Assembly: GCA_030263455.1 (NCBI GenBank)
Contig: SZOZ01000005.1
Location: 1 to 64,000 of the forward strand
Direction: 5' to 3'
From: Synechococcales cyanobacterium CNB
GTDB taxonomy: Bacteria > Planctomycetota > Phycisphaerae > Phycisphaerales > UBA1924
DNA: 64,000 nucleotides
In this document: positions 1-64,000 of the stretch, one piece after another
Position numbering within the stretch: the stretch's first letter is position 1
Layout of the letters: every line of letters begins with the position of its first letter
Notes under the pieces: model-generated
The model's database searches: none
The model's input: the letters and a program-made list of their open reading frames with translations, nothing else
What the model was told of the DNA's origin: nothing
Translations under genes and position numbers: made by a program

Positions 1-84
1 AACTCCTCGGAAGGCGTGCTGAACTCCTCATCACGGCCCCCGGACTCCTCAGCCGGCGTGCCGGACGCCCCGGGTGGGGCCGGT
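1..84. repeat. imperfect 21-bp tandem repeat at the left edge
   Basis: Blocks of 21 bases follow each other from the first base. Blocks 1 and 2 begin AACTCCTC, block 3 begins GACTCCTC, block 4 is divergent, and the next block (from 85) begins AACTCC. The period equals seven codons and no stop interrupts either strand, so this could be the repetitive end of a gene lying mostly outside the window. On the minus strand it would read as acidic, with Glu-Glu pairs. Coding status and strand cannot be decided from the fragment. Confidence 0.5.
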
Positions 85-322
85 AACTCCGCGCCACGCA
101 ACGCGCAACTCCCGCCGTCCGGCCGGTCACCCGGGGGACGGGATGTTCGGTGTTCCACGCCGGGCGCCGGGGGGGGCGGAGGCCGGACAAGCAGATGGGA
201 AAGAGCAAGCGGCAAACGGCAAAGGGGCAGAGAGCAGACGGGAGAGGATCAAGGGATCAAGGACCCTGAACCTCTTTCCCCACTCCGCCCCCTCCGCGGC
301 CTCCGCGTTCGATCCCCCGCGC
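85..322. other. non-coding stretch with purine-rich and CTCCGCG-rich segments
   Basis: No convincing gene is seen. Bases 185-262 are strongly purine-rich on the plus strand. Bases 281-310 carry a run of short related units (CTCCGCCCC, CTCCGCGGC, CTCCGCG). On the minus strand this gives NAEAAEGAE-like translations, a look shared by dispersed intergenic repeats in many large bacterial genomes. It lies just past the 3' end of the beta-CASP gene. Confidence 0.35.
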
Positions 323-1780
323 TCAGACCTCGACGATCTCGCCGAACGCGGGGAGTTCGGCCTCGACGCCCAGGTCGGCGCGCAGGCGTTCGGCGAGCAG
401 GCGGCGGGGCTTGTCCTCGCCGTGGTTGAGGAAGACGCGGGGCCGATCGTTCGCGCCGACCCCCGCACCCCCCACGCCCCCCCCGTCGTCCACGTCCCCC
501 CCGCCGTCCCCGCGCCCGACGACCGCCCCGGCCCAGCGGACCAGCCCCGTCTGGCCGGCGTGCGCGCTGAAGCCGCCGAGCGTGTGGACCCTCGCCCCGA
601 CCTTGATGCGCTCGCCCATGATGCTGACGTATTCCGCGCCGTCGATGATGCGCCGGCCGATCGTTCCCTCGGCCTGGAAGCCGACGAAGACCAGGTGAGT
701 CTCGGGCTTCCAGAGCGCGTGCCGGAGGTGGTGCAGGATGCGACCGCCGTTGCACATGCCGCTGGCGGAGATGACGACGACGCCGTCGCCCGTGCGGTTG
801 AGCGCGATCGACTCGTCGATGGAGCGGGCGAAGCGCAGGCCGGGGAACATGAGCACGCTGTCGCCGGCGTCGATGATCTTCCACGACTCGTCGTCGAAGA
901 GGTCGCGGTGCCGGCGGTAGAGGTCGGTGGCGGCCAGGGCCATCGGGCTGTCCACCCACACGCGCGGATCGTCGAGCCGGCCGTCGCGCCGCAGCGTGCC
1001 GAAGAAGTAGATGAGCTGCTGCGTGCGCCCGACCGCGAAGGCGGGGATGAGCACCTTGCCCCTCGGCGTGCGGGCCTCGCGCACGATGCCGACCAGCTCG
1101 TCCAGCGTGGCGTCGAGCGGGCGGTGGTCGCGGTCGCCGTAGGTGGATTCGAGCACGAGCGCGTCGGCGCGTCCGGGGGGGACGGGGTCGCGCAGCAGGG
1201 GCGCGCCCGCCGGGCCGACGTCGCCGGAGAAGACGACCACCTTCTCGCGTCCACCGTCGCGGACACGCATCTCGACGCTCGCCGAGCCGAGGATGTGCCC
1301 CGCGTCGGTGAAGCGGACGGTCACGCCCGCAGCGACCTCGCGCGGCGTGTCGTAGGGGAGCGCGCGGAAGCGCTTCATCACCGCCTCGACGTCGGCGACG
1401 CCGTAGAGCGGCGCCTCGCCCGGCTTGCCCTCACGCTCGTGGCGGCGGGTCCAGCGCTCCGCGTCCATCGCCTGCACGCCCGCCGAGTCGCGGAGCATGA
1501 CGTCGCACAGGTCGATCGTCGCGGGCGTCGCGAAGATCGGGCCGGAGAAGCCGTGCCGCGGGAGCAGCGGCAGCCGCCCGGAATGGTCGATGTGCGCGTG
1601 CGTGAGCACCACGGAGTCCAGGTCGGCCGGGCGGATGGGCGGGAAGCGGCGGTTGCGGCGTTCGGCGGTCGGGCCGCCCTGGTGCAGCCCGAAGTCCACC
1701 AGCACCCGGGCACGGTCGGTCTCGACGAGCTGGCACGAGCCGGTCACCTCGCCCGCCGCTCCCAGGAATCGCAGTCGCAC
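323..1780 (-). CDS. beta-CASP metallo-beta-lactamase-fold RNase/hydrolase
   Basis: Predicted zinc-dependent nuclease of the YSH1/CPSF73-like beta-CASP family, acting on RNA in the cytoplasm. The 485-residue protein opens with GAAGEVTGSC (about residues 8-17), followed by the zinc motif HAHIDH at 61-66. The beta-CASP part contains SASGMCNGG and the C-terminal zinc motif GFSAHAGQ. The GTG start at 1780 was chosen because GGAGG lies six bases upstream and the family fold starts there; the longer frame upstream lacks support. It is divergent from the zinc-ribbon gene at 1861. Substrate not predictable. Confidence 0.88.
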   Translation of the reverse strand: MRLRFLGAAGEVTGSCQLVETDRARVLVDFGLHQGGPTAERRNRRFPPIRPADLDSVVLTHAHIDHSGRLPLLPRHGFSGPIFATPATIDLCDVMLRDSAGVQAMDAERWTRRHEREGKPGEAPLYGVADVEAVMKRFRALPYDTPREVAAGVTVRFTDAGHILGSASVEMRVRDGGREKVVVFSGDVGPAGAPLLRDPVPPGRADALVLESTYGDRDHRPLDATLDELVGIVREARTPRGKVLIPAFAVGRTQQLIYFFGTLRRDGRLDDPRVWVDSPMALAATDLYRRHRDLFDDESWKIIDAGDSVLMFPGLRFARSIDESIALNRTGDGVVVISASGMCNGGRILHHLRHALWKPETHLVFVGFQAEGTIGRRIIDGAEYVSIMGERIKVGARVHTLGGFSAHAGQTGLVRWAGAVVGRGDGGGDVDDGGGVGGAGVGANDRPRVFLNHGEDKPRRLLAERLRADLGVEAELPAFGEIVEV

Positions 1781-1848
1781 GGCCGCCTCCGATCGTGTGG
1801 GCTTGGCCAGTCTACGGGCGGCACAGGAACCGGGCCGAGGGGTTCCCG

Positions 1849-1854
1849 TATGCT
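1849..1854 (+). promoter_or_regulatory. candidate -10 box of a leaderless transcript
   Basis: TATGCT lies six bases before the GTG at 1861, which has no well-placed Shine-Dalgarno sequence. If it is a -10 element, transcription would begin at or next to the start codon. No clear -35 is seen. Part of a pattern repeated elsewhere in the window. Confidence 0.35.
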
Positions 1855-1860
1855 GGTGCG

Positions 1861-2607
1861 GTGGCACGGTCGCACGTCTGCCTCGGGTGCGGGACGGAGT
1901 TGGCGCGCGTGCGCGCCGCGCCGGACCCTCACTACGCCCTGCCGGTCGTGGTCTGCCCGTCGTGCGGGCGGGCGGGCGTGCGGCGGCCGCACGCGGGCAT
2001 GGGAAACGCGCGGGCGGCGCGGCACCTGGCGCGGAGCGTGCTGGGGCTTGCGTGTCGCGCGGCGGCGGTGGGATCGACGGTGCTGCTCGCCGCCGCCTGC
2101 ATCGCGTACGTCGCCGACAGGCTTGACGAGTATCGGATCACGCCGCTCGACCTGGCCACGGGTCTGTCGGGGCTGGACCGGCGCGCGCGGCACGGGCTGG
2201 GCGTGTGGTTCGATTCGGGCGGGGCGTTCGCGCTGGCGGGTCTCGTGATCGCGGCGACGATCGCCGGCAGCGCGCTGGTGGCGATGATGGAGCACTGGCG
2301 GCCGCGCGCGCTGACGGTCGCGTGGGCCGGAGCGGTCGGGCTGGCGCTCGTCGGCGGCCCCGTGGTTGCGGGTTTGGGAGAGTGGGCGTTCGACGGCCGC
2401 ATGACGCTGCGGCGCGCCGTGGAACGATACTCGCCGAGCGTGCTCACCACGGTCCACGCGGGGATCGGCGTCGCGGGCGCTCTCGTGGTGGCGGTCTGCG
2501 CGACGCCGATCGGCGTGTCGATTCGGCGGGGCGCGGCGGGCCGCACGGCGCGGCGTTTCAGGCGCCGGCGGGCGAAGACGAGACGCATCCAGAGGGCGAG
2601 CGCATGA
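1861..2607 (+). CDS. zinc-ribbon, multi-pass membrane protein of unknown function
   Basis: A 248-residue protein with an N-terminal zinc ribbon (CLGCGTEL and VVCPSCGRAG, two CxxC pairs at about residues 6-9 and 32-35) followed by about four hydrophobic segments and a very basic C-terminus (RRFRRRRAKTRR). The GTG at 1861 was chosen because it directly precedes the ribbon and sits behind a TATGCT box. It overlaps the next gene by four bases (ATGA), and that gene has the same architecture, so the two probably form a paired membrane assembly. No function is recognised. Confidence 0.72.
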   Translation: MARSHVCLGCGTELARVRAAPDPHYALPVVVCPSCGRAGVRRPHAGMGNARAARHLARSVLGLACRAAAVGSTVLLAAACIAYVADRLDEYRITPLDLATGLSGLDRRARHGLGVWFDSGGAFALAGLVIAATIAGSALVAMMEHWRPRALTVAWAGAVGLALVGGPVVAGLGEWAFDGRMTLRRAVERYSPSVLTTVHAGIGVAGALVVAVCATPIGVSIRRGAAGRTARRFRRRRAKTRRIQRASA

Positions 2608-3530
2608 CCGCCGACACTCCCCCCGCCGCCGAGACGCAGCGGGTCGCCATGCTCACGGGCGATCGGCTGTGCGCGGCGTGCGGGTTCAACCTGCACGGGC
2701 AGACGATCGTCCGCGAGCCGCACTACGGGATGCTGATCGTGCGCTGCCCGGAGTGCTCCGGCGTGGCCGCGCTGCAGGAGTACCCCTCGCTCGGCCGCTG
2801 GGCCGGTCGCTGGGCGGGCGTGCTGGCCGGAGTGTGGCTGCTGCTCATGCTCGGGCTGTGGACGGGCAGCGCGGGGATCATCAGCGGCACGTCGTTCGCG
2901 GTGTCCGAAGCGTTCACCCGGCCCGCCGCGCTGAAGATCGCGTCCGCGTTCGTCGAATGGGCGTCGTCCGAGGACGTGAAGGCGCAGTTGACGGCACGGA
3001 ACTCGTGGGCGACGAACCAGACCGTCAGCCACTACACCTGGCTCGACGAGGACTGGCTGAAGGAGCAGGACGTTCGCGCGCTGACGGCAGGCTCGGGCGG
3101 GCTGGCGGATCGCTACGACCCCCGCGCGGCCAAGGGCTGGATCGGCGTCGGGATCGCCGCGTTCGTGATCGGGTGCTTCTGGTCGGTCGCGCTGCTGCAC
3201 GCGGCCTGGCACGGTCGCGCGGCGGTCGCGGTTGCGATCGTCGCGCTCGCAGCGCTGTTCGACTGGATGGCGTTCTCGGGGTCGCAGACCTGGGGCGCCG
3301 CGCTGGCGAGCGACGTGGCCCGCAAGGCGTTCGGAGGGCCTGTCCTCGCCGCAACGCTCGTGTTCAGCCTGCTGCCGTTGCTGGCGGGGATGGCGCTCGG
3401 GCGGCGGATCGCGCGGCTCGCGGTGCGGGCGCTGCTGCCGCCGCGGCTGCGCGGGCCGCTGGCGTTCCTCTGGTTCTGCGACGGCCTGACCGCCCCGAAG
3501 ACCCGGCACGAGTTTCGGTTGGGGGCGTGA
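2604..3530 (+). CDS. second zinc-ribbon membrane protein, paralogous to its neighbour
   Basis: A 308-residue protein with the same plan as the gene it overlaps by ATGA: an N-terminal ribbon (LCAACGFNL and VRCPECSG), then several transmembrane segments (one around residues 73-95 and a hydrophobic C-terminal half). The motif GFNLHGQ resembles the start of other planctomycete and bacterial ribbon-plus-membrane proteins of unknown role. Translational coupling and similar architecture suggest the two subunits act together. Function unknown. Confidence 0.75.
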   Translation: MTADTPPAAETQRVAMLTGDRLCAACGFNLHGQTIVREPHYGMLIVRCPECSGVAALQEYPSLGRWAGRWAGVLAGVWLLLMLGLWTGSAGIISGTSFAVSEAFTRPAALKIASAFVEWASSEDVKAQLTARNSWATNQTVSHYTWLDEDWLKEQDVRALTAGSGGLADRYDPRAAKGWIGVGIAAFVIGCFWSVALLHAAWHGRAAVAVAIVALAALFDWMAFSGSQTWGAALASDVARKAFGGPVLAATLVFSLLPLLAGMALGRRIARLAVRALLPPRLRGPLAFLWFCDGLTAPKTRHEFRLGA

Positions 3531-3538
3531 TCGCGGCG

Positions 3539-4639
3539 TCAGACGCTCGCGCGAGCATCCCCGGTCGCGTGCGTCTCGGCGGCCACCGCCGCGGCGACGT
3601 GGTCCGGGGGAAGCTGGTCGAACTCGACGGCTTCCGGCTCGCCGGCGCGCTGCACCTCGGCGTACCTGCGCACGTGCTGCATGGCGAGGACAAGCCCCGC
3701 GCCCGCGACGGCCACGCCGCCGCTGAGCCACTGCGGGATGGTGAGGCGTTCGCCGAAGAGCATGAGCGAGCCGATGCTGACGAAGAACGGCTGCAACTGC
3801 ACGACGCCGGCCGAGACCGCCAGACCGAGGCGGGCGATGCTGAAGTAGTAGGCGACGTGGCCGAAGGCGATGCCGATGAGGGCGGAGATGAGCAGCAGGG
3901 AGAACTGGTCGATCCAGAGGCGAGAGCCGCCCGAGCCGACGGGCTGGCCGACGAGGTCGAGCGCGGTGAGGCCCGCGCGGTCGCCGAGGGCGAGCATGAG
4001 GGCGACCATGCCGACGGCGGTGTAGAGGCTGATGGCGGCGAACGACTGGATGGCGTTGATGCCGTGCATCCAGTGCCGGACGGCGAGGGCATAGGCGGCG
4101 AACCCTGCGCCCGAGGTGATGGCGAGGATGACGCCGAAGAGCGTGGCGCCGCGCGGCAGCCCTTCGCCGAGGAGCATGGTGCCGACGGTACCGACGACCA
4201 CCATCGAGACGCCGACGAGGTAGCCGGGGGACCGGATGACGGCGCGTTCGGCCGCAAAGAAGAGCGCCGCGCCGATCGTGACGAAGACGATGTTCGAACG
4301 CAGGCCGAAGGTGAGCACGCCGGGATCGATCTTGTAGTGCGCCCAGCAGAAGCAGACCTGGGCGGCGCAGTTGATGACGCTCGGCCAGAAGGCGGCGCGC
4401 CAGAGGCCCACGGGAAGGTCCCGGCGTGCCAGGCCCCACACGAGAACGGGAAGCCAGAAGAGCGCACTGAAACCGTAGCGCCAGCCGTTGCTGGTCCAGA
4501 AGTCGATGGAGTCGGCGAAGTGGCGGAGGAAGAGCGGAATGCTCGACCATCCGACAAGGGTGAGGACGATGGCAACCACGCCGACCCAGCGGGTTGGCGG
4601 GCCGGAGGACGAAGCCACGCTCAAGGAGGGAGAGGCCAT
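3539..4639 (-). CDS. EamA/DMT-superfamily transporter
   Basis: Predicted drug/metabolite-type transporter of the inner membrane. The 366-residue protein has about ten hydrophobic segments in two EamA halves. The second half contains the typical loop before the last helix (FGERLTIPQWLSGGVAVAGA). A short hydrophilic C-terminal tail follows. The ATG at 4639 is preceded by a TACAGT box 14 bases upstream, so the leader would be very short. It is convergent with the zinc-ribbon pair. Substrate cannot be inferred. Confidence 0.87.
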   Translation of the reverse strand: MASPSLSVASSSGPPTRWVGVVAIVLTLVGWSSIPLFLRHFADSIDFWTSNGWRYGFSALFWLPVLVWGLARRDLPVGLWRAAFWPSVINCAAQVCFCWAHYKIDPGVLTFGLRSNIVFVTIGAALFFAAERAVIRSPGYLVGVSMVVVGTVGTMLLGEGLPRGATLFGVILAITSGAGFAAYALAVRHWMHGINAIQSFAAISLYTAVGMVALMLALGDRAGLTALDLVGQPVGSGGSRLWIDQFSLLLISALIGIAFGHVAYYFSIARLGLAVSAGVVQLQPFFVSIGSLMLFGERLTIPQWLSGGVAVAGAGLVLAMQHVRRYAEVQRAGEPEAVEFDQLPPDHVAAAVAAETHATGDARASV

Positions 4640-4686
4640 ACGCGGCGGAAGCGACTGTAGGCGGACGCGCCGCGTGGGCGAGGAAG

Positions 4687-4759
4687 TGGAGCGGACCGGA
4701 TTCGAACCGGCAACTTCCAGCTTGCAAAGCTGGCACTCTACCAGTTGAGTTACCGCCCC
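4687..4759 (-). tRNA. tRNA-Ala (UGC)
   Basis: Read on the minus strand, the 73-nt cloverleaf has acceptor arms GGGGCGG and CCGCTCC with the alanine-specific G3:U70 pair, an anticodon stem CCAGC/GCTGG with loop TTTGCAA (anticodon TGC), a GGTTCGAATCC T-loop and discriminator A73. CCA is not encoded. Confidence 0.97.
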
Positions 4760-4858
4760 AGCCGGCGTTGCGGGACGCCGCTCGGGAGTGTAGGCGGGGG
4801 CGCCGGCGAGGCCGTATGCTGTGCGGCCCCTGGAACCGCCCCGAAGGAGGATTCCGCC

Positions 4859-5779
4859 ATGAACCGTCCGTCCTCTGCACGCCGATCGATCGTGTTCCTG
4901 GCCGCCCTCGCGGGAGCGACCGGCACCGGATCAACGGCTTGGGCGCAGGAGGACAACGGCGAGCCGCCCGTGCGGTTCCGGCTCGACGGCGGCGCGACCT
5001 TCGACGGCACGGCGGACCTCGACGACTCGCCCGGCGACGTATCGGTGGCACGGATCCGCTCGGCGTTCGAGGCGGACTTCCGGGTGGACGAACGCTCACG
5101 GTTCGCGCTGCAGTTCTCCAGCGAGTTCTCGTTCTACGACTTCGACGGCGCGACCGACCTGGTGCCCGGCACGGATTCGCCGCTCGACGACACCTACGAC
5201 TACCGAATCGGCGGCCGCTACTCGCGGTCCCTGGAGGCGGGATGGGGCATGTTCGTGGGAGGAGACGTGCGGTTCGCCGGCGAGCACGGCGCGGACGCCG
5301 GCGATTCGGTCACCGGCGGCGGGTTCGGCGGCGTGACCTACGACGTCTCGGATCGCCTGACGCTCGGGATCGGACTGTCGGTGCGCACGCGGCTCGAGGA
5401 CAACGCGCGGATCATCCCGATCCCGGTGGTCGACTTCCGGATCACGGATGAGTGGCGTCTGTCGACGGACGGGCCTGGGCTGAAGCTGTCCTACACCCCC
5501 GATCCCGCGTACACGATCTATATCGCCGGGCGGTGGGAGGCGCGAGAGTTCAGGATGGACGAGGACGGCCCGCTTCCCGGCGGCGTGGCGAGGGACGAGC
5601 GGGTGCCGATCGTGCTCGGCGCGACGTGGAGGCCGAACGACACGATCACGCTGGACGGGTTCGTCGGCGCGGTCGTGTGGAACGAGTACGAGTTCATCAA
5701 CAGCGCGGGGACGACGATCGCGGAGACGGAAACGGACACGCACCTGACGGCCGGCGTGCAGTTGACGCTCAAGTTCTGA
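4859..5779 (+). CDS. predicted outer-membrane beta-barrel-like exported protein
   Basis: The 306-residue protein begins with a signal peptide ending near AWAQ (residue 26). The rest alternates polar and aromatic/hydrophobic residues in short strands (FEADFRVDERSRFALQFSSE, LSYTPDPAYTIYIAGRW) and ends TAGVQLTLKF, with a C-terminal phenylalanine as seen in outer-membrane barrels. The start has a strong GGAGG seven bases upstream. No named family is recognised; a surface porin-like or structural barrel role is inferred from architecture only. Confidence 0.7.
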   Translation: MNRPSSARRSIVFLAALAGATGTGSTAWAQEDNGEPPVRFRLDGGATFDGTADLDDSPGDVSVARIRSAFEADFRVDERSRFALQFSSEFSFYDFDGATDLVPGTDSPLDDTYDYRIGGRYSRSLEAGWGMFVGGDVRFAGEHGADAGDSVTGGGFGGVTYDVSDRLTLGIGLSVRTRLEDNARIIPIPVVDFRITDEWRLSTDGPGLKLSYTPDPAYTIYIAGRWEAREFRMDEDGPLPGGVARDERVPIVLGATWRPNDTITLDGFVGAVVWNEYEFINSAGTTIAETETDTHLTAGVQLTLKF

Positions 5780-5802
5780 AGCGAACCGGGGCGAATGAGG
5801 AG

Positions 5803-6810
5803 CTAGCGCTCGCCGGTGCCGTCGCCGGGGCTTTGTTCTGGCTTTGGTCCGGTGCCGTAGGGGGGGGCATCGACAGTGTAAGCGCGCACGATCCGCGGCA
5901 TGGGGTCGAGGGGGCGGTCCTGGGGGCCGGTTGGAACCTTCGAGACCTGCACGACGGCGTCCGCACCCGAGACGAGTTCTCCAAAGGCGGTGTAGCGGTC
6001 GTCGAGGGCTTGCGTGGCCGCTCGGCTGAGGCAGACGAAGACCTGTGAACCGTTGGAGTTGGGGTTTGAGGATCGTGCCATGGAGAGCACGCCGAAGTCG
6101 TGGCGGAGTCTGCTCGGTTCGAGGTCGATGAGGTAGCCCGGTCCGCCCATGCCCGTGCCCGTCGGGTCGCCGACCTGGATGACGAACGGGGGCTGGCCGC
6201 CGCGCGAGCCGATGACGCGGTGGAAGACGATGTCGGTGTAGAAGCCGCCCTCAACAAGGTGCAGGAAGTTCCAGACCGTGTTGGGCGCATGGTCGGGACG
6301 AAGCCGGAAGTGCATGTCGCCGTGGGTCGTCTCAAGGACGACGTGCTTTTCGGGGTAAGCGCGGATTCCCGAGTAGACCAGCCCGGGAGAGGATGTGAAC
6401 TGCGGGCGTCCGGTCTGGTCGGTGCGTTCCGCGTAGGGAACCGCGAGCATGGGCTGCAGAACGACCGCCGAGCCGATGGGCTCCTCGCCGACGCGCAACT
6501 GGGCGTACAGCAGCCGTGGACGATCCGTTGTCCAGATCGAGGGGAACAGGCCAGCCAGGTCCACCGCGCCTTCCGCGGCGGGCGCGGAGTCGACGCGCTC
6601 CGCAGTGTTCGGTGCGAGCAGTTCGATCGTCACTTCGCCCGCGAGCGCACCGGGAACCACGACCTGCATCGGGATGGTGCGGCCGTGGCCGTAGTAGACG
6701 CGCTCAGGCAGGAGTTGGGCGGATGCTCGCGGGAGATGGGCCGTCAGGGCGATGCAGAGGGCGAGTGCGATGGCAGAAACATGCACGAGCCTGGTGTGGT
6801 TTTGGATCAT
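5803..6810 (-). CDS. secreted cyclophilin-type peptidyl-prolyl isomerase
   Basis: Cis-trans prolyl isomerase predicted to act in the periplasm. The 335-residue protein has a signal peptide ending near ASAQ, an N-terminal region of about 120 residues not recognised, and a cyclophilin domain from about residue 155 (THGDMHFRLRPDHAPNTVWN, GGFYTDIVFHRVI, GSQVFVCLSRA). The ATG at 6810 is preferred over an upstream GTG because TACAGT ends six bases before it. It is convergent with the barrel-protein gene. Confidence 0.88.
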   Translation of the reverse strand: MIQNHTRLVHVSAIALALCIALTAHLPRASAQLLPERVYYGHGRTIPMQVVVPGALAGEVTIELLAPNTAERVDSAPAAEGAVDLAGLFPSIWTTDRPRLLYAQLRVGEEPIGSAVVLQPMLAVPYAERTDQTGRPQFTSSPGLVYSGIRAYPEKHVVLETTHGDMHFRLRPDHAPNTVWNFLHLVEGGFYTDIVFHRVIGSRGGQPPFVIQVGDPTGTGMGGPGYLIDLEPSRLRHDFGVLSMARSSNPNSNGSQVFVCLSRAATQALDDRYTAFGELVSGADAVVQVSKVPTGPQDRPLDPMPRIVRAYTVDAPPYGTGPKPEQSPGDGTGER

Positions 6811-6816
6811 GCCACG

Positions 6817-6822
6817 ACTGTA
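6817..6822 (-). promoter_or_regulatory. candidate -10 box (TACAGT) of the cyclophilin gene
   Basis: On the minus strand TACAGT is followed by six bases and then ATG, with no Shine-Dalgarno sequence. This matches the spacing expected for a leaderless mRNA. Three other genes in the window use the same hexamer near their starts. Confidence 0.4.
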
Positions 6823-6858
6823 TCCCACGCGTGCGATCGAGGCGGCGTGGCAGGCGGA

Positions 6859-7674
6859 TCAGTTCCCGTTGTCGGGGAGAACGTCGGAATCGGGGTGGTC
6901 GATCTGTTCCCAGAGCATCTCGAAGTCCTCGGCGCGGAGCGACGAATCCCCGTCGGCGGGCAGGTACTCGTAGAGACGGCCGCCATCGGAGAGCCAGGAG
7001 AGGGAGATATCCGCGCGCAGGACGTTGAGGCCGACTTTGTGGTTGAAGTCCAGCCGGGTCTTGAGACCGTCAGTGACGATTGCGGCACGGCTCGGTTCAA
7101 TGCGACTGAGCCGCCTGGAGCCGTTCGGGCCTACGCCGCGGAAGTGGTAGTTGCCGACGATCGCGCCGTTCTGTCCCTTCCAGTAGGGGACATACCTCGA
7201 GAGGGGGTGCTTCCCCCAGTGAGAGGGGCAGTAAAAAATCTCGGGAGTTGGGAGGAACTCGTTGCTGTAGAGCATGCCGAGGCCGTCCCATGTCTTGTCG
7301 ATGCCGTAGATGGGGAGACCTGGGAGACGGAGCGTCATCATCTCGCTGGGATACCACGTCTCGCTGCCTGAGGCACCGCCTTCACCGCCGGGCTTTTCAC
7401 CGCGGAGGAACGCGCTGGACGGGAGGTAGTCGCGATTCGTGTCCGCGTAGAGCGTGAGGCCGAATCCGATCTGTCGCAGGTTGGAGGCACAGACGACTCG
7501 GCGGGAGGTCTCACGTACGGAGGCAAACCCCGGCATGAGAATGCCTAGGAGCAGAGCGACAACCGCCATGGTGACGAGCACGTCGATGAGGGTGAACGCG
7601 GCGCGTGCAACAGCACGAGGTGGCTTCCCCCTGCAATACGACTTCCGCACGGCCTGCTCAGCGGCGTCCGGCAT
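6859..7674 (-). CDS. type II secretion-like pseudopilin (DUF1559-like)
   Basis: A 271-residue protein with a basic leader and a class III prepilin segment (RAAFTLIDVLVTMAVVALLL, about residues 25-44), followed by CASNLRQIGFGLTLYADTNR, the conserved stretch of planctomycete DUF1559-type pseudopilins. Two features differ from the usual site: the residue before the cleaved bond would be Ala rather than Gly, and position +5 is Asp rather than Glu. The ATG has GGAGAAGG at good spacing. It lies alone, with no secretion genes nearby. Confidence 0.82.
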   Translation of the reverse strand: MPDAAEQAVRKSYCRGKPPRAVARAAFTLIDVLVTMAVVALLLGILMPGFASVRETSRRVVCASNLRQIGFGLTLYADTNRDYLPSSAFLRGEKPGGEGGASGSETWYPSEMMTLRLPGLPIYGIDKTWDGLGMLYSNEFLPTPEIFYCPSHWGKHPLSRYVPYWKGQNGAIVGNYHFRGVGPNGSRRLSRIEPSRAAIVTDGLKTRLDFNHKVGLNVLRADISLSWLSDGGRLYEYLPADGDSSLRAEDFEMLWEQIDHPDSDVLPDNGN

Positions 7675-7795
7675 GCGGCCTTCTCCTCGGGAGCGGCCCT
7701 ACCCCAAGCCAATCCCCCGCGAACAAGCGTATCGGAAAGCCCCCGGCCATGCAACCCCTCAAATTCGGTATCACGAGTAGCATTTGCCCTAACGT

Positions 7796-7822
7796 TACCC
7801 TATCATATGTCGGATAAGGGTA
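7796..7822. promoter_or_regulatory. inverted repeat between pseudopilin and sigma factor genes
   Basis: TACCCTATC and GATAAGGGTA form nine-base arms with one bulged base, separated by eight bases. The palindrome AACGTT overlaps the left side. It sits in a 277-bp AT-richer divergent intergenic region, 130 bases before the sigma factor start, and could be an operator or promoter element. No T-run follows, so a terminator is less likely. Confidence 0.4.
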
Positions 7823-7951
7823 GGGTGTTCCTCCCGATCATGCGGGGGTCCGGCATCCGCCGGGCCACGTTTGCGTAGAGATTGATGCCGGGAATGAACC
7901 GCGACGGTCGCTCGCGGGGGGTGCTCGGCCCGAGTTTTTCTGAGCCCGGTC

Positions 7952-8530
7952 ATGGCAGCGAGTCGTGAACAGGAGAACGCCGACCTTGCGCTGATGCGTC
8001 GGGTTGCGGCGAGCGAAGAAGATGCGGTCGCGGAGTTGTACGACCGCTTCGGATCGTTGGTGTATCGGATGGCGTATCAGGCGATGCCAACCAGGGCCGA
8101 GGCGGAGGACGCGGTGCAGGAAGTGTTCGTGCGGCTGTGGCGGACGGCGCACCGATTCGATCCGAAGCGAGCCGCACTGGTAACGTGGGTGATGCTGATC
8201 TCCCGTCGGCACCTCGTGGACAAGCTGCGTCGCACGCGGGCGAGGGTCAAGGCGTCGAGCCTGGACGAGAGCACGCCCATCCCCGCGCCTTCGGGAGTCC
8301 CGAGCGCGTCCGCGGGTCTGGAGCATGACGAACGCTTCGGCACGCTCATCGACCGCATCAACGCGTTGCCCGAGTTGCAACGGCTCGTGGTGACGCGGGC
8401 GTATCTCGGGGGCCAGACGCTGCGGCAGATCGGGGAGGAGTTGAACACACCGCTGGGAACAGTGAAGTCCGCGTTGAGCCGGGCGTTGGTGCGGCTGCGC
8501 GAACGATCGGGCGAGGATACAGCAACATGA
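7952..8530 (+). CDS. ECF sigma factor (sigma-70 family, SigK-like)
   Basis: A 192-residue alternative sigma factor. Region 2 is seen at about residues 25-95 (VYRMAYQAMPTRAEAEDAVQ, EVFVRLWRTAHRFDP, ALVTWVMLISRRHLVDKLRR). Region 4 is at about 130-180, with helix-turn-helix TLRQIGEELNTPLGTVKSAL. It overlaps the next gene by ATGA, and that gene encodes a membrane anti-sigma factor, the standard arrangement for sigma/anti-sigma control. The inverted repeat at 7796-7822 may be its own control site. Confidence 0.93.
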   Translation: MAASREQENADLALMRRVAASEEDAVAELYDRFGSLVYRMAYQAMPTRAEAEDAVQEVFVRLWRTAHRFDPKRAALVTWVMLISRRHLVDKLRRTRARVKASSLDESTPIPAPSGVPSASAGLEHDERFGTLIDRINALPELQRLVVTRAYLGGQTLRQIGEELNTPLGTVKSALSRALVRLRERSGEDTAT

Positions 8531-9366
8531 CCACCGCAGAACTGATGGAACTCGCGCTGCTCGACGTCCTCGCGCTGCTGGACGAGGAAGAGCAATCCGC
8601 CTTCGATCGGGCGTTCAGGGCGGCGACGCCGGAGGTACAGGCTCAGATCCGGCGCGAGCAGACGAGGCTGGCAAGGATCGACGCGCTGCTGCCCGATGTG
8701 GAGGCGCCTGTCTCGCTGCGCGCACGGGTGCTGGCCGCCGTCCGTGCGGCGATCAGCGCGTCGTCCAGCCCCGGTGAGGCGGCCGCGCTGCACCTGGCGC
8801 AGAGCGCTCGACCGGTTGATCAACGCGCGCATGGTCACAGGCGTCGCGTCACGCACTGGTGGCGCGCCGCCGCGTTCGGCGCGACAGCGGCCGTGGTCGT
8901 GCTCGGCGCATTGCTTGTCCGCCTGCACAGCGACTACCAGCGCCTGGAGAACGACCTCAAGCGCGACGCGCTCCTCTCGCAACTGGTCGAGACGTTCGGT
9001 TCCCGGTACGTGACCGACGCGATCTTCGACGCGGACACCAGGCGCGTGGCGTTCCGGCCGGATGCTCCCGGCGCGCAGGGCCGCGCCGCGGTGTGGTACC
9101 ACCCGGACTGGGATTCGGCGCGGTTCTTCGTTGTGGACCTGCCGCTCTCGACGCCGGATACTACCTACCGCCTGGTCGTGCTCGACGACCAGGGGAACGT
9201 GGTGCAGGACGTGGCGCAGTTCGACTTCCGCGGCGGATTGCTCCACCGGGACATCCCGATTCAGGTGGCGGTATCGGGGTCACGGCTCGGCGTGATGGCA
9301 ACCAGTGCCGCGAACCAGTCGGCACGGATCATGCTGACGTCGGAGTACCGCGTTCCGCCTGCGTGA
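8527..9366 (+). CDS. membrane anti-sigma factor (RskA-like)
   Basis: A 279-residue partner of the ECF sigma factor. An acidic cytoplasmic N-terminal part (LLDVLALLDEEEQSAFDRAF) is followed by one transmembrane helix at about residues 118-137 (AAAFGATAAVVVLGALLV). A C-terminal extracytoplasmic domain of the anti-sigma-K type follows (WDSARFFVVDLPLSTPDTTY, VVLDDQGNVVQDVAQF). No HxxxCxxC zinc motif is present. The stop codon abuts the 3' end of the convergent coiled-coil gene with no gap. Confidence 0.85.
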   Translation: MTTAELMELALLDVLALLDEEEQSAFDRAFRAATPEVQAQIRREQTRLARIDALLPDVEAPVSLRARVLAAVRAAISASSSPGEAAALHLAQSARPVDQRAHGHRRRVTHWWRAAAFGATAAVVVLGALLVRLHSDYQRLENDLKRDALLSQLVETFGSRYVTDAIFDADTRRVAFRPDAPGAQGRAAVWYHPDWDSARFFVVDLPLSTPDTTYRLVVLDDQGNVVQDVAQFDFRGGLLHRDIPIQVAVSGSRLGVMATSAANQSARIMLTSEYRVPPA

Positions 9367-11442
9367 TCACGCCGCTCTCGACGAATCCTGGCGATTGATG
9401 AGCTGTTCGATGGGGTCCACCCACCGGCGTTCTTCCAGCAGCTGGTCGAGGCGATCGGCCTGCTCGAAGACGCTCTGTGCCCGAGCGAGCCGGCGCCAGA
9501 TCACGCTCCAGAACCCGACGGCGAGCAGCGACGAGACGCCGAGCCCGGCGGCGGCGTAGAGCGGACGGCGGTCCTCGATCGGCTGGCCACCGAGCCTCGG
9601 TTGCGACTCGACCACCGTCACCGCGGCGTCGGCACGCCGCGAGCGGGAGGTGTTGGCCTCGGCGACGAGTGTGGAGACATAGGTGTCCAGGGCGCGCAGC
9701 GTGCGTTCCGCGCCCGGTCCGCGGAGTTCGAGTTCGAGACGACCCGGAGCGGTGGAGTTCCAGATGAGGTTCGTTTCAAGGGCCGCCGCCAGACGGGCGG
9801 GGTGTGCGAGATCGGCGATCCCGCGACGCTCCATGCGCTCTGCGACGCGGTCGAGCAGCCGAGGATCGGTCAGCAACTCGACGTGGAAGGTGTGCCAGCC
9901 TTCGAGTTCCGCGGGGTTGGGGTTCGTGGCCCGCTGCTGCGCCGAGATCACGGCCCGTGCCGCATACACGGGATGGACGAACTGTCCCGCGATCACCCAA
10001 CTGAGGAGTCCGAGCACGGCGACGAGACCGACGAGGAAAAACCCGGCTGCGGCAGTGTTGGTTCGGGCCTTGGCGGCGTTGACTCGCTTGCCCACGGCCT
10101 CGATCGAGACTCGGGCTTCGACCAAGTCGCGCCGCTGCGCGAGCACCTGCTCGCAGCGGTCGATGCGATCGGCCAGGGTCTGGTTGGCGCGTTCGAGCCG
10201 CTCACGCTGGCGACGGAGCGCGGCGCGATAGTTGCGCAGACGCGCGAGGCGTTCACTCGGGCGCGGGCCTGAAGTCGTTCCTTCCACGGCGGGAGCGTTG
10301 AGAAGGGCTTCGCGCAGGCGTGTCCGCTCGGCCTCGGCGGCACGAAGCTTCGCTTCGAGTTCGTCGGCCTGTCGGCGCAGGCGGTCAATGTCAGCGGCGA
10401 TCGCCTCGGCGCGTTCGAGCTTCGCCGCCTGCTCACGGACAAGGCGCGACATCTCGGCGAGCCGATCGACCGCATCGCGGAGCCGCGCTTCGTGTTCGGT
10501 CGCCGCGGCACGGTGTCGCTCGGCTTCCGCCTCGGCAGCGGCCGCGCGCTCCTCGGCGGCCTGCGCACGCCGCGCGGTCTCGGCGATCAACCGCTCGGAG
10601 GCATCGCGTTCCTCGCGCCCGAGGGTCTGCTCCGACGCGGTTCGTTCAAGGTCGGCGATCAGTTGGGCCTCGCGCTCGCGAGAGGCCTCGACTTCGCGCT
10701 GGAGCGCCTCGACGCGCTGCTCCTGATCCGCCGCCGAGGATCGGAGTGCCTCGATCTCCGCGCGCAGACGGTCAAGGTCGCCGTTCTCCGCTCGCAGTCG
10801 GTTGAGTTCAGATTCAAGGGCATCGGCGCGTGCCGCTCGCTCGCCGAGTTGATGGACCTCGGAACGCAGGCGTTCTGCCTCGTCGGCCCGTGGGCGAATG
10901 GCATCGATCTCTTCTCGCAGCCGTTGCGATTCCGACGCGACTTTGCGCAGGGAGACAATCTCGCCTTCGAGTCGGCCCGCCTCCTCGGCGCGGTGGCGCA
11001 GCGCATCGAGTTCCGCGTGGAGCCGCTCGGTGTCGGCGAGCCGCTCGCGGAGCGAGTTCAGTTCGGCCGTGAGGTTCTCGGCGCGAGTGCGGAGGTCGTC
11101 GGCTTCGGACTGCAGGCGATCGGCGAGGGCGGCGCGTTCGCGCAGGTGGTCCGCCTGCAAACGGAGCTGGTCGGCCTCATTCGCGCGATCCCGGAGCGAG
11201 GCGATCTCGGCTCGGAGCGACTGAAGCTCGGCGTCTCGATCAGGCTCCGAGGCGCACGCCGACGGAGGCTGTGGCGGAGCAGCCGCCGACTTGCGTTGCT
11301 CCCCCACACGCCGGAGGCGGGCGAGCTGAGACTCAACGTCCTCGATGACGCGCAGCACGTCGTCTTTCGGTCGGGGGTCCGGATGGCGGACGGTCGGCGT
11401 GCCCCCGTCGGGTGGCCCTGAGTGGCCGTCCTTCACGCCCAT
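9367..11442 (-). CDS. long coiled-coil membrane protein with a Wzz-like C-terminal part
   Basis: A 691-residue protein. Residues of about 40-400 form an almost unbroken coiled coil with repeated RxRAxEAxRL units, rich in Glu, Arg, Ala and Leu. A transmembrane helix (FFLVGLVAVLGLLSWVIAG) follows, then about 150 residues resembling the periplasmic part of chain-length regulators, a second helix (YAAAGLGVSSLLAVGFW) and a short cytoplasmic tail. Two helices flanking a periplasmic loop suggest a polysaccharide co-polymerase-like fold, but the huge N-terminal coil is atypical. ATG 11442 has GGGAGG upstream. Confidence 0.7.
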   Translation of the reverse strand: MGVKDGHSGPPDGGTPTVRHPDPRPKDDVLRVIEDVESQLARLRRVGEQRKSAAAPPQPPSACASEPDRDAELQSLRAEIASLRDRANEADQLRLQADHLRERAALADRLQSEADDLRTRAENLTAELNSLRERLADTERLHAELDALRHRAEEAGRLEGEIVSLRKVASESQRLREEIDAIRPRADEAERLRSEVHQLGERAARADALESELNRLRAENGDLDRLRAEIEALRSSAADQEQRVEALQREVEASREREAQLIADLERTASEQTLGREERDASERLIAETARRAQAAEERAAAAEAEAERHRAAATEHEARLRDAVDRLAEMSRLVREQAAKLERAEAIAADIDRLRRQADELEAKLRAAEAERTRLREALLNAPAVEGTTSGPRPSERLARLRNYRAALRRQRERLERANQTLADRIDRCEQVLAQRRDLVEARVSIEAVGKRVNAAKARTNTAAAGFFLVGLVAVLGLLSWVIAGQFVHPVYAARAVISAQQRATNPNPAELEGWHTFHVELLTDPRLLDRVAERMERRGIADLAHPARLAAALETNLIWNSTAPGRLELELRGPGAERTLRALDTYVSTLVAEANTSRSRRADAAVTVVESQPRLGGQPIEDRRPLYAAAGLGVSSLLAVGFWSVIWRRLARAQSVFEQADRLDQLLEERRWVDPIEQLINRQDSSRAA

Positions 11443-11691
11443 CCCTGTCGTCCTCCCTTGGCACCGAGACCGCACGGTCCGGCCGGACCCGTCCGGCTGT
11501 ATCGACCGTTCGGGTCGGCCACTGAACCGCCCGGTCCGAGAACGGAGCGATGCCGGCGTCTGCCCGGCCGATCAAACCGCGGTATACAGCAGGAAAGGGG
11601 GAACACGGCGACCCGGGTCGAGGTACAATGGACGATGTGAACCCACGCCCGGGTGTTGTCCCCCGGCGCGACCCCTGAGGAAGGAGCCACC

Positions 11692-12120
11692 ATGTCCTGC
11701 TGCGGCACCCCGCTGTCGTTCTTCAAGCCCCTCATCGCGATCGTCGGCCTCGTCGCCGTCGGTGTGGGTGGGTACAACCTCGCCACCACGGGCTGCCCGT
11801 TGGGCGGCTGCCTCGATGGCAAGTCGGACACGAAGATCGTCCAGACGGCCGGGCCTGGAACAGACGGCGCGTGTCCGCTGGGCGGGTGTTCCGCCGACAA
11901 GGCCGAGGCGACCGAGTGCTCGATGGAGGCGGTCTGTGAGACCGCGTGCAGCGAGTCGATGAAAGAAGCCTGCCACGAGGCGACGGCGTGCGAGGGTGAG
12001 AAGGTCGCGGCCGACTGCTGCGGCTGCTCGCCGGAAGGGTGCGAAGAGGCGTGCCGCGAGGCGTGCGAGACGATGAAGGCGGCCAAGCCCGCGACGGACG
12101 GCGAGTCCACGGGCGGCTGA
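11692..12120 (+). CDS. small cysteine-rich membrane-anchored protein with CPLGGC repeats
   Basis: A 142-residue protein starting MSCCGTPLSFFKP, with one hydrophobic segment (LIAIVGLVAVGVGGYNLA, about residues 13-30) and then a soluble part containing 13 further cysteines, for 17 in total. CPLGGC occurs twice, followed by pairs such as CETAC, CCGC and CREAC. The AAGGAG ribosome site is strong. TACAAT at 11624-11629 could be its -10, and a terminator follows. Metal binding or a redox role is possible but not shown. No named family is recognised. Confidence 0.8.
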   Translation: MSCCGTPLSFFKPLIAIVGLVAVGVGGYNLATTGCPLGGCLDGKSDTKIVQTAGPGTDGACPLGGCSADKAEATECSMEAVCETACSESMKEACHEATACEGEKVAADCCGCSPEGCEEACREACETMKAAKPATDGESTGG

Positions 12121-12150
12121 GCCGACCGGGCATCCGGAGTCCCACTTCAG

Positions 12151-12183
12151 GCCCGGTGCGCTCACACGCGCCGGGCTTTTTCG
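12151..12183 (+). terminator. Rho-independent terminator of the cysteine-rich gene
   Basis: GCCCGGTGCG and CGCGCCGGGC form a GC-rich hairpin with a short loop, followed directly by TTTTT. It lies 30 bases after the stop codon at 12120. Confidence 0.85.
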
Positions 12184-12202
12184 TTTGTGGCATGATGAGG
12201 GC

Positions 12203-13159
12203 GTGCGAGCGGTTGTGATCGAGAGTGACGCGCTTCGATTGCGAGTGCTGCCCCGGCTCGGCGCGGGCATGCACGGACTGTCGCTGCGTCGAGGGGACGG
12301 CGAATGGCGTCCGCTCCTACGGGCTTCGCCCGATTTGCCGGAGCACTTCAACTCGTTAGCGTGCTACCTGCTCGCGCCTTGGAGCAATCGAGTTCGCGGA
12401 GGCAAGTTTCGGTTCGCGGGGCGTGAGCACGCGATGAGGCCGGACTGGCCGGATGGAACCGCGATTCACGGGTTGGTGAAGGACAAGGCGTGGCGCATCC
12501 TCGACCGGTCGCCGGTGTCGGTGCGGCTGGCGTTCAACAGCCGAGACCATGCTCCGACCGGATACCCGGCGGCGTTCTCGTGCGTCGCGCGGTACGAGCT
12601 GGATGGGGCGACGTTCCGGGCTTCACTCGCCGTGACGATCGATGACGGGGCCGTTGGGCGGGCGCCGGTCGGGCTGGGCTTTCACCCCTTCTTCCCGCGG
12701 AGGTTGTGGGATGAGCGAGATGAGGTCGTGGTCGCGTGTCGTGCGTCTGGGCCGGATGCGCCGCGCGGGCTGCGCGGACGGTACCCGTGCGAAGGGATGC
12801 TGCCGGTCGGGCAGGCGACGCGGGACGGTGTCGTGAAACGGTTGTGCGAAGGCACGGCGCTCGGAGGTGAGTTCCTCGACGACGTCTTCGCGGGATCGCT
12901 GGACGGTGCGGTGATCGAGTGGCGGGCGAGCGGCGTGAGGGTGGTATTCGCATGCTCGCCGGGGCTTGACCACACGGTCATCTACGCGGGTCACGATACG
13001 GCGGGGAAGCCGCTGCCTTTCTTCTGTGCAGAGCCGGTCAGCATGGTGAACGACGGGTTCAACATGCTGGCAGAGGGCCTGGAAGGGACGGGAGTGCGCG
13101 TGCTGGAACCGGGTGGATCGTTCGAGGTGGAGTGGGCGATGCACGTCGAATGCGTGTGA
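12203..13159 (+). CDS. aldose 1-epimerase-family enzyme (mutarotase-like)
   Basis: A protein of about 318 residues with the galactose mutarotase-like beta-sandwich signature: a sugar-binding Asn/Arg near the N-terminus (LLAPWSNRVRGGKFRF), IHGLVKDKAWRI containing the conserved His, a second catalytic His in VGLGFHPFFPR, and YAGHDTAGKPLPFFCAEPVS near the end. It would interconvert anomers of a hexose or a related substrate in the cytoplasm. GTG 12203 was chosen over a TTG upstream; another GTG three codons later is possible. Confidence 0.85.
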   Translation: MRAVVIESDALRLRVLPRLGAGMHGLSLRRGDGEWRPLLRASPDLPEHFNSLACYLLAPWSNRVRGGKFRFAGREHAMRPDWPDGTAIHGLVKDKAWRILDRSPVSVRLAFNSRDHAPTGYPAAFSCVARYELDGATFRASLAVTIDDGAVGRAPVGLGFHPFFPRRLWDERDEVVVACRASGPDAPRGLRGRYPCEGMLPVGQATRDGVVKRLCEGTALGGEFLDDVFAGSLDGAVIEWRASGVRVVFACSPGLDHTVIYAGHDTAGKPLPFFCAEPVSMVNDGFNMLAEGLEGTGVRVLEPGGSFEVEWAMHVECV

Positions 13160-13194
13160 CCACGCTCGCCCGAAAGCCCGAGGCGGAGGAGTGT

Positions 13195-13851
13195 TTATGG
13201 GCCGATGAGGGCGACGGCGGACTCGTCGGGCGTGAAATCCGGGATCGGTGTGCCGTCGTTGAAGTAGTTGAGAATCCAGGTGAGGCTGCCGCGTTCGAAG
13301 AGGTCGGCAAAGAGGCGGACGGCGTCGGGGTCGTAGCGGGTGCCCGCGCCGTTGCGGAGTTCGATGAGTGCGTTGGCGGCGGCCTTTTCGCCGACTTCGT
13401 GGCGGTAGGGGCGAACGCTGGTCATGGCATCGAACGCGTCGATGACGGCGAAGTAGCGTGCGACGAGCGGGATGTCGCCGTCCTTGAGGCCGTAGGGGTA
13501 CCCGAGACCGTCCCAGCGTTCGTGGTGAAAGCGGATGAGGTCGAGGATGTGCTTGTCCTCGACGTCCATGGCGACCATGCGTGCGTAGCCGGTCACGGGA
13601 TGCTGCTGGATGACGGCGAACTCCTCCGGGGTGAGGCGATCGGGCTTGGTGAGGATGGCGGAGGGAATGTCGATCTTGCCGACGTCATGGAGGGCCGCGC
13701 CCTGCGTGACGGCGTGGATGGTGGCGTTGTCCGCGCCGACGGCCTCGAGCATGGCCCGGGAGTAGAGCACGACGCGCCACGTGTGGGCGGCGGTCGAGAG
13801 GTCCTTGGCCTCGATGGCCTTCACGAGTTGATGAACGGTCGCCGGGTCCAC
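13195..13851 (-). CDS. HD-GYP domain protein (cyclic-di-GMP phosphodiesterase-like)
   Basis: A 218-residue protein consisting of almost only an HD-GYP domain: ALHDVGKIDIP supplies the HD pair, followed by QQHPVTGYARM, HHERWDGLGYPYGL (the GYP motif), PLVARYFAVIDAFDAMTS and RPYR. Such proteins hydrolyse cyclic-di-GMP. No receiver or sensor domain is attached, so partner proteins would supply input. GTG 13851 was chosen because GGGAGG lies four bases upstream; the open frame upstream is not conserved-looking. Convergent with the epimerase gene. Confidence 0.88.
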   Translation of the reverse strand: MDPATVHQLVKAIEAKDLSTAAHTWRVVLYSRAMLEAVGADNATIHAVTQGAALHDVGKIDIPSAILTKPDRLTPEEFAVIQQHPVTGYARMVAMDVEDKHILDLIRFHHERWDGLGYPYGLKDGDIPLVARYFAVIDAFDAMTSVRPYRHEVGEKAAANALIELRNGAGTRYDPDAVRLFADLFERGSLTWILNYFNDGTPIPDFTPDESAVALIGP

Positions 13852-13972
13852 GAAGCCTCCCGGAAGCGGTCCGCGCGAGTTGAAGTGTACACCCGGATTG
13901 GTGAACCGAGTGAAGGGTTGCGTCTTCGTAGCCCAGTGCGACGAATGTCGGGGGAGGGCGCGTGGCGGAGAG

Positions 13973-14008
13973 AAAAAAACGCGTGCCCGCCGGTGGGCAG
14001 GCACGCGT
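13973..14008 (-). terminator. Rho-independent terminator of the PEP-CTERM gene
   Basis: On the minus strand ACGCGTGCC and GGCACGCGT form a perfect nine-base stem with an internally pairing loop, followed by seven T residues. It lies 46 bases after the stop of the PEP-CTERM gene. Confidence 0.9.
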
Positions 14009-14053
14009 CACGAGCATGGTCAGGCACGGGCAGATGCCCGGGCCATGGTGTCG

Positions 14054-14689
14054 TCAGCGGCGACGACGGGCCGCGACCAGGCCGCCGAGGCCGACGAGGG
14101 CCAGGGTGCCCGGAGCGGGAATCTCGTAGAGGGCGAAGGCGACATCGCCGGCGCCAGGGAAGGTCTGGTAGCCGTTGCCATCGAAGAAGTCGGCGGCGAT
14201 GGTGCCGTCGCCCCCGGTGCCGAAGTGCCAGGCGAAGCCGTCATCGAAGGGGCTGATGTTGTGGGAGCCGATGGAGATCCAGCCGTTGTCGACGGCGACG
14301 GGCGTGATCGCGGCGTCGAACTCGTAGACCCAGTAGTTGCCGAAGATGTTGGCGTCCTGGGTGATGGTGATGTTCGCCTTGGCGATGGTCTCGGAGGAGG
14401 TCTGGCCGAAGCCCGCGTTGTAGAACGCGATCGTCCACGCGGAGAAGTTGGTGAGGTCGGGGAAGATGTAGTACTCGCTCATGCCCCACCACTTGACGCG
14501 GTCGATGACCTTCGTCCCGCCGAGGTTGAAGTTGTCCGCGATGCGCTGCGACCAGTACTGGCCCGACTGGCCGTCGGAGAAGTACCCGCAGCCGAGGCAG
14601 CCGCCGTAGTCGGGCAACTGCTGGAAAACCTGCGCCGAAGCGCCCGCGGCAACGCCGGCCACGGCAATCAGTCCGATGATTCCACGCAT
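14054..14689 (-). CDS. exported PEP-CTERM sorting-domain protein
   Basis: A 211-residue secreted protein. The signal peptide (MRGIIGLIAVAGVAAGASAQ) is followed by a mainly beta domain rich in Asn, Gly and aromatic residues. The C-terminus is a PEP-CTERM-type tail: a PAPG variant of the motif, a hydrophobic helix (LALVGLGGLVA) and RRRR. Such tails are recognised and cleaved by exosortase, and an exosortase is encoded at 18014-18955. The ATG at 14689 was chosen for its match to the signal peptide and the GAGGGAG upstream. Biological role unknown. Confidence 0.88.
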   Translation of the reverse strand: MRGIIGLIAVAGVAAGASAQVFQQLPDYGGCLGCGYFSDGQSGQYWSQRIADNFNLGGTKVIDRVKWWGMSEYYIFPDLTNFSAWTIAFYNAGFGQTSSETIAKANITITQDANIFGNYWVYEFDAAITPVAVDNGWISIGSHNISPFDDGFAWHFGTGGDGTIAADFFDGNGYQTFPGAGDVAFALYEIPAPGTLALVGLGGLVAARRRR

Positions 14690-14711
14690 TCCTGTGTCTC
14701 CCTCTGAAGGC

Positions 14712-14732
14712 GTTCCCCACTGTGGGGGGAAC
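14712..14732. promoter_or_regulatory. palindrome just upstream of the PEP-CTERM gene
   Basis: CCCCAC-T-GTGGGG is a perfect six-base inverted repeat around one central base, extended by GTT and AAC with two extra G. It lies 23 bases before the start codon, a position suited to an operator or a 5'-UTR hairpin. Confidence 0.35.
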
Positions 14733-15034
14733 TGTGTCACTCTCTCGCCGGCAACAAAAGCCGGACGTTTCAGCCCAAACTCTTCCTCCCGCGAGGGCGC
14801 ATCGCAAGTGCGCGATGTTCCCCCGAACGGGGTACTTCGGTTCCGTGGTGGATAGGCGGATCGCTCCTCCTACGGTCAGCAGAATCGCGCTGACCCCGCC
14901 CGGAGTCGGGCGGCCTGTCTCTCAGGGGTTTGGTATAGCCGAACCGAGGCGGCGGCTCAAGCAGAATTTCGCTGAAACGGCAACTCTGCGACGCGAGCCG
15001 TAATGTTCGGACCTCGCTTCCGAACACAACCCGA
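14733..15034. other. intergenic region with three hairpins, no gene seen
   Basis: Besides the palindrome upstream of the PEP-CTERM gene, this stretch holds CCGCCCG-GAGT-CGGGCGG at 14896-14913, CATCGC/GCGATG at 14800-14817, and TGTTCGGA/TCCGAACA at 15004-15026. No open frame here has a ribosome site or a recognisable product. Confidence 0.5.
15004..15026 (-). terminator. hairpin after lipA, possible terminator
   Basis: TGTTCGGA and TCCGAACA form a perfect eight-base stem with a seven-base loop, nine bases after the lipA stop. There is no T-run, so it may instead be a transcript-end stabiliser or an operator. Confidence 0.4.
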
Positions 15035-16117
15035 TCAGAACGGCCGAACATGGTGGAATGCGATAGAACTCAGGACGTCGGCCTGATGGTCGGCGTGGTA
15101 GCTCGAGCGAACGAGGGGGCCACTCTCCACGACCTTGAACCCTCGACGGAGCCCTTCGGTTTTGAAGGTCGAGAACTGTTCGGGAGTCACCCATCGATCG
15201 ATGGGAAGATGGTTTCTCGACGGCTGCAGGTATTGGCCGATCGTGAGAATGTCGCAGGAATCAGCGAGCGGGGAGGTGATGGAGGGGCTGGATGACGGTC
15301 GCGAAACCCTGGTGGCTGTCTGGATTTCGTCGATGAGAGCGAGTACCTCGTGGTCTCGTTCGCCGATGCCGACCATGATGCCCGTCTTGGCGACGCACCC
15401 TTGCTCCTTCACGCGTCGGAGGAGTTCGAGGGATCGGTCGAACTTCGCGCTGGGCCTGACGGCCGGGTACATGCGCCGGACGCACTCGAGATTGTGGTTG
15501 ATGATGTGGGGACCGGCGTCGATGACCATCTGCAGCGCGGCCCAGTTGCCTTCGAAGTCGGGGATCAGCACCTCGACGGACATGTCCGGGCAGGCCTCGC
15601 GGACGCGGACGATCGTTTCGGCCCAGATGCCCGCCCCGCCGTCGGGGAGTTCGTCTCGGTTGACGCTCGTGATGACGACGTGCCTGAGGCCCATGAGCGC
15701 CAGGCTCTCGGCAACACGGCGAGGCTCGTCGCGGTCGAGGGTCGGTGGGCGGCCGGTCTTGACGTTGCAGAAACCGCACGCGCGTGTGCACGTGTCTCCC
15801 AGAATCATGATCGTGGCGACGCCGCGAGACCAGCACTCACCCATGTTCGGGCATCCGGCCTCCTCGCAGACGGTGTGGAGCCTGTGATCGGTCATGATCC
15901 TGCGGAGGCGTTGGTAGCCTTCGCCGCCCGGAACCCTGGCGCGGAGCCACGGGGGCTTGCGCTTGGGGGCAAGGGTGTGGTCGCCCGAGTTGTTGAGAAC
16001 CATGCCGGTGAGGCTGACGAGGGGCCGATCGAGGGTTCGGAGCGGATCGCCGCCGGGAGGACGCGGGTGTCTCGGGCGGGTGACTTGGGCAGGGCTTGTC
16101 GCGTCCGGCAGGGTCAT
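15035..16117 (-). CDS. lipA: lipoyl synthase
   Basis: Radical-SAM enzyme that inserts two sulfurs into octanoyl-lipoyl domains. All signatures are present: auxiliary-cluster [13 protein letters not shown], radical-SAM [10 protein letters not shown] and terminal RSSYHA, with [10 protein letters not shown] before the end. At 360 residues it is longer than usual (about 320). The excess is partly N-terminal and partly an 18-residue Ser/Pro-rich insertion just before CDILTIG (15257-15322). The ATG at 16117 lies eight bases after TACAGT. A second in-frame ATG 38 codons later is an alternative start. Confidence 0.95.
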
Positions 16118-16125
16118 GGGCTTTG

Positions 16126-16131
16126 ACTGTA
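16126..16131 (-). promoter_or_regulatory. candidate -10 box (TACAGT) of lipA
   Basis: On the minus strand TACAGT is followed by eight bases and the lipA ATG, with no Shine-Dalgarno sequence. This would give a leaderless or near-leaderless mRNA. No clear -35 is seen. Confidence 0.38.
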
Positions 16132-16442
16132 GGTATCGACGGAACCCGAACGGGGGGCTTCCGGGCCGAGATCACGGGCCAATAATCATGCTCGCAGCGG
16201 GGTGAATGCCGCGCTGAAAGGGCAAGGACGGTTCAACCGACCCCACCTTTTCGGTCGATCCTCCGATGCGGCACGGACGATTCGTTCGGGTCCGCGAACC
16301 TGCCGACGGTTCGGAGCGTTTGACACGGCGTCGGCAGGCCCTAGGTTTCCCCGCGACCGTCCCGGAGTCGACGACGGGGTGGGTTGGGCAGTCGGTCTCC
16401 GATTCGCCTTGGGTGCAAGGCGATAGGACAAGGAGCGTGAGC
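16132..16442 (+). promoter_or_regulatory. divergent intergenic region upstream of the exopolysaccharide locus
   Basis: The best promoter match facing the locus is TTGACA at 16320-16325 and TAGGTT at 16342-16347, with a 16-base spacer. This leaves a leader of about 90 bases before the GTG at 16443. The consensus -35 is strong and the -10 is weak. No riboswitch consensus was recognised in the leader. Confidence 0.35.
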
Positions 16443-17936
16443 GTGAGAACGTCCCTCAGGTCATTCCCTCGCCGCCGCATCGGCCGCTCGCTTGCTCTTG
16501 CGGCGTTCGCAGGCATGGCATTCGCCGCGGTACCGGGGTGCTCGCTGGACAACTACATCGATCCGAGCGTGGTGGGGCGGTGGGAGGCGACACCGACGGT
16601 GGTTCCGATCCTGGAGCGCCTGGCGAGCATCGAGGACGTTGAGGAGGGATTCGTCGAGTACAGCGACGTGACGGCGGCGGACCTGGTGCCGCAGGTCGAG
16701 GAGTACCGAGTCGGGCCGGGCGACAGCCTGGACGTGATCGCCTTTGACCTCGTGATCGAGGGGCAGCGTGAGCAGTACCTGCTGCTGGTCGACAACCGCG
16801 GGTTCATCGACATGCCGCAGCTCGGCGCGATCCACGTGAGCGGGCTGACCGTGCCGGAGGTTCGCGCGAAGATCGAAGAGGCGGCGTCGAAGTTGATCCG
16901 CAATCCGCTCATCCAGGTGACGGCCGCGACGCCGCGGCAACGCTCGTACAGCGTGCTCGGAGCTGTCAACGGCCCGGGGCCGTACCTCGTTCCGGACACG
17001 GAACACCGGCTGCTGGACGCGATGACAGCAGCGAGCGGATTCTCGGAGACGGCGTCGTACATCTATGTGATCCGCCAGGCTCCGTTGACGCCGCCCGCAA
17101 CGGCCGCGCCGGTGGCGCCGGCGGGTCAACAGCCCGCGGGCGGCAACGGGGCCGGCCTCATCGACCTCATCGACGAGCTGACGGGCGATCGCGGCGGCGG
17201 GTCTCCGGGCGTGACGAGCGCGGGTCGTGTGCCGGCGGTGGTCGGGACGAGACGGGCGGGGCAGCCCGAGACGCCGCCGATCGACCTCGTGGATTCGGCT
17301 CCCCCCCCGAGCCGCCCGGCGGGCCAGCCCGCGCGCGGTGACGGCACTGCGTGGATGTTCCTGAATGGTCAGTGGGTCCAGGTGAACGCGCCGGCTTCCG
17401 GGGCGGGAACCGCGCCTTCTGGCAGCGGCCCAGAGCCGATGGTGACGCAGCGGACGATCCGTATTCCCGTCAAGCCGCTGCTGAACGGCGATGCCCGGTA
17501 CAACATCATCATCAAGCCGGGCGACGTGATCCGTGTTCCTTTCCCGGATCGCGGCGAGATTTACATCGCCGGGCAGGTGCAGCGGCCCGGGGTGTACACC
17601 CTCCCGCTCTCGGGCCGGATCACGCTGATCCGTGCGATTGACGCTGCGGGCGGTCTTGCCCCGATCGCGATCCCCGAGCGCGTGGAAGTAACGCGGATGG
17701 TCGGCCCCGATCGGCAGGCGACGATCCAGCTGAACTACCGGGCGATCAACGAGGGGACACAGCCGGACATCTTCCTGAAGCCGGACGACCGGATCAACGT
17801 CGGCACGAACTTCTGGGCGCTCCCGCTGGCGGTGATTCGCAACGGTTTCCGCGCCTCGTACGGCTTCGGGTTCTTCCTCGACCGGAACTTCGGCAACGAC
17901 GTGTTCGGTGCTCCGCCGGTGCGTCGCACCAACTGA
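16443..17936 (+). CDS. polysaccharide export lipoprotein (Wza/PES family)
   Basis: A 497-residue outer-membrane export protein. After a basic start it has a lipoprotein signal ending VPGC, then the poly-export domain (EYRVGPGDSLDVIAFD, DNRGFIDMPQLGAIHVSGLT) and SLBB-type segments (RSYSVLGAVNGPGPYLVPDT and GEIYIAGQVQRPGVYTLP). The two SLBB parts are separated by a Gly/Pro/Ala-rich linker of about 120 residues. GTG 16443 was chosen for AAGGAG seven bases upstream. It is the first gene of a seven-gene co-oriented locus and would form the outer-membrane channel for the polymer. Confidence 0.92.
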   Translation: MRTSLRSFPRRRIGRSLALAAFAGMAFAAVPGCSLDNYIDPSVVGRWEATPTVVPILERLASIEDVEEGFVEYSDVTAADLVPQVEEYRVGPGDSLDVIAFDLVIEGQREQYLLLVDNRGFIDMPQLGAIHVSGLTVPEVRAKIEEAASKLIRNPLIQVTAATPRQRSYSVLGAVNGPGPYLVPDTEHRLLDAMTAASGFSETASYIYVIRQAPLTPPATAAPVAPAGQQPAGGNGAGLIDLIDELTGDRGGGSPGVTSAGRVPAVVGTRRAGQPETPPIDLVDSAPPPSRPAGQPARGDGTAWMFLNGQWVQVNAPASGAGTAPSGSGPEPMVTQRTIRIPVKPLLNGDARYNIIIKPGDVIRVPFPDRGEIYIAGQVQRPGVYTLPLSGRITLIRAIDAAGGLAPIAIPERVEVTRMVGPDRQATIQLNYRAINEGTQPDIFLKPDDRINVGTNFWALPLAVIRNGFRASYGFGFFLDRNFGNDVFGAPPVRRTN

Positions 17937-18013
17937 GTCGGCCCGAGGTGGGCCTCGTCGAGAACCACGCCCGCGCCCGGGCGTAGAACCCGAGCGACCG
18001 GCAAGCAGACCCG

Positions 18014-18955
18014 ATGAGCACCGCCTCCGAGCACATCCCGACCGCCATGCGAGACGCGATCACGGTCAAGTCCGTGGTCTCGGGCCGGGAAGGCCTCGTC
18101 GGCGCGCTGCTGCTCGCGGTTGCGTTCGGGGCGTTGTTTCATGCCTGGTTTGCCCGGCAGGCGCTGCTCAGTTGGAACCATCTCGAAGATTGGGGCCATG
18201 CGTTCGTGGTGCCGCTGATCAGCGCGTACATGCTGTGGAAACAGCGGGAAGTCATCGCGCGGGCCGGCGCGAGGGCCTATCTGCCTGGTCTGACGGCCCT
18301 GCTGACGGGGATGGCGTGCTACGTCTTCTTCCTCGTGCAGGTGCCCAACCACATGCTCCAGGGCCTGTCGGTCCTGCTGGCGTTGTTCGGGCTGACGCTC
18401 TTCGTGCTCGGTCCTGCGCTGATGCGTCTGGCGTTCCTGCCCATCGCCTTCCTTGCCTTCGGGGTGACGGTCTCCGAGCAGATCATGATCCGGCTGACGT
18501 TCCCGCTCCAGATCATCGCGGCCAAGGGCAGCTGGGTGCTCCTGAACCTCGTGGGCGCGGTGTTCGGGTTCAAGGCGGACATCGACGGGAACACGCTGAC
18601 GCTGATCGACTCGGCGGGCCGCGCACTCAACCCGCTGAACGTTGCCGAGGCGTGCTCGGGGATGCGGATGCTGATCGCCTTCTTCGCGCTCGCGGCCGCG
18701 GTGGCGTTGCTGAGCTGCCGGGAATGGTGGCAGCGTGTGGCGGTCGTGCTGCTCGCTGGGCCGGTCGCGGTCCTGATGAACGTGGTTCGAGTGGCGGTGC
18801 TGGGCATCCTGACGCTGATCGACCCCAACCTTGCGTCTGGTGACGCCCACACGCTGATCGGCACGATCCTGCTGGTTCCGTCGCTGTTCCTGTTCCTCGG
18901 GATGGTCTGGGCGTTGAACCGCACGGTCCGTGAGCCACCGGGGGCGGCGTCATGA
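18014..18955 (+). CDS. exosortase
   Basis: A 313-residue integral membrane cysteine protease/transpeptidase-like enzyme that processes PEP-CTERM proteins. About eight transmembrane helices are seen. The catalytic triad is in the expected places: Cys214 ([10 protein letters not shown]), Arg259 (NVVRVAVLG) and His279 (GDAHTLIG). It overlaps the EpsI gene by ATGA, and the pair sits inside a polysaccharide locus, the usual setting for this system. The PEP-CTERM protein at 14054-14689 is a likely substrate. Confidence 0.95.
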
Positions 18956-19833
18956 TCGCGAGGAACTTGCTGGCGTGTTCGGATTCGCGCAAGGGCGTCC
19001 TGCTGGCCGCGCTTCTGTCGGCGGCGGTGCTGGGCGCCGGCGCGGCGTCGCTCCACGCGATGATCTCGGGGCTTGGTCTCCACCTGCGGAAGTTGCCTAT
19101 CCATCCCGCGGACGGACGAACGCTCGGTTCGCTCCCGCTTGAAACGGCGTCCTGGGTCCGCATCGCGGCGGATCGGGTGGAGTCGGTGGAAGTGGAGAGC
19201 ACGCTGGGGACCGACAACTACCTGACCCGGTTGTACGCGGAACGCTCCCCCGCGGACCCGCGAAAACGCGTCGAGATCGAGCTGCACGCGGCGTACTACA
19301 CGGGGATGATCGACACGGTCCCGCACGTGCCGGAGCGGTGCTTCGTGGGAGGCGGGCTGCAGATGGCCCGCGGCGCCCGGACGATCACGCTGCCGCTCGA
19401 CACCTCCCGATGGACGCCCGACCCGGACGTTCCCGAAGGGCTTGGCCCGATCTACCGGGTTCGCGCGTCGGACGGCCGCCGGGTACGGCTGCCTCGCAAC
19501 GCCGACGGGCTGGCGATGCGCATCAGCGAGTACACGCTCCCCGGCGACCGCCGGCTGTTCGCGGGGTATTTCTTCATCGCGAACGGGGGGTGGGTGTCGA
19601 GCGCGGAGGGTGTTCGCCTGCTGGCGTTCAATCTGAGAGACGACTACGCGTACTACCTGAAGGTGCAGGTGAACTCGGCGTCGGTCGAATCGGCCGAGGA
19701 GCTCGCGCAGGCCGCCGGGAGCCTGCTCGGCGAGCTGCTGGGGGACCTGATGTTGTGCGTGCCGGACTGGGTCGCGGTTCAGTCCGGCGAGTATCCGCCC
19801 GATAATCCGCGGGGCGTTCGGCCGGGAGCGTAG
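18952..19833 (+). CDS. EpsI-family exosortase-associated protein
   Basis: A 293-residue protein with an N-terminal membrane helix ([19 protein letters not shown]) and the EpsI/DUF3485 domain: [20 protein letters not shown] followed by VGGGLQ, and [12 protein letters not shown]. In other bacteria EpsI is fused to or encoded next to exosortases and is thought to help exopolysaccharide or sorting functions; its reaction is not established. It is translationally coupled to the exosortase by a four-base overlap. Confidence 0.88.
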
Positions 19834-19882
19834 GAACGATCGACTGGGCCGCGGAGCAGCCCGCGAGCCGACGAGGTGGACC

Positions 19883-22800
19883 ATGGCAGGGCGTGTCAAC
19901 GTCAAGTTCGTCGTGATTCTGTCGGTGATCCTCGTGGCGGTGGCAGCGGGCGTGGGCACGCTCGCCGCCCTTGTCATCTTCAAGTCCGGTGATGACCTGG
20001 TCCGGCTCGGCGACGCGAAGATGGCGGAGGGCGACTACGCCGCCGCCGAGAACTTCTACAGCAAGGCGGTGAATCACGACCCCTACAACGCCGAGTGGCT
20101 CAGGAAGTGGCGTACAGCGCTGGAGAACTGGGTGCCCGCCACCCAGCGCGAGTTCGAGAACGAGTACCACGTCAACTACCGGATGCTGCACCGCCAGCTG
20201 GCGTTGGCGGACCTCGAGGACACCGAGGCGCAGCGCGACTACCTGGAGTTGTTGTACAAGCAGTTGAGTTTCGGGCGCTACAGCCGGCAAGGGTACGAGT
20301 CGCTCGCGGCCGAAGCGGAGACCTTCATCAGCTACCACCAGTCGCGTCGGCCGGACGATCTCTCGTGGCAGTGGCTCCGCCGGTACCGCGCGATCCCGAT
20401 CGTCCGCCGCATGGCGACGGGAGGGCTGCCCACGGACCAGCAGGTGCAGATGGCGAGGATCGACCTTGACGCGGCGATCGCGTCCGATCCGGACGACTTC
20501 GACTCGGCGGAAGGGCTGGTGATCTTCTCGATGGAGGACGCGAGACGGAGCCGGGACAGCGGCCGTCCCGACGACGCCGCCCGGCACGAACGGGAAGCGC
20601 TCGCCGTGGTCGAGCGGTTCCTCGAGCACGCTGGGGCGGGGACCATGGCGCGCCTGAGCGGGCTTGCGCTGCGCACGCAGGTGCGGATCGCGGTGGACCG
20701 TCACGCGCGTGCTCCCGGTGCGCGTGCAGAGGACTCGGCGCAGGCCTATGCCCTGGCTGCGGAAGAGGTGTTCGAGGAAGCCCGGAGCGTGGACCCGTCG
20801 TCCTTCGACGCCTGGACGCTGGACAGGCTCCGTCGCCTCGAACAGGCCGCGCTCCCGGAGTCGCGTGGCGAGCGCACGCTCGGGCTGGTGAACGCCGTGT
20901 TGGCGTCGCGTCCCGGCGACGCGAGCTTGCTGTCGATCAAGGCGGAGTTGCTCGCGGCACGGGACGACCTGGACGGGGCGATCGCGACCTACACGCAGAT
21001 TCTTGACCAGCCGAGCAAGCCCGTCTCGTTCGAGGGCTACGTGCTGCTGGCGCGCAAGGTCGACGCGCTGCACGCGCAGACGAACCTGTGCCTGCGCGGG
21101 GCGGACCTGGCGACGGACGCCGCGGGGCGCGAGGCGTGGATGTCCCGGGCGCGGGAGCGTCGCGCCGCGTTCGCGATGCAGGTTCCCGACGACCTGCCGC
21201 TGCTGATGATGATCGACGGGAAGATGCGGATCATCGAGCGTGACTTCGCGGGCGCCCAGGCGATCCTGCAGCGGTACAACGACGCGATGGGTTCGTCCGA
21301 CCCCGAGGGCCTGTGGCTCGCTGCGGTCGCGGCGCGCGAGTTGAACCAGCCCGGCGTCGTGAAGCAGCGACTGACGCGGCTTCTTGAGCTCGCCCCCGAA
21401 GCGCCGAACGCGCTGCTGCTGCTGGCGGACGTGGAGGCCGACCTGCGGAACTACCAGGGCGCGCGCGACCTGTATCTTCGCTATCTCGCGGTGGCGCCGG
21501 ACAACACCGCGGTCGCCGAACGTGTGAAGGCGATCGAGAAGCAACTCGGGCTGACTCCCACGGACGATCCCGTGGAAGCCGCGTTGATCCGCGCGGCCCA
21601 GTTGTACGAGGGAACCTCGTCGCAGCCGGCGGACCCCGCGGCGGCGATGGAGGTGCTGAACGCCGCAGTGCAGCAGCACGGCCCGCACCGGACGCTGAAC
21701 GCCGAGCTCGCGCGACTGCGGGTCGAGTTCGGCGACGTCGCGGGGGCGAGGGCCGCGGTCGATGCCGCGCTGCGAGTGGCTCCGGATGACGAGACGCTGC
21801 GCCGGATGGCGGGCGCGCTGACCGCGGACAGCCCCGTGGAGGTGTTTGCCGCGTTGATCGAGCAGTCCGACCGCCCCGAGATCCGCAAGCGGATCGCGAA
21901 GTACCAGTTGTACACGTCGCACGGGGAGACGGAGAAGGCGGACGAGGAGATCCGGCGAGCCGCCGCGATCGCGCCGGAGGATCCGGCCGTGGTGGAAGTC
22001 ATGTTCATGCGTGCGATCGCGGGCGGGAACGCCGGCGAGGCACGGCGTCTGGCCGAGGTGGCGGCGCGGATCAACGCGGACCGGGTTGACGGGCTGACGT
22101 TCCGCGCGCGAGCCGAGGCGCTCGAGGGGCGAGCGGACGCCGCGCTGGGGACACTGACCGAGGCGTCGCGCCGCGATCCGATGAACGTGAGCGTATGGCG
22201 TCTGCTGGCGCGCCAGCAGCTGGCGATGGGACGCGGCCAGGCAGCGCTGGCGTCGTACGCGCGAGCGCTGGAGATTCGTCCTAACGACGTCGCGGTTATC
22301 CTGGAGCAGCTGCGCGTGCTGGTGCAGATGGAGCGTCTAGGCGAGGCGCTGGACGCGGCCCGGCGTGCCGAGGACTACGCACGCGGAAACGACGAGTTCG
22401 TTGACCTGCTGCTGGACCTTGAGGCCGCGGTCGGGAACCGTCCGACCGCGCTGGAGCGGCGGGAGCGGATTCTGCGCCAGCGTCCCGACGATCGGCGGAA
22501 CCGGCAGGCGCTCGCGGGCCTGTACATCGATGCAGGACGCTGGGCGGACGCGAAGGCCCTGCTCGACGGGCTTCGGAAGGAGCAGAACGACCGTTCACTG
22601 GTCGCGTTGGAGGCTCGCTGGCACGCGGACCAGGGCGACGCGGAAGCGGCGCGACGCACGTTCGTGGACTACATCGTGGAACTCCCGCCGGAGGGGCGGC
22701 TCGAGGGGTATCTCGCGCTGGGCCAGTTCATGATGCAGCGCGGGCACGTCGAGACCGCGTTGCGCGCGTTCGAGCAAGCGCGTGAGCACCAGTCGCGCGA

Positions 22801-24430
22801 GGGGATGGAGGCGGACAAGGCGCTGGCGAACTCGCTGCTGCTGACGGGGCGCGCGGACGCCGCGGCCGACGTCTTCAAGCGCGTGGTGGACGCCGGCGCG
22901 GACGAGGACGGCACGTACCGGAAGCGGCTGGCGGAGGCGCTGACGCGTGCGGGGCGGCTTCCCGAAGCGGAATCCGCGATCGCGTCCATCCCTGACGCGG
23001 ATTCGGATTACCAGGTCGTTCTTCTTCGGTCCGAAGTGTTGCTCGGACGCGGGCAGGCGTCGCAGGCGCGTGAGTTGCTCGAGCGTGCGGTGTCGCGCTG
23101 GCCCGACGAGGCGATGATCTACCTGAAGCGGGCGCAGGCGCTGGCGTTGGAGCCGACGCTGCTCCGCGACGCGCTCGCGGACCTCGACCGCGCGCTGCAG
23201 CTGCGTCCGGACTTCTGGCAGGCGTTGCGGGTCCGTGCCCAGGTGCTGATGCAGATGGACCGGACGGACGACGCGTTGCGCGATCTCCGGAGCGCGATCC
23301 GCGTGAACCCGGCGCTGGACGAGCTTCGCGCCGCGCTGATCACGGAACTGCTGAGGCTGAACCGCACCGACGAGGCCATGGCGGTCGCGGAGGAGGCGTT
23401 CAGGGCGAGACCGAACGATCTTCCGCTCCGCGTGAGCGCGGCGGAGTTGTTCGTGCGTGCCCAGGCGTTTGCGCAGGCGGCGCAGATTTACCGCGCTGCG
23501 CTGGCTCGCTCCGGCGAGGTGGTCGTGGCGCAGCGGCTGCTCGAGATTCTGCTGTCGCAGCAGCCGCCTTCGCTGGCGGAGGCGGAGCAGGTGCTGGCGG
23601 AGCATCGCCCCCTGGTCGAGGCCGATCCCGGCTTGCTGCTGGCGCGGGCACGGGTGCTGTCGGAGCGAGGCCAACTCCCCGGGGCTCGGCGTGACGCGCT
23701 CCGGTCGCTGACGCTCCTGGAGCGCAAGCCCGACCTGATGGTGACCTGGTACAGCAACGTTCGGAACATCTTCAAGAACGACTCGGACCTGCTGGGATTC
23801 CTCGACGAAGTGGCCCGTCAGCCCGGCCTGCTGGACTGGGCGACGCTGTTCCGGTCGCGTGCGGTGCTCTCGGACCCGAGGCAGTCCGCGGAGGGTCTGC
23901 GGCTTCTTGATGCGCTGCTCGCGCGGAACCCCGAGCCTGCGCTGCGGTTCGCCGCGCTTCGTGCGCGGGCAGGCGTCCTCTACGACGCGGGTCGGTACGA
24001 GGAGGCGCTGGCGACATGGCAGTCGGCGTTGGAGATGGACCCAGGGAACTGGCAGTTGAAGAACAACGTGGCGTTCACGCTGGCGAAGCACCTGAACCGC
24101 CCGGCGGAGGCGTTGCCGTTCGCCCAGGAGGCGGTCCGTTCGGCGGAAGGGAACCCGGACGTGATGGACACGCTGGGCCTGACGCTGCTGGCGCTGGGTC
24201 GCTCCGAGGAGGCTGCACGCGTGCTGGAGCAGGCGCGTCAGTACGCGCGGGGGACGCCGGCGATGGTCGCGGTGTCGATCCACCTTGCGACGGCGAGGCT
24301 GGACCTTGGCGACAAGGACGGGGCGAGGGAGTTGGTTCGTGAGCTCCAGGCCGCGCTGGAGAAGGGGCTGCAGTTGAACGATCAATACGCCCGGGAGCTC
24401 GGGGATTTGATCGAGTGGGTCAAGGAGTAG
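19883..24430 (+). CDS. very large membrane-anchored TPR-repeat protein
   Basis: A 1515-residue protein with one N-terminal transmembrane helix (VVILSVILVAVAAGVGTLAA) and tetratricopeptide repeats over nearly its full length; clear units include GDYAAAENFYSKAVNHDPYN near the start and YEEALATWQSALEMDPGN near the end. Large TPR proteins are regular members of exosortase/exopolysaccharide loci, where they probably act as periplasmic scaffolds for polymer synthesis or export. GAGGTGG precedes the start. Longer than most relatives known to me. Partners are not predictable from sequence. Confidence 0.88.
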   Translation: MAGRVNVKFVVILSVILVAVAAGVGTLAALVIFKSGDDLVRLGDAKMAEGDYAAAENFYSKAVNHDPYNAEWLRKWRTALENWVPATQREFENEYHVNYRMLHRQLALADLEDTEAQRDYLELLYKQLSFGRYSRQGYESLAAEAETFISYHQSRRPDDLSWQWLRRYRAIPIVRRMATGGLPTDQQVQMARIDLDAAIASDPDDFDSAEGLVIFSMEDARRSRDSGRPDDAARHEREALAVVERFLEHAGAGTMARLSGLALRTQVRIAVDRHARAPGARAEDSAQAYALAAEEVFEEARSVDPSSFDAWTLDRLRRLEQAALPESRGERTLGLVNAVLASRPGDASLLSIKAELLAARDDLDGAIATYTQILDQPSKPVSFEGYVLLARKVDALHAQTNLCLRGADLATDAAGREAWMSRARERRAAFAMQVPDDLPLLMMIDGKMRIIERDFAGAQAILQRYNDAMGSSDPEGLWLAAVAARELNQPGVVKQRLTRLLELAPEAPNALLLLADVEADLRNYQGARDLYLRYLAVAPDNTAVAERVKAIEKQLGLTPTDDPVEAALIRAAQLYEGTSSQPADPAAAMEVLNAAVQQHGPHRTLNAELARLRVEFGDVAGARAAVDAALRVAPDDETLRRMAGALTADSPVEVFAALIEQSDRPEIRKRIAKYQLYTSHGETEKADEEIRRAAAIAPEDPAVVEVMFMRAIAGGNAGEARRLAEVAARINADRVDGLTFRARAEALEGRADAALGTLTEASRRDPMNVSVWRLLARQQLAMGRGQAALASYARALEIRPNDVAVILEQLRVLVQMERLGEALDAARRAEDYARGNDEFVDLLLDLEAAVGNRPTALERRERILRQRPDDRRNRQALAGLYIDAGRWADAKALLDGLRKEQNDRSLVALEARWHADQGDAEAARRTFVDYIVELPPEGRLEGYLALGQFMMQRGHVETALRAFEQAREHQSREGMEADKALANSLLLTGRADAAADVFKRVVDAGADEDGTYRKRLAEALTRAGRLPEAESAIASIPDADSDYQVVLLRSEVLLGRGQASQARELLERAVSRWPDEAMIYLKRAQALALEPTLLRDALADLDRALQLRPDFWQALRVRAQVLMQMDRTDDALRDLRSAIRVNPALDELRAALITELLRLNRTDEAMAVAEEAFRARPNDLPLRVSAAELFVRAQAFAQAAQIYRAALARSGEVVVAQRLLEILLSQQPPSLAEAEQVLAEHRPLVEADPGLLLARARVLSERGQLPGARRDALRSLTLLERKPDLMVTWYSNVRNIFKNDSDLLGFLDEVARQPGLLDWATLFRSRAVLSDPRQSAEGLRLLDALLARNPEPALRFAALRARAGVLYDAGRYEEALATWQSALEMDPGNWQLKNNVAFTLAKHLNRPAEALPFAQEAVRSAEGNPDVMDTLGLTLLALGRSEEAARVLEQARQYARGTPAMVAVSIHLATARLDLGDKDGARELVRELQAALEKGLQLNDQYARELGDLIEWVKE

Positions 24431-24515
24431 TGTTCTCGGACCGATGAACCTAGCGGGCAGGACCGCCGTAGGACTCGAATCGCCCCGGGACACCCCCGGG
24501 CCAGGGTGAGGAACC

Positions 24516-26729
24516 ATGACCAGCGCCACGCCGACCCGACCCTCCGCTCCGTTTGCACCTCCCGCTCCCGGTTCGGCACCGGGTGCAGGCCCGCTCGGGG
24601 GCATGACGGCGATCGACCCGATCAAGCTGCTGAAGAAGTACGCGTGGCTGCTGGTCGCGTCGCTCGTCGCGGGCGCGGCGATCGGGGTCGTGGCGTTCTT
24701 CGTGCTGCGGATCACGTACCCGATCTTCCGACCCGCCGCCCTGTTCGAGGCGTTGCCGGTGCAGGGGAAGCTGACGGAGGTCATCGGGACCACAACGACG
24801 CGCGAGGAGGAGATGGAGCGCTTCATGCTGACGCAGACGGCGTACATGAAGTCGGAGTCGGTGATGCACGCCGTCGTGAACGACCCGCGGCTGCGTGCGC
24901 AGGCGCCGAAGTGGTCGAAGAAGTTCGAGAAGTCCGGGCGGTTCCAGCCGTCGGAGGCGGCGGACTGGCTCATCGACAAGACGCGTGCCCGCGCGCTGCC
25001 CGGCACCTACATCATCGAACTTTCGATCGGGTGGAAGGATCCGAAGGACGCGCACGCGCTGGTGGGGCTTGTGCGTGAGACGTATCTGCGCGTGCTGAAC
25101 GAGCAGCGGAATCTTCTGAACGCGCCGCAGCGCGACGCGATCGAGCGCAGCATCAGCGAGCTGGACAAGCGGATCAAGGATCTGCAGAACACCCGGGATC
25201 TGCGCCTCCGCTCGGAGCAGATCGATTCGCTCGACGAGCGGACGAACGAGGCGATGCAGGGCCTGTTCAACGTGCTTGGGCAGTTGACGGGCGTGCGGAT
25301 GAACATCCAGGCGGTCGAAGTCCAGATCAAGGCGTACCAGGACATCCTGAACAATCCCGGGGGGATCGTCTACGCCGACGACATGCGTGAGGCGGTCGAG
25401 AACGACCCGCTGATCCGGGGGATCATCCAGCAGATCACGTCGCTGAAGACCGCACAGGCCGGCATGTTGCAGCGCGGGATCACGCCCGAGCACCGCTCGT
25501 ACCAGGCGACGCAGTCGATGATCGACTCGTGGGAGCAGACGCTGCAGACGGAGCGCGAGAAGCTTCTCCGCCAGCGTTTCGACGCGGTCGTGGAATCGCT
25601 CGTGAAAGGCATCTCGCAACTGCGAGCGCAGGAGGCGGACCTCCTCGCGCAGCGTGAGGTCTACAGCAAGCGGCTGAACGATCTGACCCGGCTGAAGGCA
25701 GAGCTGACGAACATCGAGCAGCAGATCGCGGAGTTCATCACGGCCAGGGGCGCGCAGCAGGCGTCGCTGGAGGAGCTGCGGCAGTTGGACCCGCTGGCCA
25801 GCGCGGCGCGGATCAAGGTGGCGCAGGTCGAGCGCATCCCCGACAAGCCCGCGTTCCCCAACATCTTCATCATGATCCCAGGCGGCATGTTCCTGCTCCT
25901 GGGCATCACCGGCGGCACGGTCTTCCTCCGCGAGATGCTCGATCAGCGGGTCAAGGGGCCGACCGACGTTACCATCATTCCAAAGACCACGCTGCTGGGC
26001 ATCCTGCCCGACGCTTCGGAGGATCCGGACCAGCCCAAGTCGATCGCGACGGTTTTCCGCGACCATCCACGGAGCGTGACGGCCGAGAGCGTGCGGCAGC
26101 TGCGAGCTCCGCTCGCCAAGAAACTCAAGCAGACCGGGCACCGGACAGTCATGGTCATGGCGGGCATGCCCGGCTCGGGCGCGACGGCTGTGGCCACCAA
26201 CCTCGGCCTCGCGTTCTCCGCTTCGGGGCAGCGTGTCCTGGTGATCGACGCCAACTTCCGGCGTCCGGGCGTGCATCGGGCGCTCGGGCTGCAGGAATCG
26301 CCCGGCCTGGCGGACGTGCTAGCGGGTGACGGAACCTTGCCCGGCACGGTGCAGGCCGTCTCCGAGACGCTGCACGTGCTGACGGCCGGGACGGCGGCGA
26401 AGCGTGCGTTCGAGACGCTCTCCACTGATGCGATGTCCGGCGTGTTCGACGCGGCCCGTCAGCAGGGGTACGACCTCGTGCTCATCGACGTGCCCCCGGC
26501 GATCGTCTCGAGCGACGGCATGGCGATCGCCAACCGTTGCGACGCGACCATGCTGGTGGTGCGGGCTCTGAACGAGAAGCGGGGCATGGTCGCGCGGCTG
26601 CGGAACCAGCTCTCGGAGTCCAAGAGCGAGTTCCTCGGCGTCGTCATCAATGGTGTCCGCTCGGCGGCGGGCGGCTACATGCGGAAGAACATCAGGGCCA
26701 CGCACGAGTACCAGAACACCGCGGCCTGA
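24516..26729 (+). CDS. Wzc-like polysaccharide co-polymerase with a degenerate kinase P-loop
   Basis: A 737-residue protein. The Pro/Ala-rich start is followed by a Wzz domain between helices at about residues 45-67 and 449-471, with a coiled coil in between, then a cytoplasmic BY-kinase-like ATPase domain. Walker A' (VLVIDANFRRP, about 575) and Walker B (YDLVLIDVPP, about 652) are present. The Walker A loop reads GMPGSGAT (550-557), with Ala where the catalytic Lys should be. The tail has only two tyrosines. It probably controls chain length, but kinase activity is doubtful. Confidence 0.88.
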   Translation: MTSATPTRPSAPFAPPAPGSAPGAGPLGGMTAIDPIKLLKKYAWLLVASLVAGAAIGVVAFFVLRITYPIFRPAALFEALPVQGKLTEVIGTTTTREEEMERFMLTQTAYMKSESVMHAVVNDPRLRAQAPKWSKKFEKSGRFQPSEAADWLIDKTRARALPGTYIIELSIGWKDPKDAHALVGLVRETYLRVLNEQRNLLNAPQRDAIERSISELDKRIKDLQNTRDLRLRSEQIDSLDERTNEAMQGLFNVLGQLTGVRMNIQAVEVQIKAYQDILNNPGGIVYADDMREAVENDPLIRGIIQQITSLKTAQAGMLQRGITPEHRSYQATQSMIDSWEQTLQTEREKLLRQRFDAVVESLVKGISQLRAQEADLLAQREVYSKRLNDLTRLKAELTNIEQQIAEFITARGAQQASLEELRQLDPLASAARIKVAQVERIPDKPAFPNIFIMIPGGMFLLLGITGGTVFLREMLDQRVKGPTDVTIIPKTTLLGILPDASEDPDQPKSIATVFRDHPRSVTAESVRQLRAPLAKKLKQTGHRTVMVMAGMPGSGATAVATNLGLAFSASGQRVLVIDANFRRPGVHRALGLQESPGLADVLAGDGTLPGTVQAVSETLHVLTAGTAAKRAFETLSTDAMSGVFDAARQQGYDLVLIDVPPAIVSSDGMAIANRCDATMLVVRALNEKRGMVARLRNQLSESKSEFLGVVINGVRSAAGGYMRKNIRATHEYQNTAA

Positions 26730-26793
26730 CGGGGCGCGGATCCGCCCCGGGTCGGGCGGCGCTACCCTCCGCTCCCGGACCGGGTGTACGCCG

Positions 26794-27837
26794 ATGAACG
26801 CTCCCACCAACCGCATCGCGGGCGACGCGCCACCGCGCCCCCGCCACGCGCTGGTGACCGGCGGCGCGGGGTTCATCGGGTCGCACCTGACCGACCTGCT
26901 GCTCTCACGTGGCGATATCGTCACCATCGTGGACAACCTGTCCACCGGCAGGACCGAGAACCTGCCCTCCTCTCACGGATCGCTCCGACTGATTGACGCC
27001 GAACTTTCCGACACGATCCCGACACTTGGCCGGGCGGGGCCGTTCGACGAGGTTTATCACCTTGCCGCGGCCGTCGGCGTGCAACTCGTGATGGACGACC
27101 CGATCCGGGCCGTGCAGACGAACGTGGTGCAGACGCTGGACCTGCTGCGGTTCGTGGCGTCGGGCGAGGCGGGCGGGGGTTCGCCGGTGCCCACGCTGCT
27201 CGCGTCGAGTTCCGAGGTCTACGGCAAGGGGTCGCGCAGCCCGTTCAGTGAGGACGACGACGTGGTGTACGGGCCGACGGGGATCGCCCGGTGGTCGTAC
27301 GGATGCAGCAAGGCGATCGACGAGTTTCTGGCGCTGGCCCATCACCGCCAGCACGGGCTGCCCGTGGTGGTGGCGAGGTTCTTCAACACGGTTGGCCCCC
27401 GGCAGGTGGGGTCGTACGGGATGGTGCTGCCGCGGTTCGTCGAGGCCGCCATCGACGGCAGGCCGATCCGGGTGTTCGGAGACGGCTCGCAGACACGCTG
27501 CTTCTGCGACGTTCGTGACGTGGTGCGGGCGCTGCCCGGGATGCTTGCGAACGGAGGGTGCCACGGGCGGGTGTTCAACCTCGGCTCGGATCGTGAGATC
27601 AGCATCCGGCAACTGGCGGAGACGGTGGTGCGTGTGCTCGGCTCGACATCGCCGATTGTCTTCGTGCCCTATGCCGAGGCGTACCCGGAGGGCTTCGAGG
27701 ATCTCGAGCGTCGGAGGCCTGACCTCCGACGGATCCGCGAAGCGATCGGCTTTGAGCCTCGCATCGGTCTTGAGCAGACCATCCGCGACATCGCGGCCGC
27801 GATGACGCGGGCTGGCGCCGAAGGAGTGCGGGCATGA
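26794..27837 (+). CDS. NAD-dependent nucleotide-sugar epimerase/dehydratase
   Basis: A 347-residue extended short-chain dehydrogenase acting on a nucleotide sugar. It has the Rossmann motif [12 protein letters not shown] near the N-terminus, [10 protein letters not shown] (the conserved Ser region), catalytic [10 protein letters not shown] (Tyr-x3-Lys) and the substrate-loop sequence [11 protein letters not shown]. The pattern fits UDP-glucose 4-epimerase or UDP-glucuronate decarboxylase relatives, and the exact reaction is uncertain. It overlaps the next gene by ATGA and would supply a precursor for the polysaccharide made by this locus. Confidence 0.88.
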
Positions 27838-29276
27838 CGACGCCTCCCGAGGGCATCACGATCCCGCCCGAAGCCGTGGCGCAGTTGGAGGCGCTGGGTC
27901 GGCGGCTCGATGCGCTCCAGCAGGAGCAGGCCGCCCTCTTGCAGTCGATCGCCACGACCGGCGGGGAGGTCGTGGAGGAATCCGGCTCGCGGTTGGACAT
28001 CTTTCACGGGTACGTGGGTGTTCTGGCGGTAGCGTTCATCGTGACGCTGGTGACGACGCCGCTGATGCGGAAACTCGCGGTCGCCAACGGCATCATCGAC
28101 CGACCGAACGACCCGCGGAAGGTGCACCGCATCCCTGTTGCGTACCTCGGCGGGGTCGCCGTGTTCCTGGGGATGATGGCGGCGATCGCGTTCAGCTACG
28201 TGGCGTGCCAGTTCCCGTCGCTGGGGCTGATCGAGTACCACAAGAGCACGAAACTGCTCATGGGGTTCGTGCCCGCGCCGGTGCCGATCTCGGTGCTGCT
28301 GGGCATGACGGTGATCATGCTGATCGGGCTGATCGACGACGTGGTGGGCATCGCGCCGCGACTGAAGGTCGGCGGCCAGTTGCTGGCGGCGGCTGCGCTT
28401 GCGTACGAGGACGTGGGCGTGCGCGTCGCCCACGGCGTGTTGGCGCCGACGCTGGGCGAACTGCTCGGCAACCGCGACCTCGTCTACCAGATTCCGCTGG
28501 GGATCGACGTGCCGCTCTTCGGCAGCGCGCTGACCATCGACGTGATCTACTGGACCGGAACGGTGATCATCGCCGTTTTCGTGCTGGGCGCGTGCAACGC
28601 CTCGAACCTGATCGACGGGCTGGATGGGCTGCTGACCGGGACGACGGCGATCTGCGCCGCGGGGCTGCTGATCGTCGCTCTCACGCTCGCGCTGCACGAC
28701 GACGGGCAGCGGGACGCGCAGCGGATCGTGCTCTGCCTCGCGCTGCTGGGAGCGTGCCTGGGGTTCCTGCCGCACAACTTCAACCCAGCGACGATCTTCC
28801 TGGGCGACTGCGGTTCGCTGCTGCTGGGGTTCACGACGATCGTGATCGTGCTGTCCCTCGGCGACACGGGCAAGACGTACCTGGTGATCGCAGGCTTGTT
28901 CATCTACGCCATCCCGATCATCGACACCGTGCTCGCCATCGTGCGTCGGAAGCTCGCCGGTCGGCGGCTGAGCGACCCGGACAGCGACCACCTCCACCAC
29001 ATGCTCAAGCGTTCGCTTGGCGTGAAGGGGGCCGTGCTGACGCTCTACGGGATCGGGCTGGCGTTCGCGTCGCTGGGCGTGGCGATGAGCCTGTTCCGCG
29101 CCCGCCTCGTCTACTTCATCGCCATCCTGTGCGCGGCGTACATCGCGGTCACGGCGATCAAGCTCGCACGGCGCAAGCAGATCGAGGAAGAGGCCGTCCG
29201 CATTGCCGCCAGGTCGTCCGCCGGGGCGACCCGGGCTTCGGTCGAGAGTGTCGCGCCGGCGACGAAGGCGGAGTGA
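27834..29276 (+). CDS. WecA/MraY-family undecaprenyl-phosphate sugar-1-phosphate transferase
   Basis: A 480-residue multi-pass membrane enzyme that would start polysaccharide synthesis by moving a sugar-1-phosphate to undecaprenyl phosphate. Motifs seen: [55 protein letters not shown] and the cytoplasmic His motif DHLHHMLKR. An extra N-terminal section of about 55 residues, part of it possibly coiled ([15 protein letters not shown]), is not usual for the family. It is coupled to the epimerase by a four-base overlap and is the last gene of the locus. Confidence 0.93.
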
Positions 29277-29293
29277 TGACTTCGGGAGCTCGT

Positions 29294-29339
29294 GCGGGCT
29301 GAAGCCCGCGGCTCGGACCACCGCAGGCTTTGAGCCTGC
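29294..29339. repeat. two tandem short hairpins
   Basis: GCGGGC-TGAA-GCCCGC (29294-29309) and GCAGGCT-TTG-AGCCTGC (29323-29339) follow each other, 17 bases after the stop of the phosphotransferase gene. The first matches a style of small dispersed intergenic hairpin common in planctomycete genomes; this comparison is from memory. They could end the upstream transcript although no T-run follows. Confidence 0.6.
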
Positions 29340-29359
29340 CGGGCGGCGATCCGTATACT
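29330..29359 (+). promoter_or_regulatory. promoter of the ParA-like gene
   Basis: TTGAGC (29330-29335) and TATACT (29354-29359) are separated by 18 bases and fit a sigma70 promoter. The ATG follows the -10 after only six bases, so the mRNA would be leaderless. The -35 lies inside the second hairpin. Confidence 0.5.
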
Positions 29360-29365
29360 TCGGCC

Positions 29366-30265
29366 ATGCAACCGCCCGAGGGGTGTCGAGTCGTCGCGCT
29401 GATGAACCAGAAAGGCGGCGTGGGGAAGACCACCACGGCGGTCAACCTGAGCGCGGCCCTTGCACGGACAGGACTGCGAACGCTCCTCATCGACCTCGAC
29501 CCCCAGGCCCACGCGACGTTGCACCTCGGCGTCGATCCGAGGACGCTCGATGGATCGGTCTACGACGCGCTGCTCGACCCTTCCATTGACCCCTCCTCGC
29601 TCGTCCATCGGATAGCCGAGAACCTGTTCGTGCTGCCCGCGGTGACGGACCTCGCGGCGGCCGAGCCGGAACTGGCAACGGTCAATGACCGACAACACAG
29701 GCTCGCATCGACCATCCGGCGCCTCGCCCCCGCGTATGACGCGATCCTGATCGACTGTCCCCCTTCCCTCGGGCTGCTCACGGTGAATGCGTTGGCCGCG
29801 GCTCACGAAGTCCTGATCCCGATGCAGGCGCACTTCCTCGCCCTGCAGGGGGTGAGCAAGCTGCTGGAGACCGTGTCGGCGATCAGCGCTTCCGTGAACC
29901 CGCGGCTGCGCGTGCTGGGGGTCGTGCTCTGCATGCACGATGCGAACACCACGCACACGCAGGAGGTGGTGGCCGACTTGGAGGCGTTCTTCGAGCAGCA
30001 TCGAGGCACGGCGTTGCCATGGGCGGACGCACGGGTCTTCCGACCGCCGGTTCGGCGCAACATCAAACTCGCCGAGTGCCCCAGTTTCGGCCAGACCGTG
30101 TTCGACTACGCGCCCGGAGCGGCAGGAGCGGCCGATTACCTCGCACTGGCCGACGCGATCGTTCGAACATGGCATGATTCGAGCGAGCAAGGCGACGGCG
30201 GAACGCCCGAGGTGCGCGTCGTGGTGTCCCCGGCATCGCCCCTGGCGACGGAGCGGCCTGCTTGA
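29366..30265 (+). CDS. ParA-family ATPase, without a ParB partner nearby
   Basis: A 299-residue MinD/ParA-type ATPase. The deviant Walker A motif NQKGGVGKTTTAVNLS is intact, followed by LLIDLDPQAHATLHLG and ILIDCPPSLGLLT. The central helix region AAHEVLIPMQAHFLALQGVS is typical of ParA/Soj. No parB or parS-like site was seen next to it. Its partner is a VanZ-like membrane protein whose TTG start overlaps the stop. A role in positioning a membrane or polysaccharide complex is possible, as is chromosome partition. It is not certain which. Confidence 0.93.
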   Translation: MQPPEGCRVVALMNQKGGVGKTTTAVNLSAALARTGLRTLLIDLDPQAHATLHLGVDPRTLDGSVYDALLDPSIDPSSLVHRIAENLFVLPAVTDLAAAEPELATVNDRQHRLASTIRRLAPAYDAILIDCPPSLGLLTVNALAAAHEVLIPMQAHFLALQGVSKLLETVSAISASVNPRLRVLGVVLCMHDANTTHTQEVVADLEAFFEQHRGTALPWADARVFRPPVRRNIKLAECPSFGQTVFDYAPGAAGAADYLALADAIVRTWHDSSEQGDGGTPEVRVVVSPASPLATERPA

Positions 30266-30684
30266 TCGTCCGTCTGCTTCGAGCCATCCCGTTGCGTGCA
30301 CGGCGCGTCGTTTTCGTGGCGTATGCGGTCGCGCTGGCGACGGGCACGCATTGGCCCGCGCTGACGCTCGGGCCTGATCCCGGATTCCGCCTGGACATCG
30401 TCGTGCATCTCGCAGCGTTCGCCGCGTGGACGTTCCTGCTGGCGGGGTGCGAATGGTTCGGGGTGATCGACTCGCGGCGCAACACGGCGTGGTGCGTGGG
30501 GGCGGCAGCGGCCTACGCTGCGCTCGACGAAGCGACGCAAGCCCTGCCGGGGGTGAACAGGACGGTGCTGTGGTCCGACCTGATCGCGAACTGGAGCGGG
30601 GTGGCTTTCGCTGGCGCATGGCTCATCGTGGCAGGAAGCTTGGGAGACCGGAAGCCGAACGAGCCCGCGCAGGCGGGTGAATAA
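30262..30684 (+). CDS. VanZ-like small membrane protein
   Basis: A 140-residue protein with about four hydrophobic segments and the layout of VanZ-like proteins: an N-terminal helix (RVVFVAYAVALATGTHWPAL), DIVVHLAAFAAWTFLLAG, AAAAYAALDEATQALPG and a last helix after WSDLIANWSG. The TTG start overlaps the parA-like stop (TTGA), with GGAG eight bases upstream. The conserved Asp-Glu and Asp around DEATQ and SDLIAN match the family. Function in this setting unknown. Confidence 0.75.
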   Translation: MIVRLLRAIPLRARRVVFVAYAVALATGTHWPALTLGPDPGFRLDIVVHLAAFAAWTFLLAGCEWFGVIDSRRNTAWCVGAAAAYAALDEATQALPGVNRTVLWSDLIANWSGVAFAGAWLIVAGSLGDRKPNEPAQAGE

Positions 30685-30813
30685 CCGTGAGAGGGCCTTG
30701 CGGATGTCGGCCGGAAACGCCAACCCGCCCCGGAGTGTGCGAGCCTCCGTGCCGATAGATGAATCCGAGTCACCGCGGGGCGGTGGGGCCGTTCTCCCGG
30801 ACGAAGACACGCC

Positions 30814-32541
30814 ATGAGCGCACATACGGAGCATGACGCGCACGGTTTCCACGGCCCCAAGGCCTGGCTTGCGAGCCTCGCCGCCGGGGCCGCTCTCGGG
30901 GCCGTGCTGACGTTTCTGATTCCTGCGAAGTACGAGGCGAGCCACGAGACCGGGAACCATGCCGCGACGCCGGCGCACGAGGAACCCGCCCGGAACGCCA
31001 CCGGGGAGCCGCACGGCGAGGCGGACGACCTGCCCGACCCCGTGACGATCGTGTGGGGGGGGGATGACGCGCTCGGGGTGCATCCGGGATTGCCGCAAGG
31101 CGCCGGGCCTGCAAGCCCCCGATCCGGGGAGCCGGAGCTCGACGCCGCGGTGGGGGACGCCGAAGAGCAGGCGAACCACGCGGATGACGGCGAGCATGCG
31201 CACGATGATCACGGCCCCGCGCCGACGATCCCGCTGTGGCTGTGTGCGCCGTTCGCGTTCCTGCTGCTGAGCATCGCGTTGATGCCGTTCATCAACGAGC
31301 GGTTCTGGCACAAGCACTTCCCGGACTTCGCGTTCGGTCTCGCAGGGATCACGATCGCGTACTACCTGCTCGGGTACGGCTCGGGCGAGTATCACCACGG
31401 ACTTTCGTACGGGCAGTACGTGATGCTGCACACCGGCGTGGAGTACTACGCCTTCATCGCGTTGATTGGCGGGCTGTACGTGGCGTCGGGCGGGGTGCTG
31501 ATCGACGTTCGCGGGCGCGGACGGCCGGCGGTGAACACCGCGCTGCTCGCGGTCGGGGCGGTGTTGGCGAACGTGATGGGCACGACGGGGGCGTCGGTGC
31601 TGCTGATCCGGCCGTTCATGCGGATCAACAAGGGCCGGCTGCGCCCCATCCACGTCGTCATGTTCATCTTCATCGTCTCGAACTGCGGCGGTTGCCTGAC
31701 GCCGATCGGCGACCCGCCGCTCTACCTGGGTTTCCTGAAGGGCGTGCCGTTCTCGTGGACGCTGCTGCACCTGTGGCCGATGTGGCTGGCGTGCTGCGGG
31801 GCGCTGCTGGCCATCTTCTTCGCGATCGACACGTGGCACGACCGGAAGCAGACGGCAACAAACCCGGACGCCGTGCCGGCGGCGGACGAGCCGCTGCGCG
31901 TTCGCCTGACGGGCACGAGCGGCATGGTGTGTCTCGGCCTGATCATCGCGGGCGTGTTCATCGACCCGATGCTCAAAGGGCTGTTCGGCGTGGAGGGCGT
32001 GCCGGTCGGGCCGACGTTCCAGATCCTGGTGGCGACAGCGGCTTACTTCCTGGCGAACCGTGAGATCCATCTTGCCAACGAGTTCACGTTCTTCCCTGTG
32101 AAGGAAGTGGGGCTGCTGTTCGTGGGCATCTTCGCCACGATGGCGCCCGCGCTCGGCTACCTCGCGGCCCACGGGCACGCGCTGGGGCTGACCTCTCCCA
32201 CGGCGTTCTACTTCGGGACGGGCAGCCTGAGCGCGGTCCTCGACAACGCGCCGACGTACCTGAACTTCCTGCAGGTTGCGTTCGGGAACACGCCGATCAA
32301 CGAGGGGACGGTTGCCGCATTCCTCGGCGGGTCCGAGGGCGTCCACCTGCTGACCGCGATCTCGCTCGGCGCGGTCTTCTTCGGAGCGATGACGTACATC
32401 GGGAACGGGCCGAACTTCATGGTCCGGGCGATCGCTGAGGCGTCCGGTCTTCGGATGCCGTCGTTCTTCGGGTATTCGGCCCGGGCGGCGTTGATCCTGC
32501 TCCCCGTGCTGGCCGTGATGTGGTTCGTGTTCATTCGCTGA
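30814..32541 (+). CDS. sodium/proton antiporter-like ion transporter (NhaD/CitM superfamily)
   Basis: A 575-residue membrane transporter. After a first helix (ASLAAGAALGAVLTFLIPA) comes an unusual hydrophilic stretch of about 90 residues rich in His, Asp and Glu (HADDGEHAHDDHG), then about ten helices. Motifs such as NVMGTTGASVLLIRP, NCGGCLTPIGDPPLYLGFLK and LSAVLDNAPTYLNF are typical of NhaD and related ion transporters. A G9 run (31055-31063) lies in the hydrophilic stretch, at codons 81-83. It sits between the VanZ-like gene and murJ. Confidence 0.87.
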   Translation: MSAHTEHDAHGFHGPKAWLASLAAGAALGAVLTFLIPAKYEASHETGNHAATPAHEEPARNATGEPHGEADDLPDPVTIVWGGDDALGVHPGLPQGAGPASPRSGEPELDAAVGDAEEQANHADDGEHAHDDHGPAPTIPLWLCAPFAFLLLSIALMPFINERFWHKHFPDFAFGLAGITIAYYLLGYGSGEYHHGLSYGQYVMLHTGVEYYAFIALIGGLYVASGGVLIDVRGRGRPAVNTALLAVGAVLANVMGTTGASVLLIRPFMRINKGRLRPIHVVMFIFIVSNCGGCLTPIGDPPLYLGFLKGVPFSWTLLHLWPMWLACCGALLAIFFAIDTWHDRKQTATNPDAVPAADEPLRVRLTGTSGMVCLGLIIAGVFIDPMLKGLFGVEGVPVGPTFQILVATAAYFLANREIHLANEFTFFPVKEVGLLFVGIFATMAPALGYLAAHGHALGLTSPTAFYFGTGSLSAVLDNAPTYLNFLQVAFGNTPINEGTVAAFLGGSEGVHLLTAISLGAVFFGAMTYIGNGPNFMVRAIAEASGLRMPSFFGYSARAALILLPVLAVMWFVFIR

Positions 32542-32562
32542 CGCGGAGGGCCGCGGCCTTGC

Positions 32563-32568
32563 TAGGCT
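32563..32568 (+). promoter_or_regulatory. candidate -10 box of murJ
   Basis: TAGGCT is seven bases before the GTG start of murJ. No Shine-Dalgarno sequence is present. Same near-leaderless geometry as other genes in the window. Confidence 0.3.
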
Positions 32569-32575
32569 GTCGGCC

Positions 32576-34201
32576 GTGACCGAGCCGCAGGACGCGACCA
32601 AACCCCGGCCCAGCTCGCAGACCGACGATCACGCCGGGCACAAGGGTCTGTCATCGGCGGTTCGGGTGATCTCGTCGCTCACCCTCGTGTCCCGGATAGC
32701 CGGCCTGGCCCGCGACCTCGTGACGGCACGCATCGTGGGCGACAGCGCGCTCGGCTCCGCATTCATGGCGGCGTGGGCGATCCCGAACCTCTTTCGCCGA
32801 TTGTTCGGCGAGGGCGCGCTCGCCGCGGCATTCCTGCCCGAGTACGCCCGCGCGTCGCGCGACGACCCCGAGATCTCGGACCGCTTCGCCACGCTGACCG
32901 TGTTCGTCCTGGCGCTGGTCACGGGCGTGCTGCTGCTCGTGGGCGAGGGCGTGCTGCTCGCATTCCTCTTCCTCGCTCCACCCGACCCGGACCGGGTTCT
33001 CTCGCTGCGGCTGATGATGCTCATGCTGCCGTTCATGCCGCTGGTATGCGTCGCGGCGATTCTGGGAGGGATGCTGCAGGCCCACGGACGGTTCGGGCCG
33101 ACTGCTGCCGCCCCGGTGCTGCTGAACGTGTTCGTGATCGCGGCGGGCCTGCCGCACTTCTTCGTGCCGGACGCCGACCCGGTGCGGACGGCGTATTTCA
33201 TCGGGATCTCGGCGGTGCTGGCGGGGGTGGCACAGGTCGCGTGGTCGCTCTTCGCCTTGAGGGGGCGGGTAACGTGGAGGCGGGGGTTCGCTCGAGCGGC
33301 CGAACCGGCGCGGCGGATGATGCGCAGGTTCCTCCCCGTCGTCGTGGGCATGGGAACGATCCAACTCAACTCACTCGTCGACACGCTCATCGCGATGTGG
33401 CCGGTCTGGTTCGGGCCGACGGTGCTGGGCATGTCGTACCCGCTCGACCCGGCTTCGAACAGCGTGCTGGCATACACGCAGCGGCTGTACCAGTTCCCGC
33501 TGGGTGTCTTCGGGATCGCGGTTGCGACGGCCGTGTTCCCCATGCTCGCCCGCACCTCGGAAGACCCGCACGCGTTTCTCTCCACGCTGCGGCGCGGACT
33601 GCGGTTGTCGTTCTTCATCGGGCTGCCGGCGTCGCTCGGGCTGCTGCTCATCCGCGAACCGCTGACGGGAGTGATGTACGGCGGGCCGGGCAGCGCGTTC
33701 AGCAACGAGGGGGTGCGCCGGGCCGCGGCGGTGCTGCTGGGTTATGCGCCGGGAGTGTGGGCGTACTCGCTGAACCACGTCGTCACGCGGGCTTTCTACG
33801 CGGCGGGAAACACGACGACGCCGATGCGAGTGGCGATCGGGGTGGTGGGCCTGAACATGCTGCTGAACGTGACGCTCATCTGGCCGCTGGGCGAGGCGGG
33901 TTTGGCGTGGTCCACGAGCATTTCGGCAACGGTGCAGTTGCTGGTCCTGATCCAGCTCTCGAAGCGGCTGACCCACGCGCCGGCGTTCGATCGGGAGACG
34001 CTCGCCGGGTGCGGGCGCGTGCTCGCGGCGTCGCTGGTGATGATGGCGCTGGTCTGGGGCGCGATGCTGCCCGTCGGCTCGCCCGAGTCATGGTCGGGTC
34101 GGCTGGTGGCGGTCGCGGTTGCGGTGACGGTCGGCGGGGTGGCCTACCCGATTGCGGCCGTGGCGCTGCGGTGCCCGGAGTTACGCTGGCTGATCAGATA
34201 G
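32576..34201 (+). CDS. murJ: lipid II flippase MurJ
   Basis: A 541-residue MviN/MurJ-type flippase moving lipid II across the inner membrane for peptidoglycan synthesis. About fourteen helices are seen. The N-terminal core ISSLTLVSRIAGLARDLVTA and ALGSAFMAAWAIPNLFRRLF is diagnostic, followed by GEGALAAAFLPEYARA. Length is normal for the family. The GTG start follows a TAGGCT box. Because an exopolysaccharide locus lies upstream, a Wzx-like role cannot be excluded, but the N-terminal signature favours MurJ. Confidence 0.93.
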   Translation: MTEPQDATKPRPSSQTDDHAGHKGLSSAVRVISSLTLVSRIAGLARDLVTARIVGDSALGSAFMAAWAIPNLFRRLFGEGALAAAFLPEYARASRDDPEISDRFATLTVFVLALVTGVLLLVGEGVLLAFLFLAPPDPDRVLSLRLMMLMLPFMPLVCVAAILGGMLQAHGRFGPTAAAPVLLNVFVIAAGLPHFFVPDADPVRTAYFIGISAVLAGVAQVAWSLFALRGRVTWRRGFARAAEPARRMMRRFLPVVVGMGTIQLNSLVDTLIAMWPVWFGPTVLGMSYPLDPASNSVLAYTQRLYQFPLGVFGIAVATAVFPMLARTSEDPHAFLSTLRRGLRLSFFIGLPASLGLLLIREPLTGVMYGGPGSAFSNEGVRRAAAVLLGYAPGVWAYSLNHVVTRAFYAAGNTTTPMRVAIGVVGLNMLLNVTLIWPLGEAGLAWSTSISATVQLLVLIQLSKRLTHAPAFDRETLAGCGRVLAASLVMMALVWGAMLPVGSPESWSGRLVAVAVAVTVGGVAYPIAAVALRCPELRWLIR

Positions 34202-34267
34202 AACTTGAACGGCTCGCACGGGTGAGGAAGCTTCAGTACCATGAGGAGACATCAGGAGATTGAACCC

Positions 34268-34447
34268 ATGACTACTCGGATCGTCATTCGGGCTGTGCCT
34301 GTGCTGCTGGCCGCGGGTGTCTTCGGGATCGCGGCATGTGTGCTGTCGGCGTGCAACACCGTGAAGGGAGCGGGCGAGGACATCAAGGCCGTGGGTCAGG
34401 CGGGCGAGGACCTGATCACGGGCAACAAGAGCGAGAAGAAGGACTGA
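34268..34447 (+). CDS. entericidin-like small lipoprotein
   Basis: A 59-residue lipoprotein. The N-terminal hydrophobic signal ends in the lipobox LSAC, followed by NTVKGAGEDIKAVGQAGEDL, which matches entericidin A/B-family peptides almost residue for residue. AGGAGAT precedes the ATG at 34268. In enterobacteria the family forms an antidote/toxin pair, but only one copy is seen here. Its stop is five bases before the SDR gene, so the two are probably co-transcribed. Confidence 0.85.
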   Translation: MTTRIVIRAVPVLLAAGVFGIAACVLSACNTVKGAGEDIKAVGQAGEDLITGNKSEKKD

Positions 34448-34452
34448 CCCGC

Positions 34453-35256
34453 GTGCCCAGCGTTGACCTTCGCGGGCTGCCGATCGCCATCACGGGTGCG
34501 AGCAGCGGGATCGGGCGTGCGACCGCGCTGGCGTGCGCGCGGGCGGGAATGCCGGTGGCGATCGCGGCGCGCCGCGAGGACCGGCTTGCCGAGGTTGTTG
34601 CGGAGATCGAGCGGGAGGGAGGGCGGGCAATCGCCGTGCGGGGGGACGTGGACGACCCCGGCGACTGCCGGCGGCTGGTGGAGCGGACGATCGACGCTTT
34701 CGGCTTGATCTACGCCGCATTTGCGAACGCCGGCTATGGGCTGGAGAAGCCGATCCACGAGACGACGGATGCGGAGGCGCGGGCCATCTTTGAGACGAAC
34801 TTCTGGGGGACGCTGAACACGCTTCATGCCGCGTTGCCGCCGATGCTTCAGGCGGGACGGGGCCACCTGCTGGTGTGTTCGAGTTGCCTGGCGAAGATGG
34901 GGACGCCGCTGCACGGGTTCTACTCGGCGACGAAGGCGGCCCAGGACCACGTGGCGAGGGCGATGAGGATCGAGTTGGCGGGTCGAGGCGTGTACGTGTC
35001 GTCGGTGCACCCGATCGGGACGCGGACGGAGTTCACGTCCCGCAAGAGCGAGATGAACCCGGAGCGCCCGCCGACGAGGCCGCCGCTGATGCAGGACGCG
35101 TCCGTGGTGGCGTCCGCGACGGTGCGTTGCCTGCGCCGGCCGCGAGGGGAAGTGTGGACAAGCCTGCCTGCGCGGCTGCTGTTCGCGCTGGGATGTGCGA
35201 TGCCGGGCCTTGCGGACCGCGCGATGGCGCGATGGATGCGACGGACGGAGCGGTGA
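34453..35256 (+). CDS. short-chain dehydrogenase/reductase (SDR)
   Basis: A 267-residue classical SDR. It has the NAD(P) motif ITGASSGIGRATAL, NAGYG in the NAG position, Ser in LLVCSSCLAKM and catalytic YSATK. A basic residue after the glycine motif (AARREDR) suggests NADP preference. A C-terminal hydrophobic stretch (LLFALGCAMPGLADRA) could touch the membrane. GTG 34453 was chosen because it is the first start before the core fold; the ribosome site is weak. It is convergent with thyX. Substrate unknown. Confidence 0.87.
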   Translation: MPSVDLRGLPIAITGASSGIGRATALACARAGMPVAIAARREDRLAEVVAEIEREGGRAIAVRGDVDDPGDCRRLVERTIDAFGLIYAAFANAGYGLEKPIHETTDAEARAIFETNFWGTLNTLHAALPPMLQAGRGHLLVCSSCLAKMGTPLHGFYSATKAAQDHVARAMRIELAGRGVYVSSVHPIGTRTEFTSRKSEMNPERPPTRPPLMQDASVVASATVRCLRRPRGEVWTSLPARLLFALGCAMPGLADRAMARWMRRTER

Positions 35257-35268
35257 GGCGCGGGACAC

Positions 35269-36222
35269 TCAGGCGCGGTCGCCGAAGCCGAGCCAGGCGC
35301 GCTTGGCCTCCCACTCGGCGCGCTCGCGGGCGTTCTCGGTGGCGATCGCACGTTCGCCGCCGGAAGCGATGGAGCGGAGCGCTTCGACTTCGAGCCGGCT
35401 GAGGCGGACGCTTTCCATCTCGTAATCGCGCCAAGCCTCCATCGTGAGCGGCAGGATCGGCACGATCAGGTCGTGCATGGCCTGGGCGTAGGCCCGGATT
35501 TCCTGCTGCGCATGCGGGTCCATGCGCAGCGAGAGGAACCGGAGCGTGTTGTGCAGGTCGCACTTCCAGTACCACTCGGTATAGACGTTGACGGGGAGGC
35601 CGATGCGTGCGAGTTCGCGGCTCACGCCACGCTCGGTCAGGCCGAGGTACTTCTCGTAGGCGGACTCGACGGTGCGGAGGAACTCGACGAACTCCTCGGC
35701 GGTGCGCACCTCGGCGGCCTCGTCGATGCGGAACGTCTCCTCGCCACCCTGCCGGTTCGAGCGCGACTGCTTGCGGACCGCGTCCACAGTGGGCATGTAG
35801 AAGCGATCACGGACGATCGAGTAGCGGGCGGAATACTCGTTCACGTTCGCGGTCCGGTGGCGGATCCACTGGCGGGCCACGAAGATGGGCATGGCGACGT
35901 GGAACTTGAGTTCGACCATCTCGAAGGGGGTGGTGTGGCGGTGACGGAGGAGGTAGCGGATGAGGCCGCGGTCCTCGCTGACGCGCTTGGTGCCCTGGCC
36001 GTAGGAGACGCGTGCGGCCTGGACGATCGCGGCGTCGGCGGTCTGGCCCTCGGGAACCAGGCGAGGCATGACGTCAACGAGCGCGATGAAGCCGTGGTCG
36101 AGGACGGGAATCTCGATACGGCTCGCGCCGCCCATGACGTCCACCCAGTGCAGTCCTTCGTCGAGGGCGACGCGCCTGGCGCCGGCGTCGGCGGATTCCG
36201 TGGTGGTGTCGTGTGTGGTCAT
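35269..36222 (-). CDS. thyX: flavin-dependent thymidylate synthase
   Basis: A 317-residue FAD-dependent enzyme converting dUMP to dTMP with methylenetetrahydrofolate. The ThyX motif RHRX7S is present (RHRTANVNEYSARY), with the upstream RHRHTTPFEMVE substrate-binding stretch and RFLSLRMDPHAQQEIR near the end. It has an N-terminal extension of about 30 residues. The ATG at 36222 lies seven bases after TAGACT. It follows mutS on the same strand with a 53-base gap. Confidence 0.96.
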   Translation of the reverse strand: MTTHDTTTESADAGARRVALDEGLHWVDVMGGASRIEIPVLDHGFIALVDVMPRLVPEGQTADAAIVQAARVSYGQGTKRVSEDRGLIRYLLRHRHTTPFEMVELKFHVAMPIFVARQWIRHRTANVNEYSARYSIVRDRFYMPTVDAVRKQSRSNRQGGEETFRIDEAAEVRTAEEFVEFLRTVESAYEKYLGLTERGVSRELARIGLPVNVYTEWYWKCDLHNTLRFLSLRMDPHAQQEIRAYAQAMHDLIVPILPLTMEAWRDYEMESVRLSRLEVEALRSIASGGERAIATENARERAEWEAKRAWLGFGDRA

Positions 36223-36229
36223 CTGGGCG

Positions 36230-36235
36230 AGTCTA
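36230..36235 (-). promoter_or_regulatory. candidate -10 box (TAGACT) of thyX
   Basis: On the minus strand TAGACT is followed by seven bases and the thyX ATG. No Shine-Dalgarno sequence is present, which again suggests a leaderless transcript. Confidence 0.38.
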
Positions 36236-36275
36236 CACCCGGTCGGACGCCTGCGGGATACCCGCGTGCTTCGGG

Positions 36276-38984
36276 TCAGTCCGCCCCGAGCGCGGCACGC
36301 TGTTGAAGCCGTCGGAGTGCATCGAAGGCTTCGAGCGGCGTGAGAGCGTCGAGCTTGAGTTCACGGAGTTCCTCGACAGCGGGATGCGGAAGATACTCGG
36401 TGAAGAGGCCGAGTTGGCCGTCGGGGGGCGCGAGGGCGGCGGCGGGTCGGCCGTTCGTCGAGGTCAGGTCCGCGGAATGCACGGCGAGGCTGGCGAGGAT
36501 TTCCCGGGCGCGGTCCACGACGGGGCGAGGCAGCCCTGCGAGGCGGGCGACGTGAATGCCGTAGGACTGGTCGGCGCGGCCCGGCTCGATGCGGTGGAGG
36601 AAGACGATCTCGGGGTGGCCGTCGTGGCCGGTGAGTTCACGGACGGCGACACGGAGGTTCATCACGCGGCCCGGGAGGCGAGATTCGAGGTCGGTCAGCT
36701 CGTGGTAGTGGGTGGCGAAGAGCGTGATGGGTGCGGCATGGGCGTGCTGACCGCCGCCGAGCCATTCGGCGACAGCCCAGGCGAGCGAGAGGCCGTCGAG
36801 CGTGCTGGTGCCGCGGCCGATCTCGTCGAGGATGACGAGCGAGCGAGCGGTGGCATGATTGAGAATGTGGGCGGTCTCGACCATTTCGACCATGAAGGTG
36901 GACTGGCCGCGGTGAAGGGCGTCGTCCGCGCCCACGCGGGTGAAGATGCGGTCGAAAACGCCGATGGAGGCACGGTCGGCGGGCACGAATGAGCCGACCT
37001 GCGCGAGGAGCACGATCAGGGCAACCTGCCGGATGTAGGTGCTCTTGCCGGCCATGTTCGGGCCGGTGATGAGGGCGAGAGAGGCGTTCTCTCCGCCGAT
37101 TTCAGCGTCGTTGGGGACGAAATCGTGGCCAAGGGTCTCGTCGAGGACGGGGTGGCGCCCGCCGTGGATGCGGACGAGCGGTTCGTCGGCGATGGCTGGC
37201 CGGACCCAGCGCCGCTGGGCGGCCTTGTCGGCGAGAGCGAGAAGAGCGTCGAGTTCGGCGACGGTCTCGGCGTACTCGCGCAGGGTGTCGAGTTGGCCGG
37301 CGGCTGCGGCGCAGAGCTCGCGGAAGAGTTCCTGCTCGCGATCGACGGCGCGGGACTCGGCGGTCGTCACCTTGTGCTCGAACTCACGGAGTTCGGGCGT
37401 GACGTAGCGCTCGGCGTTCTTGAGCGTCTGCTTGCGGACGAAGCCGTGCGAGGCGAGCGCGTCGCCGAAGTCGCGTGCCTGGGCGGCGGTAAGCTCGACG
37501 TAGTAGCCGAAGACCTTGTTGAAGCCGACCTTGAGGGCGGGCATGCCGGTGTCGCGGGCGATGCGTTCCTGGTACCGGGCGAGCCATGCGCCCGCGTCGC
37601 GCTGGAGCGTGCGGGCCTCGTCGAGCTGGGCGTCGAAGCCGTCGCGGATCAGGCCGCCCTCGCGGAGGTGCGGGGGGGGGGACTCGACGCACGCCTCGGC
37701 GATGCGGGCAGCGAGCGGTTCGAGGCCGCCGCGGACGTGGACGAGGGCGGCAGCCTGGGGGGCGAAGGCCGGCGCGGCTTCGACCACGGCAGCGATCGCG
37801 GCGAGCATCTCGACGGAGCGCGCGATGGCGACGACGTCGCGCGGCGTCGCGCGGGCAAGGGCGACTCGACCGCCGATCCGAGCCACGTCCTGCACCCGCT
37901 CCAGGGCGTCGCCGAGTTCCTTGGCGGCGCGGCGGTCCTCGACAAGCGTGGCGACGCACCGCTGGCGGGCCTCGATGGCCGCGCGCTCGCCGAGCGGCCG
38001 GCAGAGCCAGTCGCGGAGGAGTCGTCTTCCCATCGCGGTGCGGCACAGCCCCGCGCGGCCGCCGCGCATGAAAAGGCCGAGCAGTGAGCCGTCGGTGTCG
38101 TCGCCGCCGCGGAGCGTGCGCTCGACTTCAAGAGCGCGGAGACTGACCGCGTCGACGACGCAGACACCGGTGGTCGGCTCGCGTCGCGGCGGGCGCAGGT
38201 GGGAGAGCGACGCGGCTGCTTCGCGGTGTCCCCCCCCTTCCGGGGTCTGCGTCTCTCGGAGGTAGCGGACGATCACGCCGGCTGCTTGCACTTCCGGCGA
38301 GCCTTCTTCGAGGCCGAAGCCCGCGAGCGTAGCGACGCGGAACTGCTCGCGCAGCGCCTCGGCGGCTTCGTCGTGGCGGAAGTGCCAGGCGGGGCGGCCG
38401 GTGAGCGACGCGCCGACCGCCCGAACGACGGAACGAACGCGCTCGGGAGGCTGTCCGTTGGCGGTGTCTGCGTACAGGACTTCACGAACGCCAAGACGGG
38501 CGAGTTCGTCGGCGACGTTCTCGGGCGAACAGGCGGAGACCGTGAACGCCCCGGTCGAGACTTCGACGACGGCGATGCCGACGGCGTGATCCGTGAACGC
38601 GAGGGCCGCCAGGCGGTTTGGGGAGGCATCGTCGAGCAGTGATTCGTCCACGAGCGTGCCCGCGGTCACGACGCGTGTGAGCGCGCGGTCCACGACGCCC
38701 TTGGCTTCCTTCGGATCCTGCACCTGCTCGGCCACGGCGACGCGGAAGCCCATGCCGACCGCGCGGCGGAGGTAGTTCTCGAGCTGGTGGTGGGGGACGC
38801 CCGCCATGGGCACGCCCTCGGTGCGCTGGGTGAGGGTGAGGCCGAGGGCGCGGCTGACAGTGACGGCGTCGTCGAAGAAGAGTTCGTAGAAGTCGCCCAT
38901 GCGAAAGAAGAGCAGGCAGTCTGGGTGCTGCCGCTTGAAGCGCGCATACTGGCGCATCGCGGGTGTTTCGCGCGGGTCGTGCAT
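36276..38984 (-). CDS. mutS: DNA mismatch repair protein MutS
   Basis: A 902-residue mismatch-recognition ATPase. The N-terminal mismatch-binding domain contains FFRMGDFYELFFDDA (the Phe-x-Glu wedge). The ATPase domain has Walker A TGPNMAGKSTYIRQ, the signature STFMVEMVETAHILNHAT, Walker B LVILDEIGRGTSTLDG and the His motif TLFATHYHELT. It is slightly longer than the E. coli protein. Codons 435-438 contain an uninterrupted run of ten C, and codons 250-252 a run of eight G on the coding strand. The frame is intact in this sequence. Confidence 0.97.
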   Translation of the reverse strand: MHDPRETPAMRQYARFKRQHPDCLLFFRMGDFYELFFDDAVTVSRALGLTLTQRTEGVPMAGVPHHQLENYLRRAVGMGFRVAVAEQVQDPKEAKGVVDRALTRVVTAGTLVDESLLDDASPNRLAALAFTDHAVGIAVVEVSTGAFTVSACSPENVADELARLGVREVLYADTANGQPPERVRSVVRAVGASLTGRPAWHFRHDEAAEALREQFRVATLAGFGLEEGSPEVQAAGVIVRYLRETQTPEGGGHREAAASLSHLRPPRREPTTGVCVVDAVSLRALEVERTLRGGDDTDGSLLGLFMRGGRAGLCRTAMGRRLLRDWLCRPLGERAAIEARQRCVATLVEDRRAAKELGDALERVQDVARIGGRVALARATPRDVVAIARSVEMLAAIAAVVEAAPAFAPQAAALVHVRGGLEPLAARIAEACVESPPPHLREGGLIRDGFDAQLDEARTLQRDAGAWLARYQERIARDTGMPALKVGFNKVFGYYVELTAAQARDFGDALASHGFVRKQTLKNAERYVTPELREFEHKVTTAESRAVDREQELFRELCAAAAGQLDTLREYAETVAELDALLALADKAAQRRWVRPAIADEPLVRIHGGRHPVLDETLGHDFVPNDAEIGGENASLALITGPNMAGKSTYIRQVALIVLLAQVGSFVPADRASIGVFDRIFTRVGADDALHRGQSTFMVEMVETAHILNHATARSLVILDEIGRGTSTLDGLSLAWAVAEWLGGGQHAHAAPITLFATHYHELTDLESRLPGRVMNLRVAVRELTGHDGHPEIVFLHRIEPGRADQSYGIHVARLAGLPRPVVDRAREILASLAVHSADLTSTNGRPAAALAPPDGQLGLFTEYLPHPAVEELRELKLDALTPLEAFDALRRLQQRAALGAD
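37672..37681 (-). repeat. C10 homopolymer inside mutS
   Basis: Ten consecutive C on the coding strand encode Ser-Pro-Pro-Pro in the middle of MutS, before the ATPase domain. Slippage by one base would truncate the protein and remove the ATPase domain. Confidence 0.9.
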
Positions 38985-39083
38985 GATCGGGGATCAGGAT
39001 AGCCGATCGGACCCCGTTCCAGAAACCGCGACACCGGGACGGCTGGGATGACCGAGTCCGCGAGCGAATCCCGGGATTCCGCC

Positions 39084-40223
39084 CTACTTTCCGCCCCAAG
39101 GCAGGAACCCGATGAGGATCGACACCGCGATCAGGATGACGATCGCGATCTCGAGCGCCTCCATGCGGCGGTGGGTGCGGTATTCGGCGATCTTGTGGTA
39201 GATGCTGTCCGCGGTCTGGAGTTTGCGCAGCACGTTCGCGTCCCATTCCGGCAGGTGCAGGCGGTCGGCGGCGAGGCGGTAGAGGCGGGCGAGGTACTGG
39301 TCGCCGACGAGCTTGATGGCGTTGTTGACGCCCTCGAAGAGCGCGGCGGCGTCCATCTGGAGAGCGGCAAGCCGGCGAAGTTCGCTGGAAGCCGGCGGGA
39401 TCGGCCAGACCCGCCGCTCGCCACGCCCGGCGAGCATGGCGTGGGCGCGTTCGAGCACGCCGTCCAGTTTACCGTCGAGCAGGCGCATCTCCGCCAGTTC
39501 GACGTTCGCGTGTTCGAGGACCGCGAGCGCGTCGGCAGGCTCCGGATCGAAGACGGCCGCCGCGTGCCAGTCCACGACCGCGGCGTCGGTGCGTCCGAAG
39601 GCGACCCTGCTGGCGAGGCACTCCGCGACCTGGCGGGGAGACAACTCCCCCCGCTCTCCCAGCAGGATGCGTGCGATCAGGTCGGCATGGCGGTCGATGA
39701 TGTCCTCGGCGGCAAGGGTCGGTTCCCACGCGGTGAACGCGAAGACGGCGTAGTCCTCGACGATGGGCGACACGCCGGGCTTGGCGACGGCGGGGCGAAC
39801 AGTGGCGAGGAGTTCGTCCACGCGTCGGCGTGATTCGGTCAGCAGGGCCTCGTTGTCGTACAGATCGTCGCTGAGGACGGGGAGGTCGCCGAGCGGGCAG
39901 TCGATCGGCAGCCGGAAGCACACCGACGCACCGCCGAAGTCGTAGAGCGTGCAGTCCGCCGCACCGTCGGTTTCGAACCGGCCGACCTGGATGGGTGGCG
40001 CCTTGTGCGAGACGAGCAGCGGGGCCGGCTCGTACTGGAACCAGGTTGCGGCGCGGCGTCGTTGGCGCATCAACTGGCGCTGGGCGACCTCGGTGATGAG
40101 CCTCGACGCTGCCTCGAGATCGACCGAGAGACCGACGTCGTAGGCGAAGAAGACATGGCAGGTTCCACGGACACGAACCACCCCACCGTCGCCCGATCCC
40201 GAATCCATACCGCCCACGCTCAT
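39084..40223 (-). CDS. DUF155 (RMD1/YagE-type) membrane-anchored protein
   Basis: A 379-residue protein of the RMD1/YagE family found in bacteria and in mitochondria, whose molecular role is not settled. The soluble part includes VFFAYDVGLSVDLEAASRL near the start and VGDQYLARLYRLAADRLHL before the end. It closes with the typical C-terminal helix (ALEIAIVILIAVSILIGFLP). ATG 40223 was chosen for GGAGG six bases upstream, over an in-frame start eight codons earlier. It is followed by mutS and thyX on the same strand and is divergent from the C39-like gene. Confidence 0.82.
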   Translation of the reverse strand: MSVGGMDSGSGDGGVVRVRGTCHVFFAYDVGLSVDLEAASRLITEVAQRQLMRQRRRAATWFQYEPAPLLVSHKAPPIQVGRFETDGAADCTLYDFGGASVCFRLPIDCPLGDLPVLSDDLYDNEALLTESRRRVDELLATVRPAVAKPGVSPIVEDYAVFAFTAWEPTLAAEDIIDRHADLIARILLGERGELSPRQVAECLASRVAFGRTDAAVVDWHAAAVFDPEPADALAVLEHANVELAEMRLLDGKLDGVLERAHAMLAGRGERRVWPIPPASSELRRLAALQMDAAALFEGVNNAIKLVGDQYLARLYRLAADRLHLPEWDANVLRKLQTADSIYHKIAEYRTHRRMEALEIAIVILIAVSILIGFLPWGGK

Positions 40224-40291
40224 ATCCAGCCTCCGCGAGAACCGCAAGACGATGATAGGATTCGCAGCCGAACTCCACTCACGATCGCAGC

Positions 40292-40996
40292 ATGGCCAAA
40301 CTCCGCCTCGACATCCTGCCGCAGCCGGACGACGTGACCTGCGGCCCGACCGCGCTGCACGCGGTCTACCGCTACTACGACGACGACATCCCCCTGGAAG
40401 ACGTGATCGCGCAGACGAAGATGCTCGAGGGAGGCGGCACGCTCGCGGTCATGCTCGCGTGCCATGCGCTCCAGCGCGGGTACGGCGCAACGATCTACGC
40501 CTACAACCTCAAGGTTTTCGACCCGACGTGGTTTCGGCGCGGCGTGGACCTGGCGGCCAAACTGCGACGGCAGGTGGAACTCAAGCGGGGCGACCAGCAG
40601 TTGCGGTGGGCGACCGACGGGTACCTGGAGTTTCTCAGGCTCGGAGGACGAGTCCGACAGACGGACCTCACGACCGGACTGTTGCGGGGCTACCTGAAAC
40701 GCGGCATCCCGATCCTCGCGGGGCTGAACTCGACCTTCCTCTACAACTGCGCCCGCGAGGTCGGAGAGACGAACGATTACGACGACCTGCGAGGCGAGCC
40801 GGCAGGGCACTTCGTCGTGCTCTCGGGGTACGACAAGGTACGTCGGCAGGTGCTCATCGCCGACCCACTGGGCGACAACCCGACCTTCGAGCCGCACATG
40901 TACTGGGTGCGGATGCCCCGGTTGGTGGCGTCGATCCTGCTGGGCGTGCTGACCTACGACGCGAGCCTGCTGATCATTGAACCCGCGCGAAAGTAG
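40292..40996 (+). CDS. C39-like cysteine peptidase-fold protein
   Basis: A 234-residue cytoplasmic protein with a papain-like C39 fold. The candidate catalytic Cys is in DDVTCGPTALHAVYRYY, His in EPAGHFVVLSGYD and Asp in ADPLGDNP. There is no signal peptide, transporter domain or neighbouring bacteriocin gene. In other bacteria stand-alone C39-like proteins of this type are often next to ATP-grasp RimK-like genes; none is seen here. Protease activity is plausible from the triad but the substrate is unknown. Confidence 0.8.
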   Translation: MAKLRLDILPQPDDVTCGPTALHAVYRYYDDDIPLEDVIAQTKMLEGGGTLAVMLACHALQRGYGATIYAYNLKVFDPTWFRRGVDLAAKLRRQVELKRGDQQLRWATDGYLEFLRLGGRVRQTDLTTGLLRGYLKRGIPILAGLNSTFLYNCAREVGETNDYDDLRGEPAGHFVVLSGYDKVRRQVLIADPLGDNPTFEPHMYWVRMPRLVASILLGVLTYDASLLIIEPARK

Positions 40997-41212
40997 GTGT
41001 CGCGCTGAGACACGCTTGACGGTCGAACGGGCCGGGCGGACGCCGCGGTTCGATCTCGGCGGGAAAGACGTGCCGTGTGCGTCGGTCGCTCGGGCGCACT
41101 CGAACGGCGGCACGCGAGCACGCGTCAGACGACACTCGACCGTCTTGACGCCGGAGAGGATGAGCGGAACGTATCGAGGATGGACGACGCGACGTGGAGA
41201 CGGCGCGGGGCG
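40997..41212. other. intergenic region with no recognised element
   Basis: The space between the convergent C39-like and hldE genes has no terminator-like hairpin with a T-run and no supported open frame. Confidence 0.5.
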
Positions 41213-42700
41213 TCACCCGTCGCGGCTCCGGATGCGTTCGAGGGTTGCGGTCGTGGACCTGCCCTCGACGAGATCGACCAGTTCGACGCGACCGCCGGTG
41301 GACTCGACGAACTCGCGTCCGACGACGCCGTCGCGCCCCCAGTCCGCGCCCTTGACGAGCACATCCGGGCGGATGGCCTCGATGAGCCTCATCGGCGTGT
41401 CCTCGGTGAAGAGCACGACGGCGCCGACGGCCGCGAGCGCACCCAGAACGCGGGCACGGTCGTCCTGGCTGTTGACGGGTCGGGCATCGCCCTTGAGCCG
41501 GCGGACCGATTCGTCGTCGTTGAGTCCCACGATCAGGAAATCGCCCATCTCGGCCGCCCGTTCCAGCAGCGCGACGTGGCCGGCGTGCAGAACGTCGAAA
41601 CAGCCGTTGGTGAAGACGATCGTCTGCCCCTGATCGCGGCGTGCGGCGACCTCGACGGCCACCTGTTCGAGGGACCGGGTCTTGCCGACGATCGCGCCGG
41701 CGCGCAGGAGCAGTTCGTGGTGGATGCGGCGCAGCGGGATGGGCTGCGTGCCGAAGACCTCGACTTCGAGGCCTGCGGCGGCGTTGGCGAAGCGGACGGC
41801 GTCGGGCCACGAGCACCCGTTGGCCCGTGCCGCCGCGAGCGCGGCCAGGAACATGTCGCCCGCGCCGGTGACGTCGTAGACCTGACGGGCGAGCGTAGGC
41901 ACCGCAACGGGGGGGGCATCGCGTTCGAGCAGCAGCGCGCCCTGGCGGTCCAGCGTGAGCACCACGGCCTCGCACGAGAGCCGACCGAGCAGGTCGTGGG
42001 CGAGGTGGACGCACTGCTCGGGGGTGGCCGCCGCGGCCGTGGGGAAGCCGGTGGCGAACTCGGCCTCATTGCGGTTCGGGGTGATGACCGACGCCCCTGC
42101 GTACTTCGAGTAGTCTGCGATGCGGGCCGGATCGACGAATACCGGCACGCCCGCAAGTGTCGCGCGCCGGATGACCTCGCGGCAGACCGCTTCATCGCAG
42201 ACGCCCTTGTCGTAGTCCTCTACACAGACCACGTCCGCTGAGGCGAGCGCGGCGTCAAAGGCGGACAAGAGCCGGCGACGCGCTTCCTGCCCGAGCGGGT
42301 CGCGTGACTCATGATCGACGCGGAACATCTTCTGTGGGTGGCGCTGCTGGGCGAGGCCGACAAGGTTGCGCTTCAACGTCGTGGGGCGTGCGGAGTCGGC
42401 GATCAGGCCAGCGGTCTCGACCCCGGCCTTGTCGAGGGCGTCGCGAAGGATTCGCCCTTCGGTGTCGTCGCCTGTCACGCCGAAAACGGCCACGCCGCCG
42501 TGCATCGCGGCCAGGTCCAGCGTGAGGCTCGCAGCCCCCCCCGGCGTGCGCTCCGTGCTGCGGACGCGGAGAACGGGGACCGGCGCGTCGGCGGAGAGCC
42601 GTTCGGCGTCGCCGTAGACAAGCTCGTCGAGCATGAAGTCGCCGACGACGAGGGCGCGGAAGGGCCGCCAGGCGTCGAGATGGCGCAGTAGCGTATCCAT
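41213..42700 (-). CDS. hldE: bifunctional heptose-7-phosphate kinase / heptose-1-phosphate adenylyltransferase
   Basis: A 495-residue two-domain enzyme making ADP-heptose for lipopolysaccharide. The N-terminal PfkB-type kinase (residues of about 1-330) has GDFMLDELVYGD, TPGGAASLTLDLAAMHG and VTGAGDMFLAALAAA. The C-terminal nucleotidyltransferase (about 360-495) has FTNGCFDVLHAGHVALLERA and VKGADWGRD. Its presence implies a Gram-negative envelope with heptose-containing glycolipid. Two runs of eight G/C lie in the gene. TACCCT lies eight bases before the ATG. Confidence 0.95.
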   Translation of the reverse strand: MDTLLRHLDAWRPFRALVVGDFMLDELVYGDAERLSADAPVPVLRVRSTERTPGGAASLTLDLAAMHGGVAVFGVTGDDTEGRILRDALDKAGVETAGLIADSARPTTLKRNLVGLAQQRHPQKMFRVDHESRDPLGQEARRRLLSAFDAALASADVVCVEDYDKGVCDEAVCREVIRRATLAGVPVFVDPARIADYSKYAGASVITPNRNEAEFATGFPTAAAATPEQCVHLAHDLLGRLSCEAVVLTLDRQGALLLERDAPPVAVPTLARQVYDVTGAGDMFLAALAAARANGCSWPDAVRFANAAAGLEVEVFGTQPIPLRRIHHELLLRAGAIVGKTRSLEQVAVEVAARRDQGQTIVFTNGCFDVLHAGHVALLERAAEMGDFLIVGLNDDESVRRLKGDARPVNSQDDRARVLGALAAVGAVVLFTEDTPMRLIEAIRPDVLVKGADWGRDGVVGREFVESTGGRVELVDLVEGRSTTATLERIRSRDG

Positions 42701-42708
42701 GCGAAGGA

Positions 42709-42714
42709 AGGGTA
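42709..42714 (-). promoter_or_regulatory. candidate -10 box (TACCCT) of hldE
   Basis: On the minus strand TACCCT is followed by eight bases and the hldE ATG. A weak match, kept because the geometry repeats at other genes. It lies in the 24 bases between hldE and the stop of the Trk/Ktr regulatory subunit gene. Confidence 0.25.
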
Positions 42715-42724
42715 CGCGCCGGGT

Positions 42725-43399
42725 CTACTCGTCGCGCGGGAGGCGCCGGAGGTCGTCGTCCCGCCCCATCAGCACGAGGATATCGGTCTGCCGGAGCGGC
42801 TCGTCGGGGCGGGGCATCTCGATGCGGGGGCCGCCAGCACGCGCGTCGTTCGCGCCCTCGCGCCGGATGGCGACGACGTGGACGCCGGCCTTGGCCCGCA
42901 GGTTCAACTCGACGAGCGTCTGGCCGACCCATTTCTTCGGGGCCTCGATCTCGACGACGCTGTACCCCTCGTGGAACTCGATCTGGTTGAGGAAGCGCGG
43001 GCTGATGAGGCGGTTCGCCCAGCGGTCGGCGGATTCCTCCTCGGGGCTGACGACCTCGTCAGCACCGATGCGGGCGAGGATGCGGGCGATCGTCGGCGAC
43101 CATGCCCGGGCGATGACGCGAGGCACCCCGATCTGCTTGAGGATGACGGTGCTGAGCGTCAGCGCCTCGAAGTCCGCGCCGATGCCGAGCACGGCGGCGT
43201 TGAACTTCTGGATGCCCTGCGAGCGGAGGGCCTCTTCATCGGTCGAGTCGAGACAGACGGCGAGGGTGACGCGGCCGCTGAACTCCTCGACGATCTCGCG
43301 GTCCTTGTCGATGGCGAGGACTTCGTGCCCCGCGGCGGCGAGGTTGGTGGCGAGGCGGCCGCCGAAGCGCCCAAGCCCGATGACGGCGAAACGGTCCAT
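42725..43399 (-). CDS. TrkA/KtrA-type potassium uptake regulatory subunit
   Basis: A 224-residue cytoplasmic protein with an RCK_N nucleotide-binding fold (AVIGLGRFGGRLATNL, GHEVLAIDKD) and a C-terminal RCK_C part (VGQTLVELNLRAKAGVHVVA). It would form a ring gating the channel subunit encoded directly upstream on the same strand (17-base gap). One RCK unit, as in KtrA, rather than the doubled form of TrkA. The start is at the first residue of the Rossmann fold. Confidence 0.93.
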   Translation of the reverse strand: MDRFAVIGLGRFGGRLATNLAAAGHEVLAIDKDREIVEEFSGRVTLAVCLDSTDEEALRSQGIQKFNAAVLGIGADFEALTLSTVILKQIGVPRVIARAWSPTIARILARIGADEVVSPEEESADRWANRLISPRFLNQIEFHEGYSVVEIEAPKKWVGQTLVELNLRAKAGVHVVAIRREGANDARAGGPRIEMPRPDEPLRQTDILVLMGRDDDLRRLPRDE

Positions 43400-43416
43400 G
43401 CGTGGCTCCGTGGGAA

Positions 43417-45225
43417 TCAGCCGAGGAGGACGCTGTCGTGGGCGTAAGCGTAGGGCCTGCGGACGCTCGCCCCGAGCATGAGCGCCGCGAGCAGCGTGAG
43501 AGGGCCGACGCGACCGAGGAACATGGCCGCGATCATCACGGTCCGGCCCGCTGGCGTCAACTCCTGCGTCAGTCCGAGTGAGAGACCGGTGGTGGTGCAT
43601 CCGCTCACGGCCTCGAAGACGATGACCTCGAAGGGCGCGCTCTCGGTGAACGTGAGCAGGAGCGTGATCGTTGTGATGAGCGCAGCGTAACAGAGTCCGA
43701 GCGTGCCGGCGCGGCGTACGAGCGTGTCCGAGATTGCCCGTCCGAACGCCTCGGTTTCCTCTCGCCGCCGGAGTGTGGCAACGACGGAGAGGACGAGCAC
43801 GGCCAGCGTGGTGACCTTCATTCCGCCGGCGGTCGAGCCGGGCGCGCCGCCGATGATCATGAGCGTCATCAGTGTCGTGCGGCCCACGGGTGAGACCTCG
43901 TTCATCGGGATGGTGTTGAAGCCCGCGGTGCGAGCGGCGACGGACATGAAGGTCGCGTCCGAGACGGCTTCGAGCACGTCGACCCGCGGCGTCGCGGCAG
44001 GGTCGCGCGGGTTGGGCAGGAGTTGGCCCGCCATGAAGACCGTGCCGCCGACGAGAAAAAGCACGAGCGTCGTAACGAGCACGAGCTTGCTGTGCAGGGC
44101 GAGCCAGCCTTCCCCCGGCCGTCGGGGCGGGACGGGCCTGCCGCGGGCACGCCTGACGAGCCGCATGATTCGATAGCGCAGCACGCCGGTGACGTCGGCG
44201 AGAACAGGGAAGCCAAGACCTCCGAGTACGACGAGGGGAAGGATGACGGCGTGTGCGATCAGGCCGTAGCGGACGCCTTCGAGGCTTCGACCCGTGAGAT
44301 CGAAGCCTGCGTTGCAGAACGCGCTGATGCTGTGGAACGCGCTGAGTCCCGCGCGGCGCAGGGGTGTCAGCGTTTCGCCCGGCGCTGCCTCCCAGAGCGG
44401 GTACATGAAAACCGCGCCGACCAGTTCGATGCCGAGCGTCGTGAGAAGGACGAACCGCCCGAAGTTCAGGAGGCGGTTCATAGGCATGTCGTTGAGCATC
44501 TGGCTCAGGCTGAGGTTCTCGCGGAGCGAGAGGCTTCGCCCGATCAGCATGGCGAGCGTGGAGCCGAAGAGGATGATGCCCAGCCCGCCGAGCTGGATGA
44601 AGATGGCGATGACGGCCTGGCCGAAGGGCGTAAAGCCCTCGGCGGTGCTGCGCACGACAAGCCCAGTCACGCACACCGCACTCGTCATGGTGAAGCCGGC
44701 GTCGAGCCACGAGATCGGGTTGTCGGCGGGCGTCGCGACAGGCGTCTTGAGAATGAACGTGCCGAGGACGATCAGCACGATGAACGACATCGGGAAGAGC
44801 ACCCCCGGCCTTTCCAGCACGCGGGCGAGGGCGACGTTCAACCCCCAGAGTTCTGCTGCGAAGCGAAGAATGGCCACGGCCTCGACGACGCGCCATGCGG
44901 GGCCGTGGGCGTCGATCGCGCCGAAGAGCGCACCGAGCGCAGCCGCGAGGGCGACCCCCCACTCGGCCGGGCCGAAGCGGAACTGCTCGGTCAGCCGCGA
45001 GGACGAGCGTGCGAGGCGGTACGCCAAGACGAAGTACGCGAGCAGGCAGGCGGACTGCCCGACGCGGACGATGGCGGTGGTCAGCGGCGGCTCGTAAAAG
45101 CCGTGTTCGAGCGCGACGCCGACGGCGGCCAGAGCGGCCAAGGTCGTTCGGAGGAGTGGCCACGCCATCCCGGCGAGCCTGTGGCCGGCGCGCCGGGGGC
45201 CGGTCGCGGCCTGGAGGGTCGTCAT
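43417..45225 (-). CDS. TrkH/KtrB-type potassium channel subunit
   Basis: A 602-residue membrane subunit. The four pore loops are visible: TSAVCVTGL, SAFCNAGFDL, VAARTAGFNT and SGCTTTGLSLG, the usual divergent selectivity filters of this superfamily. About four extra N-terminal helices (residues of about 20-140) precede the conserved core, making it longer than typical KtrB. The ATG at 45225 follows a G8 run and lacks a Shine-Dalgarno sequence; an internal Met 20 codons later is possible. It forms an operon with the RCK subunit. Confidence 0.92.
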   Translation of the reverse strand: MTTLQAATGPRRAGHRLAGMAWPLLRTTLAALAAVGVALEHGFYEPPLTTAIVRVGQSACLLAYFVLAYRLARSSSRLTEQFRFGPAEWGVALAAALGALFGAIDAHGPAWRVVEAVAILRFAAELWGLNVALARVLERPGVLFPMSFIVLIVLGTFILKTPVATPADNPISWLDAGFTMTSAVCVTGLVVRSTAEGFTPFGQAVIAIFIQLGGLGIILFGSTLAMLIGRSLSLRENLSLSQMLNDMPMNRLLNFGRFVLLTTLGIELVGAVFMYPLWEAAPGETLTPLRRAGLSAFHSISAFCNAGFDLTGRSLEGVRYGLIAHAVILPLVVLGGLGFPVLADVTGVLRYRIMRLVRRARGRPVPPRRPGEGWLALHSKLVLVTTLVLFLVGGTVFMAGQLLPNPRDPAATPRVDVLEAVSDATFMSVAARTAGFNTIPMNEVSPVGRTTLMTLMIIGGAPGSTAGGMKVTTLAVLVLSVVATLRRREETEAFGRAISDTLVRRAGTLGLCYAALITTITLLLTFTESAPFEVIVFEAVSGCTTTGLSLGLTQELTPAGRTVMIAAMFLGRVGPLTLLAALMLGASVRRPYAYAHDSVLLG

Positions 45226-45281
45226 GGGGGGGGATGGTAGCGGGGTGGCATCGCCGACGGATCGCGGCGGCAGGGGTGCAA

Positions 45282-45355
45282 AGGCCGCGGTGGGATTCGA
45301 ACCCACGAATAACGGATTTGCAATCCGTCCCCTTGGTCCACTTGGGTACGCGGCC
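45282..45355 (-). tRNA. tRNA-Cys (GCA)
   Basis: Minus-strand 74-nt cloverleaf with acceptor GGCCGCG/CGCGGCC, anticodon stem ACGGA/TCCGT, loop TTGCAAA (anticodon GCA), a GGTTCGAATCC T-loop and the cysteine-type discriminator U73. Confidence 0.97.
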
Positions 45356-45459
45356 GACGGGGCGTGGAGGCCCGTGCGGGGACGGTACGAGTTGGCCGGG
45401 CCTGGGTCAATTGAGGGCGCGCCCTCGGCGAAGTAGGATGCCCAACCTCGGGCCGGTCG

Positions 45460-46500
45460 ATGAGACTGCACATGACGCGAAGCGCACGGATGACGACGGG
45501 ACTTGCGACAGGCATCATCGCGCTCGGGAGCGCACGGGCACTGGGACAGGATGAGCAGCCCCATCCAAGGCCGCCCCAGCCCCCGGCGAACCTGACGGAG
45601 GACCCGCGGCTCAACGACCCGAGCGTCGATGAGATGAAGCGTGAACTCGAACGGCGGGCGGACCCGGGTCGTCTGATTCTGCCGCGCCCCGCCGCGACGG
45701 TACAGCCCGTCGTGCCGGGCCGGCCGATGGACTCCTCGCTGCTGCCGGGGCTGAACGTGACGGAGGCGCCCCGGCCGACTGGAATCCTGATCGCAGAAGG
45801 CACGTTCCTCTGGGCCGCGCCTGGTCGTCTCTACCCCCTGCGCGAGACGGACGACATCGTGTTCATCCCCGACGAGGCGACGGCCGGCGGGCCGAACGCC
45901 CTGTTGCTCATGCCTTCGCGGATGCGAGAGCGACTTGAGACGACGCTGGGCACGGCGCCGCAGGGCTCGCCGGTACGGCTCACGGGCGAGGTCTTCGTCC
46001 ATCTCGGCCGCAACCATCTGCTCGTGACGGCCTTCGCCGCGGGAGGATCGGATGCGAAAGCCACCGGCGCGGCGAACGGAAACGGCGCGAACGGCACTCC
46101 CCAGCCGGAACTCGACCCGCGCGTGCAGGAACTCATCCGCGACCTGGAGCAGCAGCGAGGCACGCCGCGAGCGCTCGGTCGTGGGACCGCCGAGGCCGTG
46201 GAGGACGATGGCACCATCCGCGAGGGCGACCTGCTGTTGCGGCGTCGCGGGCGACTGGTGCGGACGGCGGGCGGTGAGTGGGCCGTCGCGCTGGACAACG
46301 GGCCCACGGGTGAGGCGCGGACGCTCCTGCCTCTCTCGCCATGCCGCACGGCGCAGGCGATGGAGCAGCGGGCGGTCCGGCTGGGCGACGCCTGGACCTT
46401 CGAGGTCAGCGGTCGGCTGCTGCGCTACCGGGGGCGGACGCACCTCTTGCCGACGATGTACGTCACGCTGCCCCCGACCGAGACCACGCCAATGCAGTGA
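45460..46500 (+). CDS. exported protein of unknown function
   Basis: A 346-residue protein with an N-terminal signal peptide (ARMTTGLATGIIALGSARAL, cleavage near residue 28) and a proline-rich start of the mature part. The remainder looks globular, with two sections of similar style (EGTFLWAAPGRLYPLRETDD and EGDLLLRRRGRLVRTAGGEW) separated by a low-complexity Gly/Asn/Ala linker, suggesting two related beta domains. No family is recognised. It follows tRNA-Cys and is convergent with nuoH, ten bases apart. Confidence 0.75.
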   Translation: MRLHMTRSARMTTGLATGIIALGSARALGQDEQPHPRPPQPPANLTEDPRLNDPSVDEMKRELERRADPGRLILPRPAATVQPVVPGRPMDSSLLPGLNVTEAPRPTGILIAEGTFLWAAPGRLYPLRETDDIVFIPDEATAGGPNALLLMPSRMRERLETTLGTAPQGSPVRLTGEVFVHLGRNHLLVTAFAAGGSDAKATGAANGNGANGTPQPELDPRVQELIRDLEQQRGTPRALGRGTAEAVEDDGTIREGDLLLRRRGRLVRTAGGEWAVALDNGPTGEARTLLPLSPCRTAQAMEQRAVRLGDAWTFEVSGRLLRYRGRTHLLPTMYVTLPPTETTPMQ

Positions 46501-46509
46501 CGCGGTTTG

Positions 46510-47856
46510 CTACGCGACCGGCGCGGTGCCCTCGACGGGACGGTCCTCGACGGCCATGGGGTGCGTCGGCGCGGCGCTCACTGCCTCGCCGGGCATCGGG
46601 TTGAACCTCGACCCGTACAGCGGAATCTTGCGGTTGGGTTCGTGACGAGGGAGCAGCGGCAGCAGCGCCACGGACAGCACGACGATCGCGGCGTTCGCCA
46701 GCAGCATCGGCAGCATCCCCGTCCAGCCGAGGTGGACCATCACGCTCGTGACCACCACCACCGCCAGCGAGAGCGGGATCAGCGCCTGCCAGCCGAGCAC
46801 CATCACCTGGTCGTAGCGAAGCCGCGGCAGCGTCCAGCGGATGACGATCATGAAGCAGACGAGCGCGAGCACTTTGCCGAAATAGACGGCGAACTTGGCC
46901 AGCACGCCCGCGAGCGTGACGTTGTCCGGGTGCAGCCAGTGCGTCGCGCTGATGAACCCGAGCGGGAGGTGGTAGCCGCCGAGAAAGAGCAGCGCGAAGA
47001 ACGCGCAGCCCGTGATCATGTGCGCGTACTCTGCGAGGAAGAAAAGCGCGAACCGCATCGACGAGTACTCGGTGTGGTAGCCGCCGACGAGTTCCTGCTC
47101 CGCCTCCGCGTTGTCGAAGGGGGCGCGGTTGCTCTCTGCCAGGGCGCAGCAGAAGAACAGCACCGCCGCGACCGGCTGGGCGAGGATGAGCCATCCGTGC
47201 TCGACCTGGTGGCGGATGATCGCCTCGGGCATGACGGCCCCAGTGAGCAGCAGCGCGGCCAGCAGCGACAGGGCGAGCGGGATTTCGTAGGAGATCATCT
47301 GGGCCGTGGCCCGGAGGCCGCCGAGGAACGAGTACTTGTTGTTGCTCGCCCAGCCGCCGAGCGTCACGCCGTACACGCCCAGCGACGCGACGGCGAGGAT
47401 GTAGATGATGCCCACGTTGACGGGCGCGCCCGCGACATACACCCGCCCGCCCTCGACCTCGCCGACGAGCGGCAGGGTGAAGGTCGGCACGTCCCACATG
47501 CCGCCCCACGGGATGAGCACGAAGCCCATGAGGGCGGGGATGATGACGGCCATCGGGGCGAGCGTGAACAGGGCCTTGTCGGTGCGCTCGGGCGTGTAGT
47601 CCTCCTTGAGCATGAACTTGAGGCCGTCGGCGAGGGGTTGGCCGAGGCCGAGGCACCCGCGGAGGAACTTGAGAGCGGGCAGGCCGAAATCGAACCCGAC
47701 GCGGTTGGGGCCGATGCGGTCCTGGATGTAGGCGGAGATCTTCCGTTCGAGGTAGATCAGGTAGGCCACCGTGATCAGGATCACGTGGACGACCACCACG
47801 ATCAGGACGACGCTGACGACGAACTGGGCGGTGACGATGTCGGCGAGGTTCAGCAC
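46510..47856 (-). CDS. nuoH: NADH-quinone oxidoreductase subunit H (isolated gene)
   Basis: A 448-residue membrane subunit of complex I forming the quinone chamber. Diagnostic sequences are ERKISAYIQDRIGPNRVGF, AESNRAPFDNAEAEQELVGG and YHTEYSSMRFALFFLAEYAH, with about eight to nine helices. It is longer than E. coli NuoH because of a C-terminal extension. No other nuo gene is in the window; it follows the molybdopterin operon on the same strand after 217 bases. The GTG at 47856 is set by TACAGT seven bases upstream and by the family start. Confidence 0.93.
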   Translation of the reverse strand: MLNLADIVTAQFVVSVVLIVVVVHVILITVAYLIYLERKISAYIQDRIGPNRVGFDFGLPALKFLRGCLGLGQPLADGLKFMLKEDYTPERTDKALFTLAPMAVIIPALMGFVLIPWGGMWDVPTFTLPLVGEVEGGRVYVAGAPVNVGIIYILAVASLGVYGVTLGGWASNNKYSFLGGLRATAQMISYEIPLALSLLAALLLTGAVMPEAIIRHQVEHGWLILAQPVAAVLFFCCALAESNRAPFDNAEAEQELVGGYHTEYSSMRFALFFLAEYAHMITGCAFFALLFLGGYHLPLGFISATHWLHPDNVTLAGVLAKFAVYFGKVLALVCFMIVIRWTLPRLRYDQVMVLGWQALIPLSLAVVVVTSVMVHLGWTGMLPMLLANAAIVVLSVALLPLLPRHEPNRKIPLYGSRFNPMPGEAVSAAPTHPMAVEDRPVEGTAPVA

Positions 47857-48073
47857 GGGGCCAACTGTAGTGGGTCCGCAGGCAGATGGCCAAACGGCCA
47901 AAGGGATAGGAAGGCGGAACGGGGGGTCGAGGAGGGAAGCGAGGAGGATACGGGAAGCGGAGGATGGTGGTTGGGGAAGCGGAAGGGGGGACATCAGGCA
48001 GGACCGGCGGTTGGATTGCAGCCGGGCCGCTTTCGTCCCCGAGCCGCCGCCACGGTCGGAACGGCAAGCCGTT
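47857..48073. other. purine-rich intergenic region upstream of nuoH
   Basis: On the plus strand 47895-47993 is nearly all purine with repeats of GAGGAGG, GGAAGCG and similar. No gene is seen. TACAGT (minus strand, 47864-47869) seven bases before nuoH, with TTGGCC 18 bases further upstream, is a candidate promoter giving a leaderless nuoH mRNA. Confidence 0.45.
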
Positions 48074-50704
48074 CTACGCCTCGACCGGCTTGAGGGTGAC
48101 CTGGGTGTCGTAGAACGAGACGCTGCCGCCGATGGGATCGAACATGCAGGTGTTCGGCACCTGCGGGTCGGTCCACATCGCGGCGTTGGCGTGGACGCCG
48201 GCCTGCCGGCGTTTCTCGGCGCGGATGACGTGCCCATCGATCTCGACGTCGCTCGCGCCTGTCGCCCAATGGCCGAAGCCGAGGGCGAAACTGACGACGC
48301 CGGGGCGCATCGTCTGCGTGAGCATCACCTTGCCGACCATCGGTTGGTTGTGGTCCGCGGTCAACGGCCACTCGCCTCTGGTGTTCGTTGCGCTCGTCAC
48401 CTTCACCAGTTGGCCCTGCCGAAGGCCGAGGCGTGAGGCGTCACGCGGGTTGATGAGGATGCCGTTCTCGGGCATGATCGGCGTGAGCCACGGGTTGGTG
48501 ATCGTGCGGCTCTTCGTCTGGGTGATGGTGCGGTGCGTGATGAGCGTGAGGTCGTGCCCCTGTCGGAGGGCGTCCGGCTCCCGCCCCGAGAAATCCCGGA
48601 TCGGCACGTCGGTCGCGTATCCCGGGTACGGTCGGCCGGTCCCGGCGTGGATCGTGGCCGCGGTCTTCTCCTGGTAGAGATTGAGCTGCGCGGCGTAGGT
48701 GTTCGCGACCATTCTCCCCTTGTAGCAGGCCTCGTGATCCTGGAAGCGCCCGCCGCGGTTGAGCACGTAGACGACCTTCGGCCAGATCGCCTCGCCCACG
48801 ATGCCCTTCCAGCGGTCCGGATCGAACACGCTCCTGGGCAGGTGCCGGCGTGCGCGATGGAAGATCTCCATCTCGCGTGCATCGGCGTCGGGAACGGCCT
48901 GCGAGCCGTCGGTCTTCTCGCCGAACGCGAGGTTGGCCACCCCGCGCAGGTAGTAGTCGTCGGGATGCACGAGGTCGAGGCCGTCGCCGAAGCCGTTCGG
49001 GCCGAAGCCCGGCAGTCCGAGGCGCTCGGCAATGCCGAGCATCATGGCTTCGAACGAGAGGGGCATTCGCCGGCCGTAGACCTCGCACTGCTCGGGGATC
49101 GGAGCGATCGCGGGCTGCCGCACCGGCTGGACCTTCGCGGGGATGTTCGGGTGCGAGCCTTGGAACTCCCAGCGTTCGAGGAACGAGAGGTCGGGGAAGA
49201 TGTAGTCCGCGTACATGGAAGTCGTGCCGACGATGATGTCGTTGCAGATGAAGAGCGGGAGGCGGTTGACGTCGCGCAGTACCTCTGCGTTCGTGTGGCC
49301 GGCGGGCAGGGCGTAGGTCGGCGCGGCCATGTACTGGATGAGCGCCTTGATCGGGTAGGGATAGGCGTCGCCGATCGAGGGGATGACCTCTTGGTACATG
49401 TCGCTGGCGAGCGGGTACCAGTTGCGCTTCGCGGGATAGCCTGCGAAGAGCGTGGTCTTCTCGTAGTCAACGTCGTGGCGGATGCTGGAGATGCCGAAGG
49501 GCTTGATCGCCCCCGGATGCGTGTTGAGGTTGAACAGCCCTCCCTTGCCCATCGTGTCCCATGCGGCAGCGGCGATCATCCCGCCCGAGTGGTCAAAGTT
49601 CCCGAGCAGCATGTTCAGGCACATCCAGGCGAGCACGGCGTAGAACCCGTTGGTGTGCTGAGCCGGCCCGCGGTGGATGTCCACCGCGGCCGCGCTGCCC
49701 CAGCGGGCCAGTTCGCGAGCGACGGCCGTCACGTCTTCCACACGGCAGTCCGCCATTGCGCACCACTCGGCGATCTCGTGCTGCATCGAGGACTCCCTGA
49801 GAATCTGCAGCCCGGTCTTGACCGCCGTACCGTCGGGGAGCGTCGTGTCTACGAACAGGTCGCCCTCGACCGGAGCGGTTGTACTGTTGGGATCGACGGC
49901 GGTGGGGACACCGGCCACCATCGCCACGAGTTCGTGCCCCTCCGCGAGGCCGAGGTCCTTCGCGCGGACGAAGCGCGTCGGCACGCCGTCGCGCAGTGCG
50001 ACCAGCCACGTTGAGTTCGTCCAGCAAGTCTCACCCCGTGCGTTCGCGGCCGCCTTGTTTGCCGCGCCGAGGAAGCGAGCGTTGTACGCTTCGTTCTCGA
50101 AGAACCACCGGATCATCGCCATGGCGAGCGGGATGTCGGAGCTTGGCTTGAGGGGCAGCCACTTCCACGCCTTGCTCGCGAGCTTGCTGAAGCGCGGGTC
50201 GGCGACCGCGATCCGCGTGGCGCCGCTTACCAGGTTCGCGGTCATGCGCACGGTGCGGTTGGGCGGGCCGTAGTTCGCCTCGAAGAGGTTCGCGCCGACG
50301 AAGAGGATGAACCGGCTGTTCTCGGCGTCGGCCTGCCAGTAGAACTTCTTGCCGCCCGTGAACTTCCCGTCCACGTACTGCTCGCTGATCGCCTTGCAGG
50401 TGAAATAGAGCGATCCCTGGCAGACGGTCGTGTGGCCGTGGGCGTTGGTGGTGCCGAGCGCGGTCGCGAATCGCTTGTAGAAGTCGCCGCGCCCGCCCTT
50501 GACGCGCCCCCAGTTCAGGACGATCTGGTTGTTCTTCGGGCCGAAGTCGGGGTGGTCGGGGTCGATCAGAAGATGCAGATGCTCGGCGTGCTTGCGTTTG
50601 AACTCCTCGACGAGCGCGGCCTTCTTCTCGCGGTCCTTCTCCGCCCAGATCGACTTGACGCCTTGGTCCATCGCGGCGGCGACGGCGGAATCCGTGAGCG
50701 CCAT
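48074..50704 (-). CDS. molybdopterin oxidoreductase, catalytic part (downstream of a frameshift)
   Basis: This 876-codon frame encodes the main body of a DMSO-reductase-superfamily enzyme. It has the molybdopterin-binding sections (HGHTTVCQGSLYFTCKAISE with a candidate Mo-ligating Cys, SRFILFVGANLFEANYGPP) and a C-terminal cofactor domain (LTLITHRTITQTKSRTIT). The general look is closest to tetrathionate-reductase/CISM-type subunits, from memory. Sequence resembling the family continues upstream of its ATG in this frame (REVEGLRSL), so it is probably the 3' part of one gene broken from the 5' part at 50704-51219. Confidence 0.85.
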   Translation of the reverse strand: MALTDSAVAAAMDQGVKSIWAEKDREKKAALVEEFKRKHAEHLHLLIDPDHPDFGPKNNQIVLNWGRVKGGRGDFYKRFATALGTTNAHGHTTVCQGSLYFTCKAISEQYVDGKFTGGKKFYWQADAENSRFILFVGANLFEANYGPPNRTVRMTANLVSGATRIAVADPRFSKLASKAWKWLPLKPSSDIPLAMAMIRWFFENEAYNARFLGAANKAAANARGETCWTNSTWLVALRDGVPTRFVRAKDLGLAEGHELVAMVAGVPTAVDPNSTTAPVEGDLFVDTTLPDGTAVKTGLQILRESSMQHEIAEWCAMADCRVEDVTAVARELARWGSAAAVDIHRGPAQHTNGFYAVLAWMCLNMLLGNFDHSGGMIAAAAWDTMGKGGLFNLNTHPGAIKPFGISSIRHDVDYEKTTLFAGYPAKRNWYPLASDMYQEVIPSIGDAYPYPIKALIQYMAAPTYALPAGHTNAEVLRDVNRLPLFICNDIIVGTTSMYADYIFPDLSFLERWEFQGSHPNIPAKVQPVRQPAIAPIPEQCEVYGRRMPLSFEAMMLGIAERLGLPGFGPNGFGDGLDLVHPDDYYLRGVANLAFGEKTDGSQAVPDADAREMEIFHRARRHLPRSVFDPDRWKGIVGEAIWPKVVYVLNRGGRFQDHEACYKGRMVANTYAAQLNLYQEKTAATIHAGTGRPYPGYATDVPIRDFSGREPDALRQGHDLTLITHRTITQTKSRTITNPWLTPIMPENGILINPRDASRLGLRQGQLVKVTSATNTRGEWPLTADHNQPMVGKVMLTQTMRPGVVSFALGFGHWATGASDVEIDGHVIRAEKRRQAGVHANAAMWTDPQVPNTCMFDPIGGSVSFYDTQVTLKPVEA

Positions 50705-51219
50705 CAGCGACCGGAGCCCCTCGACCTCACGCTCTCGCAGATCTCGCGGATGGCCTGCTCGAACGGGATGGTGATCCACTTGTTCTCGCCGCGCTGTCCC
50801 GCGCGCTTGAGTACTTTCCGCAGCCGGTAGGGGTCGTAGGCGGTCTGGAGACCCGCCTGCCCCTTCGGGCACAGTGCGCCATCAACCGGCGCTGCGTCGT
50901 CCAGGCCCGTGGCGTAGGGGAGGTGCGGGTGGAGTGTCCACGGGCTGTAGGGGTTGCCATCGATCTTGGTGATCACGCCGTCCTGGAGTTTGCATCGGAT
51001 GCCGCAGCCGGTGTTGCACTGCAGGCAGGCGGAGAGGATGTGGTTGTCGGCGAGGGGCAGTTCGTAGGCGGCGTCCGGGCGCTTGCTGTTCATGATGACC
51101 GCGCCGGCGTGCGGGTTGTCCTGCGCGTGGGAGACCGCTGGCACGATGCCCGCGCCGAGGAGGGCGCCGCCCGCAAGGAACTGCCGACGGGACTGGATGG
51201 AGGCGTTCTGGATGTCCAT
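50704..51219 (-). CDS. molybdopterin oxidoreductase, Tat-signal and Fe-S part (upstream of a frameshift)
   Basis: A 171-codon frame with a twin-arginine signal (SRRQFLAGGALLGAGIVPAV), a [4Fe-4S] motif (CLQCNTGCGIRCK, with a fourth Cys in ALCPKGQAG) and the start of the catalytic fold (WITIPFEQAIREICE). It then runs out of register and stops at TGA 50706-50704, overlapping an ATG in the next frame (TGATG). Reading one base back after ICE restores the family sequence. Joined, the protein would be about 1040 residues, normal for the family. Sequencing error, true mutation or coupled split gene remain possible. Confidence 0.8.
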   Translation of the reverse strand: MDIQNASIQSRRQFLAGGALLGAGIVPAVSHAQDNPHAGAVIMNSKRPDAAYELPLADNHILSACLQCNTGCGIRCKLQDGVITKIDGNPYSPWTLHPHLPYATGLDDAAPVDGALCPKGQAGLQTAYDPYRLRKVLKRAGQRGENKWITIPFEQAIREICESVRSRGSGR

Positions 51220-51233
51220 GACGCTCGCCTTTC

Positions 51234-52442
51234 TCACGCGGCCCTGACCGCGAACGCTTTGCTGATGCGACGCCCGACGAAGTAGACCGCCATGCCCACC
51301 GCGATCAGGAAGAGGCCGACCAAGTACTCCATCGCGGTGGCGTGGTAGGTGTAGTTCAGCCTGGGGTGCTGGAACGCTTCCTGAAGGCCCCTGATCTCGC
51401 CGATCGCCTGGCCGGGCACAAGCACGTTCAGGCGTGCGCTGATGAACGCGACAGCGACGAGCAGCCCGGCGATGATCCAGGCGCCGGGGCGGCGGGTGAG
51501 CAGCAGCGCGAACGGCAGGAGGCCGCCGATGCTGAGGTGTACGATCCAGAACACCCACCAGTATGGCCCGAAGAGGACGAGTTCCAGCGCGGGCGCATGC
51601 GACTGCGTGTTCCAGAAGACGATCGAGAATTCTGCGAACTCGAGCAGGAAATACGCGACCAGCCCCGCGAGCACGATCGACCGCAAGCGGGCCAGCGCCG
51701 CGGTGAAGACGACGGGGTCGGCGTCGCCGTAGCCGGCGGGGCTGTCCACGCCGATGATGCCGCGGATGAGCAGGAGCATGGCCGCGCCGGCGGTGATCGC
51801 GGAGGCGAGGAACATGACCGGCAGGAGCGGGCTGTTCCAGTAGGGCTTGGCGTCCACGACGCCAAAGAACGCGCCGCTCTGGCTCGGGAACATCAGGGCA
51901 AGCAGCACACCGAGACAGAGCAGGGGTTTGAGCCAGCCGGAGTCGCGTCGGTAACTGATGAACCAGCAGACCGCGGCAACGGCCAGGAATGCGTTGTACA
52001 TCCACGCGTTGAAGGCCATCATGCTCGTGAACGCCGGCGCGGTCAGAATGCGCGACGCGCGCTCCATGTGGCCGAGGTCCAGCCACACCGCCATGAACGC
52101 CGGGACGACCGCAGCGAACGCGAGCACGATCGCCGCCCGCAGCGCGGCCGGATGCCGGAAACCCGGCAGACCGAGGATGAACCCCCCGGCGGCTACGGCG
52201 AACGCCCCGCCCGCGATGCCGACGCCGTGGAAGTAGATGGCGATCCACAGCCCCCAGGGCACGTAGGAGCCGTAGCCCGCGGGCAGGTGCCCGTGAGCGA
52301 TGCGCTGGTACATGCCGATCGTGCCAAGCCCCAGGAACACGATCCAGAGCAGCCAGAGTGCGGCGGTCCAGATTCGCTTGCCGTGCGCGGCCGGCGCGGA
52401 CATCGCGGTGTGTGTCGCCCGGCTTGTCGAGAGCGTCGTCAT
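51234..52442 (-). CDS. NrfD/PsrC-type quinone-interacting membrane subunit
   Basis: A 402-residue membrane protein with about nine to ten helices and the NrfD/PsrC pattern (YGSYVPWGLWIAIYFHGVGI, LDLGHMERASRILTAPAFTS). It would exchange electrons between quinones and the periplasmic Fe-S and molybdopterin subunits. GGAGA precedes the ATG at 52442. It lies between the Fe-S gene (16-base gap) and the molybdopterin gene (14-base gap), the usual three-subunit arrangement of a complex iron-sulfur molybdoenzyme. Confidence 0.9.
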   Translation of the reverse strand: MTTLSTSRATHTAMSAPAAHGKRIWTAALWLLWIVFLGLGTIGMYQRIAHGHLPAGYGSYVPWGLWIAIYFHGVGIAGGAFAVAAGGFILGLPGFRHPAALRAAIVLAFAAVVPAFMAVWLDLGHMERASRILTAPAFTSMMAFNAWMYNAFLAVAAVCWFISYRRDSGWLKPLLCLGVLLALMFPSQSGAFFGVVDAKPYWNSPLLPVMFLASAITAGAAMLLLIRGIIGVDSPAGYGDADPVVFTAALARLRSIVLAGLVAYFLLEFAEFSIVFWNTQSHAPALELVLFGPYWWVFWIVHLSIGGLLPFALLLTRRPGAWIIAGLLVAVAFISARLNVLVPGQAIGEIRGLQEAFQHPRLNYTYHATAMEYLVGLFLIAVGMAVYFVGRRISKAFAVRAA

Positions 52443-52458
52443 GGCTGTTCTCCGATCG

Positions 52459-53415
52459 TCACACGATGTAGAAGACGCGCGGCTTTGTGCCCTTGTGCGG
52501 CAGGAGCGTCTGCACGTTGTGCTTCGTCACGAGTTCCGTCACCAGGCTGTCCGGGTCGTTGGCGTCGCCGAAGTATGTCGCCCGGCCGATGCATGACGTC
52601 GCGCATTGGGGCAACTGGCCTGCCTCGAGGCGGTGCAGGCAGAAGTGGCACTTGCGGGCGTTCCCCGTGGGCGACTGGTGCCCCTCGCGGCGCCAGGCCT
52701 TGCCGTATTCGTGGCTCGGCTGGTCCGCCCACGGGGCCTGTGCGCCGAACATGGGCGACTCATCGCCCTCCGGGCAGCCCTGGGCCACGCCGTCGGTGTA
52801 GTTCTCGCCGAAGTCGCTCGTGCGCGCGCCGTAGGGGCACGCCGCGATGCAGTAGCGGCATCCGATGCACTTGTCGTAGTCGATCGCGACGATGCCGTCC
52901 GCACGCTTCCAGGTCGCGTTGACGGGGCAGACGGGCACGCACGGCGGACTGTCGCACTGCATGCACGGGCGTGGGGTGAACCGAAGTTGCACGTTCGGGA
53001 ACTCTCCGAACTCCTCGGTGACCACGGGTCGGTAGACCACGCCGGGGGGCAGGTGATTCTCGGCGATGCACGCGATGGTGCAGGCGTGGCAGCCGACGCA
53101 CTTGCGGGTGTCGATCACCATGATCCACCGCCGCTGCTCCACCGGCTTGGCCATCGCCTTGACGAGTTCACGCTGCATGCGGAGCAGCACGTCCTCGTCG
53201 GCGCGGGCGGGGAGGTTGTTCAGGACAGGCAGGCTGCGGATCGTGCCGGGGCCCGACGGGTCCGGCGGCGCCTTGGCGCGTCGGGCCAGCACGGCGGTCC
53301 CCCCGGCAACAGCGAGGCCCGCGCCGACCAATGCGCCCGCCCGAACCGCCTCGCGCCTGGTCATGCAACCGTTGGAACCGCGGACGCCGGCGCCGTCTGT
53401 ATTCGCCTGGTTCAT
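52459..53415 (-). CDS. periplasmic four-cluster ferredoxin-like subunit
   Basis: A 318-residue Fe-S protein with a twin-arginine signal ([20 protein letters not shown]). Four cluster motifs are seen in order: [39 protein letters not shown] and [20 protein letters not shown]. This is the standard electron-transfer subunit of Ttr/Phs/Psr-like enzymes. The start lies two bases after the stop of the Rrf2 gene and has GGAG at seven bases, so the two are almost certainly co-transcribed. Confidence 0.93.
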
Positions 53416-53417
53416 GG

Positions 53418-53879
53418 TCAGGCTCCGTGGGCGGAGGGTTCGGTCGCGTCGTTGGGCGTTGCCGCCCCGCCGGCCCTCCTGGCGTTGAACTCACCGACAC
53501 TCAGGATCGTGGTCCGCTTGAGGAAGGCCAGTTGCTCGGCCCGGATGGCGACCTGCAGGGCGTGCGCGGGGCAGGCGCGCTCGTCGGAGCACTCCGCGAT
53601 GCCGAGCGCGCACTTCGGGTGCAGGATGTCGTCGTCCAGTGCGACGCACAGGTCGAAGAGCGTGAGCGTGCGCGAATCCGCGCTCAGCCGGACGCCCCCC
53701 CCCTTGCCCTTGGCCGTGTCGAGCAGGCCCTTCTTCGACAGGATGTGCACGAGTTTGGCGAGGTACGCCGGCGGCGCGCCGACGGCCTTGGCGAGGGCGT
53801 CCACGCGGATCGGCCCGTCCCCATGGACCGCGAGGTGTCCCATCGCAGAGGCCGCGTAGCCGACGCTCGGACTCACCAT
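53418..53879 (-). CDS. Rrf2-family regulator with Fe-S-type cysteines
   Basis: A 153-residue winged-helix regulator. The helix-turn-helix ([20 protein letters not shown], about residues 25-44) is followed by the wing GKGGGVRLS. Cys90, Cys97 and Cys103 form a CX6CX5C pattern like the cluster sites of IscR and NsrR, with a further Cys at 78. It is the first gene of the molybdopterin operon, and the promoter in front overlaps an inverted repeat, so autoregulation is likely. A G9 run on the coding strand lies in the wing codons. Confidence 0.92.
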
Positions 53880-53905
53880 GGTCTTGGCTCCCGATCGGCG
53901 TGTGC

Positions 53906-53939
53906 AAATGACTATAAGACCAGAAGGTCATTTAGTCAA
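53906..53939 (-). promoter_or_regulatory. sigma70 promoter with overlapping operator of the Rrf2 operon
   Basis: On the minus strand TTGACT (53934-53939) and TATAGT (53911-53916) are separated by exactly 17 bases, an excellent promoter match in an otherwise GC-rich genome. AAATGAC and GTCATTT (53927-53933 and 53906-53912) form a perfect inverted repeat that covers the spacer and the -10. The start codon lies about 30 bases downstream. Confidence 0.75.
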
Positions 53940-54263
53940 GAATGGTCGGGTCTGGCCGACGAGGATCGATGTTCGTATTACGATCGGCAGCAGCTTGCTG
54001 GAAACAACCAGTCCTGGGTCACGGACGGGAATATCCGCCCCAGTGATGCCCATGACACAAGGCGGTCAGACCGTGTTGTTCGTCAGCCCAAGTGCAGAGA
54101 GGCTGAATCGGCTGGGCCGGAAGGGGCAGTCGATCCGTCACTCGTACTCGAATTCCACAAGGTCGAGGTAAGCGCGGCATGCACGAAGAGCCGGCGGTGA
54201 CTTGGTCGCGCACAGCTCTGGTTCGAAGCCCGGCTTGTGCGCTCGTCGGGGAGTCGGGGAATG
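53940..54263. other. intergenic region of lower GC, no gene recognised
   Basis: This 324-base stretch is less GC-rich than its surroundings. Short open frames exist but lack ribosome sites and recognisable products. A GGTTCGAAGCCCGG segment at about 54221 resembles a tRNA T-loop, but no cloverleaf can be completed around it. Confidence 0.4.
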
Positions 54264-54354
54264 CGGACAGGGCGGGATTCGAACCCGCGATACAGGGTGT
54301 ACCCCGTATAACGGTTTAGCAAACCGTCGCCTTCAGCCGCTCGGCCACCTGTCC
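54264..54354 (-). tRNA. tRNA-Ser (GCU)
   Basis: Minus-strand 91-nt class II tRNA with acceptor GGACAGG/CCTGTCC, anticodon stem ACGGT/ACCGT, loop TTGCTAA (anticodon GCT), a long variable arm (TACGGGGTACACCCTGTA) and discriminator G73. Confidence 0.97.
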
Positions 54355-54419
54355 CAAGCCGCCCGGGGTGGAGCGGTCGGGCCAAGCATAGCCGCCCGTG
54401 TTCCGTCGAACAAACGCCG

Positions 54420-54710
54420 TTATTGCCCCGATGCCCGACGATCCGCATCCGGCCCGGCGTGCTCGTCGAGCAACTGGCGGAGGTACCGGTTCTCTCGTCG
54501 GGTTGCCTCCAGGTCGAAGACCAGGTATTTGACGCTCAGGCGCAGGTAGTCCAGCGACTCCTGCAGATCGCCGAGCGTGCGGCGCATGCGCTCGTGGCGT
54601 TCGCGAGTCTCCGCGGCCAACTGCTCCAGTCTCTCTCGCTCTCCGGGCGGCAGGTTGTTGATCTGGCCGATCAGGTCACCGAGTCGTTTCTCGAACTCTC
54701 GCTCATCCAT
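54420..54710 (-). CDS. small conserved coiled-coil protein
   Basis: A 96-residue, highly charged, probably alpha-helical protein (MDEREFEKRLGDLIGQINNL, then LAAETRERHERMRRTLGDLQ). Its second half, YLRLSVKYLVFDLEATRREN, looks like a stretch conserved among planctomycete proteins of unknown function; this is from memory. The ATG at 54710 is preceded by AGGGA. It has no signal peptide or domain of known function. The neighbouring DUF3553-like gene on the same strand is 220 bases away. Confidence 0.72.
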   Translation of the reverse strand: MDEREFEKRLGDLIGQINNLPPGERERLEQLAAETRERHERMRRTLGDLQESLDYLRLSVKYLVFDLEATRRENRYLRQLLDEHAGPDADRRASGQ

Positions 54711-54930
54711 GGTTCGGTCCCTTTTTCGATTGGCGGCTGACGCCGGCCCCGCACTCCCGCGAGGCGGAGGGACGAAGATCAACGCCCGGGCCATCCCGAA
54801 AGCGGTCGTGCCATGCGGGGCGAGAGTCCGAAAAAACACCGTGAACCGCGATGTGGCGTCGACCTGCCTCGGTCCGTTCCGATGGTCAGGGTTGTGCAGG
54901 GGTGGGGATCGCGCCGGATGTTGCCCTGCG

Positions 54931-55524
54931 TCAACGAGTTACGTCGAGGCGTCTCACCGCCGCGCGCGCCTCGGGGGGTGCTTCGGCAATCACCTGGGAG
55001 ACAGTCTGCGGCTCCCGCTTCAGACCTTCCCTGAGGAGTTTGCGGGCGTGGGCGTCGAGGGAGACGGCAAACCTCGAAAAGAGTTGCTCCAACTCATGGC
55101 GGCTGAAGACCGTCAACGGGTCGGCCATGCCGGTCTGGAGCGACGCCCATTCCAGGAGCGAAGCCCCGCTTGCTTTGTGCCTGTAGAGCGAGAGCGTGGA
55201 CTTCAGCCTGGCTCCAAGGCTTCGGAATGGATCGGTCGCGGCCTGAGGAAGGTTGATCAAGTGTTCCCGGAGTTTGGTCGGGTCGAGGGGCGGCGCCTCG
55301 TGCCCGTCGCCGTTCACAGAGAGTCCGCCCGAGCCCACAGGCCGCAGATCGGCCATCGCCGTTGTCAGAGTCTTCACGCCGCCGTGCTCGAAGCGAATGA
55401 CGAGCCGCTGGCAGGGCCTGCCGTCCTGGGTCTGCGGCGTGGCGCCCATGACGAGACCGACTCCCCATTCCGGCTTGGCCGCGTGGATGAGACGGTCGCC
55501 GAGACTCCACGTGGTTGGACTCAT
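54931..55524 (-). CDS. DUF3553-like protein
   Basis: A 197-residue protein. The first 60 residues form a small beta domain (WSLGDRLIHAAKPEWGVGLV, then QRLVIRFEHGGVKTL) of the DUF3553/UvrD-tail type, often seen in proteins touching nucleic acids or RNA polymerase. The rest is helical (HELEQLFSRFAVSLDAHARK, REGLKREPQTVSQVIAE). The ATG at 55524 starts just before the domain, without a clear ribosome site. It is divergent from rpoZ. Function not known. Confidence 0.65.
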   Translation of the reverse strand: MSPTTWSLGDRLIHAAKPEWGVGLVMGATPQTQDGRPCQRLVIRFEHGGVKTLTTAMADLRPVGSGGLSVNGDGHEAPPLDPTKLREHLINLPQAATDPFRSLGARLKSTLSLYRHKASGASLLEWASLQTGMADPLTVFSRHELEQLFSRFAVSLDAHARKLLREGLKREPQTVSQVIAEAPPEARAAVRRLDVTR

Positions 55525-55720
55525 CAGGAACGGATGCTCCGGTCGGGCCGATCGTGTGCCACGGTCGAGGCACGAGCGATCCAAGCCTGCACAGCACGGG
55601 TCGGGTTGGGTCGATGCCGGGCGGTCGCGCCACGACCGGTCATCCGGCAGGGCTAGTATACGCTCCCACCACGGGCAGGCTCGGGGCCGCTGGAGGTGGA
55701 GATGCCGACGAGGGGCACGG

Positions 55721-55963
55721 ATGATTGATGCGCTCAAGAGCGAGGAACTGGTCAAGCGGGTCGGCGGTCGGTTTGCCCTCTGCGCCCTGATCCAGCGGCG
55801 GATGGTGCAACTCATGGAAGGTGCTCGCCCCCTCGTGGAGCGCGACGGCCGTTCCGACCTTGAAGTCGTGATCGACGAGATTCTCCGCGAGAAGATCACC
55901 TACGAGTATCCCGCGCTCACGCCCGGTGGAGCATCAGGCACCCAAGGCGAGGCGCTCCTCTGA
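55721..55963 (+). CDS. rpoZ: RNA polymerase omega subunit
   Basis: An 80-residue omega subunit that helps assemble RNA polymerase. The core VKRVGGRFALCALIQRRMVQ and EVVIDEILREKITYE match the family. GAGGGG precedes the ATG. It is followed 25 bases later by a CoaC-type flavoprotein gene, an order (rpoZ then coaBC) common in other bacteria and supportive of both calls. Confidence 0.9.
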   Translation: MIDALKSEELVKRVGGRFALCALIQRRMVQLMEGARPLVERDGRSDLEVVIDEILREKITYEYPALTPGGASGTQGEALL

Positions 55964-55988
55964 CACCAGGCCTTCGGCGAGGCGACAC

Positions 55989-56570
55989 GTGAGCGATGCC
56001 ACGCTGCGCGGCAGGCGGATCATCGTCGGCGTGACCGGCGGCATCGCCGCGTATAAGTCGGCCATGCTCGTGAGTCGCTTGGCCCAGTCCGGGGCTGAGA
56101 TCACGGTTGCGATGACCGAGTCAGCGACGCGGTTCGTTTCGCCGCTGACGTTTCAGGCGCTCTCCGCGAGGCCGGTCTACACCAGCGCGTGGGAGCACGT
56201 CGAATCGCACGATCCTCAGCACGTTTCGCTCGCGTCGGCCGCGGACGCCGCCGTCGTGGCGCCATGCACGATGGACTGCATGGCGAGGCTTGTCGCGGGC
56301 CTGACCGACGACGTTGTGACGCTCATTCTCAGCGCGATCGACCGTGCTCGGACGCCGGTGCTGCTTGCTCCCGCGATGAACGCCGTGATGTGGTCGCAGC
56401 CGTCGACCCGCCGCAACGCCCGTCAACTCGTCGAGGACGGCTACACGCTGGTCGGCCCGGGCGAGGGCTGGCAGGCCTGCCGCACGGTCGGCGTCGGGCG
56501 CATGTCCGAGCCGGAGGAGATCCTGGCCGCGGTGGTGCGTGCGGTCGCCGCACGGCCGGCTCGCGGTTAG
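55989..56570 (+). CDS. phosphopantothenoylcysteine decarboxylase-type flavoprotein (CoaC domain only)
   Basis: A 193-residue FMN-binding flavoprotein. The CoaC signatures are present: VTGGIAAYKSAMLVSRL, HDPQHVSLA with the catalytic His, PAMNAVMW and ACRTVGVGRM with the conserved Cys. It would decarboxylate 4'-phosphopantothenoylcysteine in coenzyme A synthesis. Most bacteria have a fused CoaBC of about 400 residues; here the synthetase half is missing, so a separate CoaB must exist elsewhere if the pathway runs. GTG 55989 was chosen for GAGG seven bases upstream. Confidence 0.87.
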   Translation: MSDATLRGRRIIVGVTGGIAAYKSAMLVSRLAQSGAEITVAMTESATRFVSPLTFQALSARPVYTSAWEHVESHDPQHVSLASAADAAVVAPCTMDCMARLVAGLTDDVVTLILSAIDRARTPVLLAPAMNAVMWSQPSTRRNARQLVEDGYTLVGPGEGWQACRTVGVGRMSEPEEILAAVVRAVAARPARG

Positions 56571-56585
56571 ACTTCCGACCCAGCC

Positions 56586-56673
56586 GGAGAGATGCCTGAG
56601 CGGCTGAAAGGGCCGGTCTCGAAAACCGGTGTGGCGCTTGTCGTCACCGTGGGTTCGAATCCCACTCTCTCCG
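56586..56673 (+). tRNA. tRNA-Ser (CGA)
   Basis: Plus-strand 88-nt class II tRNA with acceptor GGAGAGA/TCTCTCC, anticodon stem CCGGT/ACCGG, loop CTCGAAA (anticodon CGA), a long variable arm, T-arm GTGGGTTCGAATCCCAC and discriminator G73. Confidence 0.97.
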
Positions 56674-56844
56674 CTTCCAGATCGACCACTCGCGTCCCTG
56701 TGGGATTCGAACCCACGTGAGGCGCAGCCTCACCACGTGGGTTCGACGCCAACGGGCGCGGCGAAGCCCATCCCACTCTCTCCGCTTTCCTAGCCGCCGT
56801 CCGCGTCCGTGCGGGATTCGAACCCACGTGAGGCGAAGTCTCAC
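56649..56844. repeat. tRNA-Ser-derived tandem and inverted repeat block
   Basis: The 3' end of tRNA-Ser (ATCCCACTCTCTCCGCTT, 56659-56676) recurs exactly at 56770-56787. The 17-base T-arm (56649-56665) is present as a perfect reverse complement at 56700-56716 and with one mismatch at 56811-56827. A forward half copy is at 56737-56746. The unit repeats with a period of about 110 bases. ACCCACGTGAGGC-GCA-GCCTCACCACGTGGGT forms a strong hairpin at 56711-56742. No gene is seen in the block. Confidence 0.8.
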
Positions 56845-56906
56845 TGGCAGCCCCGGCGTGCTGCCCGAACGATGATCCCACGACGCGACGAATCCTTTCA
56901 AGACGA

Positions 56907-56932
56907 CCGGCCCTCGGAAGTCCGAGGGCCGG
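56907..56932 (-). terminator. strong hairpin, probable terminator of the EF-hand lipoprotein gene
   Basis: CCGGCCCTCGG and CCGAGGGCCGG form a perfect 11-base stem with a four-base loop, 32 bases after the stop codon. Only a weak T content follows, as is often the case in GC-rich genomes. Confidence 0.65.
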
Positions 56933-56963
56933 CCGAGGCAGGGTTGTGATCCGTCGAAGAGTG

Positions 56964-58796
56964 TCAGTTGCAGGGGGTGTTGTAGAGGTTCAGGAACGCA
57001 AGCACGTCCAGGGAGTTGAAGATCGTATCGCCGTTGAGGTCAGCCTTTCGATCGTTGGCGGTCCAATCGTTGAGGAAGGCGAGCACGTCCTGCGAGTTCA
57101 CGACGCCGTCCTGGTTCCAGTCCGCGTCGCAGAAGGAGACGTTGAAACTGGAGATCCAAGTCTGCCAGCCCGAGGCGATCGGGTACTGGCCGACGATCCA
57201 GAAGGTGCGGTCGTTCGTCGGGTCAACGGTGATGTCGAAGTAATCGCCCCAGCGTCCCGAGGTGCCCGTGTTGCCGATGGCGACCTGCTGCGTCGCGCCC
57301 ATCGTGCCGGGGGGATCGTTCGGGGCGCGGCTGGTGATGCGAACGGCGGCGTGCGTGTTCGAGGACGACGCGGCCATCACCATCCCGACGTGCCCGTCCT
57401 TGTTCTCGTAGAGGGTGGGGAACCAGGTGTGGACGCCTGAGCCGCCGTCCACGTTCCCGCCCTGCACGTAGGTGACGCTGCCGGACTGAGGCCAGTTGTT
57501 GGTGTTGAACTGGTACCACCGCGCCATGTTCTTGCTGTTGGCGCGGATGCCGTGCCCGGCGTAGAGGCGTCCGTTTCGCCACATCACGTTGATGATGCGG
57601 CCGTCCAGGACGTCGATGGAACTGCCGCCGAGGTTGGGCGCGCCGCCGGTGGGGTACGAGAACGAGGGAACGGTCACGTTCGTAGTCGAGAGCACCGGGG
57701 AGGTGTGCGGATTGGTGATCGCCTGCACCTTGATGGAACTGGTGTTGTTGACCGAGACAAAGAAGGGACGGGTGTTGTTCCCGAAGTGCTGCGCGACCTG
57801 GACGGAGGCGCCGTTTCCGTCGCGGATGTCGGTGTACTGGGCGGGCTGGCCGTTCAGCAGGGGGGTCTTGTTGAAACTGCGGAAGAGCACGCCTGCGAAG
57901 CCACCGCCGCCTCCCGACAGGCGGAAGAGATTGCCGGTAACGTAGTAGCCGGTCTGGTCGTACCCGAAGCCCGGGTAATCGACCCAGTAGAGGGTGCCGC
58001 CGACGTTGACGCGCGAGTCGGTGCGGTACTTGTACCAGATGCCGTGCGGGTTCGAATCATCGGAGACGGCGATGTCGATCCATGATTCCGTTGAGCCGTA
58101 GACCTCGAGGGCGACGATCACGAATCGCTGCGAGTAGTGGTCGTAGAAGCACTTGGGGTCGAAGGTGAAGTTGCCCGCGCCGACCGACTCGAAGAAGCCG
58201 GGGCTTCCTGTCGAGTCCAGGTTCGCGTAGAACTCCAGGTTGCCCTGCTTGTCATAGAACGCGACGGCCATGTTCACCGTCTCGACGATGTGCGTCGGGC
58301 CGACCGCGAGCGTCGGGTCCGGGGGCGTCCAGGGCGTCTGCGTGATCGCGGGCCACAACTGGTCCGGCTGCGTTCTCACCTCGTCGAGCACGCCGCCCAG
58401 AGGAAGGTCGTTCGGCCCGCCGATGATCGGTGTCTTGTCGCGCGAGTGCGGAGGGAGCAGGTGCGTCACGCGGCGCGGCGGTCCGTCAAACTCCGGGATG
58501 CTGATCTGCTGCGGGAACTTCCGCGTATCGATGATCTCGACCGGCGCGGTCCCGACGCCCCACGAACCCGGCTCGGTGAGATCGACCGGGTCTTTCCCGG
58601 CGATCAGGTGCGGGAAGCCGAACCCGGGCTGGTTGTAGCCCTCGGGCTGGGCCGCACGCGGCGTGGGCGGGGGCTGCTCGCCGAGGCTCAGCGCGGTGCT
58701 CCGAATCGCTGAGGATGAGCAACCGACCATGGCGAGCAAGGCCGCGGCCATGCAGGCGGTTCCGACGAGAGACCAACGGCGGGTATGAATCGACAT
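56964..58796 (-). CDS. large secreted lipoprotein with two C-terminal dockerin-like EF-hands
   Basis: A 610-residue exported protein. The signal ends in lipobox LAMVGC. A long beta-rich body follows, with propeller-like or lectin-like aromatic strands (YWVDYPGFGYDQTGYYVTGN, RWGDYFDITVDPTNDRTFWI). It ends in two calcium-binding-loop repeats, DWNQDGVVNSQDVLAFLNDW and DLNGDTIFNSLDVLAFLNLY. Such double EF-hands are common at the end of secreted planctomycete proteins and may act in anchoring. ATG 58796 has AGGAG upstream. Enzymatic function not recognised. Confidence 0.82.
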   Translation of the reverse strand: MSIHTRRWSLVGTACMAAALLAMVGCSSSAIRSTALSLGEQPPPTPRAAQPEGYNQPGFGFPHLIAGKDPVDLTEPGSWGVGTAPVEIIDTRKFPQQISIPEFDGPPRRVTHLLPPHSRDKTPIIGGPNDLPLGGVLDEVRTQPDQLWPAITQTPWTPPDPTLAVGPTHIVETVNMAVAFYDKQGNLEFYANLDSTGSPGFFESVGAGNFTFDPKCFYDHYSQRFVIVALEVYGSTESWIDIAVSDDSNPHGIWYKYRTDSRVNVGGTLYWVDYPGFGYDQTGYYVTGNLFRLSGGGGGFAGVLFRSFNKTPLLNGQPAQYTDIRDGNGASVQVAQHFGNNTRPFFVSVNNTSSIKVQAITNPHTSPVLSTTNVTVPSFSYPTGGAPNLGGSSIDVLDGRIINVMWRNGRLYAGHGIRANSKNMARWYQFNTNNWPQSGSVTYVQGGNVDGGSGVHTWFPTLYENKDGHVGMVMAASSSNTHAAVRITSRAPNDPPGTMGATQQVAIGNTGTSGRWGDYFDITVDPTNDRTFWIVGQYPIASGWQTWISSFNVSFCDADWNQDGVVNSQDVLAFLNDWTANDRKADLNGDTIFNSLDVLAFLNLYNTPCN

Positions 58797-59039
58797 CACG
58801 TTGACTCCTGACACAAGCACGAGACCCACGGGCCGACACCGACCGCGCCCCTCGCGCCGATGCTGCCGAACTTCGCTTCGGCGTCACCAAGGGGATGTTC
58901 CATCAATCCCCCATGAGTACGCCGAACGCGGGCAAACCCTCGGGTCGCGATCCGAGGGGCCAACCCGCAGCAGCCACAGTCATACCATGCCGACGGCTTG
59001 CACGCACGCCCGATCTCCCAATCTCACGCGGAGAACGCC
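58797..59039. other. divergent intergenic region with two hairpins
   Basis: GCCGAA-CTTCGC-TTCGGC (near 58865) and CCCTCGG-GTCGCGAT-CCGAGGG (58938-58959) lie between the lipoprotein gene and the thioredoxin-like gene. No promoter match stands out. Confidence 0.4.
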
Positions 59040-59621
59040 ATGGCCCAGACCCCATCGACGATGCTCACCCTCGGCACTCCGGCCCCGGCCTTCACACTCG
59101 CGGACGCCGTATCCGGAAGGACCGTCTCTCTCGCTGACTTCTCGGGCCGACCGCTGCTGGTCATGTTCATCTGCAACCACTGCCCGTTCGTGAAGCACGT
59201 CCGGAGCGAACTGGCGAGGATCGGGCGAGAGTACGGCGAGCGGGGCGTCGGCATTGTCGCGGTCTGCTCCAACGACGTCGAGAAGTACCCCGACGACAGC
59301 CCGGCGAAGATGCGCGACGAGGCCCGCGCCGCGGGCTACACCTTTCCCTACCTCTTCGATGCAGCGCAGGACGTCGCCAAACGCTACCGTGCCGCCTGCA
59401 CGCCGGATTTCTTCCTTTTCGACAAGCAGCACCGGCTCGTCTACCGGGGCCAACTGGACGACAGCCGACCGAGCAACGGCATCCCCGTCACCGGGCGCGA
59501 CCTTCGGGCCGCGCTGGACGCTGTGCTGAAGGGCCAGATGCCGACCGTGGAACAGCGACCGAGTATCGGGTGCAACATCAAGTGGAAGCCGGGGAATGAG
59601 CCGGAGTACTACCGGTCGTGA
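59040..59621 (+). CDS. thioredoxin-like AhpC/TSA-family protein
   Basis: A 193-residue protein of the redoxin/peroxiredoxin-like fold. PAPAFTLADAVSGRTVSLAD is the usual start, and FICNHCPFVKHVRSEL gives a CxxC active site (CNHC). It continues with CSNDVEKYPDDSP, the cis-Pro region CTPDFFLFDKQHRLVYRGQL and a conserved C-terminal IGCNIKWKPGNEP. Relatives of this subgroup are widespread but not functionally defined. No signal peptide. ATG 59040 was chosen with GCGGAG upstream. Confidence 0.87.
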   Translation: MAQTPSTMLTLGTPAPAFTLADAVSGRTVSLADFSGRPLLVMFICNHCPFVKHVRSELARIGREYGERGVGIVAVCSNDVEKYPDDSPAKMRDEARAAGYTFPYLFDAAQDVAKRYRAACTPDFFLFDKQHRLVYRGQLDDSRPSNGIPVTGRDLRAALDAVLKGQMPTVEQRPSIGCNIKWKPGNEPEYYRS

Positions 59622-59683
59622 CGGAGTGAGTGTAGGCCGGAGCGACGAGGTAGGGGGGGGGACGGTAGAGGGTTGCCGGGGTT

Positions 59684-60277
59684 TCATCGAGTCGGCGCCG
59701 TGTTTGGTGCCCAGTCTTCGATGGTGATGGCCCATCGTTCGTGGTCGGCCCACTGTCCTGCAATCTGGAGGTAGCGGGGTGAGTAGCCCTCGTACCGGAA
59801 GCCGACGCGGCGGGCGAGAGCCTTGGAGGCCTCGTTGTGCGGCTGGATGTTGGCCTCGACGCGATGCAGGCCCAGGGCGCCGAAGGCGAAGCGCACGGCG
59901 AGTCCGACCGCCTCCGTGCCGTAGCCGTGACGGATGAACGGCTCGCCGATCCAGTAGCCGACGAAGCAGGACTGGAGCGGCCCGCGGAGGATGCCGCCGA
60001 GCGAGACCTGGCCGACGATGGTGCCTCCGTCGCGCAGACAGGCGAGCATCCGCTGGCTGAGGTCGGTATCGCAGGTGTCGAGGAGGCGTGTGAACTGATC
60101 GTCGCCGAAGGCGTCGCCGCCTGAAGGGGGGAGCGGCTCCCATGGTTCCAGGAACGCCCTGCTGATGCGGCGAAGGGCGACATACGCCTCGCGGTCGCGG
60201 CGGTTGGGGTGGCGGAGGATCAGGCGAGGCCCGATGGCGAGCGTGTCGTACGGGCGAGCGTGCAGTGGTTCGTGCAT
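59684..60277 (-). CDS. RimJ/RimL-type GNAT acetyltransferase
   Basis: A 197-residue acetyl-CoA-dependent N-acetyltransferase. LILRHPNRRDREAYVALRRI is the usual start. IVGQVSLGGI, CFVGYWIGEPFIRHGYGTEA (the acetyl-CoA pyrophosphate loop) and HRVEANIQPHNEASKALARR with GFRYEG define the RimJ/RimL class, whose best-known members modify ribosomal proteins; the target here is unknown. The ATG is five bases after the stop of the membrane-protein gene on the same strand. Confidence 0.9.
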   Translation of the reverse strand: MHEPLHARPYDTLAIGPRLILRHPNRRDREAYVALRRISRAFLEPWEPLPPSGGDAFGDDQFTRLLDTCDTDLSQRMLACLRDGGTIVGQVSLGGILRGPLQSCFVGYWIGEPFIRHGYGTEAVGLAVRFAFGALGLHRVEANIQPHNEASKALARRVGFRYEGYSPRYLQIAGQWADHERWAITIEDWAPNTAPTR

Positions 60278-60282
60278 GGCGG

Positions 60283-61206
60283 TCAGTAGGGGTAGGGGTC
60301 GAGGTCCGGCTTGCCGAGGTACGCCCAGAGCGCGGCCGCACCCGCGATGAGCGCGACAGGCCCGAATGCGGCGAGGAACGGCGCGAGTCCCTTGCGGCGT
60401 GCAAATGGCGAGAGGAGCGAAACGCCGGACGCGAACGGCGCGAGAGCGAGGACCAGGAGCGGGGGCGTGCGAGGGTTCGTGTTGTAGAACTGCGCGATGA
60501 GGCCGAGTGAGAGGAGCCCCGCCAGCAGAAACACCACGCCACCCCGTTCGAGCGAGAAGCGGCGGCAGATCAGCCCAACGACGAGTGCGGCGCCGAGGAG
60601 CGCGATGAGGCAGGCGGAGAACTGCGCGCCGGTGGCGTACGGCGCGTAGAGGAAGACGGGGATCGAGGCCGCGGCGATGGGGAGAAGCACGAGCGGCATC
60701 CGCCAGCCATGCTGTCGATGCGCCACCGCGTCGAGGGTCGTTGCGGCGAGCGCGAGCCAGGCGGCGCATGCTCCGGCGATCGCGGCGGCCCTTGTCGCGC
60801 TCAGCGCATGAGGCGTGAGGGGCGCAAGCAAGGCGAGGGCGGTGAATGCGCCGAGAACGAGCGTCAATGGGTGTCGGGCGAGACGCCCGCCCCACCGAAG
60901 ACTCGGTGGGAGGAATACTGCAAGCGATGTGAGGAGGCCGATCGCGCCGCCGACTGCTGCCGTCGTGTGGAATCGCATCGCTCCGTTGGTGGGCCAGAGT
61001 TGCGGCTTGGGATTGAAACCCTTGTACGCGAGGAGGAAGGCGAGCGTGAAGACAACCGGCGCGACCCAGAGCGGCCCCCTTGGCCGGGTCTCGATCGAAG
61101 CGGACGGGCGGAAGAGGAGTTGCCAGAGCAGCCATGCAGCAAGCAGGCCGACGCCTGTGATGAGCCCGGGGTAGACGGTGGTGAAGAGAAGGTCGCGGGT
61201 GGACAT
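60283..61206 (-). CDS. multi-pass membrane protein of unknown function
   Basis: A 307-residue protein with about nine hydrophobic helices (for example LITGVGLLAAWLLWQLLF and VVFLLAGLLSLGLIAQFY) joined by short loops. No transport or enzyme signature is recognised. It is followed after five bases by the RimJ/RimL-type gene, and the two may be one transcript. The start is an ATG at 61206 with a weak ribosome site. Confidence 0.75.
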   Translation of the reverse strand: MSTRDLLFTTVYPGLITGVGLLAAWLLWQLLFRPSASIETRPRGPLWVAPVVFTLAFLLAYKGFNPKPQLWPTNGAMRFHTTAAVGGAIGLLTSLAVFLPPSLRWGGRLARHPLTLVLGAFTALALLAPLTPHALSATRAAAIAGACAAWLALAATTLDAVAHRQHGWRMPLVLLPIAAASIPVFLYAPYATGAQFSACLIALLGAALVVGLICRRFSLERGGVVFLLAGLLSLGLIAQFYNTNPRTPPLLVLALAPFASGVSLLSPFARRKGLAPFLAAFGPVALIAGAAALWAYLGKPDLDPYPY

Positions 61207-61327
61207 GGCGAATCGCGGCGGTCGGGGTCAACCGGACGCCGCGGAGTCGGCGGGGGTAGGCACGACCGTGGGTGAGGAGCGGGTAGAGTGTTGCGAGAGA
61301 GAGAGAGGACGACGGTCGTGGCAAGGG

Positions 61328-61972
61328 TTACTTCTGTGGGGCCTCGACGGCGACCTTGATGGTGACGTTGTTGCCAAGTCCGCCGGAGTCGGAGCCGTCC
61401 GGCGCCATGAAGTGGGTCATGTCGAAGTCGGATCGCTTGATTTCGAGAACGGCTTCAAAGGCGGCGATGGGGCGGTTGCGGAAGGTGCCGGTGCCGTGCC
61501 ACTCGAACTTCGCCTCGACGGGCTTTGTCTTGCCGTGCAGCGAGAGATCGCCCTTCAGGACGTAGTGGTTCCCCTCGACGTGCGTGATGGACGTGGACTT
61601 GAAGTCGATAGTCGGGAACTGGACGGCGTTGAAGAAGTCGGCGTTGCGGAGGTGGTCATCGCGCTGGCTGTTGCCGGTGTCCACGTTCTGGGTCTTGACC
61701 GAGAACGAGAACTGTCCGGCTGAGGGGTTCTCGGGGTCGAAGGTGAACTCGCCGGTCAGGCCGTTGAACCGGCCGTAGAAGTTGGTGATGCCCGCGTGCT
61801 TGATGCGGAAGACGACCGACGAGTGGACGGGGTCCACGGTGTAGGCGGCGGCTGGAGCGGTCGCGGACTCTGCGGTGGGCGCGGGCGTGGAACGCCCATG
61901 GGCGGCAAGGCCCAGCGCGCCGGCGGCGAGCAGCAGAGCAACAGGAACAGCGGCGAGCGAGCGGATACGCAT
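61328..61972 (-). CDS. YceI-family periplasmic lipid-binding-type protein
   Basis: A 214-residue exported protein with a signal peptide (LAAVPVALLLAAGALGLAA) and a complete YceI lipocalin-like barrel: YTVDPVHSSVVFRIKHAGIT, GRFNGLTGEFTFDPENPSAG, NSQRDDHLRNADFFNAVQFP and LKGDLSLHGKTKPVEAKFEW. Relatives bind isoprenoid or fatty-acyl molecules; the ligand here is unknown. GGAGG lies nine bases before the ATG. It is a single gene on the minus strand. Confidence 0.93.
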   Translation of the reverse strand: MRIRSLAAVPVALLLAAGALGLAAHGRSTPAPTAESATAPAAAYTVDPVHSSVVFRIKHAGITNFYGRFNGLTGEFTFDPENPSAGQFSFSVKTQNVDTGNSQRDDHLRNADFFNAVQFPTIDFKSTSITHVEGNHYVLKGDLSLHGKTKPVEAKFEWHGTGTFRNRPIAAFEAVLEIKRSDFDMTHFMAPDGSDSGGLGNNVTIKVAVEAPQK

Positions 61973-62071
61973 GATGGTGATCCTCCGGAAGAACGCCCGG
62001 CACGCGATCAGCCCGACGGGGCCGGGCGGCGGACTTGCAGAAGCCTACCGCTCAGAGCGGCCCCGGGTTCG

Positions 62072-62521
62072 TCAGGAATGGCCAAGGACGGACACCACGA
62101 CGCGCCGCGTGTGCGATGCACTGCGGTGTTCCCAGAGATAGATGCCCTGCCACGTGCCGAGGGCGAGCCGGCCGCGCAGGATCGGGATGCAGAGCGAGGT
62201 CTGCGTGAGGACGGCCTTGACGTGGCTGGGCATGTCGTCGGGGCCTTCAGCGGTATGGGTGTAGAGCGGGTCGCCCTCCGGGACAAGGCGGTCGAGCCAG
62301 GCTTCGAGATCGCGTCGCGCGGAGGGGTCGGCGTTCTCCTGGATGATGAGCGAGGCGGAGGTGTGGCGGATGAAGACGGTGCAGAGGCCGTCGTCCACGC
62401 CGGCGTCGGTCACGACGCGCGCGACGAGGTCGGTAATCTCGTGCAGGCCGCGGGCGGGAGTCGGGATGGAGAGTTCGATGGTGTACACGCAGGGCGCTCT
62501 GACCTCTTCAGCCCTGATCAT
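62072..62521 (-). CDS. yjbQ: YjbQ (UPF0047) family protein
   Basis: A 149-residue protein. The family motif is clear: CTVFIRHTSASLIIQENADP with metal-binding residues, then GPDDMPSHVKAVLTQTSLCI and LGTWQGIYLWEHR. Some members have weak thiamine-phosphate synthase activity, but the main role is unsettled. The start used (62521) overlaps the end of the upstream gene by 14 bases; a GTG about 12 codons later would also fit the family N-terminus. Confidence 0.9.
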   Translation of the reverse strand: MIRAEEVRAPCVYTIELSIPTPARGLHEITDLVARVVTDAGVDDGLCTVFIRHTSASLIIQENADPSARRDLEAWLDRLVPEGDPLYTHTAEGPDDMPSHVKAVLTQTSLCIPILRGRLALGTWQGIYLWEHRSASHTRRVVVSVLGHS

Positions 62522-63683
62522 TGCCGACGCTGCGTTCCGCCATGGCTCTGGCCATGGTGCCCTCGACCATGCCGGGCATCCAGAGCTCGGCATGGTCCTG
62601 GCCGTCGCAGTGCTGGCGCATGAGGAGGTAGAGGAGCGTGCCTGCTGACCAGAAGTAACTGAGTGCGAAGGCCCAGACGAGCAGGAGGGGCAGGGCGGAC
62701 CAGGTGGCGACCATGCCGCGTGCCCAGGCGTTGGTGCTGGTGAGGCCATCTTCGGTCGCGCCGCCGGTGACGATGGCCGTGCCGATCGGGCCGCTGAAGG
62801 CGGTGGAGGCGGTGGAGGTGAACGAGACGACGCCTTGGGCGAGCACGCCGAGGACGCCGACGAGGACGCCGCCGACGACGCCGAGCAGGGCGAGGTACAG
62901 GATCAGCCGCAGCGGTCGCGCGGCGACGTAGGCGAGGGAGCGCTGCACGGCGTCGATGGCGTCGGTGCCCTCGCAGGCGACGGCGGGAACGAGCATCGAT
63001 GAGCCGAGCAGGTACCCGGCGAAGAGCAGAACCGCGAGCGTGCCGAGGACGAGGAACAGCCCGTAGAGCAGACCGCCGAGGAGGTTCAGCACGGGCACGC
63101 CCTGCAGCACGAAGAAGCCGCCGACGGCCATGACGAGCGCGAGCAGGGCCACGCCCATCCAAGGCGCGAGGAGTGAGCCTGCGAGCGACGCCCACCGCTT
63201 GACGGCGAAGGCGAGCGCTTCAGGCCACGACATGACGACACCCTGCGAGAACTCGCAGGCAACGGAGCGGCTGATCGCCCCGCCGCCGATGGCCATGATC
63301 ACAACGTAGGGGATCGTGAGCAGGACGAGCGCGAGGGCGTGCTGGTCCCAGAGCGTGCGGGGGAGATCGTAGAGGAGGACGCTGAATCCACTGAGGACGG
63401 CCTCGCCGTTGAGGGCGCTGAGACCGCTGAAGATGAGGCCGAAGCCACGGAGTTTGAGGGCGACGGCCGCCTCGACGAACGATTGCTCACTCGACGACCA
63501 GAGGTTCGAGAGACTGCCGACGAACCACGCGGCGACGAGCGTGAAGAAAGCGAGTCCGAGTCGGCTCGGTCGCAGGGCGAGCGCGCCGGCGCGGAGGAGT
63601 TTGGGCCAGAGGAGGTCGTCGAGGAGGTCCGACAGCGCGATCCGGCGTTCGAGGGCCTCGCCGCGCGGCGTGGTGTCCGACAT
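62508..63683 (-). CDS. polytopic membrane protein of unknown function
   Basis: A 391-residue protein with about six or seven helices. The cytoplasmic N-terminus contains [20 protein letters not shown] and is followed by [20 protein letters not shown] and a set of Gly/Leu/Val-rich helices ([20 protein letters not shown]). The C-terminal end has [23 protein letters not shown] precedes the ATG at 63683. Similar proteins occur in planctomycetes, as far as I recall, without known function. Divergent from lemA. Confidence 0.78.
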
Positions 63684-63834
63684 CGCAGGCCGTCCTTCCC
63701 TCGCGTCAAGGCCCGGCGTGGGCCGCGGGGGCGGGCAAATCCTACCAGAAGGCCGCAATCCGGGGGCGGGGTTCCTAACATCCTTGCGGGCGGGGCGACT
63801 GAGACCGCGCCCGACCCTCGACGGGAGGTACGAC

Positions 63835-64000
63835 ATGGGGTGGATCGTCCTGCTCGTAGCCGCCGGGCTGTTCGTGGTCGTGCTGCTGTGGTTCGTGGCG
63901 ATGTACAACACGCTGGTGCGTCAGCGGGTGGACTGCGACAACGGGTGGTCGCAGATCGACGTGCAGCTGAAGCGGCGCTATGACCTGATTCCGAACCTGG
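63835..64000 (+). CDS. lemA: LemA family protein (5' part, runs off the window)
   Basis: The first 55 codons are visible. An N-terminal membrane helix ([20 protein letters not shown]) is followed by [20 protein letters not shown] and [11 protein letters not shown], the hallmark start of LemA proteins. Function in bacteria is not well defined. GGGAGG lies six bases before the ATG. The gene continues beyond the right edge. Confidence 0.93.

Follow-up and report, generated by a model that had tools for sequence, protein, structure and literature searches.

Four tightly packed genes on the reverse strand of contig SZOZ01000005.1 are, as judged from their sequences, an operon for a tetrathionate-reductase-type (Ttr-type) complex iron-sulfur molybdoenzyme (CISM) with B-C-A gene order, predicted export by the Tat pathway and an NrfD-type anchor. 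The window, by which we mean the whole stretch of 64,000 nucleotides analysed (positions 1 to 64,000 of that contig), also holds nuoH, a complex I gene, just beyond the operon. The catalytic gene is broken in this assembly. We propose that the operon has a dedicated Rrf2 repressor, that the enzyme would reduce an oxyanion, and that nuoH became a neighbour of the operon by rearrangement. We assign a probability of about 0.8 to this explanation as a whole. Against it count the scores of the A and B subunits, which are below the cut-offs for TtrA and TtrB, the break in the catalytic gene, and the lack of a TtrS/TtrR pair adjacent to the operon.

The first gene of the operon encodes an Rrf2-family regulator of 153 amino acids (53418–53879; Pfam PF02082, E 2e-21; TIGR00738, 72.5 bits against a cut-off of 73.3). 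It is followed by the B subunit, a ferredoxin-like Fe-S protein resembling TtrB and DsrO (52459–53415; Fer4_11; NCBIfam TtrB 177.7 bits and DsrO 172.3 bits, both below cut-off), and by the C subunit, an NrfD-type membrane anchor (51234–52442; PF03916, E 1e-24, over the Pfam cut-off; DsrP 72 bits, below cut-off). The A subunit comes last and lies in two pieces. Its N-terminal piece (50704–51219; PF04879, E 6e-9) carries an SRRQFL Tat motif and the [4Fe-4S] cysteines and runs to a stop after a frameshift, and its C-terminal piece (48074–50740; TtrA model NF011567, 371 bits; PF00384, PF01568) contains the molybdopterin and dinucleotide-binding domains. The gaps between the Rrf2, Fe-S, NrfD and molybdopterin genes are 2, 16 and 14 bases, and a sequence-only reading of this DNA had the order and the packing right. 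Upstream of the regulator is a sigma-70-like promoter, TTGACT-17-TATAGT (53911–53939, reverse strand), the one promoter found by a scan that gave a mean of 0.1 in shuffled sequences; a similar one is present in G001, a genome of the same genus. A tRNA-Ser gene lies at 54263–54354, about 0.3 kb upstream of the promoter, and in G001 a different tRNA gene, tRNA-Glu (L018 15095–15171), lies 35 bases past the operon.

The profile matches, the B-C-A order, the NrfD anchor and the Tat motifs bear out the CISM-type enzyme that had been suggested from the sequence. Among the families, the C-terminal piece matches TtrA by far the best (371 bits, versus 141 for PhsA and 89 for ArrA), and so does the intact A protein of G001 (440 bits, versus 188 for PhsA). 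The TtrA cut-off of 1750 bits is nevertheless missed, by the two window pieces (371 and 57 bits) and by intact G001 alike, and the ArrA cut-off of 1600 bits is missed by the C-terminal piece; the gene order, too, is BCA and not CAB or AB. Likewise, the anchor scores below the DsrP, HmcC and NrfD equivalog cut-offs. By eye, the Tat motifs are SRRQFL on A and TRREAV on B, the latter falling short of the full consensus.

We collected 72 related enzyme loci from two genome collections (57 and 15). Among the 59 that have 2300 or more bases of upstream DNA, B was found in 58/59, C in 47/59, and the B-C-A order in 47/59; a Tat-like motif was seen on A in 43/59 and on B in 27/59, with a loose pattern and uncertain starts. 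In all 65 aligned rows, the window included, a cysteine occupies the column aligned with HSSVC of ArrA, and this residue we take to be the molybdenum ligand. Two full B-C-A sets stand in tandem in one MAG (L039, about 1.5–13 kb), and another locus (L043) carries two A genes.

The closest parallel among known systems is tetrathionate reductase, TtrBCA, which shares the B-C-A order, twin-arginine motifs on A and B, the NrfD-type anchor and the presumed-molybdenum cysteine column. Duval et al. 2008 (PMC2500031) describe this arrangement for the Ttr clade: gene order B-C-A, an NrfD anchor, and a Tat motif on B as well as on A. The likeness has limits: the window operon has Rrf2 where TtrBCA has TtrSR, the intact relative reaches 440 bits against the cut-off of 1750, identity to an annotated plasmid TtrA is about 29%, and the two lie apart in the tree. 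PsrABC/PhsABC and ArrAB(C) have the same enzyme fold as the G001 model, but their order is ABC or CAB/AB (PMC2500031), versus BCA here, and their family scores are lower. The predicted structure of the intact G001 protein (mean pLDDT 85.5, pTM 0.88) matches polysulfide reductase with Z 31.7 at 2.8 Å over 673 residues. Near-ties are acetylene hydratase (Z 31.0) and a formate dehydrogenase (30.9), some NapA rows lie within 1 to 1.1 of 31.7, and ArrA, the top match by Foldseek, has Z 29.6 over 717 residues. The modelled fold thus supports the enzyme superfamily and does not separate substrates.

A quick tree of 66 rows, from which loci without a full-length A gene were omitted, kept 61 family rows. 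These 61, the window among them, lie apart from the TtrA, Azospirillum, Citrobacter arsenatis and Halomicrobium rows (SH-aLRT 99), a separation to be read with long-branch warnings and with one named TtrA in the set. Window and G001 group with the L039 MAG, among mixed Planctomycetota, Thermodesulfobacteriota, Myxococcota and others; phylum names are those of the submitters' record titles, and bins may contain foreign contigs. We tentatively suggest that the enzyme is a member of an uncharacterised clade of molybdoenzymes, a neighbour of tetrathionate reductase yet distinct from it. Judged by record titles, this clade extends over about fifteen bacterial phyla plus one archaeal MAG, and the enzyme may use an oxyanion other than tetrathionate. 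In some members of the clade the enzyme would be encoded beside PhnD-like sensors or anion porins, or within a PhoBR-Pst cluster, and part of the clade would be switched by a dedicated, self-regulating Rrf2 sensor encoded by the first gene of the operon.

The catalytic gene had been read as one large open frame. Its family is confirmed by profile, but the single frame is not: a 37-base deletion relative to G001, with its junction at 50733–50734 on the reverse strand, had been overlooked. The missing segment contains a GG-x-[LI]-F motif kept in 63/64 aligned rows, and the gene is whole in G001, G071 and G074, the three other enzyme-bearing genomes. A programmed frameshift was considered and rejected, as 37 bases of a conserved segment are gone. 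The A gene is likewise in two pieces, at different places, in two MAGs (L126, from G098, and L092).

In this assembly, then, the copy of the catalytic gene either yields no enzyme or is an assembly error. Because dN/dS versus G001 is 0.11 on either side of the break, the break would be recent or an error. A genuine recent pseudogene is a possibility that we rate a little below even. The size of the deletion, which is no homopolymer slip, and the removal of a conserved segment speak for it, as does the absence of any further match to the catalytic gene in the genome at E 1e-60 or better. On the other hand, dN/dS versus G001 across all four operon genes is 0.07–0.23, that is, purifying selection, so that any loss must be recent, and the absent stretch is very G+C-rich and could have dropped out in assembly.

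What controls the operon? The sequence-only reading had envisaged redox or NO control. An Fe-S-type Rrf2 regulator is borne out, and it is NO in particular that is not. The operon is probably under this regulator, to judge from the protein and its promoter. The Fe-S gene is immediately preceded by Rrf2 in the window and in 6/72 loci (L044, which is from G001, and L038, L046, L115, L078 and L039), and C-x6-C-x5-C occurs in 6/7 aligned regulators, that of the window included. The promoter spacer of the window contains an operator-like palindrome, ATGACC-ttct-GGTC (searched pattern, 53910–53931), and the promoter hexamers of both window and G001 flank ATGACC-TTmT-GGTC. When both genomes were searched with up to three mismatches, the pattern was found only at their own operon promoters, which is a weak test of uniqueness because the pattern was built from these two sites and includes part of the −10 box. 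Palindrome and regulator together fit a self-regulating repressor with a single target: Rrf2, bound to the palindrome between −35 and −10, would repress its own operon until its Fe-S cluster is lost or changed.

The regulator shares family and three clustered cysteines with IscR, RirA and NsrR. It differs from them in scoring below every specific cut-off, in its spacing of C-x6-C-x5-C, and in that its only operator-like match found is at its own operon. The regulatory part of our explanation is weakened because Rrf2 was found in only 6/72 relative loci and the palindrome was compared in two genomes only. In other members of the clade, PhnD-like proteins occur together with sigma-54 activators or kinases, and control therefore differs between branches.

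The gene nuoH (46510–47856, reverse strand, GTG start; PF00146, E 4e-110) lies outside the operon, on the same strand, 217 bases beyond the molybdopterin gene. Two readings of this arrangement had been offered from the sequence: a chance neighbour, or a membrane partner in an unusual electron-transfer unit. The comparison of gene order in relatives, proposed at the same time, decides for the former. The Ttr-like enzyme is present in 4/81 genomes, its own included, and in none of the other three does nuoH adjoin the operon: in G001 they are on opposite strands with 19.6 kb between them, in G074 about 757 kb separates them, and in G071 they are on different contigs. NuoH is thus an ordinary, dispersed complex I gene and its adjacency is a lineage-specific accident; NuoH and the enzyme as a conserved unit are already refuted.

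For the partnership there is the shared strand, the distance of 217 bases and the lack of another nuo gene nearby among six subunits tested. Against it, nuoH is the sole copy in a genome that carries other complex I genes; NuoH is present in 79/81 genomes, versus 4/81 for the enzyme; no NuoH match was obtained at the 72 enzyme loci (flanks up to 10 kb, some much shorter); and the box next to nuoH is kept in G001, where the operon does not adjoin. Together with the positions in G001, G074 and G071, these points leave the membrane partner a very improbable reading.

That box, CTACAGTT (TACAGT), stands directly before the GTG and is identical in G001; it is the ‘own promoter-like box’ of the sequence-only reading. 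A sigma-70 scan of 47700–48200 gave no promoter. Of 19 nuoH stretches examined for it, 9 gave a row, one of these without upstream DNA; in the 6 readable stretches besides window and G001, TACA was seen in 4 (further up in L023) and TATC or TACC in 2.

We propose that nuoH came to lie beside the operon by rearrangement. From the A-gene stop to the promoter, window 48074–53940 corresponds to a single inverted block in G001 (C35:105061–99156), and the collinearity stops 18 bases before the nuoH start. One local inversion between nuoH and the operon was tried as an explanation and rejected. Since G001 C35:50000–130000 contains nothing that matches the sequence between window position 54000 and contig position 104000, the rearrangement must have been more complex than that.

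The isolation of nuoH had been noted correctly: tblastn with the genome's own NuoD, G, J, L, M and N matched nothing in the window or the next 40 kb. The genome (98.7% complete, 17 contigs) has a single nuoH match, and the search for a second copy, also recommended earlier, found instead nuo genes simply scattered over contigs. Thus, nuoD is on contig C10 amid unrelated genes, nuoG on contig C2 (NuoG model E 1e-117, 394 bits, below the cut-off of 470), and nuoJ, K, L, M and N at the start of contig C1, nuoJ scoring below its cut-offs. The pattern extends to relatives. In G037, which is one contig, the positions are 0.49 Mb for nuoH, 0.88 Mb for nuoL/M/N and 1.79 Mb for nuoD, and the scatter is similar in G068, G074 and G076 (two contigs); the tightest spacings among relatives are 11 kb between nuoH and nuoD (G079) and 24 kb between nuoH and nuoL/M/N (G025). 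A search of 18 nuoH stretches from 17 relatives for nuoD, G, J, L, M and N gave no match; its four C1 queries were fragments, and it ran without a positive control. A literature search on nuo scatter in planctomycetes returned nothing on the subject. Two nuoH matches are listed in 17/81 genomes, several pairs being of clearly unequal frame length; the two of G060 are parts of one frame, and the second of G026 is a fragment. Because the sampled members of the order have their complex I genes dispersed, a lone nuo gene in them does not signal a new complex, and the false lead of a NuoH joined to a molybdoenzyme is removed.

As to function, we propose that the four genes form one transcription unit and that the NrfD subunit would oxidise quinol in the membrane. 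From there, electrons would travel by way of the clusters of the Fe-S subunit to the molybdenum subunit, both of them Tat-exported, and in the periplasm the latter would reduce an oxyanion. This would be most likely a sulfur oxyanion, for example tetrathionate or thiosulfate, with arsenate, selenate and others possible. Such a course has a precedent in TtrABC, described as a quinol:tetrathionate oxidoreductase whose A and B subunits lie on the P-side (PMC8076601). A sulfur substrate is favoured because Ttr-type proteins are abundant in Desulfolithobacter during thiosulfate disproportionation (PMC9751629). These proteins of sulfur disproportionators resemble ours in their ttrBCA arrangement (PMC9751629), and anaerobic sulfur bacteria are among the carriers of our enzyme set, which includes a Caldimicrobium MAG (L049). 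Tetrathionate itself is a guess, because the 61 family rows lie apart from the TtrA reference. Enzymes of this kind are, according to PMC12998232, indistinguishable by sequence alone. No paper was matched by a literature search for Phycisphaerae with tetrathionate reductase, nor by one on combined terms including phosphite.

The PhnD-like, porin and phosphate-uptake neighbours of some relatives would also fit a substrate other than tetrathionate, be it arsenate, selenate or a phosphorus oxyanion. PhnD-like proteins occur at 10/72 enzyme loci by tblastn (the three members scanned are PF12974), Porin_O_P genes at 5/72 (on the other strand in L117 and L121), and Pst, PhoU or PHO4 genes at 4/72 (L020, L067, L070 and L119); a PhoB/PhoR-like pair borders the G074 operon (L020) on one side, and phosphate-uptake and porin genes border it on the other. 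Control nuoH stretches of relatives had PhnD-like or Pst/PhoU/PHO4 genes in 0/18, a comparison of 315 kb with 1108 kb that covers planctomycetes only and in which the Pst/PhoU group is not significant. Neither the window nor G001 showed any of these neighbours beside its operon. Moreover, PhnD-like domains are part of the tetrathionate sensor TtrS and so do not point away from sulfur. Arsenate in particular is suggested by a distant B-C-A relative beside the ars genes of a plasmid from Citrobacter arsenatis, and by a Ttr-type protein that may reduce arsenate, cited in PMC9751629. On balance, we rate another oxyanion as less likely to be the substrate of this enzyme than a sulfur oxyanion. The enzyme is of a known kind, with a dedicated regulator. 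It points to a widespread Ttr-like clade whose substrate can be tested through the intact relatives.

Three neighbourhoods deserve description in their own right. In G074 (L020, contig 1, 1250000–1269999), the B-C-A operon lies within a phosphate cluster, with a response regulator and a PhoR-like kinase on one side and Porin_O_P, a PhoU-like protein (DUF47), PHO4, a PstS-like protein, two permeases, an ABC ATPase and PhoU on the other. The distant B-C-A operon of the Citrobacter arsenatis plasmid, typed as conjugative, occupies 2010–6814 of L135, near arsA/arsD and a gene annotated as arsC. Finally, in the genome of the window itself, on contig 1 (G000, 104000–121000, L132), a NapA-like gene scoring just below the NapA cut-offs lies near a NarG/type II-like molybdoenzyme cluster.
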